Below, piece by piece: positions 1 to 64,000 of a stretch of 64,000 nt of DNA (the first letter of the stretch is position 1; every line of letters starts with the position of its first letter). The notes under the pieces are model-generated. The model made no database searches, was not told the DNA's origin, and saw only the letters and a list, made by a program, of their open reading frames with translations. The stretch is from Tieghemiomyces parasiticus (lineage: Eukaryota > Kickxellomycota > Dimargaritomycetes > Dimargaritales > Dimargaritaceae): contig JANBPT010000002.1 of NCBI GenBank assembly GCA_027575765.1, positions 62,001-126,000 on the forward strand, given 5' to 3'. The position numbers and the translations under genes are program-made.

Positions 1-727
1 TACAATGGGGAAGCTAGGCTGAAAAAGCATTCTTAAAGGATTCGTGGCTTGTAGGAAGATGAGATTAGCTGTTTTTAAATGGCAGTTACACAAAACGTAG
101 AGCCCAGCGTGGCAGCCACTTCGGACCGAACATTCGCGGCCTTGCAACCCTTGTAATGACAATTATCAACTCACACGTTTCGTCCGGCAAATGAGACCTG
201 GAGGCTAGCGCTTGAGTATGGCAGTGGGGTAAACTCGCAAGCTATGCTGCCGAGGGCGGTATATTTATTGAACAAGGTGCACCAGTCGATTGCAGTGGCT
301 GGCACGCTCTGGTATCAGCACCGAGGCTTACATCCAAGTCTTTCAGCCGCCATCAATGGGGATTCTCATCTGCGGTTTTAATGCAAAAAACTTACAATCA
401 ACTGATAACCTTAAACGTTCAATTCTACTTGTTTTAATCACATGAGTTCGTACTCTGGCGTGTTCTGCCTCAAGCAGGTACGGCCTAACGGTGCCAGGCG
501 GGTGGCTGCGTCAAGAGCAGGTTGGGTGACCCAGTCGATAGGTTGGGAAAATAGCCAAGTGACGAATTGCTTAAAGCTTCTTGGCGGTGAGCTCTGATGA
601 TGGCGGTGCATTATAGTAGTATAAATCGGGCAGATTAGATCCTGAGTTCTTATCATCTATGGGTTTGGCTACAGTTAACTAGCAACGGGCAATGGTTAGT
701 CTAAACGCGACACTCTAGAACCTAATA
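1..727. other. Intergenic, window edge to ATP4 stop
   Basis: No open reading frame with coding character, tRNA or repeat could be recognised here. It lies downstream of ATP4 (minus strand) and should carry that gene's 3' untranslated region. Confidence 0.5.
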
Positions 728-2195
728 CTAGGGATCCAATAACTTACTCTCGACCTCGGCAATGCACTGGTTCAGAATCTCGTTTTGCTAGAAGGACGAT
801 CAAACGGCGTAGGATATATGGCGGAGCAGGTTAGCAACGTGTTGGTGATTGAAGCGAACTAAAGCTCACCTCCCATCCCTATGCGTATCGGACCAACGGC
901 TACGAAATACTTACCACTTCGGGCTTCATGAGCTCCTGACGGGACTTCTCAATGACGGAGGTGGCCAGTTCCTTCTGCTCGCGCTCGCGGATGTTGGCCT
1001 CATGGCGGACCCACGAGTCGAGGACGCTCTTGGCCTCGGCGGCATAGGCCACGCGCTGCTTCAACTCAAAGATCTGGCTCTCCATTTGGGCCAGTTCCTA
1101 GATACAGGGGTAAGTTGGCGAACACAGTATGAAAGGCATTGGTGTGAGCAGTGGGTCGAGCCTAATATAGTTCTCAGCAGCGGGGTCCATGGCGCCTAAC
1201 GAATAAGCCGCTGTTGGAATGAATACGAATAGGCTGTACACAGCAGGGCGGCCTGACACACACACGGAACGTGGGAAGCTTACCTTGGACATCTGGAACA
1301 TGTTCTTGGTGACATCTACAACATCCTTAAGCTCGGCGACCTGGTCGATACGGCTCTGGACGGCGGCCTTGTGCTCCTTGCGGGCCTCCTTGAAGATGTT
1401 GATCATGTTGTTAATGTAGCCCTCGGCGAACTCGGTGTAGGGTTCGCGAGCGGTGCGGTAGAGCACGGCCAGGAGGCCAACAGTGGCGATAAGGGCCACG
1501 GACTCCTCGTTAAGCACATAGATCTCCTTGGACACCAAGTAGGTGGCCAGAGAGGTGCCGACGGTCAGGTAGCCAGTCTTGGTCAGAAGGGAGTTTCCGG
1601 GGAGGGCGTCCAGGAGGCTCTGGGCCTTCTTCTCGGGGGACTCACGCTGCTGCACCGCCTCGCGGTTAGCCGGAGTAGTCGACAGGGCGCTAGAAAACGG
1701 AGGGGGTAACGGTAAGGGGAAGGCCAATCAACTGAGGGATTAGCATACTTGGAATAAGGTGCGTCAAGTTTCAACGACAGGCCGAAGGGGATCTTCTCCG
1801 CCCGAAGAGCTGGCACAAAATCCGCAGCATGTGGTGCTATATAGACCGCTTACCGGGTGGCCTGGGCCAGACGAGGGGTGGCCGGAGTGGCCGAGCGGAG
1901 GGCGCCTGGTAAGGGACAACGACGGGGTGGGCCGTGGAGTAAAGAGGGTGGGTGATTTTGAAAACCATAAGTTAGTCACCGGCCGGGATGTAACCCAGTA
2001 GGCAACGGAGGCCGAGAGGCGCCCCGGCCAAAGTTCCCGGTAGATAGTCAATGAGCCCGGAGCGCCCGTCGTTCCGGGCCGGGGGGGATGGGCGCATCCT
2101 GAGGCCATGGTCTTAGTGTTCTAGTAGACTAGAAACCTGAGAGGGGCCTGATGCTACGTACCGGCAGCACGGAGGGAAGTGAGACGGAAGGCCAT
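728..2195 (-). CDS. ATP4: Mitochondrial F1Fo-ATP synthase subunit b (peripheral stalk)
   Basis: Subunit b forms the peripheral stalk that holds the F1 head against rotation in the inner mitochondrial membrane. Four exons fit: 2158..2195, 1284..1689, 915..1097 and 728..787, giving 228 aa. The first exon encodes a basic targeting peptide (MAFRLTSLRAAGT). Exon 2 carries the family block LDALPGNSLLTKTG, followed by the two hydrophobic segments and the start of the long charged helix (about residues 70-150). Exon 3 continues the helix and exon 4 gives the C-terminal end (NQCIAEVESKLLDP). Donors are GTAGCA (the first, weaker than an overlapping GTACGT that breaks the frame), GTAAGC and GTAAGT. Acceptors are all CTAG. 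Intron 1 is long (468 nt). The length matches the fungal family (about 210-245 aa). It is divergent from the oligopeptidase gene. Confidence 0.9.
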
Positions 2196-3087
2196 GGTTA
2201 TAAGTAGTAAGGGAGCGACGATCAGAGAAACAGCCCGGATGAAAGGATGCTATAGGAGAACGGCGAGAAACCGGCGGAATGAGGAGTAAGTGTGACGAAG
2301 GGAAGAGATTCAAGGTCGCGGGCGTGATCAACCGGTCAGGGAGGGAGAATGCTAGGGTGGGCGCCGAGCCGGCAGGGATCGTTGGGAAGCCGGGTGCCTG
2401 TGGCGGGTGGAATCGATGTGCCCGTCTCGCTTTGGGGTGCACAAGCCTGCGCTTTCGCTGACCGCCGTAGAACCCTCCCTTTCCTAACCTGTCCCCCTCG
2501 TCTGCCTTGCTCACAGTTGCTCGTGACTGATATCCAAGGAAGGTGAGGAAACGTAGCCCTCACTGGTGGTGGTTGGGCCTGCTAGCGAACGAACAGCTGG
2601 CCTGTAGATGTCTCGCCAATGTGGCCTGTCAACGCCGCACGGTTGGGGTTCGGCAGCATAGAAAAGGCATACCAGTGGGGAAAGTGAGGGGCGGGACAAG
2701 TTGGCCCATCGTATACATCACGTGACTCTTATAATCCAGCTGCGTATACCCTAATGTAATCTCCATGGCTGCTGATGCCAATGCGCAGCATACAATGCTC
2801 AGTTGGCGGCACTGGCACCATAGGGTTGGTGTGGGGCTCCAACGCCGCCTGGCCGCATCGAACCGCAGCCGACGTGGAAAATTGGAGTCGGCAACCACGG
2901 CGGTGCCTAGAAAGTATGACATGTGTCCGCCCTAGCATCCCAATCGATTCACTCGACGCGGAAACTGTCGCGCCGGCCCGTCTCGCATCCCACCACCTGA
3001 TCACCTGCCCCCGGTCGGCCGTTGATACATGTCGATTTTCCCTCTCTTCCCCCACTTATCGATCCCCAGTTCGCTCTCCGCACATAC
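2196..3087. promoter_or_regulatory. Shared intergenic region between divergent ATP4 and oligopeptidase genes
   Basis: About 890 bp lie between two divergent start codons. It must hold both promoters. No clear TATA box was seen. A pyrimidine-rich run (about 3036-3060) lies just before the plus-strand start. Both products appear mitochondrial. Confidence 0.45.
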
Positions 3088-5601
3088 ATGCTCGCCCTTT
3101 TGACCCCCGCCCGGACCCTGCGACCCGCCCTAGGGGTGGCGGCCCGGCTCGGCCCCCGTACACCGCAGTGCGGCAAACGTACCTTCCCGCGCTTGGAATC
3201 CCTGAGCAGATTCCTGGCCCCAACATCGCAGGCGGTTGACCCCGAGAAACTTCGGGTTCCGTCCGCCCCGGAGACCGATGTCCGCACGCACCGGTTGGCC
3301 TGGGGCGGCAAGCACTCCGACCCGTACGGCTACCTCGAGGACGTGGACGACCCGCGCACCAAGGCCTACCTGAGCCGTGAGGAAACATTCACGGCTGAGA
3401 TGGCCAAGCTCAACCACGGACTGAAGGAGCGGCTACTCGACGATATGGAGCGACTCAACGCGCTGGGTAAGGAATCCCCTGCCAAACCCACGCGAATCGG
3501 CAAGTGGAACTACTATACGCGCAACTTCCGCAACATCGTCAACCCGCGGCAGGTGGACTCGGGTTACTACCGCATGAAAGTTGCGAAGGACGACGAGGGG
3601 GCACCTCAGGAGGAAAAGCTACTCGATACCCGCCAGCTGCGATGGCGCGGGTTCACCGCCGGGAAGATGGTGGTGGCGCCCAACCCGGACTACTTTGCCT
3701 ACACAGTCCGACACAAGGACGGCGGGGGTACTGAGACTGCCGAATTGTGGGTCAACAAGATCGGGTCCAACGGCGTGGTGGACACCATTACCATTATTCC
3801 ACAGATTCTCAATTTCGTGTGGTCCGGCGACAGCAAGAGTATCTATTACACAGTATTGGACGAGCGCCTGCGTAGCTCCAAGGTGATCGTACGGTCTATT
3901 GAGTACGAGGAGGAGAACCGCGTCACCGGTGAGCATCCGCGCCAGCGCGACCGTGTGGTCTACGACGAGCGCAACCCACACTGGTTCGTTGATATTTCGC
4001 GGTCCAAGGACGACCGCTACGTGGTCATCCACAGCGGCTCGCTCACCTCGTCCGAGGTCCACTTGGTGGACGCCCAGGCGCACTACAACCCGCTCAAGCG
4101 GCCCGACTTCTTCCCGCGGGCCATGCTCATTGAGGCCCGCCAGCCTAACGTCGAATATTTTGTCGATCACCACGAGCGCCGCCTGTTTATCCTCACTAAC
4201 CGCGGGAGTCCTAACCAATTCCGCCTCATGACCACGTCGGTGGACCAGCCCCGGGCCGAGTATTGGCGCGAGTGGATCAAGCTACAGCCTGCCGAGACCA
4301 TCGAGGACGTGGACATTTTTGAGAATTACGTTGTGACCTACGGTCGGCGCCAGGCCCTCCCGTTCGTACAGGTGCACTGCCTACGGACCCAGGACGCGAT
4401 GACGGCTGAAGTGCCCGCCCTGGCCACCGAGGGTGAGACCGACGGACGGCCGGCCCGGTATGAAGTGGCCCTGCCGGAAAAGTACAGCATGGTGCGCCCC
4501 GTGACCAACCCGGCTTACGACACCAACGTGCTCAAATTTTCCTTCAACTCGCCCTTCACCAGCGAGCTTACCGTCGAGTACGACCTGGCCGCACGAACCA
4601 TTCTGGAGGTGGACGGCCGCCAGCTGCAAAATTTTAACGGTCAGGACTACCAAATCATCCGGTCCTACGTGTCGTCGCACGATGGTCTGCCTATCCCGGT
4701 GACCCTCATCGCCCACCAGTCCATGGTCCCCGATGGCACCAATCCGCTGCTCCTGCACGCCTACGGGGCCTACGGTACGTCCATGGAGGTGGAGTTCCGC
4801 CCGGAGATGCTCCCGCTGCTGGAACGCGGCTGGATTGTGGCCCTGGCCCATGTCCGCGGCGGCAGCGACCTAGGTCGTCAGTGGTACCTGGACGGCAAGC
4901 TCGACAAGAAGACCAATTCCATACGCGACCTCCTGGCCGTGGCCGACTGGTTGGTCGATCGCAAGTACACCTCCCCGGCCAAGCAGGCCGTGACCGGGAC
5001 CAGCGCCGGTGGGTTAGTGGTAGGCGCCGCCATCAACCAGCGACCGGATCTATTCCGTGCCGCCCTCCTACACGTGCCCTTCGTGGACGTGGTCAACACC
5101 ATGATCAACCCGGACCTGCCACTCACCCAGGTTGAGTACCTCGAGTGGGGGAACCCCTCCGACGACCGTGAAGTGTACCAGCTGATGAAGTCTTACTCCC
5201 CTTACGAAAATATACCGCGACTCACCCCGCAGGCACAGGGTGATGATGCGGCGCGGTACCCGGCCCAGAACTGGCCTTCCGTCATGGCCACCGTGGGTAT
5301 GCGCGACCAGCGTGTCATGTATTGGCAGACACTCAAGTGGGCCGCCAAGCTGCGGAACCACGTTTTCAACCAAGCCAATACTGCTCCATTTGAACTGGAG
5401 GCCGACGAAGCCCCCAAGGCCACCGATTCCGAGATCACCTATACCAACGCCCCCGCCGCCCGCCCGCGCAATCTCTTCCTCAAGGTCGACCGGACCTCAG
5501 GTCACTTCGACGTGGCCACCAAGTCGAAGCGCTCCAGGTGGGAGCAAGCCGCCACCGAACTGGCCTTCCTCGTCAGCGAGATTGAGGATTCACCGCAATA
5601 G
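3088..5601 (+). CDS. Prolyl oligopeptidase family serine peptidase (oligopeptidase B-like), probably mitochondrial
   Basis: An intronless gene of 837 aa in peptidase family S9A. The first 35 residues after this ATG are rich in Arg, Leu and Ala with no acidic residue, as in a mitochondrial presequence. The frame stays open upstream but only with a TTG, so ATG at 3088 is chosen. The middle is a beta-propeller-like region and the C-terminal third is the alpha/beta hydrolase domain. The nucleophile Ser639 sits in GTSAGG, the likely Asp740 in VGMRDQRV and the His806 in SGHFD. The GTSAGGLVVGAAINQRPDLF block and the RGGSDLGRQWY block are typical of oligopeptidase B, which cuts short peptides after basic residues. 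In mitochondria it could degrade presequence or other peptides (inference). Family members are usually about 690-800 aa. Confidence 0.9.
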   Translation: MLALLTPARTLRPALGVAARLGPRTPQCGKRTFPRLESLSRFLAPTSQAVDPEKLRVPSAPETDVRTHRLAWGGKHSDPYGYLEDVDDPRTKAYLSREETFTAEMAKLNHGLKERLLDDMERLNALGKESPAKPTRIGKWNYYTRNFRNIVNPRQVDSGYYRMKVAKDDEGAPQEEKLLDTRQLRWRGFTAGKMVVAPNPDYFAYTVRHKDGGGTETAELWVNKIGSNGVVDTITIIPQILNFVWSGDSKSIYYTVLDERLRSSKVIVRSIEYEEENRVTGEHPRQRDRVVYDERNPHWFVDISRSKDDRYVVIHSGSLTSSEVHLVDAQAHYNPLKRPDFFPRAMLIEARQPNVEYFVDHHERRLFILTNRGSPNQFRLMTTSVDQPRAEYWREWIKLQPAETIEDVDIFENYVVTYGRRQALPFVQVHCLRTQDAMTAEVPALATEGETDGRPARYEVALPEKYSMVRPVTNPAYDTNVLKFSFNSPFTSELTVEYDLAARTILEVDGRQLQNFNGQDYQIIRSYVSSHDGLPIPVTLIAHQSMVPDGTNPLLLHAYGAYGTSMEVEFRPEMLPLLERGWIVALAHVRGGSDLGRQWYLDGKLDKKTNSIRDLLAVADWLVDRKYTSPAKQAVTGTSAGGLVVGAAINQRPDLFRAALLHVPFVDVVNTMINPDLPLTQVEYLEWGNPSDDREVYQLMKSYSPYENIPRLTPQAQGDDAARYPAQNWPSVMATVGMRDQRVMYWQTLKWAAKLRNHVFNQANTAPFELEADEAPKATDSEITYTNAPAARPRNLFLKVDRTSGHFDVATKSKRSRWEQAATELAFLVSEIEDSPQ

Positions 5602-5938
5602 GTTGTTTTTTTGTCGACATTCGGGGTGGTTCTGGCTAAGAGTGGGAAGGCTCCACCTACCTCTAGCTCTCCGTAAGCCGGTCCCTAATATTTGGTTGAC
5701 CAGAATGATAGTAAACCGCATTGTTTGTTTTATTATAAAAAAGTATACACGTTCGGCAGTGAGCTGTGAGTGCGCGAGTCTACAATGTTTAAGGGGTACA
5801 CCCGCATTGCATCAAGGGTCTCTAAGCCATCCCCTAATAGACCTGCCGGATAAATATTGCCGCCGGGTTTATTATCGTGCGAGAATACAGCCCTTTGTCC
5901 ACATTCAGACACACTGTCCCATTCGCGCCCGTGGGCCC
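5602..5938. other. Convergent 3' region
   Basis: A 337 bp stretch between the stops of the oligopeptidase and the Mtf2-like gene. It is AT-richer than the flanking genes and likely holds both polyadenylation regions. No gene was seen. Confidence 0.4.
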
Positions 5939-7249
5939 TTACGCAATTCCCAGCCGGGTGAGCCGCTCGTACAACTGCAATTTCATCTGGTTGGCCAACC
6001 GTACGTTGGGCACCTCCAAATCAATATCATGAAGAACGCGCTGCATGATTTCCCGGGTCTGGTCGTTCGCTAGCGTACCGTAGGAGAGCATTTCGTCAAG
6101 GTAGCGTAGTATCAGGCCGGTGGCGGGAAGCGGACGTGGCCATGCGGCCGCGGTGCGAGATTCCCAGAGGATACTCAACAGGGTGTTGTACACTTCGGTG
6201 GTGACCAAGGTGATGTAGGTTGACCAGCCCAACTGCCGTATCTGGTCCATAATCACTAGGATGTAGTTGAGGAGACCCGTCCGCTGGCACTGTTTGAGAC
6301 AGCCGGTAATCAGCCGAGCGCTTAACTTGGGGGGCCGGATGTGTGACTGGCGTTCGGGTAGGTTCAAACCGCCGCCACCACCGGTAGCGGATGGGTTAGC
6401 GGTGGCTTGGGTGGATTCCTGGTTCAAAGCAAAGAGCTCGGCCAGGTGCCGTTGAAACTCGAGGTTGGTGGAAGATTTAGCCAACTGGGACAGCCACGTC
6501 TCGATGGCGTCCATCCGCAGCATGGTATCCATGAAGTGGCCCAGTGGAGTGGACCCCGTACCGGCGGGAAACGTACTGATGTGAGTTGCGGTGGTCGTTG
6601 CCGTGGTCCGGCCATTCAAACTGGTATAGTCGGTTTCACTTGGGTTCGCCAGGGGGTCCGATGCGAACCACTGGGCCATTTCGGTGTCACTGGCAGCCAC
6701 AACCCCGTCGTATTCCCCGTCATCCGACCGAGTCATCGATCTACGTCCGGTTGTCGCCGCCGCCACGTGGTCGTCGAGGGCGTTGGCAAAGTCAGCCAAC
6801 GCGATATCGTCCATGGATCCTGGGGACCAATCGTCCGCCCGGACCTGGGATTGGGTCAGCGCTGGCGGACTCCCGGCGGTGCGGGACGCGGCACTGGTAG
6901 CCTGGAGCTGTGGCGCGGTCGGTGTGGATAACGGGTGGCTAACGCCCTTCTTGGACCCGTCGCCGCCGCTCTGCTCGAGTAGTTGGACCAGATACTTTTC
7001 GAGCGGCGAGAGATGGCTATCGACCGGATCGCCGGCAGCTGAATCGAGTGGCGGCGGTGAGGACGGTGGTAGCTTCGACGGTGACGACGTAGAATGAATT
7101 GGGCCTTGGTTGGCATGCACAGCACCGGCCACGAAGCGGGCTGAAGGGGCCATACTCAACGACCGCCAGGACTTCCGGGCCGCAGCCGTCCGTAAGGTAG
7201 GACGGATCGAGGTGGCATAGCGGGCCGTGAAGTATGTGAACCGTGACAT
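5939..7249 (-). CDS. Mtf2-like mitochondrial protein (putative)
   Basis: A 436 aa intronless gene. The start at 7249 is chosen because the next residues (SRFTYFTARYATSIRPTLR) make a strong mitochondrial presequence, rich in Arg, Ser and Thr and free of acids. Residues about 50-250 are low-complexity, rich in Ser, Thr, Pro and Ala. The conserved part is C-terminal (about 320-430), where helical text such as LKQCQRTGLLNYILVIMDQ and TTEVYNTLLSILWES, followed by a YLDEMLSYG repeat-like helix, resembles the C-terminal domain of fungal Mtf2-type proteins, which act in mitochondrial RNA handling and have PPR-like helices. That assignment is by eye and moderate; a mitochondrial PPR-like protein is the broader safe reading. 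It converges with the oligopeptidase gene. Confidence 0.6.
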   Translation of the reverse strand: MSRFTYFTARYATSIRPTLRTAAARKSWRSLSMAPSARFVAGAVHANQGPIHSTSSPSKLPPSSPPPLDSAAGDPVDSHLSPLEKYLVQLLEQSGGDGSKKGVSHPLSTPTAPQLQATSAASRTAGSPPALTQSQVRADDWSPGSMDDIALADFANALDDHVAAATTGRRSMTRSDDGEYDGVVAASDTEMAQWFASDPLANPSETDYTSLNGRTTATTTATHISTFPAGTGSTPLGHFMDTMLRMDAIETWLSQLAKSSTNLEFQRHLAELFALNQESTQATANPSATGGGGGLNLPERQSHIRPPKLSARLITGCLKQCQRTGLLNYILVIMDQIRQLGWSTYITLVTTEVYNTLLSILWESRTAAAWPRPLPATGLILRYLDEMLSYGTLANDQTREIMQRVLHDIDLEVPNVRLANQMKLQLYERLTRLGIA

Positions 7250-7816
7250 GGCAGCGGAATGGCGGCGGGGAAATGAATGAGCGAAATATACGAATGGGTA
7301 GGTAGTAGCAGCGGTAGCGCGTGGCCTTTTCGGGCAACACTGCAATAACCAAGTTAGGGAATCATCAAAGCTAGGAATCTGGCAAGTCTCTCAGTTCAGT
7401 CGAAAGGAAAAGAAAAAAAAAACAGTAAATTAAAAAGTACGCGCCATCGGATTCTACTCGCGGGGAACCCGAAAGTGACCTACTATGTTTCCGTGGTTGG
7501 GATAGAGCTCTTTCTGAAGAGGGTGGAGGGATCCCTGCTATCTGAACATGATACTATGGCACTCGGCGCCTTTGCACTTACAATATACCAACTATATCCA
7601 TTGATTTCCACATCTACGTGATACCTCCGCTGGGATAGGAGAAACTTTTAATTGAACTGGTTCTACTTGCCATCCCAGTGAATAAGGAGACCCGACGGCA
7701 TCAGCATGAGCAAGCACCACTGATGAAATACCCCTCAGCATGATGGCTCTCACATACAAACGCGAATGTCGAACCTTCCTTTAAACTTGACTGCCTGGCT
7801 ATCCTTTTCTTTTTTT
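7250..7816. other. Intergenic: Mtf2-like promoter and ArgRS 3' region
   Basis: A 567 bp stretch. It contains an A-run near 7408-7430 and no recognisable gene. Confidence 0.4.
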
Positions 7817-9706
7817 TTACATGCGCTCGAGCGGGACCAGGCCAACCATGCGCATGGCGTTACCCAAGGTGATGCGGGCAGCCCAGTAGAGTAGGAGACG
7901 GGCCTGGGCAACATCGGCGGGGGCGCCGTTGACGCGAAGAACCTCGTAAGCAGAGGATACGAGGTGGCTAAGCTTGAAGGCGTATCCGACGACATTGACA
8001 GGTTCGAACTGGCCAGGTAGGGAGGCGACAAGGGCCGGGTAACGGGCGATATGGTCGAGCAGATCTTGGGCGGCGGTTTCACTGAGGAGGGTCAGGTCCA
8101 CGTCGTCGCGGCGGACAGTCAGCGCGCTGTTACGCTCGACAGAGCACAGTCGGGCGTGGGCGTACTGAAGGTACGGCCCGGTGTCGCCTTCGAACGAGAA
8201 CATGCGCTGCCAGTTGAAATCGTAGTTGCGGATCCGCTTGGCGCTCATATCCTGGACGGTGATGGCCGACATGCCCACCACGTCGGCCACGCGCTCGGGA
8301 TCCTCAATCTGGGCGTACTTGTCCTCATTGGCCCGCATCACGTCATGCATCTTTTCCTTGGTCTGCTCCAGCATGTCCTGCAGGAACACGGCCGTGCCCT
8401 TGCGGGTGCTCATGCCAGTGACCAGCCCGAAGTTGATGTGCTTGAAGCGGTCGGCGTAGGGCAGTTCGAGGAGCTGCAGAATCTTGAAGAGCTGCTGGAG
8501 GTGGAGGTCCTGCTGGGAAGCCACAATGTAAAAGATAGTATCGAACTTATACTTGTCCCACCGCTCGATGGCCGCACCAATGTCGCGGGTCAGGTAGAGG
8601 GTGGTTCCGTCCTTCTTTTGCAGCACGGCCTTGCCCATCTTGTACTTTTCCAGGTCGATGATCTTGGCGCCCTCGGATTCTTCGACCAGACCGTGCGACT
8701 CGAGCAGGTCCATGGCCTGCTTCATGCCGTAGGTGACCTGGGACTCACCAGAGTACACGTCAAAGTTAATGTTGAGCCGGTCGTAGGTAGCGTGGTACTT
8801 TTCGATACTCATGTCGCGGAACCGTTTCCACAGGGCCAGGGCGGTTTCGTCACCGTCCTCCATGCGGCGGAAGTAAACACGGGCCTGGTCGTGGATCGCC
8901 GGGTCCTCCTCGGCGTCACGGTTGATCTTGACGTACACCTCGTACAGGTGGTGGATCGGGTCGGCGGCCAGAGCCTCGTCGGAGCCGTACCGCTCAAAGC
9001 CCACGGCTAGGAGACCGTACTGCTTACCCCAGTCGCCCAGGTAGTTCATGGCGATGACCTCCCAGCCGTTGGCGATGAGAGCATTGCGCACAAAGTTGCC
9101 AATGATAGTACTACGCAGGTGACCCGCGTGGAAGGGCTTGGCGATATTAGGGCTGCTGAACTCCACAATGGCGCGCTTGCCGCGGTTGCTGTCATTGGTG
9201 CCGAACGTTTCCTTGCGCTCATACACTTCGTCCAGGACAAGCTTCGCCAGCTGGGGGCGGTTGATGCGGAAGTTGATAAAGGGGCCCGCAGCGCTGCAGC
9301 TGAGCACGTTGGTGGTGGGCTGGAACTTGGCCACCCACTCCTCAGCGATAGCCTTGGGGTTGCCCTTGAGACGCAGCCGCGGGATGGCCACAGCCAGATC
9401 ACCATGCGCGGCGATCTTGGCGTTCTCGACGGCGTCAAAGATCACCTTAGAGTCCAGACCAGCCAGGGGCGCCAGGGCCTCGGCGATCTCCTGCTTGAAG
9501 AAGTCGAACATGGCGAAAGGGACAGGGTTGGTGGTCGTGCAGAAACGTGCGTAGCGGCCTGGGCGGAGTAGGGAGGGGCGTGGGATGGTAGTGGCAGATG
9601 TGCGAATCCTGGGCCGTAATAGGGAGCGAGACAGAGCGGAGCTGGAGGAGTGGCGAAGGACGACAGTGGTGGTGAAGCGAAGCGTGAGCAGGCAGACGCC
9701 AGGCAT
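7817..9706 (-). CDS. RARS: Arginyl-tRNA synthetase (class I), with alternative mitochondrial and cytosolic starts
   Basis: This enzyme charges tRNA-Arg with arginine. The intronless 629 aa frame contains the N-terminal Add1-like region, then FSSPNIAKPFHAGHLRSTII with the HIGH-type element HAGH, and MSTRKGTAVFLQDM as the KMSK-type loop seen in eukaryotic ArgRS. The C-terminal DALR anticodon-binding domain ends in the canonical NAMRMVGLVPLERM (last residue Met). Two in-frame ATGs are telling. ATG 9706 adds 65 residues rich in Arg, Ser and Thr, as in a mitochondrial presequence. ATG 9511 (MFDFFKQEIAEAL) matches the cytosolic start. One gene may therefore serve both compartments. Yeast uses two separate genes for these roles. 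Confidence 0.95.
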   Translation of the reverse strand: MPGVCLLTLRFTTTVVLRHSSSSALSRSLLRPRIRTSATTIPRPSLLRPGRYARFCTTTNPVPFAMFDFFKQEIAEALAPLAGLDSKVIFDAVENAKIAAHGDLAVAIPRLRLKGNPKAIAEEWVAKFQPTTNVLSCSAAGPFINFRINRPQLAKLVLDEVYERKETFGTNDSNRGKRAIVEFSSPNIAKPFHAGHLRSTIIGNFVRNALIANGWEVIAMNYLGDWGKQYGLLAVGFERYGSDEALAADPIHHLYEVYVKINRDAEEDPAIHDQARVYFRRMEDGDETALALWKRFRDMSIEKYHATYDRLNINFDVYSGESQVTYGMKQAMDLLESHGLVEESEGAKIIDLEKYKMGKAVLQKKDGTTLYLTRDIGAAIERWDKYKFDTIFYIVASQQDLHLQQLFKILQLLELPYADRFKHINFGLVTGMSTRKGTAVFLQDMLEQTKEKMHDVMRANEDKYAQIEDPERVADVVGMSAITVQDMSAKRIRNYDFNWQRMFSFEGDTGPYLQYAHARLCSVERNSALTVRRDDVDLTLLSETAAQDLLDHIARYPALVASLPGQFEPVNVVGYAFKLSHLVSSAYEVLRVNGAPADVAQARLLLYWAARITLGNAMRMVGLVPLERM

Positions 9707-10579
9707 GAGGGAGAGCAGAATGGGTCGTAGAAAAAAAAATATCTAGCACCAGGCAGTGAGTAGGAGGACCTTTGGAAGACAGAAACAATACTCGAAGCCG
9801 GTATGTAGGACCCCGGGGTGGTGGGAGGTGGAAGGCTGCCTAGCCAAAGGGTGACGCGGTGCGCTTAGGGCGGGAGGCAGGAAATATGACACGGTACAGA
9901 TCGAATATGGCCAAGAGAGGACTTCCTTCCCCTGCAAGCAAGGCAAGGTAGTGAAAAAAAATATACGCTGGCACCATTCTTCGAGTGAATAGCTATACCA
10001 CGACGCCGTCGATTGGTGTATCAGGCTGTTGAGGAAAAGCACTTCAGGAAGCTACCATGCCATGCGCCGCGGTGATTCCTCTTCAGACAAGGTTGCATGG
10101 TAAGGCTCGTCTCCCTGTAGCCGAGTTCACTCCATTTACGAAAATTCTGCAGATTGCCCAATTCGAGGCCACCTTGCCTGGGATTGGATTTGTTGCAGGC
10201 GGAGCCTTCCAACCCCCTCCCCTCACCTTGGCATTTGCCACACCGGCATTACCTTGGTCATTATGCATCTATGTACATAGCTTACTACATCCCCATCCTT
10301 GCATACCCGACAGTTGCATAACATGTATAGAGGTATTCGTGTGACCACTAGGGGGGCGCTTGCTCCGCCCATAGGTGTAGTGTGTCTGTACCAAATAGCG
10401 TGGTACAAACCGCCGCAGGCGAGGAGTCCTTTGTGCGTACCAATGTACGGAACCCTACCGGCCTCTGTAGCAACGGGCTGGTCGAACGTAACGGGCAGAG
10501 GACAGGCGAGGAGTGACGGCCAAAACGGTCTGGGCGGTGCCCGACTGGTATTGGCAGCTCCTCCCTCACGGTATTCCTC
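9707..10579. other. Intergenic upstream of ArgRS
   Basis: No gene recognised. Short open frames here lack family signals and codon bias. The first hundred bases should hold the ArgRS promoter. Confidence 0.4.
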
Positions 10580-10966
10580 GTGGCGGACATGGCCTCGTCG
10601 AGGATAGCCACGGGTGCAGTCTTCATGATAGCTTGGGCCAAAATGATCCGTTGCTTACCATTGCCACTCCCCTAACCACCAGATTTACCCAGCGGGGCTG
10701 CACGCCCTTGATCGCGCTCGGTCATCGTGTCGTGCATATCGATCCTGCTGGCGAATTTGGTGGATATCCTGGCCGCCGATGAGGATGCAACCCTGGGTAG
10801 AGGACCGTGTCAGACGAATTAGTAGGTTGAAAAGAGTCGATTCGCCGCTTCCGCCGTGACTCACGATAGCGGTGGCCTTGCCAAATGGGGCGGTAAAGAT
10901 GGTCGTGTCTAGGGATAGCCGCAGCATAACTCGAAGACCCGCACCCATGCGGCAGCACCAGTACAC
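10580..10966 (-). pseudogene. Relic of an ABC transporter nucleotide-binding domain (ABCB/Atm1 type)
   Basis: Two reading frames on the minus strand preserve pieces of one ABC ATPase domain. The first (about 10740-10966) reads LDTTIFTAPFGKATAIVSHGGSG, which lines up with the strand and Walker A of ABCB transporters. The Walker A Lys is Glu (GSGEST; 10835..10861). It continues to LIGGQDIHQIRQQ, the normal text after Walker A. The second (10591..10641) reads AQAIMKTAPVAILDEAMSAT, the Walker B and D-loop. Between them the Q-loop is gone, the spacing is about 40 residues too short, the frame shifts, and an in-frame stop sits in what should be the LSGG signature (about 10665-10680). No transmembrane half is visible. 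It is a dead gene fragment. Confidence 0.75.
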
Positions 10967-11536
10967 AGTTTAAATGATTGTGCAATATTCCTGTTGACCC
11001 AGGACAATTTGCACAAGTCTCCGCATCGCTGGTTATGAAGCCGGTAACGTCAGCTTATCCGGAGGGCAAGGCGTCTTTCATTAAGCCATTTCCACGCAAC
11101 CTGGCTTGTTGGGCCATCACTGGATACTTCGATGGCGAAGCGGCCTCGATGGCAAGGAAATAACGTTGGAGGAGGGGCTGTACCCAGAGTTACAGGGACT
11201 AGGGGTTCACCAGGAGCTTGAGCGGTGCAACCCGATGTATCACCTCGGGGCCTGACAGTGAACGGGTGCCATCATCCTATGCCAGGGGATTTACAGGCCA
11301 ATGTTTATCATCAATGGCAAACCTCGCCCCTGACGCTGAGTGTGTACGTTCCAAACTCCGTACCCCTTGACTCTGCTCTAAGGGCGTGGTCAGGCTCTCC
11401 TCATTCGAGCTACCCCTCCACTTTGACCCCAGCGTAGCCCCATTCCTTAACTGAATCCCACCCGTCCATCAGTCTCCCTCAGAAGTTGCTTTTATTATCC
11501 ACCCTACCTTCCGCCCGGTTAGCTCTGTATTTCACC
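10967..11536. other. Intergenic
   Basis: No gene recognised. The last 100 bp are pyrimidine-rich, as before other start codons in this window. Confidence 0.35.
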
Positions 11537-12634
11537 ATGGCCAATTCTGGCCCCGCAAAGGACGCTGACGACCGCTGGTTGACGAGCTACCAACTACAGT
11601 ACACTTGGAAAGTCCGCGACCCGACCCCAGCGGCCAATGCTTCCACCGCCCATCGATCTGACCAGCAAGGGACTGGTCGGCCGGGTGCACACCTCGCTAC
11701 TGGCGCAGGTCCCCCAATACCCGACATAATGGGATCCCCGGCCCGACATGTCCATTATAATGTATGCGCCCGCACTGTCGCCGGCGAGGGTCCCTCTGAT
11801 AATCCACCAGTCGACAACCAACCGTGCGTGTGGATGGACGAGGATGCGGCCTGCGGGAAGGGCGCCACTGCGGTCGATAAAGTCGACGACGGCAACGATA
11901 ACGTTGCCCGGTCGAAAGGGCGACACTATGTGATCCTCAAGGGCAAGCGAGCTCCGCGGTACCGCCAACGACCCTTGGCACCGTCCCGCCAGAAAATGAA
12001 GGCCAGCAATGTGTCACGCAGCGAGAGTCGGGCCACGAAGTCGGCAACTCCCGCCCTGACCACCCAGCTGGACGGTCGAAGCCCCAGTGATGAAGAGGCG
12101 GGGCTTGGCAGTAGCTACCATACGCCGACCGCCAGCAGTCCCGCCCTGGGCACTGAAAGCCACCAAGTCTCACCGCGTTTCCCGCCCGGCCCGCCTCACG
12201 TCCTGCCCTCTGAAAGGCCCCGACAGCCACCACCTCCATCGACCAACCAACTCGGCGCCACTCCGACCGTGTTGGTTACCGACAGGCCGCTCCTGCCCAG
12301 TCTTCGGGACCACATCCAGCGGAACCGCGTCCAGATTGACCGTAATTCCCAGGTGGTCGACGAATTGACCGAGCGCGTCACCCAGTTTATCCACCGGGTT
12401 GAGACGCACAGGCGGGGTAATGTAGTAAGAGGGACCCCTGCGACGACACGGCCGCCACCGATGACTACCGACGGGATTCCAGTGGGACCTGAGCATCCAC
12501 GCCAGGCTACGATACCAGACATACCATCGCCGTCCGGACGCTCCGCCGAGTCCCAAATCCACACCCTAGCCCACGAGGCTGGCGAGGCCATCCGTGTGCT
12601 CCGATTTACTCTGACGCCGCCACTGCGGTCCTGA
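11537..12634 (+). CDS. Hypothetical low-complexity protein
   Basis: A 365 aa frame starting at ATG 11537 (CACCATGG context); the frame upstream opens only with TTG. Not recognised. The N-terminus has a short aromatic motif (DDRWLTSYQLQYTWK). The middle is basic and disordered, rich in Pro, Ser, Thr and Arg (HYVILKGKRAPRYRQRPLAP). Residues about 265-310 could form one helix or coiled coil (RDHIQRNRVQIDRNSQVVDE and following), and a last helix ends the protein (LAHEAGEAIRVLRFTL). The DNA is GC-rich at third positions like neighbouring genes, which supports coding. There is no signal peptide or membrane segment. A nuclear or cytoskeletal adaptor is possible but not shown. Confidence 0.55.
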   Translation: MANSGPAKDADDRWLTSYQLQYTWKVRDPTPAANASTAHRSDQQGTGRPGAHLATGAGPPIPDIMGSPARHVHYNVCARTVAGEGPSDNPPVDNQPCVWMDEDAACGKGATAVDKVDDGNDNVARSKGRHYVILKGKRAPRYRQRPLAPSRQKMKASNVSRSESRATKSATPALTTQLDGRSPSDEEAGLGSSYHTPTASSPALGTESHQVSPRFPPGPPHVLPSERPRQPPPPSTNQLGATPTVLVTDRPLLPSLRDHIQRNRVQIDRNSQVVDELTERVTQFIHRVETHRRGNVVRGTPATTRPPPMTTDGIPVGPEHPRQATIPDIPSPSGRSAESQIHTLAHEAGEAIRVLRFTLTPPLRS

Positions 12635-13123
12635 AGGATCACCAAAACTGTTAATACGAGTACCTACTTGACCGGTAGCACGACTTGGGTTTATCCCCGA
12701 TAACAATAGCAATAGTAATGTAATTAGCGACAGGGTTTACAGGTGTTGACCTGTCCGCTGAAGTCGGAATTTAAACTCTGTTAAGGGGTCTCAATGTAAA
12801 TTAAGCGTTCGTCTCGTTGAGGAGCGTAAGTGCTGCGTCACGTACTCCCACAAACCAGGTAACTTATTCATCGAAGTTGACGGCCCACACGCGCGGATTC
12901 GGGTCCACGTGTTGCTCGGCCATTCCTTGCCTCCCACACTGGAACCTACGTGCTCGCATCTACCCCTTTCAGCATACGTGACCAACCCAGGTTCGAAGAG
13001 GTGAATGCTTCTCCTGCTGCTTGGTTTCATTCCACCTGCCCGTTTGATTTTGACACCACCATCAACATCCGTCTTTGACTTTTCGCAACTCACTTCTGTA
13101 CTCTAAGTTGAACATTTCGAACC
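12635..13123. other. Intergenic, NKAP promoter region
   Basis: A 489 bp AT-richer stretch. No gene seen. It lies between two plus-strand genes. Confidence 0.4.
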
Positions 13124-14619
<1,496 letters not shown>

Positions 14620-15132
14620 GGCCCTGCTGTGCAGTTGTTTTTTTCACGAATGTAGTCGCAGTTTTGTTCCCGGCGGCTGCTATCCTTGTCCCGCTGATGC
14701 TACGCGCGATAATAATAAATGTCATTTCTATCTTTAGTAACTACCCTGTCGCATTATCCAAGGGCATAGGGGAGTGGGGCGGGTGGGCTTGCACTTGGGG
14801 GATGGAAGTGTGCGGATTAACTGGGTAAGACGGTAGAGTATGGAAGAAGAGGGCGGCGACGCGAGACCGGCTTGACGATATTGCGACTCAGATGCGCGGA
14901 GAGGAGCTGGTTGCGCAGTACTGCATTGGAGGTTGGGGAGGGTGAAGGTCGTACATGACGCATTCGCATCGTCGCTGACCGTTTCTCATTCCGAACTCAG
15001 AATTAAGCCTCCTCAAAGCACGGCTGCATATCATCCGTTGACGTTGTGTCCTGAATTCATAGTATTGGCCCCGTTTTGTTTAAAAGTCACTCCCTCCCTC
15101 CTTTTCAACTACTTCGGCCACACAGATTGACC
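14620..15132. other. Intergenic
   Basis: Holds the NKAP 3' end (T-run near 14637, AATAATAAAT near 14710) and the promoter of the next gene. No gene seen. Confidence 0.4.
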
Positions 15133-16185
15133 ATGGGCAACTCAAAGACGTCCTCCGCCGCGAATGCCTCAGCTTCCGCCCCCACGATGACCAAATTCCA
15201 GAAGGCCTTCCAAAAGGACTGCGAATGGAAGAAGGTAGGTTGCCCAGACACCATGCCCATTGCTATCATGAACGGAGTTCGAAGGAAATCGGCTAAAGTG
15301 AACTCCAATCGGGGCGAGGAAAAGTAGACCGCATCAGCTCAAAGGACGCACCGCACCCGCCAACACCTCCACACCCCTGACGAACCGTTTTTTACCCCAT
15401 CCACCCGATCCACCAGCTCGAGCTCCAGGATGTATCCTTCTGGATTTTAAACGGTATTTCCATTGCTGTAGGCCTCCTATGCGGTGCCAGCGGTATCACC
15501 GGCTACCTCGGTCTCCTTGGGTAGGTCTAAACAATTTATTTTTGGGCCACACTCTGCCCAGATAACTGGACTATCACTTGCCAGCACGGTATTTTGTTAG
15601 GCTGGGCAAAGAAGCCGAAAATGGGACAGGGTATAAGCCCAGTTCGGGTTGCCTTGGTAGCCTCGCAGCCCTCATCCGCACCTACCGAACTACGGCCTCG
15701 GGCCTTCAAGCCCCCTTCAGACGTGAGGACCTTTATAAGTCCCCGCCGCTTTATCGACGGGGTTGTGGCTTGGGTTACTCCGTGACCTTCCATTGCCAGA
15801 GGTATCGGTTTTAGATTGAACAATTTTGACAGGCGGATAGCCGCCATTGGCGCTGTATCGAATTGACTCAGCGACACTTTCCACTCGCTGGAAACACCCG
15901 GATCCGACGGGTTCCATCTTAATCATCTTTGACCAAATCTGACGAAATAACCATGGTTCTCTTCTATCCTATCCAACCCATTCACCTGTTCCTGATTCAA
16001 CTAGCTATTTCCTAGCCACCTTCATCGCCATGTCCTATTACCTGGCCACCGTTCTCGGCGTGGAGGCCGATGATTTCGGTGGTAAAAGCGAGATTCTGCA
16101 GGAGGCCTACGTCTCAGGGCTAGCCACTTTCCTTTGTACTTGGATTATCACCTATACCATGTTCCACGCCCCGAGCCTGGCCTGA
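15133..16185 (+). CDS. RAB5IF: RAB5IF / EMC6-like endoplasmic reticulum membrane protein
   Basis: Three exons: 15133..15234, 15429..15520 and 16005..16185, 124 aa. An alternative acceptor at 15416 adds LELQ in frame. Exon 1 is a polar N-terminus (Ser/Ala-rich, then FQKAFQKDCEWKK). Exon 2 encodes a first membrane hairpin (FWILNGISIAVGLLCGASGI, then TGYLGLLG). Exon 3 completes the second helix (YFLATFIAMSYYLATVLGV), then the family signature EADDFGGKSEILQEAYVSGL and the last helix (ATFLCTWIITYTMFHA). Human RAB5IF (OPTI) has EEYGGTWELTKEG followed by an equivalent helix; that protein works with multipass-protein insertion machinery at the ER. Intron 2 is long (484 nt); a skipped small exon is possible but the frame closes exactly without one. 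Confidence 0.85.
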
Positions 16186-18249
16186 TTTGTAGAAATAGCA
16201 GCCACAACCGGTTTGAGTTCTTTAACAACAGAGAGTTGTTGGCTAGCAATGTAAGCTCTGAAGTAAAACCACTATACTACCATGCAGTTCACCTTGCATA
16301 TGGCTGAAAAACAATGAGCACCCTCTCTTCACTATGCAATGGATAGGAGGGCAGTCTAGACGGTGTTTGCGCTGATGAGAACGGTCGCAGCGTAGTAACT
16401 GTCTCTAGAAATTAAGGTCCGCCCAGTGTGGGGCTTACTTCCCCCGGTGTGAGTCCACAGTTGAAACGTTCTGATCCCATGCCGACAGTGCGCTCGAATC
16501 GGCAACTCTGATTCGGCATAACCGCCGCCAACGACAAAGTCATGGTTGGGGGGGGGAAGGTTGAGAGCTGGGTTTTATCGCCAAGCCAGTCTACAGCGGA
16601 AGCTTTAGAGTCCAAACGGTATAAGCAAGTGGGGAGGAGGAGTGGGGCTACGGGGTCGGAAATCCGGGACTATGTTGGTTCAAGGCAACTAGATAATTGA
16701 TAATAGACTCGTCTACATCACATTGGAGCAACGATAGTAAAACACATACCTTTGAGCCAACTCGTTTGACATGGTCTCCAGGACGACCAGCACGATATCC
16801 CCGAGAAGACGGTAAATACTGGCTGTTTACCAATGTTAGGAACTAATTCATTGGACATTTGGAGGCTGCTGGCTTGCCTTCAGATCTACCAAGAATGGTT
16901 TTCATAATAAGTCGCATCAAAGTTTACCATTAGTCCTTACCTACCCCCCAGGAAACTTCACCGGCGAACCTTCCGACCATGTTGCTCCCTCTCGACCGTG
17001 GGTTCAGATGGTATGCAACCCTACTTCCGTCACAGCGAAGACTCCGACAATGATGACAGTGGCGAAGTCACGGAGGCGGAAGGCAACGAACCTAACTAGC
17101 TGCTTCACCGGTCGGCTAGACTACTGAGAGTGCAGTTGGGCCCATGGCCGGAATCATGCCATTTTACTTTCAGTCCTTATTAATTCATTGGTATTGGCGA
17201 CAAACCTTATTTAAGTTCTCACATTAATCATTACGACTACTTCTGGTGTAGTCTGGTACCTTCTGGGGGGGATGGATAAACCATGGCTAAATGCTACGAT
17301 CCTAAGCGACTATGTTACGCCTATAGCGAATTTCTAGTTGATAGATTTATGGTTAGGTGGCTGTTAACATGACTACGAATCGCTCTCGGCATTTCAGACG
17401 ATTCACTTAGCGACACCAGGAAAGTCACAGTTAAATTCCTCCCGAATTTCACCTGTGAAGCGAGAAGTGGGAATAAAAGTTACTCAAATGAAGCATCTCT
17501 GAAGGCAATGGTTGCTGGATTCGATCGTTGGATAAGCTCTTTCAAATCATAGAGCAGAGCCGGTCCTCAACTCCGATCGGAAGCAAGTCAAGTGGCACAG
17601 GGGTCATCTGGCTGCTTCAAAGTACTTGCGTTGGTATAATGCTTCTCTTGGAACACCACGGTCGGCGTCTGAAGACGGCAGGCGACTGATACATAAATGT
17701 ATAGGCCTCGTCATCGACGACGGCATTTTTAACGGGCAGCGCTTGGCCGAAGAGAGTGTTATCTGGAGGTCGATAGCAAGATATTCATAATGCTGGCTTT
17801 GGTCGTCGACAAGTGTGTGGGCGAATCCCGCCAATGAGATCACTACATATATACAAATCGCTGCGCAAAGACTTTAGAGTGCTTAACTGATGACGTCGTG
17901 CTATTGAGCTCCCTTTGGAAAGAAAAAACAATACTGCATTTGCTCAGCCATCTCGAGCCCACCATAGACAACGCCGTCTCCTCATCATACATTCGTTGCC
18001 CCATTTATCTTCTATTTAATTGATAAAACGTGACCATTTATCAGTGCAGGGAGATGATTAATGAGGCCTGAAAAAATATAATGGTCTCGCAGGATTTAAA
18101 TTGCAGAGTACTCGAGCTACATTTAAAAGGTAGGTTAACCGATTCACTCGATTCCCTCCCCCATCAATAACCTTTATCGAAGAAGTCTTAAAAACGACGT
18201 TATCTCTTAATCCCAACTCTATTAGCTCTACTCTACGTACGTTGCCGAT
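16186..18249. other. Gene-poor 2 kb stretch
   Basis: Over 2 kb without a convincing gene on either strand. Base composition is more AT-rich than coding parts. The few open frames lack ATG starts or family signals. No terminal repeats, tRNA or transposon protein fragments were seen. Its right end must hold the promoter of the secreted acidic protein. Confidence 0.4.
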
Positions 18250-18705
18250 ATGAAGATCACCGTTACCGCTGCTCTAGTTGCTCACCTACTCGGCATTATC
18301 TCGGCGTATCCGCTGCCTCTGCTAGGCCAGGCCCTCACTATTCCTGAAGATTCTTCTAACGTGCAACACTACCGCCGCCTCGATGAAGTATCCGACGACA
18401 ATGTCGGTGACAGGAGCCTTAGCCGCGTGCAGGACGACGGAAACGGCGACACTTATGACAATGGGGACGACGATGATTCCTGCGACTCTGCTGACAGCGA
18501 CTCTGATGATTCCGACGACCATGACGGAGACTCCGATTGTGACAGTGACGATGACCTGGAGGAATGTGACGAAGACGACGGTGAGGGCGAGAATGATGGT
18601 GCGGAAGGATATACTCCGACCCAGGCCACGGCTTCATCCGATCCCTCGGCGGTAGAGTCGACTACCCAAGCAATTACGATGCCGGTCACTATCTCAGCAA
18701 CCTGA
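18250..18705 (+). CDS. Secreted acidic Asp-rich protein
   Basis: A 151 aa frame with a clear signal peptide (MKITVTAALVAHLLGIISAY, then PLPLLGQA). The mature part has a possible dibasic processing site (HYRRLDE) and then an extremely acidic core (about residues 70-120) made of Asp, Ser, Glu and Gly with three cysteines (DSCDS, DSDCDSDDD, EECDEDD). It ends in a Thr/Ser/Ala-rich tail with no GPI-type hydrophobic end. The family is unknown. Such Asp/Ser-rich secreted sequence could bind calcium or be a wall or mineral-associated protein (inference only). It stands alone in a gene-poor stretch, so it may be a fast-evolving accessory gene. Confidence 0.65.
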   Translation: MKITVTAALVAHLLGIISAYPLPLLGQALTIPEDSSNVQHYRRLDEVSDDNVGDRSLSRVQDDGNGDTYDNGDDDDSCDSADSDSDDSDDHDGDSDCDSDDDLEECDEDDGEGENDGAEGYTPTQATASSDPSAVESTTQAITMPVTISAT

Positions 18706-19264
18706 ACGAATAGGCCTAGCCACTCGACTTTGTCGACCTAAATGGTATCTCTCGGCGCTGGTCTGCATCCTACAGGAACGGGAGACTCATGGTACAAGAC
18801 CTGGTTGTTTGGAAATAAATGACAACGTTAAGAAGCCTGTAGTATATTCGCAGTCTTGCATACTCAGATTTAGCTGCTTGCGAATACGACCGTTAATCTG
18901 GTTTAATAACGGCAGCTTCCTCAGCCGGTGGCCATCGGTAAGCCGCTGTCTGCATATACCGGCTAGTAGTTGGTAACTCTGACCATTGGTAGCGGGCGGT
19001 TTATCACCTACAGGTCCGATATCCCACGGACCCTGTATCAGCATGTACCTTTCATACAACGCCCAGTGGACATGGAGTAATAGGCATACCGAGTGAACAC
19101 CAACTCCAGCAGTTCAGCCCTTGACCCGCTCCCTTCCTCTCGAACGGATACCCCGCCATTTGCCAAACAACTTCCATTGGATTCTGCCCACCTAACCACA
19201 GTCGGCAGAGTTTTGCAATTTACTTCGTACTAAACTCTCCATTAGCAAAGTCAAAGCCCGCCCC
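18706..19264. other. Intergenic
   Basis: A 559 bp stretch with no recognised gene. Confidence 0.35.
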
Positions 19265-20462
19265 ATGACGGTTACCGACCAAGTGCTTATTCTGCCCAAA
19301 TTGGGGTTCGGCGCGGGCGCATTCAGCGGCCGTTACAACGAGATTGATGAGAAGGCAGCCGCTGAGGCCGTCAAGGAGAGCTTTGACCTCGGTAGGTGCT
19401 AGTTGGTATGTAGGCCATGCCAATCACACCTCCCCCCGTCCACCACTCTGCGGGCTAAAGAACGGCGTGCAGAGATGGTGGAAGTAGGCCGGTCGGTCGC
19501 CACTGACGGGGCCCACTACGCTGCTGGCCTCCGACCTAAAGGCTTTAAAATACCAGGGTGTAGTTATACCTAACGCCCTTCTGTCACACCACCGCTACTC
19601 TCCATCCCTCATCACGCCACCGACAGGTATCAATTATTATGATACTTCACCCTACTACAATAGCAGCGAAACTATCCTGGGGAATGCACTCCACGCGCTG
19701 CGCGACGAGATGCCGCGGGAGCGCTACGTCCTCTCGACTAAAGTGGGTCGCTACGGCGCCACGCCGGCAGACTGCGACTACTCCCGAGATCGGGTAATGG
19801 CCAGCGTGACCGAAAGCCTCCGTCGACTGCACACAGACTACCTGGACGTGGTTCTCTGCCACGACGTGGAGTTTGTCTCGCTCGCGGAAGTGACTGACCA
19901 GGCCCTCCCGGCGCTATACGACCTGAAATCCCAGGGCATCGTTCGACAGGTCGGAATCAGTGGCTACCCACTCCCGACACTCCTTCGTATCGCCGAAATC
20001 CAGCACGACTGCGGTACTCCGTTGGACGTGGTCTTTTCATATTGCCACTTTAATCTCCACAACCGGCAGTTTCAGGACTACGCTCCACGTTTCCGCGCGT
20101 TTGGTGTCAAGTACCTGATTAACGCGTCGCCGCTCAGTATGGGATTGCTGCGGGCTAGCCGTGATCCCCCAGACTGGCACCCGGCCAACGACGCCCTACG
20201 GGCGGCCGCCCGGGAGGCTGTAGCGCTGTGTCGCAAGCGCGGCCTGGATATCGCCGAGCTGGCCACCCGATTCAGCTTGGATGGGAATGCTGACGGAATG
20301 TTCGACACGACCGTGCTGGGCATTTCGAACGCCCACGAAATTCGCCAAGCGGTGGAGTGGCTCAACGCCGGACCCGTTACCGACCCGGTTGCGACTGAGA
20401 CCCTGCAGGATTTGCTCGAGATTTTCCGACCGTTTGAGGCGTACACCTGGCCGTCGCCCTAA
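19265..20462 (+). CDS. ARA2: D-arabinose / L-galactose dehydrogenase-type aldo-keto reductase
   Basis: Two exons, 19265..19391 and 19627..20462, 320 aa. Ara2 oxidises D-arabinose to the lactone with NAD+, a step in fungal erythroascorbate synthesis; plant homologues oxidise L-galactose. Exon 1 carries LPKLGFGAGAFSGRYNEID. The frame joins as ..FDLG then INYYDTSPYY, the signature around the catalytic Asp and Tyr. The tetrad Lys is in LSTKVGRYG and the His in VVLCHDVEF. The RQVGISGYPLPTLLRI and VVFSYCHFNLHN blocks are typical of this subfamily rather than generic reductases, and the end includes the cofactor-binding TTVLGISNAHEIRQAVEW. Intron 1 (235 nt) has a GTAGGT donor and a CAG acceptor. The gene appears intact. 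Confidence 0.9.
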
Positions 20463-20706
20463 GATCCTCCCCCATCAACACCATCAGCCTAAACGGCAGG
20501 CGCAAAAAAGGAAGGTATCCAAACGTGACCGAATTCCCCAGGAAAGACGGTTTATTATCTAGTAAAATAGTACAATCCCCTTCTGGACATACTCGATCTA
20601 TTGAGACCGTCCACGCTCCCCCCCCCCTGGCGCGCGCGAATGGGGTAAAACCTGTGCACTCTTGGGGGGCGGGTACCAAAAAAAACTACCCGCCAATAGG
20701 TCCTCC

Positions 20707-22802
20707 CTAATCGTGCATCAGGGACTGCACCACGTGGCTCACCTTCATGTTCTTGAGGTCGGTATAGGTCTGGCCCGTACCCACAAAGAGGATGGGCTGA
20801 CCGGTGGTGTAGGTCATGGAGAGGGCGGCACCAACCTTATCATCGATGGTATCAAACTTGGTGAGGATGATTCCGTCAATGTGACGGGGTTGTGCTAAAC
20901 CGGAGAAATCCTTCAGGGCGCGGTTAAACTTGGTAAGCTGGTCTACGGCCTCGTTACCCACGAGGGCTTCACCGACGAAAATAACCTTATCCGGCTGGTT
21001 GACGCTGACCAGTTTGGCGAGGGCGCGCATGAGAGGCTCGTTATCCTGCATCCGACCGGCGGTATCTACGAGTACCACGTCGTAATGGTGGTTCTGGGCG
21101 TAGGCGACGGCGTCCTTGGCGATCCCAGCCGAATCCTTGCCGTACCCGCGCTCGTAGATATCGACCACGGCGTCGGCTGAGAGGGCCTTTAGGTTACGCG
21201 CGTGCACCCGGAGCTGCTCAACCGCCCCCGATCGGAAAGTATCGCAGGCAGCGATGAGCACGCGGTACCGGTTCTGCAGGAGCCAGAAACACACCTTGGA
21301 GAGGTTGGTGGATTTACCCACGCCGTTGACGCCGACGAATACAACAGTGTAGGGTCGCTTCTGGGCCCGTGCGGCCTCAATGTCTCGCAGGAGATCGACG
21401 GGCGTATTCGGGGTCAGGATACGCTGCAATGTGGTTGTCATGGCCCGCTTTACGGCGCTGCGGACGCTCTGAAAGGCACCCACCTGAAGATTGAGGAGCG
21501 ACTGGCCCACCGACTGACAAATGTGGTCCGCAATATCACTGGCTACGTTCTTGGCCACCAGGTGCTCCTTCATTTGTCGCATCACCGGGTCCAGATCAGC
21601 CTCCGAGAGCGCCCGTGCCCCGGTCCACGATTTAAATAGAGACACCAGGCGGTTCGTGCCCACAACAGCAGCCGCCTCTTCATAGTCATCGTCATCTTCG
21701 CCCGAGTCGGTATCCTGGCGCAGATCCTGCACTGCGTACGACCCATCGGCTGCGCGCTGGCCCAGAGAAGTGGCGTCCATAAGGTGGTCCACCTGCCCCG
21801 CGTCGGCGAGGTGGTCGGTGTTGGCCTGTCCGCCGCTGAAATCGTACTCCTTCATGCGGTCGGCTGTCACCTTGGAGTCATCCCATACACGTCGCTCCTT
21901 CTTGGGCGGGTTTCTGTGTCCAACGATAGAAGAGGTAGGGGGCGGGGACGGTATAAGAGCTAGTGGGTTAGCAATACTAATGAGCCACCATCACCAAGCG
22001 TGCGACCCAAACAGCTAGAACCCAACCAAAAGGAGAAACGCCAAGGACGGAGCTGATCCGCGCACTTACTTTTTGCTGTTGGCCTTGGTCTCGGCCGCCT
22101 TGGCACCCTTCTTTTTGCGCAGGCGGGGCCCGGTGGTTGGATCGGTATCTGTGCCAGTGGCGGAGGACGACCGGGACAGGTCGGCGGGTTCGTCCAGCGT
22201 CGGCCGACTACCGGCCTTCGCGGCCGGGACGCGCCGCGTGATTCGACGTTTCTCGTCCTGGGACTCGACGGTATCCAAAATGTCGAGGAAAGGTTGGTCG
22301 AATGGCAGACCTTGGAAGATTTGGGCCCGAATTTGCTCGCCGTATAGAGCACAGAAACGTTTCCGGAGTGCCTGCAACAGGTCCGGGATGTAGGTCAGCT
22401 GGAGGACTTTCTGGAACACGGTCTGTCAGGGGGGAAATGGATAATTGGGCGTTAAGCATGAAAAGGCAAGGTGGGTTAGCGGGATAAGGTCAATAGGTAT
22501 TGACTATCGCCAGTCACCTACCGCGTGGTAAATAGGGTGGTGTGGCCCCCCGGTCAATAGTAACGAGCCAGCAACCCGAAGTAAACAACGCGACTTACCA
22601 CAAACACAAGGTTCAATTCGTTCTCAAAACACCATTGCAGCTCGTAAGGCCCTGTCACGAACTTAGGTTTGTCGGACATTTGGTGTTCGCCGATGAGGAC
22701 CTCATGGACGAGCTGGTTGATGGGATTACCCTGGACAGCGGCAAACGACCGCGACCAGACCACGACCCCGCCGCGGGTCATGACGGTACAAACGTCGAGC
22801 AT
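20707..22802 (-). CDS. SRP101: Signal recognition particle receptor subunit alpha
   Basis: Three exons: 22599..22802, 22070..22422 and 20707..21913, 587 aa. The protein docks SRP-ribosome complexes at the ER. Exon 1 starts MLDVCTVMTRGGVVVWSRSF and, with exon 2 (TVFQKVLQLTYIPDLLQALR), forms the longin-like SRX domain that binds SR beta. A basic linker follows, then the NG domain in exon 3. G1 is GVNGVGKSTN, the insertion box carries AACDTFRSGAVEQLRVHA, G3 is DTAGR, and G4 is TKFD. The end is VGTGQTYTDLKNMKVSHVVQ. All GTPase motifs are intact. Donors are GTAAGT; the exon 2/3 join splits one Lys codon. Length is close to human SRPRA (638) and yeast Srp101 (621). Confidence 0.95.
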
Positions 22803-23852
22803 GGCGACCAGTTAGATGTGCTGTAGTGCGAAAGGAGAAGGGGCAGATGCTTCGGTGGTCGATTGTGCTGGTAGGAATGCTGGAGGGGTATTGAATGCGC
22901 AGACAGCTGAAATGGATATTCTGGTGTGGCAAGTGTGAAAGCTTGACGGATAAGAAGGGCGTTGGGAATCAGAATGTAGCCGGGCAACTGCTGACGCTCA
23001 TTGTAGGAGCTCCTGTGGTATTCTCGAGGCGACCCTGACTCGGACCCCCCCCCGCTTTCCCAGCTGGCAGCAAATGGCAGGGGGGGGGGCACTGCGAGGC
23101 TCTAGCTGGAATCTACTCCGCAGTTGACTTTTTCTGCCTTCCTGAGCGCTGGCCCATCAAGTTGCTCACTATTGTGGGGGCACTAAGCCAGCACGAGTTC
23201 AAACTAGAGGAGTCTACATAATGAATTCTAAACCGTTCGTGACCTGGGAGGTCCCTCAACTCCATGAATTACCTGTGGCTGGACCGTGCCGTGGTGTCCA
23301 CTCTGACACGCCCTCGCTGTCAGGCTGCCAGCTCACCCGGAAGCGCCAGCCAGTCTCCTTTATTCGGGCCAGCCCAATGGTGGGAGCGAATTGGCCCTCC
23401 GATAATGGGTGACCTGCTGCTTTCGCCCAGGAGGTTAGGGGTTATCAGACCATTTCTGGCTAGAAGGCAAGAACCGACTTTATTCGCGCACGTGGCCTGT
23501 AGAACTCAGGTTGGCGAATATTGTAGGATGCGTGGGGATGGAACCGGGGGGTTGGGGTTCGGAGAGGAGTGCAGCAGTGCGTTTTGTATTGAGAGGACCG
23601 CAGGGGTCGGGACATCGAGCGCGGCAGGACGGGGCCGGGGGCAACGAGGAGACTGTTTGTCGCTGGACTTTACATTTGGCAAGACCCGGCCGTACCCTGT
23701 GCCGCCCACTGGCTTCGCTGTCTGGACTTTGACCCGACCTGTTACTTTCGCCGCCTCAAACCCAAATTAAGTTACATATACCCCTTATCCAGCATCCATC
23801 TCATCTCCCTATCCCACGGACATCGCCCACCCATCTGCCGACTTTGTTCGCC
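22803..23852. other. Intergenic between divergent SRP101 and oxodicarboxylate carrier genes
   Basis: About 1 kb holding both promoters. It contains homopolymer C/G runs near 23045 and 23080. No gene was recognised. Confidence 0.4.
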
Positions 23853-25440
23853 ATGTCGACCGCCGAGAAGAAGCCCACCCGTAAGTACTCTGGTGAAGCA
23901 GAAGGAGCCGGTCAGCAGCCAAACCGATGCGGCCAGGGGGGCCGATCGCCCATCCGCCAGCAGGCGCTGCAAACGGGTCCCACCATGACTTACCTACATC
24001 GCATCTATGCCGCACATCACTATTCCCGTCCAGCACTCCCGTTCCACTTCCAGTTCCTGGCCGGAGCCGTAGCGGGGGTGTCAGAAATCTGCACCATGTA
24101 CCCACTTGACGTCGTCAAGACACGTTTCCAGCTCCAGGTGGGCAAGGGCGGCCCCGACAACTACACCTCGATCGGCGACTGCTTCAAGAAAATCATCAAG
24201 AACGAAGGGTAGGTAACCCGCTACCTGTTGGTAGGCGCCCATAAAAGGGTTTGGCCGAACAGTCGATATGATTGCCTACTTAGCCCTGTACCTTAATAGT
24301 CGGGTTAGCTAATCACCCCTCCCCACTCTGCTTAACACCTCAATCCAGGTTTGGCCGGCTGTACCGCGGCATTATTCCGCCGATTATGGTGGAGGCCCCT
24401 AAACGTGCCATCAAGTTTGCGGCCAACGAGCAGTACCAGACCATGTATCTGGATCTCTTCGGCATGAGCAAAGTCACCCAGCCCCTGTCCGTACTTACGG
24501 GTGTCAGCGCCGGTGTGACGGAGGCCTTCGTCGTAACTTCTTTCGAGCTGGTCAAGATCCGCCTACAGGATAAGAACAGCGTAAGTATACGCTAATCGCT
24601 GGCGGCATCTTGCCAGCTTGCTGCCGATTATTAGGATCGGGATACCAGCTCTCCCAACGGGTGACTAACTGTACTCATCACCTTTTACTCACTCGTTCCC
24701 TTTGCCACATACTTGGGCTCCTTCGCAGGCCGGGAAATACAACGGCACGATGGACTGCATCCGCAAGATCTACGCGCAGGAGGGTAAGTGACCGACCACC
24801 CCGTATCTACCGGGCGGCCGCCAAATTCGACATGCCACGGGCTAGCACGTGACAGATCCCGACCTAGGTCCAACCGTACTAATCGTCCTACCTTCTTTCC
24901 ATGTCAATCAGGCGCAATGGCGTTTTTTAATGGTCTCGAGGCCACGATCTGGCGCCACGCTCTCTGGAACGGCGGCTACTTTGGTTGTATCCATTATGTT
25001 CGAGGCATCCTGCCCAAGGCCGAGGTAAGACCGCCAACCAGTTATCGACGTTCTATTATGTTTCACTCCAGGTAATACCCGACTAACGTACCAACCTTCA
25101 CTTCCGCCTTACCCCCTGTCTGTGCCTCCCCCCCCCTCCGCAGACCAAGAAGGGTGAGCTCGGAGTTAACTTCGTGGCCGGCTCCATCGGTGGCACATTT
25201 GGTACTTTACTGAACACCCCGTTGGACGTGGTCAAAACTCGCATCCAGAACCAAAGTGCTGGTGTGCCCAAGAAATACAACTGGGCCCTGCCGGCGGTCG
25301 GTACCATTTACAAAGAGGAAGGATTTGCCGCCTTGTACAAGGGCTTCACCCCTAAGGTGCTCCGTTTGGGCCCCGGTGGCGGTATCCTGCTGGTGGTGTT
25401 CGACCAAGTGAGCCAGTTGATCCGCAAGCATCTCATGTAA
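23853..25440 (+). CDS. ODC1: Mitochondrial 2-oxodicarboxylate carrier
   Basis: Six exons: 23853..23880, 24034..24208, 24349..24580, 24729..24783, 24912..25024 and 25144..25440, 299 aa. It is an inner-membrane carrier of the SLC25 family. The three repeats each begin with the PX[DE]XX[KR] signature: PLDVVKTRFQ, SFELVKIRLQ (Ser for Pro in repeat 2) and PLDVVKTRIQ. Flanking text matches the oxodicarboxylate carriers (GIIPPIMVEAPKRAIKFAAN, IWRHALWNGGYFGCIHYVR, VLRLGPGGGILLVVFD). Yeast Odc1/2 exchange 2-oxoadipate and 2-oxoglutarate, linking mitochondrial steps of lysine synthesis with cytosolic ones. LYS2 lies about 8 kb away. All introns are short GT-AG. Confidence 0.93.
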
Positions 25441-27016
25441 ATAGGCAGGAGAAATCCCGTCCATAGGTCTATTACCAGGATAGTGTTCCGCGGACCACAT
25501 CAACTCTGGCGGTGTCGCCGTGCCCACTGTGTCATGACCAATAAAATTGCTTGACCTGCAGAAGTATCAGCATTAAATTCCTGCCCGTTTAATAGATTGA
25601 GCCATATCTATGTTTACCCTTCCATGTTGCGACTTCCAACGCTGGGCGCACAAAATACACTGGTGGGCTTAGGATAAACATCACTAGATGCGGACATCCT
25701 ACCTCTACCATCTGGTAGGACCGAAGGGAAATAGGGCATAAACCACCCCCTAGTAACGCCGAACTATGGGGGTATGGCGCCCGTGCCGCCACTTGATGAC
25801 CAATTCGGGACATAAGGGAAATAGTCGACGAGTCGGGGAGTAGTATACCTTCTATAATCCTATTTAATAATTATAACAGGTTAGCCTCCTATTGACGTCC
25901 TTTTTTTAAGAGCGCGTCGACGCCATTAAGAACCGGGCGTAGCGGTGTTATCGGGTGGTGACCAACATGTAGTTAGCCGGCCATCAGCAAAGTTCCGCTA
26001 CTACAGAGCAGTGAGTCCCCGGCTGGCGGTCAGTTGGACAATGCAGCAGCAGCACACACTCTGGGTGGTGTAAGACCAGGTCCCGATTTTTAGAAGCTGG
26101 CAGCAGGGGTCGTGGACTTCTAAGAGGGGGGGGTTTTCACCGCCCTCTGGCTTACCTCACCGTGGAGCTCCGACCCTGTTATGCCTTCCCACCATGGTAT
26201 TTTCCAGCCAGTCGCGTTCGATGCCGTCCTTTCTTAACTGCGATGCCGAACGAGTCCTCTCTATCAATGTGGTCTTGCAGTCGAAACCCATACATCGCCG
26301 CCCTTTGAGTCCATATCCATTTCTGGTGGGGTGAGGACCCTGGCCTTGTTTTGCAAGCCCTTGAGGTGTCACCATCCACCAACCACAAGGCTGCGCCCCT
26401 AACCAACCAGCGCCACTTATAGGGTGGACTGACCTTCCACCATCAAAACAAAGGCGCGGTCCAGTACCACTCCACTTACCCCTCCCGTGGCCTAGCGGTA
26501 CATGGCCGGCCTGGCGAAGGGTAAACATCATCACGAGCAGATGGTGATTAAGGGGTGGCTGCGGACATACGTGAGTTCTGATACATGGGGCGGATGTGGC
26601 CGAAGCGATGCGCGGTGCCCAGAATCGACCCCTCCTCCTTCCCCTCCCACTATCGTAAACAGACCGGCCCTTCCTCTGTATATGTTATCCGTCACCCATA
26701 CACTGTGAACATGTTGGTCTTAGTGGAACTCACCGCGCGCCACTCACCTTCCTATCTACACGATTGGCGCCGTTGATATCCGCGGACTGTGTGGGAGCGG
26801 TCAGCACCGCGGATCCCTCAAGCCGTAGGACCAGGGGCACTGCCTTATAAAAGACCGGCGCCCCGCCCTGCCCGGTATTTATCCCCTTATACCACACACT
26901 TCCCGCTTCCGATTAAAAGTTGGCTTCAGTTCCTACTCTCCCCCATCCCCACGCTTGCTCTTACTAGCAAACCCTTAAACTACTCCATCCGTCCGCTGCT
27001 GCCCGTACTCGCCACC
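25441..27016. other. Intergenic, 1.6 kb
   Basis: No gene seen. Some short GC-rich open frames near 26160-26530 have no family signal. It includes the SPO12 promoter. Confidence 0.4.
26846..26853 (+). promoter_or_regulatory. TATA box of the Spo12 gene
   Basis: TATAAAAG, 171 bp before the Spo12 start, followed by a long pyrimidine-rich leader. This is one of the few clear core promoter elements in the window. Confidence 0.55.
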
Positions 27017-27480
27017 ATGTCACAGGTTGCCACCTCCGTTCCCTTGCCCGCCAGCCCGGCGGAGAAGCGGGTCCCTGAGCCCCGTAACCATATGTACCGC
27101 TTTTTAAGCAATAGCCGCAAGTAAGTCGCCGATGCAAACTTACTCCTCGTCTCGGCCGCTAGCCCTAGAGAACCGACCAGCCGCCATTGGCGATCCGGAA
27201 TGAGCCGACTACCGTCCTAACGCACTCTTCTCCACTCTTTCCTCCGCGTAACCTTCGTACAACCCAAATATCCCTTTTTGTTTACATTTTACCCCGCTCC
27301 ACTCTGTCCTCTTCATCATAACACAGCCTCAGCAGCCCTACTGACAAGATGGTGTCGCCCTGCTCCAAGAAACTGGAGTCCCGCTTTGGCAAACAGGTGC
27401 TCAAGCCCAAGTCGTTAATCAACACTTTCAATCAGGTCTCTTCTAAGACCAAGGCCACCGCTGCCGCAGCTAAAGAGTGA
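27017..27480 (+). CDS. SPO12: Spo12 family protein (mitotic exit / FEAR pathway)
   Basis: Two exons, 27017..27120 and 27327..27480, 85 aa. Yeast Spo12 and Bns1 help release Cdc14 from the nucleolus in early anaphase. The diagnostic Spo12 box spans the start of exon 2: LSSPTDKMVSPCSKKLESRF, followed by a basic GKQVLKPKSL. Yeast has the near-identical SPTDRLVSPCSLKL. The Ser/Thr-Pro sites in this box are regulatory phosphosites in yeast. The intron is 206 nt with GTAAGT donor and CAG acceptor and splits one Asn codon. The protein is shorter than yeast Spo12 (173 aa), with only a brief N-terminal region. Confidence 0.88.
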
Positions 27481-28255
27481 CCGAGTTTTTGCCCTGCAAA
27501 TGCTGCTCGCGGAACTAGCGGTCGCGCACAATCTGTAGACCTTAAGCCCCAGGCCAGCCCTCACCCAATACCCTCTCTATGTATCCTATATACTCAGCCT
27601 CATTTTCTTTATCCATTCTATCCCAATCATTCCTATGCCTGTTCGGTTCACATCGCCGTTCCCTCCCTCTCTACACTCAGTGCTACACAACAGCCAAAAC
27701 GGGCGCTCTTCTGCTCCTGAACAGGGTAGATACCGCCCGACTCACTTCGGTCGGGCGTTTCGTTCAGACAATTTGGCGCTTCTCTCCCTGATTGTCTCCT
27801 ACGTCTTTCTTTGCCGGCTGTACTATGTGCAAGGCTCACCCAGGCAGATACAGTAGCTGACTCGTGGATGGGGGAGTGGTCCCTAGTCCCATTCACTATT
27901 CATTACTGTCGTCAACCCCTTGGCGACTTCTGCTATTCACCCACATCGACCTAAACTGTCCATTCCATTTTCTCAAATTACTGTATAAACCACCGTCACA
28001 CGTCTCATTCTACGGAACAGTGATGGCGGCTATCTACCCCTTAGCGTTGACGGACGCTATCAATGGCAGAGTATCCCTTCATACATATTGTATCTGGCTG
28101 GATCTGGGGCTAGCCTAAATGCCCTGTGAGCCTGGACATCTGAATACTTGTTAATGGCAACTCGCATACAGGCACTTGTAGGCTTTAATCGTTTATACTG
28201 TTCAGGTTCTCAATTGTTTCTGGAGACACGAGGACGGTGGTCCAACCCCCCGTGT
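27481..28255. other. Convergent 3' region
   Basis: A 775 bp pyrimidine-rich to AT-rich stretch between the stops of SPO12 and the kinase gene. No gene seen. Confidence 0.4.
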
Positions 28256-29911
28256 CTAATTGACATCAATATTCCTTAGCTTTAGGAACACGTCACACCC
28301 GTAGCCTTCAAGGGAGACAAGATCCAGCGAGCCACCAAAATACTCCGCGTAGATTTTGGCCGTGGGCAAACCGAACCCAAGGCCCGCTGGCGAATAATAA
28401 AGGTAACGTAGCAGTAGATCGTCAGGAAAGCGGGAGCGATTAGTTATCAGTGATAGAATGGCACATGAAGGCCTCATCTCATGCACCGATTTCATTCGAC
28501 GGCATTGAACTTACCGATGGGACCACCGACCCCGGCCTGCATGGCCAATTTAGACGTGACGCTGAACATCGTATCGTTGTTCTCCTCCTCCTCAGCCTCG
28601 TTCCTGACGGTGGTATACGAAAACTCGAAGATATGCGGCCGGTCCTTAGGCGAAATCCCACCGCCCTGGTCCCGGAACCTCAGCGAGATGTCCTGAGCGC
28701 CGCGGGCTATGGTGATTTCGATGGGTGGGAGGCGACCGGCGGCATGACGTTTAAGGCCAAATTCAGTGGTGGCCCGGAAACAATTCTTGAGCAGTTCGCA
28801 GGCCATGTATTCTAAATGGACGGGCACGTAGTGTACGCGGGTCTCAGTATCGCCGTTAATGATGAAATCCGGCGCGGATCCGTAGTTGATTTCGCAGAGG
28901 TCGTGGACGTAGGCTGCTGAGTTTTGGAGGAGCTTAGCCGGTTGCAAGCGCGTGTGGACTACCCCGATATAGTCTTCGTTGGTCTCGTGTAGGGCGACGT
29001 GCTGCTCGCCGATGAGCCGTAGGCCGATGCGGGAGTTGATAAGGTCATTAAGAAACACCCGCGTCTCGGCCGGTCGCATGTACTTTTTACATTCCAGGAA
29101 GCCTGGTGTCGGGGCAGCGAGGGGGGGCAGAGGGAGGAGTGGGTTAGAGGGGTTTAGGTCACGGTGGGTGGAGAAATCGGTGCGCCAGCGCCAGTCAATA
29201 TCAGACGAGCGGATGGCTGAATGTAACTTCAGCGTATAATCGAGCCATCGGGTCCAACCTACCCTGGGCCATCTGGGGAATCACCTGGGACAGGTTCTTG
29301 ATCTGTTGTTCGAGGGACTGGGTGTACTCGCGCTCCTGCTCCAAGGTCTCGATGGGTGGGAAAGCACGTAGGGTCTCAAAGGTTTCGTAGTAGAGTTGGT
29401 AAACGGCCTGGACGTGTGGGTTCAGGCCGACAATATAAGGCAGTTTCTGGAAAGCCGCTACCCGCCGGGCCAGGCGGATTGGAAGCTCGTTATGCGTGAA
29501 CCGCGCCGACTTGAGGATAGCCTCTTTGCTCAGCGGCGGTTTACCGAATCGAATTAGTTCCTGGATCGATAGGTTCCATACTTCTTTGGCAGCATACTGG
29601 TGAGGCGGTGGCATGACGAGGTGAAGGGTCAGGTTAGGTTTGGTTATAAGACAACTCCGGGCGGTGTGCTTGGACAACCGGAAGGCGAGTTTGTTAACAG
29701 CCAACCTGATAAGAGGAGTGACTCAGGGACGACGACGACGGGGTGGTACACTTGCCTGTTTGACGGCATCGTCATAGAACGAGGGGGTCTTTTGGGCATA
29801 ATGGCGGGTTGAAATTGTTGGGTGGCTGAGTATCGGACAATGGCGACCAGGTGGGTGTATCCTTAGCGGTCCTCTTGGGAAGAGCCCTGCTGGTGATGGT
29901 GATAGGCGCAT
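28256..29911 (-). CDS. Mitochondrial alpha-ketoacid dehydrogenase kinase (BCKDK/PDK family)
   Basis: Four exons: 29756..29911, 29263..29596, 28515..29102 and 28256..28386, 402 aa. These kinases phosphorylate the E1 alpha subunit of pyruvate or branched-chain ketoacid dehydrogenase and shut it off. Exon 1 has an Arg/Ser/Pro-rich presequence ending in FYDDAVKQ. The N-terminal helical bundle includes [19 protein letters not shown] and [20 protein letters not shown]. The GHKL ATPase domain has the N-box [11 protein letters not shown]1 RDQGGGIS and G2 [19 protein letters not shown]. The C-terminus VFLKLRNID resembles BCKDK/Pkp2 more than mammalian PDKs. Catalytic boxes are intact. Intron 1 uses a GC-AG pair (CAG then GCAAGT). 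Confidence 0.92.
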
Positions 29912-30289
29912 GGCGGAGTGACAGCGTAGATGGCCCAGAGAAAAGTAATGGCCAAGGAAGAAGTCTAACAGGGAATGCGGTCGAGTGGGGCACGGTGAGC
30001 GGTCACACGCAGCAATGTGCTCAGCGAAGGAGTGGACCAGCATCCAACCTCAAGGAGCACGTCCGTCTTAGTTTGGCTGTAGCCCATACAGGTGCGTCAC
30101 CATTACCGGCCGTTGGGAGTTGTAACCCCGAGAGGTGCACCCCTTCACCTGAACCTGCTGGCCGCATGCCGCTGCCACATTGTCAAGGTCACCCGGCCCA
30201 CCGTCCAAATTGTGATCAGCTGCCCACCTGAGAATCCTCCTTGGACTAGCCGACGCGATTGTACTTGTCAGTCCCATCGAAACGATACC
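29912..30289. promoter_or_regulatory. Shared upstream region of divergent kinase and DHX35-like genes
   Basis: A 378 bp stretch between divergent start codons. No TATA box recognised. Confidence 0.4.
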
Positions 30290-33046
30290 ATGTCGGACGG
30301 GTCCGAATCTGAAGGGGGGCACATCAACCCTTACCTCCGCCGCCTGCCCACCACGTTGTCCATTCCTCAGCAGCGGCGCCAGCTGCCCATCTTCAAGCAC
30401 CGTAGGTGACCTGCAACGCCATGTGAACCCCTCTGTCAAGCCGATAAGAAATCCCACGGCACAGACGCACCGGTTGCCCCCGCGGGACCGACGGCTCAGC
30501 CTGGATCCATAAAATCATGGAGCAATAGGCATCGAACTCAAGCCCCTACCATCTACTTCACTCACCCCCCCTCCAGGCGAACAAATCTTGTACCTACTCG
30601 AACAACACCCGGTTCTCTTGGTAACGGGGAAGGCCGGCTGTGGTAAATCGACACGTAAGTAGACCAGGGTGACTTGATCATTTCATTCCGGCGGCACCCA
30701 ACCTGGTCTCGTTGTCCCGGTGCTAATCTTACCTACATCAGCCCACTTTTCTTAACTGCAGAAATACCCCAGTATCTCTTCGAAGCCGGCTGGAACCATG
30801 ACGGCAAGCGTATTGCTTGCGTCCAGGTAAGACTGCCTACTAGTGCCCCTTGTGATGCCCTACTCATGCAATCCTTGGTATCCCCATACCGTTACCAACG
30901 TTTTACCAAACTTTTCCCGCATAATCTTACTATTAGGCCAGCGCTTTAGCAGCAACCAGTGCGGCCACGCGTGTGTCCCAGGAACTCAACTCGCCTCTCG
31001 GTAACCAGGTAAGCCCTCCGTCGGAAATACACCCAAATTTATGTCGAACGTATAAAGAAAGCGTGGGCTAATTCCGGTAACCACCTTCCCACTTCTTACC
31101 CACCTGGACCCCACGAATCGACAGGTTATCTGTCGATTCGATCCCTACGATAACGATGGCGCAGACATCACAGCGGCCGTTGTGTATACTACTGGCGAGA
31201 GTCTCATCTGGGAGGTCACAGCAGATCCACTCTTGACGGACTACAGCGTCGTAGTGGTGGAAAATGTCCACGAGCGGCAGCTTCATATCGACATCGTCCT
31301 CGGTTTGCTTAAACGGTAGGTAGTCCGGAGACAATCGATGCCATTTAGATATCGATGACACGGCCCGGGCCTCCAATAGGTTATACTAACACATTGATAG
31401 GTTACGCTCGCGCCCGCCCCAAACATCGCAGGATCCGCAAACTGCGCCCGGAGCTGCGTCTCGTGATTACATCCGGCACGCCAGATCTGGATAAATTTGC
31501 CCGCCTCTACCAAGCCGATCCAGCCAAACCCGGGGAGTCCACTGCCACCGCTACGGTGCACATTGAGACCCAGCACTTCCCACTCGATGTACATTTCCTC
31601 TCCGACCCCTGTGACGACTATATCGCCAAGGCGCTTGAAACCGTCCAGCGCATCCATAACGCAGAGCCGGCAGGTAGCGGTAGTATCCTTGTCTTCTTCG
31701 CGGATCGATTGGAGGTCAAAGAAGCCGTGGCGACCCTTCGTGCGAAGACTGACGACGAACCCGCCACCCGGGGCCGTCCGACCTTGGAGGCTCTACCGCT
31801 CTACATTGGTCTGCATCCCGACGACCAGCAGCGGGCGCTCGAAGCCGTACCGGATCGGTCAGTACGCCGGGCTATCTTTACCACCGGCCCAGCTGAATTG
31901 ACACTGGCACTCGAAGGTATCACGTACGTCATAGACAGCGGGTGGTCTCGGCAGACCGTCTACGACCCGTACGACGGAGCCGAGATTGTACAAACCGTAC
32001 CCGTTTCCCAACTCACCGCTCTGAACCGCGCCCGTCTCGCCGGTCGGTCAGGTCCTGGGAAGGTGTATCGACTGTATACCGCGGCCACGTTCGAAAACGA
32101 CCTGCCACTCGCCCCCGCCCCGGAAATCCAGCGACTCGACCTGGCCGCGGTGCTCCTCCATCTCAAGGCCCTAGGGATTGATCGCCTGGGCCGGTTCCCG
32201 TTTATCGACCGACCTCCGGCCTCCACCGTGGCCGCTGGCCTGGAACTGTTGCACGCCCTCGGGGCCATTGATCCCGAATCAGTCCGGCTGACAGTTCCTA
32301 CGGGTGAGCGGTTGGCTCAACTACCTTACCCACCCATGCTGGGCCGCGCCCTTCTCGCCAGCGTAGACATGGGATGTACCCAGGAGCTAGCCATGGTGGC
32401 CAGTCTCCTTTACCTTCTCCAGCCGAACCCATCGTCCCCTCACCACACGCCCTCGTCGTCGACGGGGGCCAACGTATGGAGTTTCCCGCGCAGCCAGCGG
32501 AAGGAAGCCCTTGAAGCCCACCGTAGGTTCGCCGTACGTGAGGGTGACGTTCTGACCTTACTCAACGTCATCCGTGGGTTCATCACGCACGATGCCAGCC
32601 CCACCTGGTGTCGCCGCCATTTTGTCAACTACCACGTGCTGCGCCATGCTCGGTCGCTCTACCTGCGTACCCTCGACCAGATGGCCCGCATGTGGGGCCG
32701 GCCAGTTGCGGAGCTACCCAGTTCCCGCGACCCAGTCGTCATTCGACGATGTTTTGTCCGTGGCTATTTCCCCCATGCCGCCCGGATGCAACCCGATGGT
32801 AGCTTTGAGCTCGTTCGACCGTTGGCAACGGTGTCCAGAGACCCATCGCTGGCGGCAGGCGGTCGCAGTGATGGGGCGGTCAAGTCGCTGTACTTGCACC
32901 CAGATTCGATCTTGTTTAAAGCTCAAGTACCATACGTGGTGTTTGAGTCCATCCGGGGAACGACCAAACGTCTCATGCGCCACGTCACGGCTATCGACCC
33001 GGCCTGGCTCACTGAGGATGCCCTGGAGTATTTCCAAAGCGGATAG
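30290..33046 (+). CDS. DHX35: DHX35-like DEAH helicase homologue with degraded catalytic motifs (probable pseudoenzyme)
   Basis: Six exons: 30290..30401, 30577..30654, 30762..30826, 30937..31008, 31125..31315 and 31432..33046, 710 aa; human DHX35 is about 700 aa. The N-terminus INPYLRRLPTTLSIPQQRRQ, the winged-helix/ratchet region (LHALGAIDPESVRLTVPTGE) and the OB-fold end (AIDPAWLTEDALEYF) all align with DHX35. Motif I is kept (GKAGCGKST, residues 55-63). The rest are altered: Ia lacks PRR (QASALAA), II is ENVH at 155-158 instead of DEAH, III is SGT, V is TTGPAELTL instead of TNVAETSIT, and VI is NRARLAGR instead of QRAGRGGR. All splice sites and frames are sound. The exon 6 acceptor (TCGCAG) was chosen because nearer AGs break the frame. 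It probably keeps a structural spliceosome role without ATPase cycling. Confidence 0.88.
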
Positions 33047-33759
33047 CTGGATGCGGGTATCTGTATTTACTGGCGGTAGTCCTACATCGATCTTTTTTTA
33101 ATAAAAAAAGAAAAGTAAAGGATAACGTAAAATATCATGATAACTGATGCCTGCCCTATATAATCATCATCGATCCTAACGAATCGGCAGGAATCTCACT
33201 CTAGATATGTAATGAAACTGGGCCTAGCGTTAAATTGAGATCGGGCTAATTTGACTTTGCCATCTCATCATGGCCCACTGCGATGTATAATCAATTTTTT
33301 TGCACTAAATCTGTGTGATGTCAACAGGAGCCTTGACCCTTGAGGGATTATAAGGGGTCACGCCAAAAAGCTGTAAAAGGAAATATATATATATATATAT
33401 GTAACATGGCAGAGGGGGGGGGCTAGATGCCTTTAGGATCGGGCATTTAGGAGACGCTAAAAGGTAAGCCATGTTTACCATTCGATCCGGCTCTAAGTTA
33501 GTTTCTACCTGATACCTTTCCAGAAATGACACAACCAGGATTTGTATACGATAACCTAGGTCTGATGCCTATACCCCCATTCGCAGGAAACCATATTGGC
33601 AATCTGCGCATATAACCACAGCTGATTGATAAATAAATACAGACTTCACTTTTTTTTTTGGAAGGGGAGTAAAATAACCAGTATAAATATAAGTGAGTAG
33701 AAACGACGAACGGATGGGTAATAAGACAACGAGGATAACGCACCACAGCGAGATAATTC
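33047..33759. other. Convergent 3' region with AT microsatellite
   Basis: A 713 bp AT-rich stretch between the stops of the DHX35-like gene and LYS2. It holds T/A runs near 33092-33108 and a (TA)n tract. No gene seen. Confidence 0.5.
33383..33400. repeat. (AT)n microsatellite
   Basis: A perfect alternating AT run of about 18 bp, next to a G-run at 33414-33422. Confidence 0.8.
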
Positions 33760-36700
33760 TTAGCCACGGCCGCTACGGTTGAGGATACCGCCAACTTCCA
33801 CGTCCAGATCAGGGAGAGGCTTACGCTGAGCATGCCGGTGCGGGGTAGTAGGTACCTCAGCACTTCCACCTGTACCAGTCGAAGGCTCGTTAGTAGCACA
33901 ACAATCAGTATCCCCAAGGCCCTCCCCCTCCTCGCCATCCTCAATCAGCTCCACCTGGTCGTGCTCGCGGTCGATCGGCGCAGGGGGCGGGAGGAACCCG
34001 GTCTTGACAAGGTAAGCCAAGTACAGTCCGATCACCTCCTGCATTGATGCGCAAGGGACGCCCCCGGCGGCACAGAGAGTGGCCGTATGGCTCCGGTCGA
34101 GGGCCGGGGACCGGGTGGATGTGGGAAGATCGTCCAGAACGAAATGCAACAGTGGGTACAACGCATTATCGGCGGACTTGAGGGTGACATCCATGAGGTG
34201 GTTTCGCCACGGAATGTAGGCTACAGGGTCAACATTGAACCCGTAGATCCGGAGCTGGTCAAAGAAGTCATTGTAGCGGAACCGTGTGGGATTGGCCACG
34301 TTGAACACGCCCAGGGCAAGGGCGTTAGGTTGGCTAGCAGCCTCAACCACCACGCGGGCCACGTGATCGACCGGACACATATTGACGGCATTGTTCATGA
34401 TGGGAACCTCGCCTAGTTGCACACAGCCCTTGACCAGGCGCCACAGGAAATCGTCCGTGTTGGTCACACCCGTACGGGTGGCACCCACCACGTAGCCCGG
34501 GCGGACAACGGTACACGGGTACCCACGCGCACGCGCCTCGAAGAGCAGTTTTTCGGAGACCCACTTACTCTGGCCGTAGCCGCTGTGGAGGCCTGTACGG
34601 CTGCCTTCCAGGTCATCAGACTCGAGGACCGCGGTGATAGCCGACGACGGGTCGGCGTTGCCGCCGGGGTGCGGGTCGCCCCCCGAAGTCTGTGCCGTCG
34701 CCGTCTTAAACTCGCCCAACTGGGTAGTGTAATAGTCGGTATCGAGGACCGACGTGGACGAAACAAAGTGAAGGGGCTTCACATGGTCCGTGACGGCCAG
34801 CTCGAGGGCAGCCAAGGTACCCAGGACATTGGGGGCGCGTAGTTTGGCGTACGGGTAGACCCAATGGACGAGGGCGCCATTATGAATAATCACATCGACG
34901 GCGCTAGCCAAGGCGGTCCACTCGTGGTCGACGATCCCCAGGTGAGGCTGGGCAAGGTCACCGCGCACGGCGCGGACGCGGGCGGACCCGTAGCCGACCA
35001 GGTGTTCGGCAACGGTGGCGGGCATATCCCAATCGGACTGCCACACCAGATGATCGCGGGCACTCTGACGGACCCGCTCGTAGGCGTGCTCGTCCGACTG
35101 ACCACGCGTCAGGCAGTATACCGTGGCCGTGGGGAATTTGACCAGGAGTTCGGCAAGGATGAAGGCGCCCAGGAATCCCGTGGCTCCGGTGAGGAAGAAG
35201 GTCGGGGCCTGACCCGATGCGACTCGGGCCGGGAACTCGAACGCGCCGCCGTCGTTGGTAGAGGAGGCAATGTCGGACGCCGCGGTGAAGGCCAAGGCCG
35301 GGGGCAGCTGGGCCATTAGGGCAGTCAGGTCGGAAGCGTAGCCTGCGTCACCGGTCGGGTCGTCCTCGCTGTCAGTCTTATGCGGGTCCGCGGTAGACGA
35401 CTCGCCCGTCGCCCCGGTATCCTTGGCCACCGCGGTGGCGATGTTGAGATCGACCTGGGTGATGCGATCCACCTCAGCGGCCATCCCGGCGATGGTGGGC
35501 TGTTTGAATACCAGACCTAGGGGAACGTCCACACAGAACGTTTTGCGCACCTGGAAGATCATCCGGGTGGCCAGAATGGAGTGGCCGCCCAAGTCAAAGA
35601 AGTTGGCGTCGCGTGGGATGACGCCGCCGGGCTGGTCGAGCACTTCACTCCAGATGGTGTTGAGGGTCCGTTCAGTCGCAGAGTAGGCGGCCAGGGCGGC
35701 AGTGGTCGTGGTGGAGTCACCCGCGGCCCCGGCAGAACCGCGCCGAGCCGTGGCCGATCGATCGGCGTAGAGGGCCGTGTCGGGGAAGGGCAAGGCGGCC
35801 TTGTCGACCTTACCGTTGGGAGTGAGCGGGAGTCGATTCAGGGGGACGAAAACGCTGGGTATGCTGTAGCTGGGCAGCTTATGTTTGAGGTAGGCGCGGA
35901 TATCAGCAATCAGACGAGCGTAGTTGTCATCGTCCTCTTCCTCCTCTACGGCGGCGGCGGCCGGATCGGCACTTCCTTGGGCAAAAGCTTCGACGGGCCC
36001 GGGAACAAAGTACGAGACGAGGGTCTTCTCCTCATTCTTGTCACGTCGGACCAGGGTGACGTTGGCGCGGATGCGTGGGAACTGCGAGAGGTGGTTGTCA
36101 ATCTCGCCCAGTTCGATACGGAACCCGCGGATCTTGACCTGGTCGTCAAGACGGCCCACGCACTCGACAGAGCCGTCGGGGAGGTAGCGACCCAGATCGC
36201 CGGAGCGGTACATACGGTCACGATCGCCTCGGTAGAAAGGCCAGGGTACTTCGTTAACAGCCGGGTCCAGGTATGGCTGGGCCTGGAGGTCCACGTTACG
36301 GAGGGCCGGGTCGAACCAGTTGGGCACGAACTTGGTGCTTGTCACGTCGTCAAGGCGGAGATAGCCTTCGGAGAGGCCTCCACTACGGACGTAAATCTCA
36401 CCAATCTCGCCCACACCACACATACCGGGAGGCGGAGCGGACCCGTCAGCCGCGGTGGCGTGGAACCGGTTGACCACCAGGAGCTGCACGGACCGCATGC
36501 CCCAGCCGGCGGGGATCACGTCCTTGACGGAGGACAGGAAGGACGGCTGCTGGGCGCGGGACGGGATTGCAAAGTAAGAGACGGCGCGCTGGGTCTCGGT
36601 CGTACCGAACATGTTGATGACGGTTACGTTCTCGGCCAAGTGCTGGAGGCGGTGGCAGCTGCGCTTAGTGAGCAGGTCGCCGACGAAGAAGGCGTTGCGC

Positions 36701-38526
36701 AAGCTGGGAATGGCGGCCGTGGCGTTGGTGGACAGGAGCTGACCCATGGCCGGGGTGAGGTGAGTCACCGTCACGGCGTGGTCGGCCATCCACGAGGCCA
36801 GCTGGCCGGGAATGCCAATATCCTCGCTGGTGGGGATGTGCAGCTCGGCACCAAGGTAGAACGGGGTGAACACGTCGCGCTGGATGGGGTCGTGGGCAAT
36901 CCCAGACAGCATGGTGAACCGGTCCTCGGGGCCTAGCCCGAACCGTTCGGCCATCCAGGGGTAAAAGTGGGTCAAGGAATAGTGCCGACCACGGACACCC
37001 TTGGGGATGCCAGTACTACCACTAGTGAAGGACAAGGTGCCAATACTGTCAGGGCCGACCGGGACGGGAACTTGAATGCCCTCGGACAGGAGCATCGCGT
37101 CCGACAGGTCGCGGTGCGGGTCTAGCACGTCATGGCCCACAGAGATTGTGCCGCCCAGCAAGCGGCCATTGGTGAGCAATTCCAGAGCTGGCACCTCCGT
37201 TACAATTTCGAGCTCCTCGGTCACATAGGTGCGAACGGTGTCGGCCAGCGTCCCTGCGTGGCGCAGGACGACCAAACCACGGGGCTGGGCCACCGAGAGA
37301 TAGACTTGCTGACGTTCGGGTGGGTAGGCCGGGTCGATGACGCTGTAGGTGGCCCCGGCCATGAGGACGCCGAGGATGGCCACGGCCAGGTCGACGCCGC
37401 GGTATGCGTAGATGACCACGACGTCCTCGCGCTGGATGCCAGTCTTGAGCAAGTGAACGGCTAGCAATCGGGCGGCGGCGTAGGTCTTACCGAAAGTGAA
37501 CGTACGTTGCACCGACGTCATCGCGAGGTGGCTACCCGGGGCGGTCTGCAGGACGTTCTCTACGATGCAGCGGCGATCCGGGAAGTCGCGGGCGTTGCGG
37601 GCGAACCGTTCGGTGATGGCACCGGGCCACTCGGCCCAGTGCAAGTTGGCGTGCGGGTCCGGGATAACGGCACGACAGCGCGGGGTGACCAGGTCAATGG
37701 CACCAACGGCGGCATCCTGCGGGGCCGGGAGGGCAGGGTTGGTGCGGTGGGCCTCCAGGGCCTGGGCGACGCGGGCGCTGGCAACCAGCACGGCAATGAG
37801 CTGGTCGCAGATGTGGTGGATGCGGGCCGGCGAGAAGAGGACCTGATTGTACGACAGGGTGATCTGCACCGACGGGAGGAGGCGGCGCAGCGAGGCAGTG
37901 GAGCGCTGGGTAATGAACACGGTGAGATCGGTGTTGGACGACACGGTCTGGTCAAGGGTGGCAGCTGTCGTATCGGTCTGGTTGAAGAAACGGGCACGGA
38001 ACAGAGAGGGCGCCTGGCTGGTTTCGCTGGCGGTAGTGAGGACACCCAGGAGAGCTGCAAAGGGGACTTCGTCGGCCACGGCCTCGCGTTCGACGCGCTG
38101 AACATTGGCAATTACATCTAAAAAGGTATCCTCGGGGCGGACGCCCAAACGGAGGACCAGGGGGTTGCCCGACGGGGACGAGCTGCCTACAACCACATCC
38201 TCCTCACTGGTGTAGCGGTTCATAAGTACAGCGAAGGCCGCCAGGAGAATGGTGAACGGGGAGGCGGGTTCGTCTGCCTCCGTCGAAGTGGAGGTGCCGT
38301 TGCCGGCCGACTGGTTCAATGACAGCTGAAGGAGGGCCAGGCAGGCCGGGTCGGGGAGGTCGAAGGTGTGGGAGGCCTCAACCACCTTGAGCGGAACGGG
38401 CCGTGGGTAGTCCGTGGGCAGCACCAGTTCCGTGGGGCGTTGCAGCCGTTGCTCCCAGCGCGCCAGCCGGTCGGTGAAATCGGCGGCCGTGCCCAAGGCG
38501 GCGTCCGTTGCGGCGGGGGCGGCCAT
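33760..38526 (-). CDS. LYS2: L-2-aminoadipate reductase (alpha-aminoadipate reductase)
   Basis: A 1588 aa intronless gene for the fungal lysine pathway enzyme that adenylates, thioesterifies and reduces alpha-aminoadipate to its semialdehyde with NADPH. Domains in order: a condensation-like N-terminus (RWEQRLQRPTELVLPTDYPR), an adenylation domain (FTSGSTGIPKGVRGRH; GIAHDPIQRDVFTPFYLGAE; YRSGDLGRYLPDGSVECVGR), a carrier domain with the phosphopantetheine Ser983 in DLGGHSILATRM, and a short-chain-dehydrogenase-type reductase domain (FLTGATGFLGAFIL; YGQSKWVSEKLLF with the Tyr-x3-Lys pair). It needs activation by a Lys5-type transferase. The protein is longer than most Lys2 (about 1400 aa), partly from loop insertions and an acidic, low-complexity C-terminal tail of about 85 residues. 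The start ATG 38526 gives the expected N-terminus. Confidence 0.97.
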   Translation of the reverse strand: MAAPAATDAALGTAADFTDRLARWEQRLQRPTELVLPTDYPRPVPLKVVEASHTFDLPDPACLALLQLSLNQSAGNGTSTSTEADEPASPFTILLAAFAVLMNRYTSEEDVVVGSSSPSGNPLVLRLGVRPEDTFLDVIANVQRVEREAVADEVPFAALLGVLTTASETSQAPSLFRARFFNQTDTTAATLDQTVSSNTDLTVFITQRSTASLRRLLPSVQITLSYNQVLFSPARIHHICDQLIAVLVASARVAQALEAHRTNPALPAPQDAAVGAIDLVTPRCRAVIPDPHANLHWAEWPGAITERFARNARDFPDRRCIVENVLQTAPGSHLAMTSVQRTFTFGKTYAAARLLAVHLLKTGIQREDVVVIYAYRGVDLAVAILGVLMAGATYSVIDPAYPPERQQVYLSVAQPRGLVVLRHAGTLADTVRTYVTEELEIVTEVPALELLTNGRLLGGTISVGHDVLDPHRDLSDAMLLSEGIQVPVPVGPDSIGTLSFTSGSTGIPKGVRGRHYSLTHFYPWMAERFGLGPEDRFTMLSGIAHDPIQRDVFTPFYLGAELHIPTSEDIGIPGQLASWMADHAVTVTHLTPAMGQLLSTNATAAIPSLRNAFFVGDLLTKRSCHRLQHLAENVTVINMFGTTETQRAVSYFAIPSRAQQPSFLSSVKDVIPAGWGMRSVQLLVVNRFHATAADGSAPPPGMCGVGEIGEIYVRSGGLSEGYLRLDDVTSTKFVPNWFDPALRNVDLQAQPYLDPAVNEVPWPFYRGDRDRMYRSGDLGRYLPDGSVECVGRLDDQVKIRGFRIELGEIDNHLSQFPRIRANVTLVRRDKNEEKTLVSYFVPGPVEAFAQGSADPAAAAVEEEEDDDNYARLIADIRAYLKHKLPSYSIPSVFVPLNRLPLTPNGKVDKAALPFPDTALYADRSATARRGSAGAAGDSTTTTAALAAYSATERTLNTIWSEVLDQPGGVIPRDANFFDLGGHSILATRMIFQVRKTFCVDVPLGLVFKQPTIAGMAAEVDRITQVDLNIATAVAKDTGATGESSTADPHKTDSEDDPTGDAGYASDLTALMAQLPPALAFTAASDIASSTNDGGAFEFPARVASGQAPTFFLTGATGFLGAFILAELLVKFPTATVYCLTRGQSDEHAYERVRQSARDHLVWQSDWDMPATVAEHLVGYGSARVRAVRGDLAQPHLGIVDHEWTALASAVDVIIHNGALVHWVYPYAKLRAPNVLGTLAALELAVTDHVKPLHFVSSTSVLDTDYYTTQLGEFKTATAQTSGGDPHPGGNADPSSAITAVLESDDLEGSRTGLHSGYGQSKWVSEKLLFEARARGYPCTVVRPGYVVGATRTGVTNTDDFLWRLVKGCVQLGEVPIMNNAVNMCPVDHVARVVVEAASQPNALALGVFNVANPTRFRYNDFFDQLRIYGFNVDPVAYIPWRNHLMDVTLKSADNALYPLLHFVLDDLPTSTRSPALDRSHTATLCAAGGVPCASMQEVIGLYLAYLVKTGFLPPPAPIDREHDQVELIEDGEEGEGLGDTDCCATNEPSTGTGGSAEVPTTPHRHAQRKPLPDLDVEVGGILNRSGRG

Positions 38527-40940
38527 GGTGGGGAGTGGGGGGAATGTGTGGTGGCGGAAACGGTGGGTGCAGCTTGTGGATGATTTAAAATAGAGAGGAG
38601 CGGCCGCGTAGAGGTGATCGATTCGCCTGGCAGGGGGGGGAATGAGGGTCGAGGCTGGTGACGAGTGAGACTCCTCGTCGGTGTCAGGTAGGCTACGGGA
38701 GTAAGCGGATCGGGAGAAGCCGTCTTGGTGGTGGTAGTCAAGCGAAGAGGAGCAAAGTGAGCCGAGGTGGCTGGCGGGGCTCTAGCTATATACGCCGGCG
38801 GTAGGCGACAGTCTCCAGCCTTTAGTTTTGCCAGCGTCATGAGTGCCCTGCCCTTGACGCCGTCAGCTTATTTGTTGACAGGCTGAAGGGCGAATTGCAT
38901 GGTGTGATTGAACGCCACGCCGAAGCTCTCTTTGCCCCCCCCCCTCTCGATTACTTCACCCCGCCCGGCTAGGCTCTGAGTCACTACGGTCCCCCCTGCC
39001 CGCACCTCTTTTTGATAACGCACGATGACTCTACAAGCCCCGCCGCCTCAAAGCCCTTCGCTCTCACTGGCTCGTTCTCATTAACCCAGCCCCCTCCCTA
39101 TCTCTTTTATGTAGGTCAAAATGACTGGCCAATCATGCTAGCGACACTCGCTTTCCCTACGAGTCTGACGGCAATCGCTCGTTTTAACACCATGGTCATC
39201 GACACCTACTTTAGATGCCTTTAATTAGCCGTCAGTGTCAACTCGGCCTTGACTCATTAGGACCTTACAGGCGGTCTGACCCTATCTCGCCCAAGGGGGT
39301 TTTCACGCGCGCAGCGATTAGCAAGGACCTTACCAGTGACGCCAATTCCACAAACAGTGAGGAGACCGCCAGAACAGACGTAATCTGGTCCGCGGGGTCC
39401 CTCTAGAGTGTACGACACATTCAGGCCCTTCTAGCCACTTGTGCTCAAGCCTAATTGTACCAAACCGTTGTGCCAAAAAGTCTCTCGCCGCGGTTCGCTA
39501 CCACTTGCAACATAAAGCTTCGATGTAGGATCAGGCTGGGTAACATCCGCTTGCCCGTGTTTCACAGGGACATCTCTATCGCCTTACAACAATACCATTT
39601 GAGGGCCAGTGTAGAGCAGAAACGTCGATAGGAGGCTATTCTTGTATAGCGCCACGACAATATTATGGCTCACCGATAGTGAATGCTTACATCTGTATAA
39701 TTCACGTCCAATAAACCAGCTCACCCGTTGGGGACGGAACAACCAAACGGCTGACAAGGGGTGACTTTGTAATTCCCCAATGTAGAACCGCAGACCCCGT
39801 CTCCTCCCCTCTCCTTAAAAAGCGGGCGGTGGGCCTGTGGTGGCGGTGTTTAGAGGTGGAGTAGGGCCTGCTAACCCAGGAAACAGGCCCACGTCCGGTG
39901 CGACAAAAAGAAAGGCTAGGGCAGCCTGTCAGCGGCGTGAGGGAATGTCGTCCGGTGCCGGGAAGTATCAGAGGGGATATTCGATGTGCGTCCAGCTGTA
40001 TTCTACACGTGTATTCGAAACTATGCCTGCATAGCCGTCGCCAACTCCACATCTACGGTGAATTTCCACAGCTGCGTTATTAAACTGTTCGTTTGCCTAT
40101 CGAACATCCAATTGTGTAAAACTTAAATTGCAAATGCTATGTTAACCATATTGCTCGCTCCGCTTTTGTTGGTCTTTAATCGTCTGGCAGTGCTAGCCGA
40201 TGTCGGATGCAAGGAAGGGTGTAGTAGACTTGTTGCGACCGATCAGTGACCGAGGAATGAAAGGACTAGCAGGCCGTCCCGGCTTCTGCACCGCCCCTGT
40301 CGCTCATGCTTTGACACTCGCTAACCACCGGCTCGTCGTCAAGTGCGAAAGATTCGACGTAGAGGCACTAGAGAAGCCGATCTCTCTCGCTAGCCAGCGG
40401 AGGCGCCGAGCTAGCCAATTGGTAAATATACCCTCTGGCCGGACGGTCATGGTGCGTACGCCAGTGTTCCATCTCGGCGCGGGCGGCAGAAGGGTTACGT
40501 ATATAAAACGCCTGAATGGTACAAATCCAAAGCCTATGTTGCACTTAAAACTGCACCCTGCGCGCCAGTGCATCCCTCCCCTCTTTCCGCCCATTCGACA
40601 TAGCTGCGGTCTCACCGTTGTCTCGCACACCCCTACTCACTTGGTCCAAACTTAGCCCTATCCTCGAGGATTTTCACGTCGATTATCCACCTGCTCAGCT
40701 TCCGTCTCTGGCTCTCCTAGCACTTATCCAGCCATCTTCCGAAGCCAGCACAGCGGGCCTTAACCACGACCCTAGTTCACCGATTGGCACGTCCCAACTC
40801 TCTTGACCTCCGTTTGGCTCATCCCTCGCTACCTTTTGTACAACTACCTCCGCCTGTTGGTACTCCACACTCTGCCACTTCCGTACGTTCCACATCTCCA
40901 CCCGGCCCGGACTCACTGCGCATCACCTTGCACCTTTGCT
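38527..40940. other. Intergenic between divergent LYS2 and PDI-like genes
   Basis: About 2.4 kb with no convincing gene. It contains both promoters. An open frame at 40200-40655 was rejected. A TATATAAA at 40500 is the best core promoter candidate for the PDI-like gene. Confidence 0.4.
40500..40507 (+). promoter_or_regulatory. Candidate TATA box, PDI-like gene
   Basis: TATATAAA, 434 bp before the start codon, so a long leader or leader intron would be needed. Weak evidence. Confidence 0.3.
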
Positions 40941-42956
40941 ATGAAGTGGCTCGGCACGCTGGCCACGGTCACCTGCGGCCTGTTTGCGCTGGCCCAGGGC
41001 GCTGTGGTCCCCATCAAGGATCCCAATTCGGTCGCGGCCGTCGACCTGACCGCGGTCAATCCGCACCTCACCTCCGCCAACTTCACTGCTGCCACCACCC
41101 AGGGCACCTGGTTTGTCAAGTTCTACGTCGGGTACTGTCCGCATTGTAAGCGCCTAGGCCCCATCTGGCAGAAGGTGGCCGATGACCTGAAGGCACTCAA
41201 GGCCAGCCACAACTACCACATGGGCCAGGTCGACTGCGTGACCGAGGGCGCCTTCTGTAACCAGCAAAATATCGAAGGCTACCCGACCCTGTTTGTCTAC
41301 CGCGATGGTAAGCCCGTCGAGCCTGAGTACCTCCAGCCCTACAAGAACATTCCGATAACGGCCTACGTCAAGGCCATGGCCGAGAAATACAAATCTGCTG
41401 TCGTCGTCGCCCCGCCCGTCCCCGCGGACGTTCCTGGCACCACCTCCGTCGAGGCTCCACCAGCCACCAGTGCCGCCGCGTCGGCCCCAGCCCCCGCCAC
41501 CACAACCGCCGACAAGACCCCTGCCAAGCCCGTGGGTCCTTACAACAAGCAGGGCATGAGCGTGCCGCTCACAGCTGCCAATTTTGGGACCTTGACCAAG
41601 GAGGGTCCCTGGTTCATCAAGTTCTACGCGCCATGGTGTATCCACTGCCAACACCTGGCCCCCACCTGGGAAAGTCTGGCCAAGTCTTTGGTTGGTGAAA
41701 TCAACGTGGGCGAGGTCGACTGCGTGGCCGACGGCGCCCTCTGCAACGACCGCGGAATTGCGGGCTATCCGACCCTGCGTTTCTATCTCGAGGGGTCTTA
41801 TACCACATTCGATGGCGAGCGGTCGGTGGAGTCCATGCATAAATTTGCCCTGGAGTCATTCGGCACCCAGCACAAGGAGGTGGAGACCCGCCACGAATTA
41901 GACAAAAATACCGCTGGCCTGGAAACATGGTACCTCTACTTGTTCAACGCCCAGGCCGCCCCGCGCTACCTCGAAACCGCCCAGCGTGCCGCCCGGGCCA
42001 CGTTCATGCAGTCCAACTTCTTCACCAGCCAGGACGCTAGCCTGCTCAACGGGGCCTTCGCCCTGCCCCGTACAGGTGCCGCGCGGGCCACTGTGCCCGG
42101 TCTGTGGGTGTTCAAGGACGGTTTCCTCCGACCCTACTCGGGTGCTCTGGACAACTTTGACCAGGTCAAGACCTGGATGGCCGCTGAGCGGTACCCGCTG
42201 GTCCCGGCCCTGACCACTCAGAATGCTGACGGCTTCTTTGACGACGCCGATCTGGTCGTTCTGACCGTGCTCGATACTGACTCTCGCCGCGTCCGGGCCG
42301 GCCAGCTCGAAGCCTGGAAGCGCGAGATCCGACAGGCCGCCGATGATATTCTGGTGCTGCGCACTGGCGAGTCGGCCCTCAATCCGACCTCGGCGGTTGT
42401 CCGCACGGGGTCCTCCGGCGTTTCGGACCCCGCCGCCGCCGGGTCGTACCACCTGAGCGAAACCCGGCGCAAGTTTTTGGCCGGCGGCCAGAATATCGTT
42501 GACGTGCCCGCCGGTCCCGAGGGCGATGTGGTGCGGGCCCTGCGCGCCCAGCGGGTCCGGTTCGTGTGGCTGGATGTTGACGTATGGGACAAGTATCTCC
42601 ACCGCGTGTTTGGTGCCACCCGTGACGGCCTCCCGAAGGTCATTCTCAGCCGCCCGCAGGATGAAGTGTACTTTGACCACCACGCCGACGGCCGCCCCTT
42701 GCAGCTCACCTCTGCTCAGGATCTTGTCGATATCGTCAAGGCCGCCGTGGCTGAACAGCTCCCGGCCCGCTATTCCGCTGGCTTCCTCGTCGGCCTCGTT
42801 CGCAGCATTTTCCGCAGCATCTCCCGTACCACCGCTTACCTCTTCACTCACCCGATGACCTTCTTATTCCTCCTGGCTGTAGTAGGCGCCGTCGGCTACT
42901 ACTACATGAAGGGTGGGTTGCCTGGCCAGGCCTATAAGCCCCAAAAGCTGGATTAG
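40941..42956 (+). CDS. Membrane-anchored protein disulfide isomerase with two thioredoxin domains
   Basis: A 671 aa intronless gene. It starts at ATG 40941, which gives a signal peptide (MKWLGTLATVTCGLFALAQG); the open frame upstream begins with TTG only. Two thioredoxin domains follow, with active sites CPHC (residues 66-69) and CIHC (233-236), joined by an Ala/Pro/Thr-rich linker (about 150-195). Each domain has the cis-Pro region (GYPTLFVY; GYPTLRFY). Residues about 330-600 look like further thioredoxin-like folds without CxxC. A transmembrane helix near the end (MTFLFLLAVVGAVGYYYM) leaves a short basic cytosolic tail, and there is no HDEL. The layout is like fungal and animal transmembrane PDIs of the ER (TMX3/Mpd-like). 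The active-site His before the second Cys is as in classical PDI oxidases. Confidence 0.88.
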   Translation: MKWLGTLATVTCGLFALAQGAVVPIKDPNSVAAVDLTAVNPHLTSANFTAATTQGTWFVKFYVGYCPHCKRLGPIWQKVADDLKALKASHNYHMGQVDCVTEGAFCNQQNIEGYPTLFVYRDGKPVEPEYLQPYKNIPITAYVKAMAEKYKSAVVVAPPVPADVPGTTSVEAPPATSAAASAPAPATTTADKTPAKPVGPYNKQGMSVPLTAANFGTLTKEGPWFIKFYAPWCIHCQHLAPTWESLAKSLVGEINVGEVDCVADGALCNDRGIAGYPTLRFYLEGSYTTFDGERSVESMHKFALESFGTQHKEVETRHELDKNTAGLETWYLYLFNAQAAPRYLETAQRAARATFMQSNFFTSQDASLLNGAFALPRTGAARATVPGLWVFKDGFLRPYSGALDNFDQVKTWMAAERYPLVPALTTQNADGFFDDADLVVLTVLDTDSRRVRAGQLEAWKREIRQAADDILVLRTGESALNPTSAVVRTGSSGVSDPAAAGSYHLSETRRKFLAGGQNIVDVPAGPEGDVVRALRAQRVRFVWLDVDVWDKYLHRVFGATRDGLPKVILSRPQDEVYFDHHADGRPLQLTSAQDLVDIVKAAVAEQLPARYSAGFLVGLVRSIFRSISRTTAYLFTHPMTFLFLLAVVGAVGYYYMKGGLPGQAYKPQKLD

Positions 42957-44759
42957 ACTTGAGCTGCCTGCTCCTCATGAGGGAGTGTCATGGTAGCTTG
43001 CCCTTTTTCATATCGGAGCTCCTTCTTTTCATTCCCTAAGTTCTTTTGGCCCGTGGGTCAAATACTATGGTCAATGCTCTTCCCTTTCCTACTGGGCTGT
43101 CGCCGTTTGCACCTTACGTCTAGGACACTATTCCAACGCCCTCCCGCCTTCTTCTCTACATACTAAAAAATATCACCTTTTATAAATACCCGCCGCCCAA
43201 GTTACCTGATTGGCTGCCAAGCGTTCGATATCGTAGGGCTGATGGGCCTTTTTGTCGATGAGCCCTATGGTTTGCCCGTAGCACGTCTGGCCGCGCTCAC
43301 TAGCGATTATTATTTTTTAGAGGAGAGACTGGCACCAATGCCAATGGCGGAAGGTTCATAGGACGATCAAATGGTCACCTCTATCCATATACCCTCGCCA
43401 TCCGCTCTGGTAAGATCGTCGTGGGCTTGTCCAGCTTTGTCCCTCTTTAGCGGAACTGGATAGATGAGTGGCCAAAATTCCAACAGCTAATTGTACTGTG
43501 GACCCATCTGGGATCGAATAGGCCGTTTCCGACCGTGGCGTAGGGGCACCCAGCAGGAGATACTGCGTAGTGTGAAGGAGGAACGGGAAGAGGGTTCGCA
43601 AGAAAATATCCGAATATAACTCTCCCCCCCCCTTCAAGCTAATCGAACTATGCATTTTTTGATCGTCTCGAAGGATCAGAAGCCGCCATGTGGACCGTGT
43701 GCGGCCGCCAGGGCCACCCGCTAGTACCTAGAGGGCGGGTGTAGGTTTTCAACGGATGGAACGTCCTCTCCTCCACCCCACATTCGCACCTAGCCCTGCC
43801 GTTCGAAAATGGGACCAGATTGGCGGAGCGCCATGATCCCTGATCGGCCCTAACTTCTACGGAGTCCAGTCACCGGGCTTCATCCGATGCTCCTCTCCAC
43901 CTTTTACGCCCCACTGCTCACCACTCTGTTCGCTAAGGGGGCGATCGCGGCACCGAAGGACCCCCGGGCACTAGCCAATATGCGATGGCAAATCGGCTTC
44001 ACTATCAACTCAGCATGAAATACGATGTTAATCTGAGAAAATCCCAACTATCATTCACTTTCCACTATATACGTAGGATAGGGCAGAAATAACGTGTCCA
44101 AATACTCTTGGCTTGGCTGGCCTAAATCCCATGTCTAAAAAGGGAGGGCTAGGGAGATGGGCTAAATGACGGGGGCCGGGTTGGGCGGGGCACTGACACA
44201 GAAATGGTGGCCAGGTCCTCGATGGCGATGTTGGGGATGGATGGAGGGAGAGAAGTGAGAGATAGAGAGAGGGAAACGTAGCGAGCGCTGCCGCCGACAT
44301 ACTGGCGAATACGGTGGACTACTGGGTTAGCCACCTACTATATGAACTATATATAAAGCCTGGAGCCTAGTCCGCTAGGACAGAATGTCTCTATCCGCGT
44401 CCTCTCCATCCCTCCACTTACTGCCACTCGAGTCCACCGGTATCAGCACTCGGAGTTCTCCTTCCCATTCCGTACTATCGTTTCGGTTCAACGTACTAGG
44501 TCGAAAGCCCGTTCTCGCTCCTTACTTTCACGCTATCCCTCATTAACACGTTACCCTCCCCCATAAAGCTTCCGTACTCCACCGCAACTGTACGCCCCAC
44601 CGTAACGCGCCGGATTAAATCCCTACACCAACTTTTACGGCCGCCGTCCGTGTCTACGCCGTCTCTCGACTAGGCACCTTCTGTTATAGTTTGTTTCCTC
44701 CCCCCTTTTCCCTCTCCACCACCTTACCCCGTCCCCACATTCTATTTTTCAAGACCACC
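42957..44759. other. Intergenic, 1.8 kb
   Basis: No gene seen on either strand. The right 400 bp is a pyrimidine-rich leader region with a TATATAAA at 44350. Confidence 0.4.
44350..44357 (+). promoter_or_regulatory. Candidate TATA box, Cys-rich GPI protein gene
   Basis: TATATAAA, 403 bp before the start codon, followed by a long CT-rich leader. The same spacing is seen at the PDI-like gene. Confidence 0.35.
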
Positions 44760-45320
44760 ATGAAGCTCGCCGCCTACGCCATCGCTATCCTGGGCGCCCT
44801 CGTCGTGGCCAACGCGCAATCATCCTCGACCAGCAGTGCCATCCCGAACACCAGTGCCACTAGCTTGGTTGCCAGCGCCGCCGCCCCTAGTTCCGCCCCT
44901 GCGAGCAGCGCTGTACCGGCCGTCTCCGCCGTGGGCACGGGCGCCAACTCCACGACCCTGGCCGCCATCATCAACAGTTTCAGCCAAACTCAACAGGACT
45001 GCATGATGGGCGAGGCCTGCAGTGTCAGCGCGTCCAAGTGTTTCACCCAGTGCTTCAACGGGTCCACGGAACAGGTCAGCAATGCCCGGTCTTGTCTCAT
45101 TGCTTGCCCCAGCAGCATCACCGATAGCGAAGGCACCACTACCATCCGACCGGATGAATGCACCAACGGCTGCTTTATTGAGTTTTACCAAGATATCGGG
45201 CTGTACGATCCCAAGAATCCGCCTTCGCCGTCGAGCCAGAGCAGTAGCGCCGGTCAGCTCGTTACCGCCGGCTTTGCCGTGCCCTTCCTCATCTCTGCCC
45301 TGCTTTACGCCCAGCTGTAG
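44760..45320 (+). CDS. Cysteine-rich predicted GPI-anchored surface protein
   Basis: A 186 aa protein with a signal peptide (MKLAAYAIAILGALVVANAQ), then a Ser/Ala/Thr/Pro-rich stretch (about 20-65) likely O-glycosylated. A compact eight-cysteine domain follows (about 80-145), with pairs such as DCMMGEACS, KCFTQCF, SCLIACP and ECTNGCF. A second Ser-rich linker and a hydrophobic tail preceded by small residues (SSAGQLVTAGFAVPFLISAL) suggest a GPI anchor. The cysteine spacing does not fit the CFEM pattern, so this may be a different small wall-protein family. The start at 44760 is the only ATG that gives a signal peptide. Confidence 0.75.
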   Translation: MKLAAYAIAILGALVVANAQSSSTSSAIPNTSATSLVASAAAPSSAPASSAVPAVSAVGTGANSTTLAAIINSFSQTQQDCMMGEACSVSASKCFTQCFNGSTEQVSNARSCLIACPSSITDSEGTTTIRPDECTNGCFIEFYQDIGLYDPKNPPSPSSQSSSAGQLVTAGFAVPFLISALLYAQL

Positions 45321-45746
45321 CGCCCTAGTCTAACCTGATTATTCCTTTGTTTGGCCGCTAGCCTAGTTTTTCATTCCTTATATTCCCCCCCCTCGAAGCC
45401 TTTACCCTCGGCTCGACTTAAGCCTTATTCTCACACTATCCCCCTACCTGTTTAAAATCGACCCTGTATAGATATAACAGCCTCATTTCGTGTCTACTAT
45501 AAACCACCTCGCGGTTCCCAAAACTGTACCCGGCATCGGTTGTCGTTCCGCTAGCTAATTACCAGGGTAAGCTGATCGAGAATGAAACGAAAAGAGAGAG
45601 ATAGAGGCCAGAGCAATACAGCGTCGGACATCTACTCCCCCAAAGCACTGCAGCACTTACAGGTATAATACATAATGCATAATGATAGTCGGGAAGCCAG
45701 CGATACCATCCTTCCTCCCCGAAACTATGTTTTTTCCCGGGGCCAC
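45321..45746. other. Convergent 3' region
   Basis: A 426 bp AT-richer stretch between two stops. No gene seen. Confidence 0.4.
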
Positions 45747-47813
45747 TCACAACGGGGAGCGCGGGGAGTTCATCATTCTCCGTAGGCGATCCGATACGCT
45801 CGATGCTCGACTACTACGAGCAGTGACTGTACGTTGTACCAGTGGTCCATCCTTGTCTCGACCCTGGATAATTGGGATCGCCCGGGGCGGCGAGAGCGTG
45901 AACGAGTAGTTGTGGCGGGCCGTGGTAGTCGGGTCACCGCTAGGCGAGACAAGTAAAGGGAAGGGCGAGAGCGGTTCGGCTGATGGTGGCGACGATGGCG
46001 GCGGTGTCGATTTGGCCACAGATGAAGGGAAGTGTGGCCCTTGTGGCGGCGATCGCCGGGCAGTGGCGGACGTACAGAGCTGACTTGGGTGGTTAGGAGC
46101 TGAGCTGTTAAGGCCTCGGGGACTCAGGCCGCTTCGAATTGGACATGGGTCAGGTGAGGTGCCAGGATTTACTGGTTTCCGTCGCGGGTCATCCGGTCGG
46201 GTCAGAGTTGGGAGGACCCCGGTCCGCGGTTGTACTTCATTTGGACGGGATACCGTTGAGGCCGATCCCGACGGTGGAAGTGGTGGACGGTTCGGGGAGG
46301 TGAACACTGCGAACGGGCGAACCGAAGGACTCGTGTCCGACGGTCGGGGACCGCCAGTTGTCCCGGCGCGTCGGGGTCGGGCGGTGGCGGGACCAGGTGG
46401 AACTGGCGCACCAATGTCGTCAAAAGTCATAGTATCGTCGGCCGCTGTCATCGGCTGGTGGGGCCCCACATAGACGTGGCCCAGGCTGAGGCCAACGCTC
46501 TCGCGGGGTCCGGCGGATACCGGATTGATACTGAACGAAGTAGTCCGGGCACGTGCCCGCGTGAACTCCCCGGCCATCCGGGCGGCGAGGTTGCCTGCTT
46601 TGGGCCGGTTGGGCGAGCTGCGGACGTCCGGTGCTGGAGGTGGTCCGCGGGTCGTCGCTGACCGACAAGCTGGCAGCGGCACAGCGGGCCGTAGAGGAGC
46701 TAGGCGCCGCTGGAGGAGTGGGTACTCGGACACATCGACGCGGAGGTCGGCTGGCAAACGGCTATTCAGCCGAGCGAGGGAATGCGTGACGTGGTGGAGG
46801 TGGGCGCGCGTCTTTTCGACTTGCCGGCGGAGCGACGGTACTGTTGGTGCCCCGTCGGGGAGCGAGTGGTAATGATGGGCAGCCAAGTTGTCAGTATAAA
46901 AGTAGGGCAAAGTGAAAAACTTGGAGTGGTTGCAATGCCGCCACACTAGGGCCTCCCCCGCCGGTGTTTATTTGCCCCATCCATGTGCCCAATTGGTGCA
47001 CCATAGTGCTACCCTTACCAATAGTCAGGCCTTTAGCATCGTATGCCACTTTCTGTAACCGGTCCTGTGCCAATTCTAGGCCCCGCGCGGATTCCACTTC
47101 AACCTTAGCTATCGTCGCAATGATGGTTGTCTGTGGCACATTGGATCGTCGGCGACATTAAAAAGTACGGAGGTGTGAGTATGGCCCATAGGTCCAGCCA
47201 CAAGGCCTTTGTCGGCGAGTTGCCTCTACATCCGCACGCTAACCAGACCTTACCTGTTCTCGTTCCACTTCCGCGACAAAGGATTCCAATTGCTCCCGAC
47301 ATTGCGTAAAAACCTGAGGCAGGGCGGAGAAATTGGGCGCGGCGACTGGTGGGGAAACGGCGGACGGTTTATGAGAGTAGGACATGGCGTTAGATTGCTT
47401 CGTCAAAGGGTCTGTTCGAGTTGGTGGAGCCTCGACCGATGCCACTATACGACATCTTGCCGGTATGTCCGAGCCATGCCGCCACGTAGCTAAAGTTTTT
47501 TGTACCTTCTAGGCTTTGCCTTTGGGCAGTTGGTTGGGAGGGCCACAAGTTGGATAACGCCAGTCCCGAGTGTGATAATGGCTTGAAAATTGGCCGGAAC
47601 TGGGCAGGGACGGATAACGTGCGGTTGCGAAGGTGAGTCAGTTGGTGAGTCGCCGATATCATAGTCCGCGCGAGCCGAAAGGCACCGACTCTCTAACGTA
47701 GTTCACCACGTAGGGTGTATGCCTACCTCTGGAATCTGGCGGAGCCGTTCTATCTCGGTATCGCCCTCAGCGACGAAGTCGGTGGGTCTGGTAATGGTGC
47801 GAATGTCACCCAT
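45747..47813 (-). CDS. Coiled-coil and Pro/Ser-rich protein, possibly Abi-like
   Basis: A four-exon model: 47727..47813, 47254..47508, 47019..47130 and 45747..46945, 550 aa. Exon 1 gives MGDIRTITRPTDFVAEGDTE. The 5' end of exon 2 is the weakest junction. Exons 2 to 4 encode heptad-like helices (FTQCREQLESFVAEVE; ARGLELAQDRLQKVAYD; SLRRQVEKTRAHLHHVTHSL). The rest is a long basic, proline-rich disordered region with many SPP and PPS motifs. The helices and a later DDIG fit the general plan of Abi proteins of the SCAR/WAVE complex (coiled-coil homeodomain-like region, then Pro-rich tail), but similarity is weak and by eye. If true it would regulate Arp2/3 actin nucleation. Otherwise treat it as unknown. 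Confidence 0.5.
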
Positions 47814-48373
47814 GAGAGGTTGAGGCGGTAGTTTAGGTGGTCAAGCGGCAATGGGCAATTGGTAGGAGAGGGGAATTCAAAGCCAACAATCAGAACGGTA
47901 AGTATACAGAGCTAGTACACCGGTTGGTCTCCCCACCATCACGTGTAGTGTTTGTGGAGCCCTTACCACTCCACTCTCGCAGGCACCCCACAATAAGTTG
48001 ACCGGTTGTGGAAGCGGTGAGACGGGTTACCACAGCTTGATGCGCTCCTTGCCCATTCACTCGCTCACTGCCCCACTGGGTGATTAGATCACCAGCGTCT
48101 CAAGTACCATCTCCTGCAATAGTCTGGCTTCCACCTTCTGGTCCGACCACCGCAAGTTCAAGGGGGATAGGAGAATGGAGTTCGGCGATACATTGGCACC
48201 ACGATATGGTCTGCAGGTTTTCAGATTGGTGGTTCTCTACACGAAATATGGTGTGGAATTGGGGCTGACAGACCTAGCATAAACTACAGTTCTGAGTGAT
48301 ATCCTTTATTGGGTCGTATTCGCCTCGAAGGCGTTCCAAGACGAAGAGACGACAGCAACTTCGGCCAGTAAGG
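47814..48373. other. Intergenic
   Basis: A 560 bp stretch: upstream region of the coiled-coil gene and downstream of the thioesterase gene. No gene seen. Confidence 0.35.
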
Positions 48374-49063
48374 TCATACCTTGGCTGGTAGGGCCCCTAA
48401 GGTCTGCGTGCTGTAGGCGACGACCCGGGCGGGGGTCCCCTGGCTCAGCTCGCCGCGTAAGAAAGTCATGTTGCGACCTACCTTGACCGCCTGAATGTCG
48501 ATGGTATAGAGCTCGTGGAGGTTACCCGCCGACACGCAATGGACGGTGAAGTCCGAGGTTGTCGGTAAGGCCTGCTCGGAACCACTAATGTTGGATGGAC
48601 TGGGACCTAAAGGTGGGTAATAAGGCACGTAGGTTATAATCGTTTGAACAGTCAGATAGCAGAGGTTAATGGCCGCTAGTGACGATTGCCATGGTGGACA
48701 CTTGACTAGAAACGGGGTGGGCCGTCTGGCCCGACTGTTACGTGGACGACTACGACTGTTGAGCTGCTGCAAGTCGAAAGCCCCCGATCCTCACTACTTC
48801 ACTCAAAGTTCGGCCATCTTACCTTGTAACCGATAGTACATACGCCCAGCGTAGCTGAGTAGGGTCGCGCTGCACCCGCCATGGAGGTTGGCCGACATGT
48901 TGGTCTCCTCCTGGCTCGGCATGAAGGTGAATGTGCCGCCCGACTTGTCGGTCGTCACAGGCGAGATACGCCGAAGAACACTGTCGGCATAGTGGGTGGT
49001 GGCGCCCCTGGTCATTTCTGTGGTTGTGACTGGGGCGGTCAGTAACGAAAGGTGGGCAGGCAT
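48374..49063 (-). CDS. THEM2/ACOT13-like hotdog-fold acyl-CoA thioesterase homologue
   Basis: Two exons, 48823..49063 and 48374..48705, 190 aa. Hotdog thioesterases hydrolyse acyl-CoA. The signature is NMSANLHGGCSATLLS, equivalent to N..GTLHGG...TLVD of THEM2, so Asn55 and His61 are kept but the acidic residue expected at position 70 is Ser. The second exon gives AAINLCYLTVQTIITYVPYY and the strand region TIDIQAVKVGRNMTFLRGEL, which fits the SVDMNITYM..AKIGE..A.VLK core pattern. An insertion of about 20 residues (PLGPSPSNISGSEQALPTTS) separates them. The start at 49063 is the first ATG; a start at MTRG (49015) is also possible. A further 3' exon cannot be excluded, as GTATG overlaps the stop. 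Confidence 0.6.
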
Positions 49064-49564
49064 TGGGGGGGGGTTCCAAACGAGACGGCCCAAGGCTCAC
49101 CGGGGGGGAATGAAGACTCGCTGAGTATGCTGGTCAAAGTAAAATACGGGTGAGAATAAGGTACAAGTGGCGTAGCCGGCTGTTCGGGTTCAAAGGTGGA
49201 AAGCGCGGCTCGAGGCTCCTGTAGAGGCTACTGAGGGGGGCTAAGTAAGTCAACGGTAGTAGTCTTGGGTCCCCCCCCCAGGTGGCTGGGGGCAGTGCCC
49301 CGTTTTCCATTCGCACCCTCTTCCGCATCACTGGCACGTGAGCTGCGTAAAACCTGCAGCGTCAACTGCCGACGAGAACTACAGGCGGCAGAGGGGTAAG
49401 CAATCATCCAATTATCGCCCTACGGCTAGCGGCAGCGTGGTGAGTCGGGCTTGGTTAGCTGGTCGCTATAAAGTTGGTTTTAAATAGACAAAAAGGTCGA
49501 GCCCCAGGGACTCCGTAATAAGACAGCCTTCTAAAATAAACACCCGGCAATGTGGACAAGTCAA
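49064..49564. other. Intergenic
   Basis: A 501 bp stretch upstream of the thioesterase and downstream of the DUF202 gene. An upstream exon of the thioesterase (around 49110-49160, GTGAGC donor) is possible but unproven. Confidence 0.35.
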
Positions 49565-49921
49565 CTACCTCCCCACAACTAGCCCACCGTACACGACGGC
49601 TAGAGCGCCCAGAGTGACCACGTAGAATAGTACATGGTGATTGTGCTGGCTCTGTGACGTCCAATAGCCGCGCAGTAGGGTCAGGTAGGCCAGGCCGGTG
49701 AGAATGAAGGTGAGGAAGGCCACCCCGAACCATGTGTAGCTGAGGGCCCGGCCGGTAGGCACGTCCAGGAACTTGGACGAGTTGAGGTACAGGGCCGCCC
49801 CGAGCACCGCAGCAGTTAGGGACAAACGAAAAAAACTGAGGAATGTGCGTTCGTAGGATAAGTGGTCGCGGGCGACGGAGAGCTGGTGCGGCAGGGCGCG
49901 GTGGTGCGGCACGGGGGCCAT
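49565..49921 (-). CDS. DUF202 (YidH-type) small membrane protein
   Basis: A 118 aa intronless gene. DUF202 proteins are small three-helix membrane proteins; in fungi the same fold occurs in Vtc1 of the vacuolar polyphosphate polymerase complex. The N-terminal signature is VARDHLSYERTFLSFFRLSL, matching the consensus DxLAxERTxLAWxRTxL. Three hydrophobic helices follow (SLTAAVLGAALYL; YTWFGVAFLTFILTGLAYLT; VLFYVVTLGALAVVYGGLVV). There is no SPX domain, so this is a stand-alone DUF202 protein of unknown role. Confidence 0.8.
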   Translation of the reverse strand: MAPVPHHRALPHQLSVARDHLSYERTFLSFFRLSLTAAVLGAALYLNSSKFLDVPTGRALSYTWFGVAFLTFILTGLAYLTLLRGYWTSQSQHNHHVLFYVVTLGALAVVYGGLVVGR

Positions 49922-50474
49922 GGTGAGAGGGGCGCTTGACTACCGTGAAATGAGTCGAGCTGCGAGATGGCAAATACGAATGGGTTAAAGGTGACAGCAT
50001 GGGTAAAATGAGAAAGGAAAAGTGCTCGCAGTAGGAGGCGGGTGGGGGCGGGCTGGTATTGCCTCCCCCCTCCACTTGTGACTTGCAGCTTGTCACTGTG
50101 CAATTGTGGTTCGTTGCTACCAGCTGGGCTGTCACAATCAGCTGGTGGTTCAGTGTATAAGAGTGTAGACGAGATGTATTGAAAATAGGGATTATCCAGC
50201 TGACATCGAGAGGTAGAAACACTGCTTATGCTTGGAAATCGCCATTCTCCTTCCATCAAATACGCCAACTGACTAGAGGAATATCAGCAGACCGACAGCA
50301 ATCAGGAGCAGTGTTTGGACGGATAGACGGGTGAGGAAGCTCGGCAGAAATGGTTCAAACAACATGAAGCTAATTACCACAAATGAAAAAGCAACAATGA
50401 GAGGAGTAGACTAATCGAGAATCATTCCTAATACATAATATATATTATTTTTACTAAGATTTTTATTGTGAGCT
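49922..50474. other. Intergenic before tRNA-Asp
   Basis: A 553 bp stretch that becomes AT-rich toward the tRNA. The left end holds the DUF202 promoter. No gene seen. Confidence 0.4.
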
Positions 50475-50546
50475 TCTTCGGTAGTATAGTGGTAAGTATC
50501 CCTGCCTGTCACGCAGGAGACCGGGGTTCAATTCCCCGCCGGAGAG
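50475..50546 (+). tRNA. tRNA-Asp (GTC)
   Basis: A 72 nt cloverleaf. The acceptor stem TCTTCGG pairs with CCGGAGA (one G-T), with discriminator G. The D arm contains the A box (TAGTATAGTGGTAAGTA). The anticodon stem CCTGC/GCAGG encloses CTGTCAC, anticodon GTC at 50508-50510. The T arm is CCGGGGTTCAATTCCCCG (B box). No intron. An oligo-T tract (50553 onward) gives the Pol III terminator. Confidence 0.97.
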
Positions 50547-50552
50547 TCCCAA

Positions 50553-50561
50553 TTTTTTTTT
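50553..50561 (+). terminator. RNA polymerase III oligo-T terminator of tRNA-Asp
   Basis: A run of T residues a few bases after the mature tRNA 3' end. Confidence 0.85.
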
Positions 50562-51820
50562 CATTGTTTTTGCATCCTCGATTGCCGATGCTGATCAACA
50601 TGATGACTAGAAATATTGAAACGAAGATGACACATCCACCTGGCTGTATGCAGCATTGCCAACGCTTTATATTTCACCCCAGGATCACAAAGGTAGCTGT
50701 CCCAGTTGGATCTCCTTAAAATGGTGAGGGGAAGGTAATATGGATTTTGATTTAGAGATATTAGAAGAGATGGAGCTTAGGTAGAAATGATGGGTTCAGC
50801 TAATTTCCACTTGTTCACTGTATCATACTTGCCTGTCCATTCCGCCAATGGCTCATTGTTTCAAATATCTCTGTACCCTTTCACTGAACTATCTCTCCTA
50901 TCCCACCCACTTATACCCTTTCAGCTACCCTGATGTGCTGATATTAGGCCCAAGTCTAATACAATAACCAAAAGGCTATTCTACTATCACAGAATTTATG
51001 GTTCTGTGATAGCAGACTTGGACTTTACCCTGAGACAATCTAATGTAGTGGTTCCCAATTACCACATCTTAACAGTGTCCCATGCCCTTTTATACCACCC
51101 ATTTTCTACCTTACACCTTGCAACCGTTTGGCCCTGTTGTTCCCCATTTGGTAAGCCCGTCGTCAATAGAGCTCTGCCTAACACAAATGTCTAGCTGCTA
51201 ATCACTAGACTGTCTCAGCAAGTGTAGATAAATAGACATGTGCTTATGCAACGGGCGCGGTGCGCCCCTTATAAGTTGGGTGGCGGTTGGCATGTTATGT
51301 GTGCTTGTGGGCAAAGGGAGAGTGCTCTTGGGGAGTCCTTGGTCTGGCGGGCTCCGGTGGAAGGCTGGTGGAGGAAGGGGCTCATAGGTGAGTCATGTTG
51401 GAGGGTGAGTTCATCCAGGGCGCCCGGGCGGGCGGCTTGGTGCAGGAGTAATGTGGCCCGTTCCGCAGTAGCTGCAGCTCTTGGCTTGGCTTTCCTTTCA
51501 GGTACAACAGTTGAAAATATGAAAAATAATAATGGAAAATTGTTTTTTGGGGGGTGGGCCTCAAACGAGCTCTGCGCCTACACCACATGTGCTCAAGGCA
51601 GAACTAACCCGTCGGATCTCAGGAGCACGCAGTATCACCAGTGACTGCGTTGATATCCCCCTTATATTCTCATTTGTTTGAGGGCGACGTTGTCGGCCTT
51701 TGGAACAAGAGCTGGTTCGGTGGGATTCCCATCCGCAGTCTTATGCTCTCAGTAAAAGAGTACGATAAATGGTATAGTGTATTAAAAATGAGCTGACAGA
51801 TATCGACTGCCTGACGTAGA
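50562..51820. other. AT-rich intergenic stretch beside the tRNA
   Basis: About 1.26 kb with no convincing gene. Base composition is clearly more AT-rich than elsewhere, and a nested inverted repeat lies at 50950-51021. It might be a remnant of an element inserted next to the tRNA, but no transposon protein was seen. Confidence 0.45.
50950..51021. repeat. Nested inverted repeat / hairpin
   Basis: An inner perfect 11 bp inverted repeat (CTATCACAGAA at 50984-50994, complement at 51002-51012, 7 nt loop) sits inside an outer perfect 8 bp pair (CCAAGTCT at 50950-50957 and AGACTTGG at 51014-51021). Confidence 0.7.
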
Positions 51821-54800
51821 CTATGCCATGCTGCCTAGGTTGTACTCCTCCGCTCGGGATTTTAACTGACAGTCTGCGTATAACTGCCACAGCGGACGGT
51901 CGGACGGCAGGTCGGACACGGCCCCTTCCCCATCCTTCGCAATTTCACAGTATGGCGGGGGCGACTCATTGTCGTTCTTCGACTCCCAAGCGTCACTAGA
52001 TTCTGGTGAATGGTCTTCCAAGGCCATAGGCGACGCCGGGCGCGGCGAGACTTGCCTCCCAGCAGGGGGACTCTCGATATCCAGGTAGGTCGAAGCGATC
52101 CGATTGAGCTGGTCGGCCGTCTCAGCACCTTGGTCCGCCAGGTCGAGGTTGACGTTGGCCGCCAGCCACATGTGGCGCAGGGCCTGAGCTACGGCGGGGG
52201 CGTCGGGGGCCATGCTGGGTAGGGTATCCGCGGCCAAGCTGGCCACCTCAAGACCGCAGCCCAAGCCGCGACTGCGGAACGAGGGCAGCCGGGCCTTCCT
52301 GATGGCGGAAAGATTGTAGAGCTGGGGGGGGGATGGGGTAGGGATACAGAGGTCGCAGGGTGAATGTTAGTGCTGCTTGAAATTCTGCAAAAAACAATAA
52401 GCACGGAAACTAAGGCTAATCGGCGTACTTAACCAGAGAGGGGTGTGTGAAAACTCCCAGGTCATTTACCTTCAGAACTAGAGCTAGGTTGTGGGCTAAC
52501 TCCCCCGCCTTGCTCAGTTGCGCAAAAGCTGTGGTGTTCGCGTTGTCATCGTCGTGGTGAGTAGCGTCTAGGTGGCCGTATGTGCGTAACCAACGGCAAT
52601 GTGCCTTATGTGCCCGGCGAAGGCCTGCGACGGCCTGTGGATAATTTCCATGTTCGAAGGCCTGGTAAAGTGCACTCGTCAGGAGACGCACGACGCCAAT
52701 ATAAGCCTCGCGACAGGGTCGGTACCGGGCTAGTTCATCTTTCGTCCATAGTCGTTCAAGCAGGTAATCGCTCTGCCGGGAGGGGTTGGCGTGGTAGGGT
52801 ATGTGGGGAAAACAATCATACAGTACGTGAGTTGCTTCGTCGGTTAGCAAGGGGCAGGGAGATGGGGAAGGGGGGGGGCGAATGGGCACAGCGAATACTG
52901 ATCGAATCAGTGTTGAAAAATAGGCCCCGGGGGACTCGGAGAAGCCACTTACTGGATCAGAAGACGGGCGGCCATCGGTCTCCCAAAACCGCACGACAGC
53001 GTCCTGAGCGCCCGCGCGATAGAGGAAGATATCGGCGCGCCGGACAATCATGGGGCTACAGTTGGTCAGCGATACGGCCTCGTTGATCAGGGTATTGATC
53101 TGGGCTAACTGAGCGTCGCGTTGGAGCTGGATGCTAGTGCGCCGCCGTTGGGCCGTCGAATCAGCCGAGCCACCTTGGGCGTCCTTAACCAGCTGGGCGT
53201 ACGGGACGGGCCCCGTCCGGCGGAACGTATCGCGCTCGTCGGCCTCTATTTGCTTCTCCTCTTCCGTGCGTCGCATCCAATCGCGAATCTCCTTGGTCAG
53301 CAAGGAGTTGTCTTCCTGAACGTGGCGGGCCAGGGTCGGCGGGATCACCGCCTTTATCTCCTCCCCCGCCCCTTCTTTGGTGGTACCGGTGGTCGGATTG
53401 GCTGACCTATCGGCCACGTATATGAGAGCACGAATGGCCGCAGTGGACTCAGTGTGCAAGATGTGCTCACCCACCTAGGGCGGTGACGATCATTTGGGTG
53501 AAAAGTGCAGTTGTGAGTTAGCACTTCAACCGGCGATTGATCTCTCTAGCCGACGGTAGGAACTCGGGAGTAATCCCAGCTGCGTTTGTGCATTCTACTT
53601 ACCTCCGTAACTTGAGTATCGCTAAATTTGCGCCACCGACGGGTCTCGTCGGCCGGATCGGCTCGTATGTATACCCATCCATGGGCATCCTCACCGGTTC
53701 CTCGCCAGCAGAGCATGGCATGCAGGTGGTATGGGTGTTGTCGCAACTCGGGTGTATCTTGCAACCGATCGATTTCGGCCTCCAATTCAGCCGCTTGTGT
53801 GCGGAGTCGTTCCACAGTGGCCTGGTAGATCTCGGCCTGGTGGCCAATAAAAGCCGCGGTGGACGCGAGCTCTTTGGCCCCCACGGTGAGATCGCCACAG
53901 GGTACATCACCGGCCGCGATCCGCTGCAGGGTCAGCTGAGTACCCTTCAGTAAAGTACCAGCGTTTGGCTGGTCGGCGGCCTCTTCCAAGGCAGCCAGGC
54001 GCTGGCGGACCACGTCGCGGGCCCGTTCCCGTGCCTTCAATGTGATCTCTAGCCGTTCCACTTGGGCACGGTTACGGGCAAGATAACGATCCGGCCACAG
54101 GGTGGGGTTGAGGCGCAGGCGGGCCCCACCACTGGGCCACCGCGAACCCGGAGCGACCATCCGGAAGCAAAGCACGTCGGCCAGTGTGGCGATCGCTAAA
54201 GTACCGTCCTGAGCGGACAGGGTCCGTTGCAACAGTTCAGGCAGTTGCACCTCGGGTTGGTCGGTGACGCTGCTCGGACACACAACGTTGACGTAGGCCA
54301 GCGGTAGTCCGGCGTTGCCGAGGGGGGCGTCCGGGGCCACATCGCTGTCTAGTAAATCGGCACGGGAATGGCTCGACGCTAGCGTGCTTAATAAGTGCGG
54401 TTGGCCTGGGGAGGGGTGTGCGGCCTGGCTGTACCGGGCTAGCTCGTTGAGATATCGTTCCACGGGCAGGTCGATACGGTGGACCGCGGTGGGGTGGACA
54501 CCTACGGTCAGTGCCCGGCGTACCAGGGAGGCGTCCACGTAGGCCCGCTTACTCGCCTCTAGATACCCAAACAGCCGGCCCAGCTCGCGGATGAAGGGCT
54601 CGTTGTACGGTTTAGGTGGCTCGTCGGCTAAGAGGTCTACGGTTGGTGGCGGGTCCCCGCCTTTTAACGACGGACCAGTTTCCAATGGGAGGCACGGGGT
54701 CCCGTGTCCTCGCCAGTAGTCCGCCGGGGAGGGCCAGCTGGCGCAATCCGGGATGGCCTGCCAGACCAGATTTCGCACGGCCGGCAGATGGAAGTAGGCC

Positions 54801-55850
54801 TGTACGAGGAGATTCCACACAGGTGCGTCAGGCTGAGGACGTAGCCCCACCAGTTGGCCCGTCCCACGGCGGCGATCTAGGGGGCTGAGGGGGTCCTCCC
54901 AGGCCAAAGGGATGACGGGATCCCCAGCGGTTACCACCGAGGTGGCAGTACTGGCCTCAATGGCGCGGGCAAGGTCGCGGTCCTCCTGATCGAGTGGAAT
55001 GGATAGGATACACAAGTGAGAAGGGCAATTAGCGGGTATGAGTACACTGGATGAGGCCGTGATGGAAGGGAGCTTAATCTGCTTCTCACCACACGACCAT
55101 TTGACCGAAAATAATAGTCTAATTCGACTTGAAAGAAAGTTCGGCGGCCAGGGCCACGCCGATGTAAAATACTCCCATAATACCTACCTGAGACTCCGGA
55201 ATGGATGCCAGTCGACTGGCCCCGCCGTGAGGAGTCGGGTCGTCGCTAATCTGAGTGAGTCGGTCGCAGAGTTGGTGGTGGTGGTCGGCATAATCATTGT
55301 ACGGATCCTGATGGTGAGTCTCTAAGGAGGCGTGGATGGCGCGGCGGAGTTGCTCATCCTCGTCATCCGGCCCGTGAGCACTATACAGCGGTGGGGACGT
55401 AGCCCCAAGCGGTGAGATGGCGATAGGGGCGTAGGCGTGTTTCGACTCTTTAATATGGATTGGTGAGTTCGCCTGCCCGCTACTGGCACCACCGCTGAGT
55501 GGCGGGAAGTCGGACGTGTATTGCTGGGACTCGGGGCCCGGCGCAGAAGGGGTTGACGTGGACCAGGCGCTGGTTGCCTCCGTAGAAGGCGAATTGGCTT
55601 GGATAGGTGGGGTGGGCGCACAGTCCCACATGCCGTCAGCGGCTTCCACCTCGTCACCGGTCGGGTCGGCCACGGGTGCCGCATCGGGTTCTTGACTGAA
55701 ACCGTCCGAGAAGATGAAGTTGGCCGCCTTGGAGACGTCCTGGTTAAAGCGGCGCAACGCTGCCCGGGCCTGGTCAATGTCAATGCCGAGCTCGAGCAAC
55801 TGGTGGAGTTGTGGGCTCAAGTCGCCCTCAGTGGGGGAATCGATGTCCAT
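51821..55850 (-). CDS. USP25/28-type ubiquitin-specific protease homologue without the catalytic cysteine (probable pseudo-deubiquitinase)
   Basis: Five exons, all joined in phase 0: 55188..55850, 53603..54985, 52953..53474, 52470..52772 and 51821..52321, 1123 aa (human USP25 and USP28 are about 1055-1080). Order: a UBA domain (LHQLLELGIDIDQARAALRR), a ubiquitin-interacting motif (EDEQLRRAIHASLE), a second (EDRDLARAIEAS, residues 222-233), the USP domain and a helical C-terminus. The Cys box reads VGLRPQPDAPVWNLLVQAYF where active USPs have VGLxNxGNTCWFNSxxQ, so Pro276 replaces Cys. The His box is kept (HLHAMLCWRGTGEDAHGWVY, His656). The third triad site is Ser676 in KFSD, where Asn or Asp is normal. 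It likely binds ubiquitin but cannot cleave it. Confidence 0.85.
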
Positions 55851-56376
55851 TACGGCGTTTGGCTATGCCAGTGGCTGAAGAGGGTGACGAAATGGTGGGA
55901 ACGGGCGGACTAAAGAGATGTGTGGCGTAAAAGCAAAAAAAAAGTGATAGGACCGAGAGGAGTAGGCCATTAGGGTTCCATAGGAATGTGGAGGCCGGTG
56001 GCATCGACACGAGATGGATACCAAGGTCGATTCGTCAAGGTTTCGGCTACCTGGTGGCACCCCGAAACCGACATGCCAGGTAGCGTATAGGGCGATAACC
56101 TGAGCCGAACCCGGGTGTCGCATGCTCCCATGTCGTACGTGGAGTGGGGCCACACTGCAGGTGTGCCGCCCGTGCCCCCTGCCATTCCACTTGTCAGTGT
56201 GGCTACTGCGGAGCATGGAGGCACTTACGTAGGTGTCTGCCCTCACAAGAACCCTGGAAACGTATGTGGGCCACGGCCGCTAGCGCACGGTGTATCCCCG
56301 AATTTATTATCATAAGTTCCGAAAGGGAAAGAACGGGCCAAGGTTGCCAGCCGTCATTAAGCATTTTAACACGCAG
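55851..56376. other. Intergenic between two minus-strand genes
   Basis: A 526 bp stretch with no gene seen. It holds the USP-like gene promoter and the VPS34 3' end. Confidence 0.4.
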
Positions 56377-59300
56377 TCACTTTTTCCAGTACTGGGCCCA
56401 ACGGTGTATAGTTTCAATAACCTGCGGGAAAAGTGCGCTGACCGACTCATTGATGAGGGTCTGGAAGTACTGGGTGGCCTCCTCCTCGGTCAAGTCGAGC
56501 CGGAACTTGGCTTGCACTTTGGCCACAGCCTGGTCAGGCTCCACGGCGATGTCCGGTACGTTGGCCTCCACCATCAACGCCAGTAGATTGAGAATTAGGT
56601 TGGCCGACTTGCGCAGCACGCTGAACGCTACGAAGCAGTACGCCTTGAACCGTTGGTACTGGACGCTGAACGCACCGCCCATCCCTTCGACCATCTCCTT
56701 ACACAGCTTCATGGGCGGCGGGAACGGTTTGGGGTCGCGGCCGAGGATGTACCCAAAGTCAATATGGAACAGCCGGCCGTCCTGGGTGAGTAGCAAATTG
56801 TCCAGGTGGCGGTCTCCTACGCCCAGCAGGTAGGTGATCACGCAGTATCCTGCGCAACTCTTTAAGTACGTATCCATCGCCGCCGCGTCCACCCCGTAGG
56901 GCGCAGCCGGCTGTGGGTCCGGGTTGGTGAGCCGCAAATAGGCAAGTAGACTGTCGTGGTGCTCGGCCAGCACGTCAGCGAGGGCCTTGGAGGGTACCAG
57001 TTGGACCAAGCCCTGGTCGGCCCCCGTGGCCAACACGCGGTAGGGCGTGAGCCTCAGGTCCAGCTTCTCTTTGCGCAGCAGCCGGTCCATTAGGGTAAAA
57101 ATCTGGATGACCAGCTGATCCTGTCGCAGGTCGTCTCCGGTTTTCACCATGACGCGGTACTCGCCGCCGTCGGCGCACCGGAAAGTGAGGGCCAGAGGTT
57201 GCATGCTACTTTTGAAAATGGTGGATGAGTTGGCGTCGATACCCACCACCTCCACCGAAGGGTCAAGTGGTAATGGTAGCGTGGGGAACGTGTGAAGGCC
57301 ATGCTTCGGGTCAGCCAAGTACGACTGTAGCTGCTCGATCTTCTGAGGTCGGGCCTCCTTAGAGGCCCGCAGTCGGACTGAGAGCCGGGCTAACTGGGCC
57401 ATTAGGGCGCGCTGACGATCCAGGATCTCACGCCGCGCTGCTCCATCCACCAGCCGGGCTGTGGCCGTGAGGTACCGCTCCGTGACTTGGGCGTAGGCCG
57501 GTCCCGCCCGTGCGTCCTCGCACTCCACCACCAAGTACCAGTAAAAGTAGTTGCCAAGCGTGGGGCTGCGCAGTGCCCGCGAGATGAGGAATTCGGCAAG
57601 GTTGGACGTTTCGGCTCCCGCGCGGGCCCGGCCGGCAGCGTGGGCCGCTTCGGGCAGAGCGGCCACCCCGCCTGCTGCCGCCCCGGCCGGGCCGATCCCT
57701 TCGAATTTGAGGGCCTGGACCAGCTGCAGCAGATAAAGCAGAAGCTCCTCGTCGTCGGCACGCTCCAGCCGGGTCACCGCGTAGGCGCGCACGTTGCGGT
57801 TGGTGAACGTCGGGCCCAGGAGTTCGAGGGCATCGTCCACGTCGATGGTGGCCCAGTGCAGCAACATGTCCACCGCCTGCTTACTCTCCACAAGGTCGGT
57901 CCAGGCGACGCACTTGAGGAATTTGGTGAGCGCTGTGCGGTCTCCCGACAAGTAATAGCGAAACTTCCAGAGGAGATCCTTCTCCTCGTTGGTCAGCTCG
58001 GTGGTGGGCGGGTAGCGGAGGATCACGTTGAGTTCGTCGCGAATCTTGGCGTTGGGCTTGAGTTCCCGATCCAAAGGTCCGTTGCGGTGGCTTCGCACCA
58101 GGCGGCGGTGCTTGGCCTCAGCCAGGTTCTCACGGTGCAGCTCCGGGTCGTGCACGAAGGCGATCTCGGGGAAAAGCGGGGTCACCAGATGCGGGTCGGT
58201 GGATTCCGCCTCACTGTAGATCAGCGGGAAGTCAAAAGTGGGTAGTTCAATGTACAGGAACGTACTGGTGGTGGATTGAGCCTCGGCCTGGTGCACCCGT
58301 TCGATCTCGCGGAAGGTCAGTTTGTCGAGCCAATCTAGGCGGGGTAGGTCGCCTGTTTCGTGTTTTTTGATAAGCTTCTCCAGGCGGTCCATTTCGGTCT
58401 TTGGGCCAGCCTTCCCTGGTGTGCGGGTGGGGCTGAGGGAATCCGCGGGCAGGTCGCTCCACAGCAACAGTTTCTGGCGGCTCTGGCGCAGTTTACTGTG
58501 ATCCAGGACGACGGTTGATAAGGCAGAGCCTCAGGCAACGGATGAGCTGGAGCGTTAGCGAGGTATAGACTGTGCTTACCAACGAGACGCCGGGTTAGCG
58601 CAGCGGTGAGCGGGACCGAATAACGCGGACCGGTCAGGCTGGAACTACTTACTGGTTACGAGTGAACAGAGAGAGGGTGCACCCGCCTACGATCTCAACT
58701 TCGCGCGGGGCCTTCATTACCCATACGTTGAAGAGGAGCTGGGCCGTGAGTGGTACATCTCGATACTTGATGGGGAGGGTGAGCCATTCGTTCCAACTGG
58801 ACAGTTCATAAGCAAAGCAGGGGAAAGGTGTGGGTCGGGGTTGGAAATGGGCAAATGGATCAGTAGCACGGTCAAGGCGGTTACCCAACGGTGCACCAAG
58901 TTCCGTCAAGTATGGACACTACTGCGGTGGCCAGAAAGCTAGACGCGGCAACTTACACATTAGTTTTGGAGGCACGGTAGGCGGTTTGGTACGGGATACA
59001 GAGCGGGTAACCGTCGGCGTAGAGCTCGACGGTCACAAAGGCTGAATTGGTCGGACTGGGCAGCAAAATTTCCGGTAGGGGCGCGGTTGCGACGGAGAGA
59101 ATAAAAGAGGTTGGCAGACTGACAGGGACGACCCGTGTAGAGGTGACTCCTCGGACAGGACGCAGCTAATAAAATACCATACAAGCCCGAGCCGATGGCG
59201 CTGCATTGCACCGTCGGAGTGACTTACTCTAACGCAGCTGGCTGATCACTGAGTCCCAGCTGCGCGATCTTCTCGTCCAGTTCCCGGGAGAGAGAATCTG

Positions 59301-59568
59301 GATAACGGTGGAGGCTGCCTTCGAGGGAGACGCTATGAATCCGACGTAGCAGTAGGAGTAGATACGGCGGGCCAGTATGAAAGGGGTGGTCAGGTCGTGG
59401 CGTCAGGAATAGGAATCGAACTGGCGTGGCTGTGGACGTTTCCATGTGGATATGGTGGCTTAGGCGACACGCTGCTTACATTTTCACGGCCACGAAGTGG
59501 TCGACCTCGCGGGTCAGACAGTAGGAAAAGTCCTTGAACTGGGCATTTGCGCTGTTAGGATACTCCAT
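56377..59568 (-). CDS. VPS34: Class III phosphatidylinositol 3-kinase Vps34
   Basis: Five exons: 59480..59568, 59228..59332, 58957..59118, 58653..58796 and 56377..58495, 872 aa (yeast 875, human 887). Vps34 makes PI3P on endosomes and autophagosomes. Exons 1-4 form the C2 domain: DFSYCLTREVDHFVAVK, SLEGSLHRYP, FVTVELYADGYPLCIPYQT, then WNEWLTLPIKYRDVPLTAQL and VGGCTLSLF. The helical domain follows (LWKFRYYLSGDRTALTKFLK). The kinase domain has VKTGDDLRQDQLVIQI, the catalytic loop GVGDRHLDNLL and the DFG segment FHIDFGYILG. The end is AQYWKK, close to the family's membrane-binding C-terminal helix. The start of exon 3 is least certain; a later AG at 59080 also keeps frame. The kinase core is intact. 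Confidence 0.95.
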
Positions 59569-60423
59569 AGGTACGGGCGGCAGAGTCGCTGTTCGGACAA
59601 GTTGCAGCTGGAGATGGCTTATGTAGGCTGAAGTCGAGGTGAGCGCAATGGGCCAACAAGGGCGCGGTTGCCCTTGTGGAGGGTGGGAGGGGGGCGGTTC
59701 GGCGATGGAAAAGAGTACAGATGGTGACTAGGGTAGGGTCCAGTTGAGTGGAGGGGTGTCACCTGGCTCAGCACGAGGTGGTAGGTTGGATGCGCTGAAG
59801 GTCGGAATGGCGGCGGCCGAACATTGTTAACCCATGTGCTCAGACTGAGGTCTAAACAGCCATGGGATGTTGCAGTCAGCCGGTTGATGCGGCAAGGCGG
59901 GTGGAAGATTAGGTCGGGTAGCGCAGGTCGTTACTGGTTCCGCGGTCAGATGCCCCTTCACTCGAACCATGGCAGCCAGACTCACCCATTCGCCTTTTCA
60001 GCAAAACTCCTGTGCTCCAACCTACGGCATCCACGTCCATTGGGGTTTACAACTTGCCACCTTTTCCTGCCCACGACGGCCAAGGGCTACTTTGTGACCT
60101 CGCCCACCCCATTCCAGTGGTCCTGGTCAACTTAATTGTATATTAGTGCCCTTCATTGCAGCCTGTATTCTAAGCCTGAGTGTACTCCATACGAATCCCC
60201 GGCATCACAGTTCTCCGGCCTGCCTTGCCTGACCGGTTGTCGCCTCGCACTCCGCGCTTTTGTCGTGACCCTCCGACGGCGTGCTTACAGATACCCAGAC
60301 CCCTTGGTTCTATGCCCAGCCGCCGTCCCGTGCCGACCAAGCAGTCCCTCCCCATTGCTCTCCGACTAAGTGCTTAGACTTGGGCCCCATTCCTTCCGTT
60401 GCCGTGGAGGGCCCTCGTACACC
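59569..60423. promoter_or_regulatory. Divergent VPS34 / WDR24 intergenic region
   Basis: About 855 bp between divergent start codons. It holds both promoters. CT-rich on the WDR24 side; no clear TATA box. Confidence 0.45.
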
Positions 60424-63400
60424 ATGTCCTTCAACCCGTTCCGCGCATTCGCGCACCCCATCGAGTACACCTTGCACAAGGAAATCGTGGCCATCTCAGC
60501 TGCACCTCCCGGAAACAACAACCTTGCAGTGGTGGGAAACGACCTGAGTTGCGTGCTCCGCTTCGACAACTGCGAGGTCAGCCAAAAGATTACCCTCAAA
60601 TCTAACACCGTAGGAGTTAGCTTCAGCAAGTTCACCCAGGTATGCTGGTGCGGCAGCGAGTCGGACCGGCGAGTTATCGGGTGTACCGCGTCCGGTTCCG
60701 TGTACTGCTGGGACCCGCTCAATGAGGGCAGCAAACCCATTGCGTTCAAAAAAGAGCCGAGTCGTATCAATCAGATCGTCGCCTATGGTACCGATCCCAA
60801 CTGTTTCCTCACTGCCGGGTCCGATGGCACGATCAAACTCTGGGTAAGGCTTAACATGGAATGCGGCATATTTGTTAACGCCAACCGGTTGGCCCGTCGC
60901 AAGCCACCAGGACCTGCCACAAGGAACGTTGCTCATTGGCTAACCCTGCCACCATTGTTACCGCCCGTATGCATTTCCCATCGTGGGCTAGGATGTCCGG
61001 GACTTTGATAGCGGCGGAAGTGTCCGCTATAAAAAACACGCCCAGTTCTTTAACATGCAGTGCAATCCCCACAACGCCTGGGACGTCGTCGCGGCTGAGG
61101 AGGAAGGGAATATTGTGGTAAGTCATTGCGTACTATAGATGCTCAAGGAAGTTGAGGCGAGGGAAATACCGGATCTCCATCGGCATTGCTTTCGGCCGGA
61201 ACTCCAAAACCAACTCACGCCCACCCCCTGGCTGCCGGTTGGTCCTACCTAATCACCCCTACCTGCCCGGCCTGACTTATGACCTTAGCGGCTCGACATG
61301 CGTTCCAAAGCGTTCGTCGACCGCGCTCTTGCCCATGCACAGGGTGTCAAATCCATGCACTGGAACCCGGCGGGGCGGTGGCTGGCCACGGCCGGTAACG
61401 ATAAGCTCATCATGGTAGGTCCGCCCTATGCGTTGGTATACACTGCTTGGTCCTTGTGGCTGCGAGATATGGCTCTGAGACCCTGTCGTTAAATGACCTC
61501 ATCTTCGACGTAAATCCTAACCCTCCGGTCGCCCTTATTATCGTTTTTTGAATCAGGCCTGGGACTTGCAATCGCCAGGGTTCAGCGGGATCCAGAAGAC
61601 AGTTCAGACCCACGGTTCGCTTAAATCCGTGCGTTGGCGACCGGATCACCCAGATGAGCTGGCCTCAAGCCACAGCCTCCACGATGGTCGGGTCTACCTT
61701 TGGAATCTGAACCGGCCAGGCCTCGCCCGGGCCTTTATCCGGAGTCCTACCCCCGTCGTGGACTTTGTATTTCGTGATCCATCCGTCATCTGGGCCGCGT
61801 GTGAGGAAGGTGTGGTGCGCCAGCTGGACTTCCGGAGCGCGGCCATCATGGAAGATCTTTTCCCGCGGTCCCGCGTGCGCTGGAGCCCCTCCGGCGAGTT
61901 GGCCTTTACCACCTGCCGGCGACCGGGCCGCAACCTAGTCCAACAGGCGTAAGTGAGAGATGTCCTGGGCGGAAACTGCTTGACAACTGGTGGTTGACGG
62001 CCATGACGAGCGCCGAGGTGGTAAAACGCCCACTATCACCCGACTGCACGCTCATGCCCACCCTCTCTTGATCCGCTTGTTATCTTCCCTACTAGACTGT
62101 CACTGTTCATCGAAAAGCGAGGCACTTCCCTCGGCCTTGAGCGTACACCCACCCTCAACCCCGCCAGAGTAAGCCCCTTGAAACCCTAGCCTCATGGTTA
62201 ACGGTCAACCGCACCCAGTGCCGCTCAGTATGGTGCGTGACCGGCCCTCAATTAGCCCTTCTGACCCCACCTGCTGACCTTACACCCCCCCCGCCTTTCC
62301 CATTCCTATTCCTACTCACACTATTGTTTACCATCCTGTAGACCACAGACGGCAGTCAGCGCCCAGCTCCATTTGCCTTCCCACGCGTTGAACCGAACTA
62401 TAATGCCTGGCAGCAACCGCTCTCTCTTGCCCCTGGCACCCTTCCTTCGTCGGACCCCGCCACGGGCTCCCACCCGGATGGATACGTGTCCTCGGCCTCG
62501 GCCGTCCTGGCTGGTACCATCCCATCTGGTGATTTTGACGCCATCGAGGCACTGACTATGACCTCGGGTCTGACCCGTAACGTAATCACCTCAGCTGCAC
62601 CCCGGACCACTGGCTCACACCTGACTCAGGCCCTCGCCCACGACACGGGGCCATATCTCACCACTGCCCCCGAATCGTACGGGTCGCGCCTATCGGCCAC
62701 CTCACCGCGACCCCACAATTCGTTTCCCCCGCTAGCCGACCCAGCCCGCGACGACCCTCCGGCCGAGGTCGATAGGCACCGGCTACCTCCCCGCGGCGAC
62801 CACTCGGTCCACCGCGGGCTCCTAGACGCTCGCCGCATTAATGAACTCCTTAGCACCGGTATCGAGGCCATCCTGTCGCCCACCGTCGCCCGGCCCACCC
62901 AGCACATGGGTCTCTTCCGGACCTCGGCCCAAAACTACCACTTCGATCCATTCGCCTTTGCCCACCTGGCTAGAAACTACATACACGATCCAGCCACACC
63001 GCTCCTATGCTGCCAGCGGAATGCCATGGTAAGTGACCGTAGACAGCCATCCTTGCCTTCGACTTGACTGATGGTACCATTTTACTCAGCGGTAGTAGCA
63101 AACAAGGAGCCTCATGGCCTTACCCGCATCTAACACTGTCCGTACTTTCGGCCGCATTATTTCAATATCCTTCTCCCTTCCAACCCTAGGCCGCCGTGCA
63201 GACCGGTAACTTTCGGGCGTCCAGCACGTGGAACATAATGGCCATGATTTTTGAGAGCGCTGACCTGCTCCCGTTCGGTCGGGAGCTGCAGCAACACCCG
63301 GCCGCCGCGCATCAGATCCCGTACTATCCGCCCGATCATCTGGCGCGTCGTCACACCACCGATGCCGAGGTGAAGGAATGGGTGCCCGCTGTGTTACATT

Positions 63401-64000
63401 ATGCCGCCCGCCCGGCTGCTCTACATCTCCCGACCCCACGTTTACCGGCCAGGAGGGACCATAAGGGTACACCCACCCCACGGTCGTCCCAGTTTCCGGC
63501 GGATGGAACATCCCCGGGGCCCGCTGCCGCTGCCACACCGTCACCGGGGGCCATGTCCTTGGCTACCATGCTGCCATGGTCGGACCCCTTTGCCATCGCC
63601 ACGCCACCGGGGTCAGCGCGCCCCATTACCAGCCTCCTGGCCCCAATGGATCACCTCACAACGACCGACACGCTACAGTCCTCTACCGTCACGGACCCAG
63701 CGGACGGCAACTATCCTCTCGCCAACCCGGTGGGCATACTTCTACGCACGATCGAGTTCTACGCCACGGCGGGCGATGTGCAAATGTGTGTCACTCTGTA
63801 CTTTGTTTTCTGTGAGGTGGTGAGGCCGCACCTTGACTTGATCTTAGTGAGCCATTGGTGTTCCGAGTACGTCGAACTACTGCGGCGGTTTCAACTGCAC
63901 GCCATAGCCACGGAGGTTGGCAACCGGTCGGAATTTCCGTTCCTCAAGAAACCCACCACCCAACACTCGGAAATCGCCACCTCGTGCGGGGCCTGCGGCG
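60424..64000 (+). CDS. SEA2: WDR24 / Sea2 (Rtc1), GATOR2 complex subunit, 3' end beyond window
   Basis: Six exons visible: 60424..60843, 60992..61117, 61289..61414, 61557..61948, 62356..63028 and 63190 onward, cut by the window edge. Sea2/WDR24 belongs to GATOR2 (SEACAT), which activates TORC1 on the vacuole by restraining GATOR1. Exons 1-4 encode a seven-bladed WD40 propeller (GSDGTIKLWDVRDFD; VKSMHWNPAGRWLATAGNDK; GRVYLWNLN). Exon 5 is a disordered Ser/Pro/Thr-rich linker. Exon 6 has a helical solenoid, including LLRTIEFYATAGDVQMCVTL and WCSEYVELLRRFQLHAIATE, matching the C-terminal WDR24 region, and stops just as the zinc-binding RING begins (TSCGACG). The start of exon 5 is uncertain because two closer AGs do not hold frame. 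Confidence 0.9.

Follow-up and report, generated by a model that had tools for sequence, protein, structure and literature searches.

What does a USP25/28-type protein do when a proline stands where USPs carry their catalytic cysteine? A gene of this kind lies in the window, i.e., the 64,000-nucleotide stretch of DNA analyzed here, which was taken from an assembly of Tieghemiomyces parasiticus (Dimargaritales, Kickxellomycotina; GCA_027575765.1, contig JANBPT010000002.1, 62,001 to 126,000, forward strand).

Gene model and domain make-up

The gene occupies 55850-51821 on the minus strand and encodes 1123 aa in five exons (Table 1). All exons are in phase 0 with lengths divisible by 3, the introns are of the GT..AG type, and the predicted product has 100% the same letters as an NCBI protein of T. 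parasiticus (P0001) that is named USP28. Exon lengths, introns and the exact protein match thus bear out the five-exon model of the initial annotation. A mistake in exon choice or reading frame around the Cys box was ruled out, because the box sits inside a single exon with exact spacing.

Table 1. Parts of the USP25/28-type gene and codons at its active site, in window positions
Feature	Position	Strand	Remark
Exon 1, aa 1-221: UBA-like stretch (13-47), UIM1 (163-179)	55188..55850	-	dN/dS between copies 0.038
Exon 2, aa 222-682: UIM2, degenerate Cys box, altered QQD box, Fingers-like stretch, helical insertion, His box, third and fourth residues	53603..54985	-	
Exon 3, aa 683-856: final USP strand and USP25/28-like EDN..W helix	52953..53474	-	
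Exon 4, aa 857-957: helical C-terminal region	52470..52772	-	AlphaFold, low pLDDT
Exon 5, aa 958-1123 and stop	51821..52321	-	
Pro271 codon CCT, at the conserved Asn site five before Cys	54836..54838	-	
Pro276 codon CCT, at the catalytic Cys site	54821..54823	-	
His656 codon CAT, at the catalytic His site	53681..53683	-	
Ser676 and Asp677 codons AGC GAT, third and fourth residue sites	53618..53623	-	

The USP domain of the window protein is most similar to that of USP25/28. Like USP25/USP28 of animals, the protein features two UIMs, a UBA-like stretch, a W.DP..P..R.R linker before the Cys box, a helical insertion modelled at the equal site and an EDN..W helix after the USP domain. In contrast to them, it lacks the Cys, the Asn five positions before it, the QQD box and GHY, and its insertion is shorter. 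The two UIMs that had been annotated initially were both found over the Pfam cut-off (31.7 bits, cut-off 21). UBA matches stayed under the Pfam cut-offs (17.0 vs 27 and 15.2 vs 22.4 bits), and AlphaFold modelled three helices at residues 13-47 in a block with pLDDT 80-92. The Pfam UCH match was limited to residues 623-689, Pfam gave no RPT match, an NCBIfam search returned no matches, and exon 2 alone yielded a weak structural match. At the insertion site, helices were modelled by AlphaFold at 524-558, 563-578 and 591-630, although the two insertion blocks kept only 2/9 and 2/10 conserved positions. The EDN..W helix retained 6/10 conserved columns, with a helix modelled at 728-768, and the Fingers-like stretch was mostly under pLDDT 50 in both structure predictions. 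In USP25/28, according to excerpts of two studies (PMC6509359, PMC6255862), the UBA and UIMs of the N-terminal region are required for chains to be cleaved efficiently, and the insertion is a dimerising element.

Identity with the 20 chosen relatives was 19-22%; this set and two further alignment sets of 41 and 55 were chosen from 119 other listed matches, i.e., the best 120 of 4373. No fungal relative was found among these best 120 matches of a protein search with 4778 candidates, which comprised P0001 and 119 animal or unnamed proteins, and two other protein searches (7991 and 513 candidates scored) gave solely the window protein itself. A search of the genome with the window protein (E up to 10; 9 candidates scored, a lower bound) likewise revealed no other USP25/28-type gene. 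It returned only the window gene, a second copy of it and a distant match on contigs C636 and C516.

The active site and its surroundings

The Cys box aligned without gaps and with equal spacing to FHLP (GLRPQPDAPVW...FHLP vs GLKNVGNTCWF...FHLP) in phmmer, MAFFT and hmmsearch alike. The catalytic Cys of USPs hence corresponds to Pro276, as initially proposed. The Asn five residues ahead of it is replaced by Pro271. We take this column to be that of the oxyanion Asn, presumably N218 in the numbering of USP7. This Asn contributes to the USP oxyanion hole, as stated in an excerpt of PMC10867860. Furthermore, QQDVSEF reads DLPVERY and GHYW reads AHGW in the window protein, the SRFxFN loop carries a deletion, and the VIDLT stretch of the family aligns with PIHIK. 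The catalytic His is kept as His656, in agreement with the initial annotation, and the fourth residue as Asp677. The third residue is Ser676, which had been counted as a further sign of inactivity. The serine is indeed present, but it proves no loss, because USP16, USP30 and USP45 are catalytically competent with a Ser at the corresponding site (PMC10867860, in excerpt).

Conservation was counted in blocks of positions conserved in at least 18/20 chosen relatives, and rows for the Ubp2 of the same genome were aligned by hand, gap-free. In the catalytic blocks, the window protein kept 2/11 positions in the Cys core, 1/7 in QQD, 7/16 in the His box, 1/7 in SRFxFN and 4/5 in the third/fourth block, whereas Ubp2 kept 7/11, 6/7, 10/16, 2/7 and 5/5. 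Structural blocks were better retained in the window protein than in Ubp2, i.e., 6/14 vs 4 in the helix after Cys, 8/13 vs 5 in ELR..KYVDP and 4/5 vs 3 in DRY. Since the catalytic blocks fall below Ubp2 and the structural ones exceed it, the loss is concentrated at the active site, though the insertion blocks are also poorly retained.

Ubp2 is the distant match of the genome search. It is present in two copies (L032 on C636, L033 on C516) and intact, with RPT, GNTCYLNS, QQDVSE and GHYW. Fungal Ubp2 is a related USP. The Ubp2 of this genome is similar to the window protein only within aa 586-706; unlike the window protein, it carries RPT, its Cys, QQD and His boxes are intact, and neither UIM nor UBA was matched at E 0.001. 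In both loci, a long stretch separates the Cys box from the QQD box.

Among 20 other USP loci, taken from 35 genome matches, 18 have the Cys in their Cys box. The other two (L019 on C677, L020 on C612) form a Sad1/USP39 pair, a known type of pseudo-USP, with dN/dS 0.066 between the copies over the matched segment. A Pan2-like label for this pair was dropped. To our knowledge, USP39/Sad1 has no UIMs. It shares with the window protein a USP fold without catalytic Cys and, as we propose, a non-catalytic role, but is a splicing factor with a zinc finger (PMC10919355, in excerpt) and belongs to another USP subfamily. USP52/Pan2 and USP50 also miss catalytic residues, but they are members of other subfamilies, and USP52 was later reported active; excerpts of PMC10919355 and PMC10867860 treat them, together with USP39, as USPs that are inactive or were formerly held to be so.

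That the window protein is a pseudo-deubiquitinase, as the initial annotation had argued, is well supported at the level of sequence: residues needed for catalysis are missing, with nucleophile, oxyanion-type Asn and tail-gripping boxes changed in both copies of a gene under purifying selection.

Two copies and the selection between them

The second copy lies on contig C809 and is collinear with the window across the stretch retrieved (about 48003-57693 of the window), where the alignment falls into two blocks. The exons of both copies are 95.6-96.2% identical, the introns 88-95%. Codons at 271 and 276 are the same, as are the residues at the His656, Ser676 and Asp677 sites; the coding part has no gap or stop, and 4/4 introns show GT..AG. 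A sequencing or assembly error, which the initial annotation had named as a possible refutation, is unlikely, because a second copy with exons about 4% different carries the same Pro276 codon. dS between the copies was 0.130, and 0.065-0.111 in eight other USP pairs, for which matched UCH segments only were compared and not whole genes. All nine USP genes compared thus occur as near-identical pairs (dS 0.065-0.13). Two haplotypes or subgenomes, or those of a hybrid, seem to be combined in the assembly.

Over the whole protein, dN/dS between copies was 0.127 (95%: 0.087-0.183). By segment, it amounted to 0.038 for aa 1-221, 0.286 for aa 261-410, 0.466 (0.17-1.37) for the Fingers-like aa 411-510, the highest of all segments, 0.256 (0.04-0.93) for aa 511-638, 0.047 for aa 639-705 and 0.087 for aa 706-1123; aa 222-260 had 0 nonsynonymous and 5 synonymous changes. 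Seven Cys-bearing USP pairs ranged from 0 to 0.23 in their matched UCH segments. Nonsynonymous to synonymous changes numbered 26:28 in aa 261-638 vs 16:72 elsewhere (rounded; p 2.6e-4) and vs 64:180 in the matched segments of the seven Cys-bearing pairs (p 0.003), in both cases with segments picked after seeing the data. Outside aa 261-638, the ratio was not higher than in the Cys-bearing USPs (p 0.15). Purifying selection between the copies is hence strongest over aa 1-260 and 639-705 and weak over 261-638. Constraint is greatest on the N-terminus with its ubiquitin-binding modules and on the His half of the USP domain core, followed by the C-terminal region, and the half expected to grip the substrate drifts. 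The gene is not visibly decaying.

A putative ubiquitin reader and its alternatives

We consider it rather probable that the window protein is a catalytically dead USP25/28-type protein retained as a ubiquitin-binding adaptor or scaffold, a function that we deduce from its sequence. Ubiquitin chains or clients carrying ubiquitin would be held by UBA-UIM-UIM, the USP core with its helical insertion could provide a structural, possibly dimerising, platform, and the C-terminal region might dock partners. The protein would read or shield the chains it binds and not cut them, and the intact Ubp2 may perform the cutting. Binding or protection of ubiquitin chains through UBA-UIM-UIM, the most constrained part, is plausible; that the USP domain itself binds ubiquitin is doubtful. 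Somewhat less certain, at nearly even odds, is the further reading that the only USP25/28-type deubiquitinase of this fungus became a non-cutting ubiquitin reader, in which chemistry and tail grip were dismantled together and UBA-UIM-UIM stayed most constrained, with Ubp2 left to cut.

Alternatively, the dead USP domain could clamp ubiquitin like Cys-to-Ala mutants of some DUBs and thereby sequester or shield chains. Such an exchange raises ubiquitin affinity in some DUBs, as the abstract of PMC6172466 reports. In the window protein, however, the tail-gripping region is altered beyond the Cys (Pro271, DLPVERY, AHG), and the Fingers-like stretch combines pLDDT mostly below 50 with the highest dN/dS. 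Because the tail-gripping boxes changed too, we regard a clamp as improbable and less likely than an adaptor or scaffold. A similarly small chance falls to a USP domain that now serves a protein partner or a different ubiquitin-like protein, in analogy to USPL1 and SUMO. USPL1 kept the USP scaffold with its ubiquitin-binding residues replaced or deleted and without blocking loops (PMC10919355, in excerpt); yet USPL1 actively cleaves SUMO, to which nothing in the window protein points, and the VIDLT stretch of the family aligns with PIHIK.

Slightly less probable still is a relict under relaxed selection that has lost its USP function and whose remainder is kept just for now. The dN/dS of 0.26-0.47 across aa 261-638, with a Fingers-like interval extending above 1, and the excess of nonsynonymous changes there over the Cys-bearing pairs would fit such a relict; the low dN/dS of the whole protein, open frames and intact splice sites in both copies and the unremarkable ratio outside aa 261-638 argue against it. 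Very unlikely, finally, is a protease that uses another cysteine, as reported for USP52 (PMC10919355, in excerpt), even though His656 and Asp677 are retained within the strongly constrained aa 639-705 and Cys302, 319, 457 and 647 are common to both copies within aa 261-705: Pro271 and the changed tail-gripping boxes speak against it, Cys494 and Cys584 are not shared by the two copies, and the closeness to His656 of the first candidate, Cys647, on the strand adjoining the catalytic His strand, derives from strand order and not from coordinates.

If the window protein is indeed such a dead adaptor or scaffold, it would be the first USP25/28-type pseudoenzyme among the literature matches listed. 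The initial statement that no fungal one is known agrees with these matches, which come largely from listings of the top papers out of many and cover few subscription journals, and it stands to that extent. A review on the DUBs of fungal pathogens had 0 occurrences of USP25, USP28 and 'inactive', and the name Tieghemiomyces parasiticus was not found among the matches listed. A naturally dead USP25/28 type would separate the cutting role of this family from its ubiquitin-holding role. With a front end apparently kept by selection and a gripping half that drifts, the division between cutting and holding would become testable in one protein.

The gene is adjoined by a PI3-kinase ORF on the minus strand (window 56380-58530), which we take to be Vps34-like. 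A tRNA-Asp (GTC) was found on the plus strand at 50474-50549. Further away, a long ORF (33763-38781) matches Condensation, AMP-binding, PP-binding and NAD_binding_4, a make-up that is presumably that of a Lys2-type aminoadipate reductase with the Condensation match in front.
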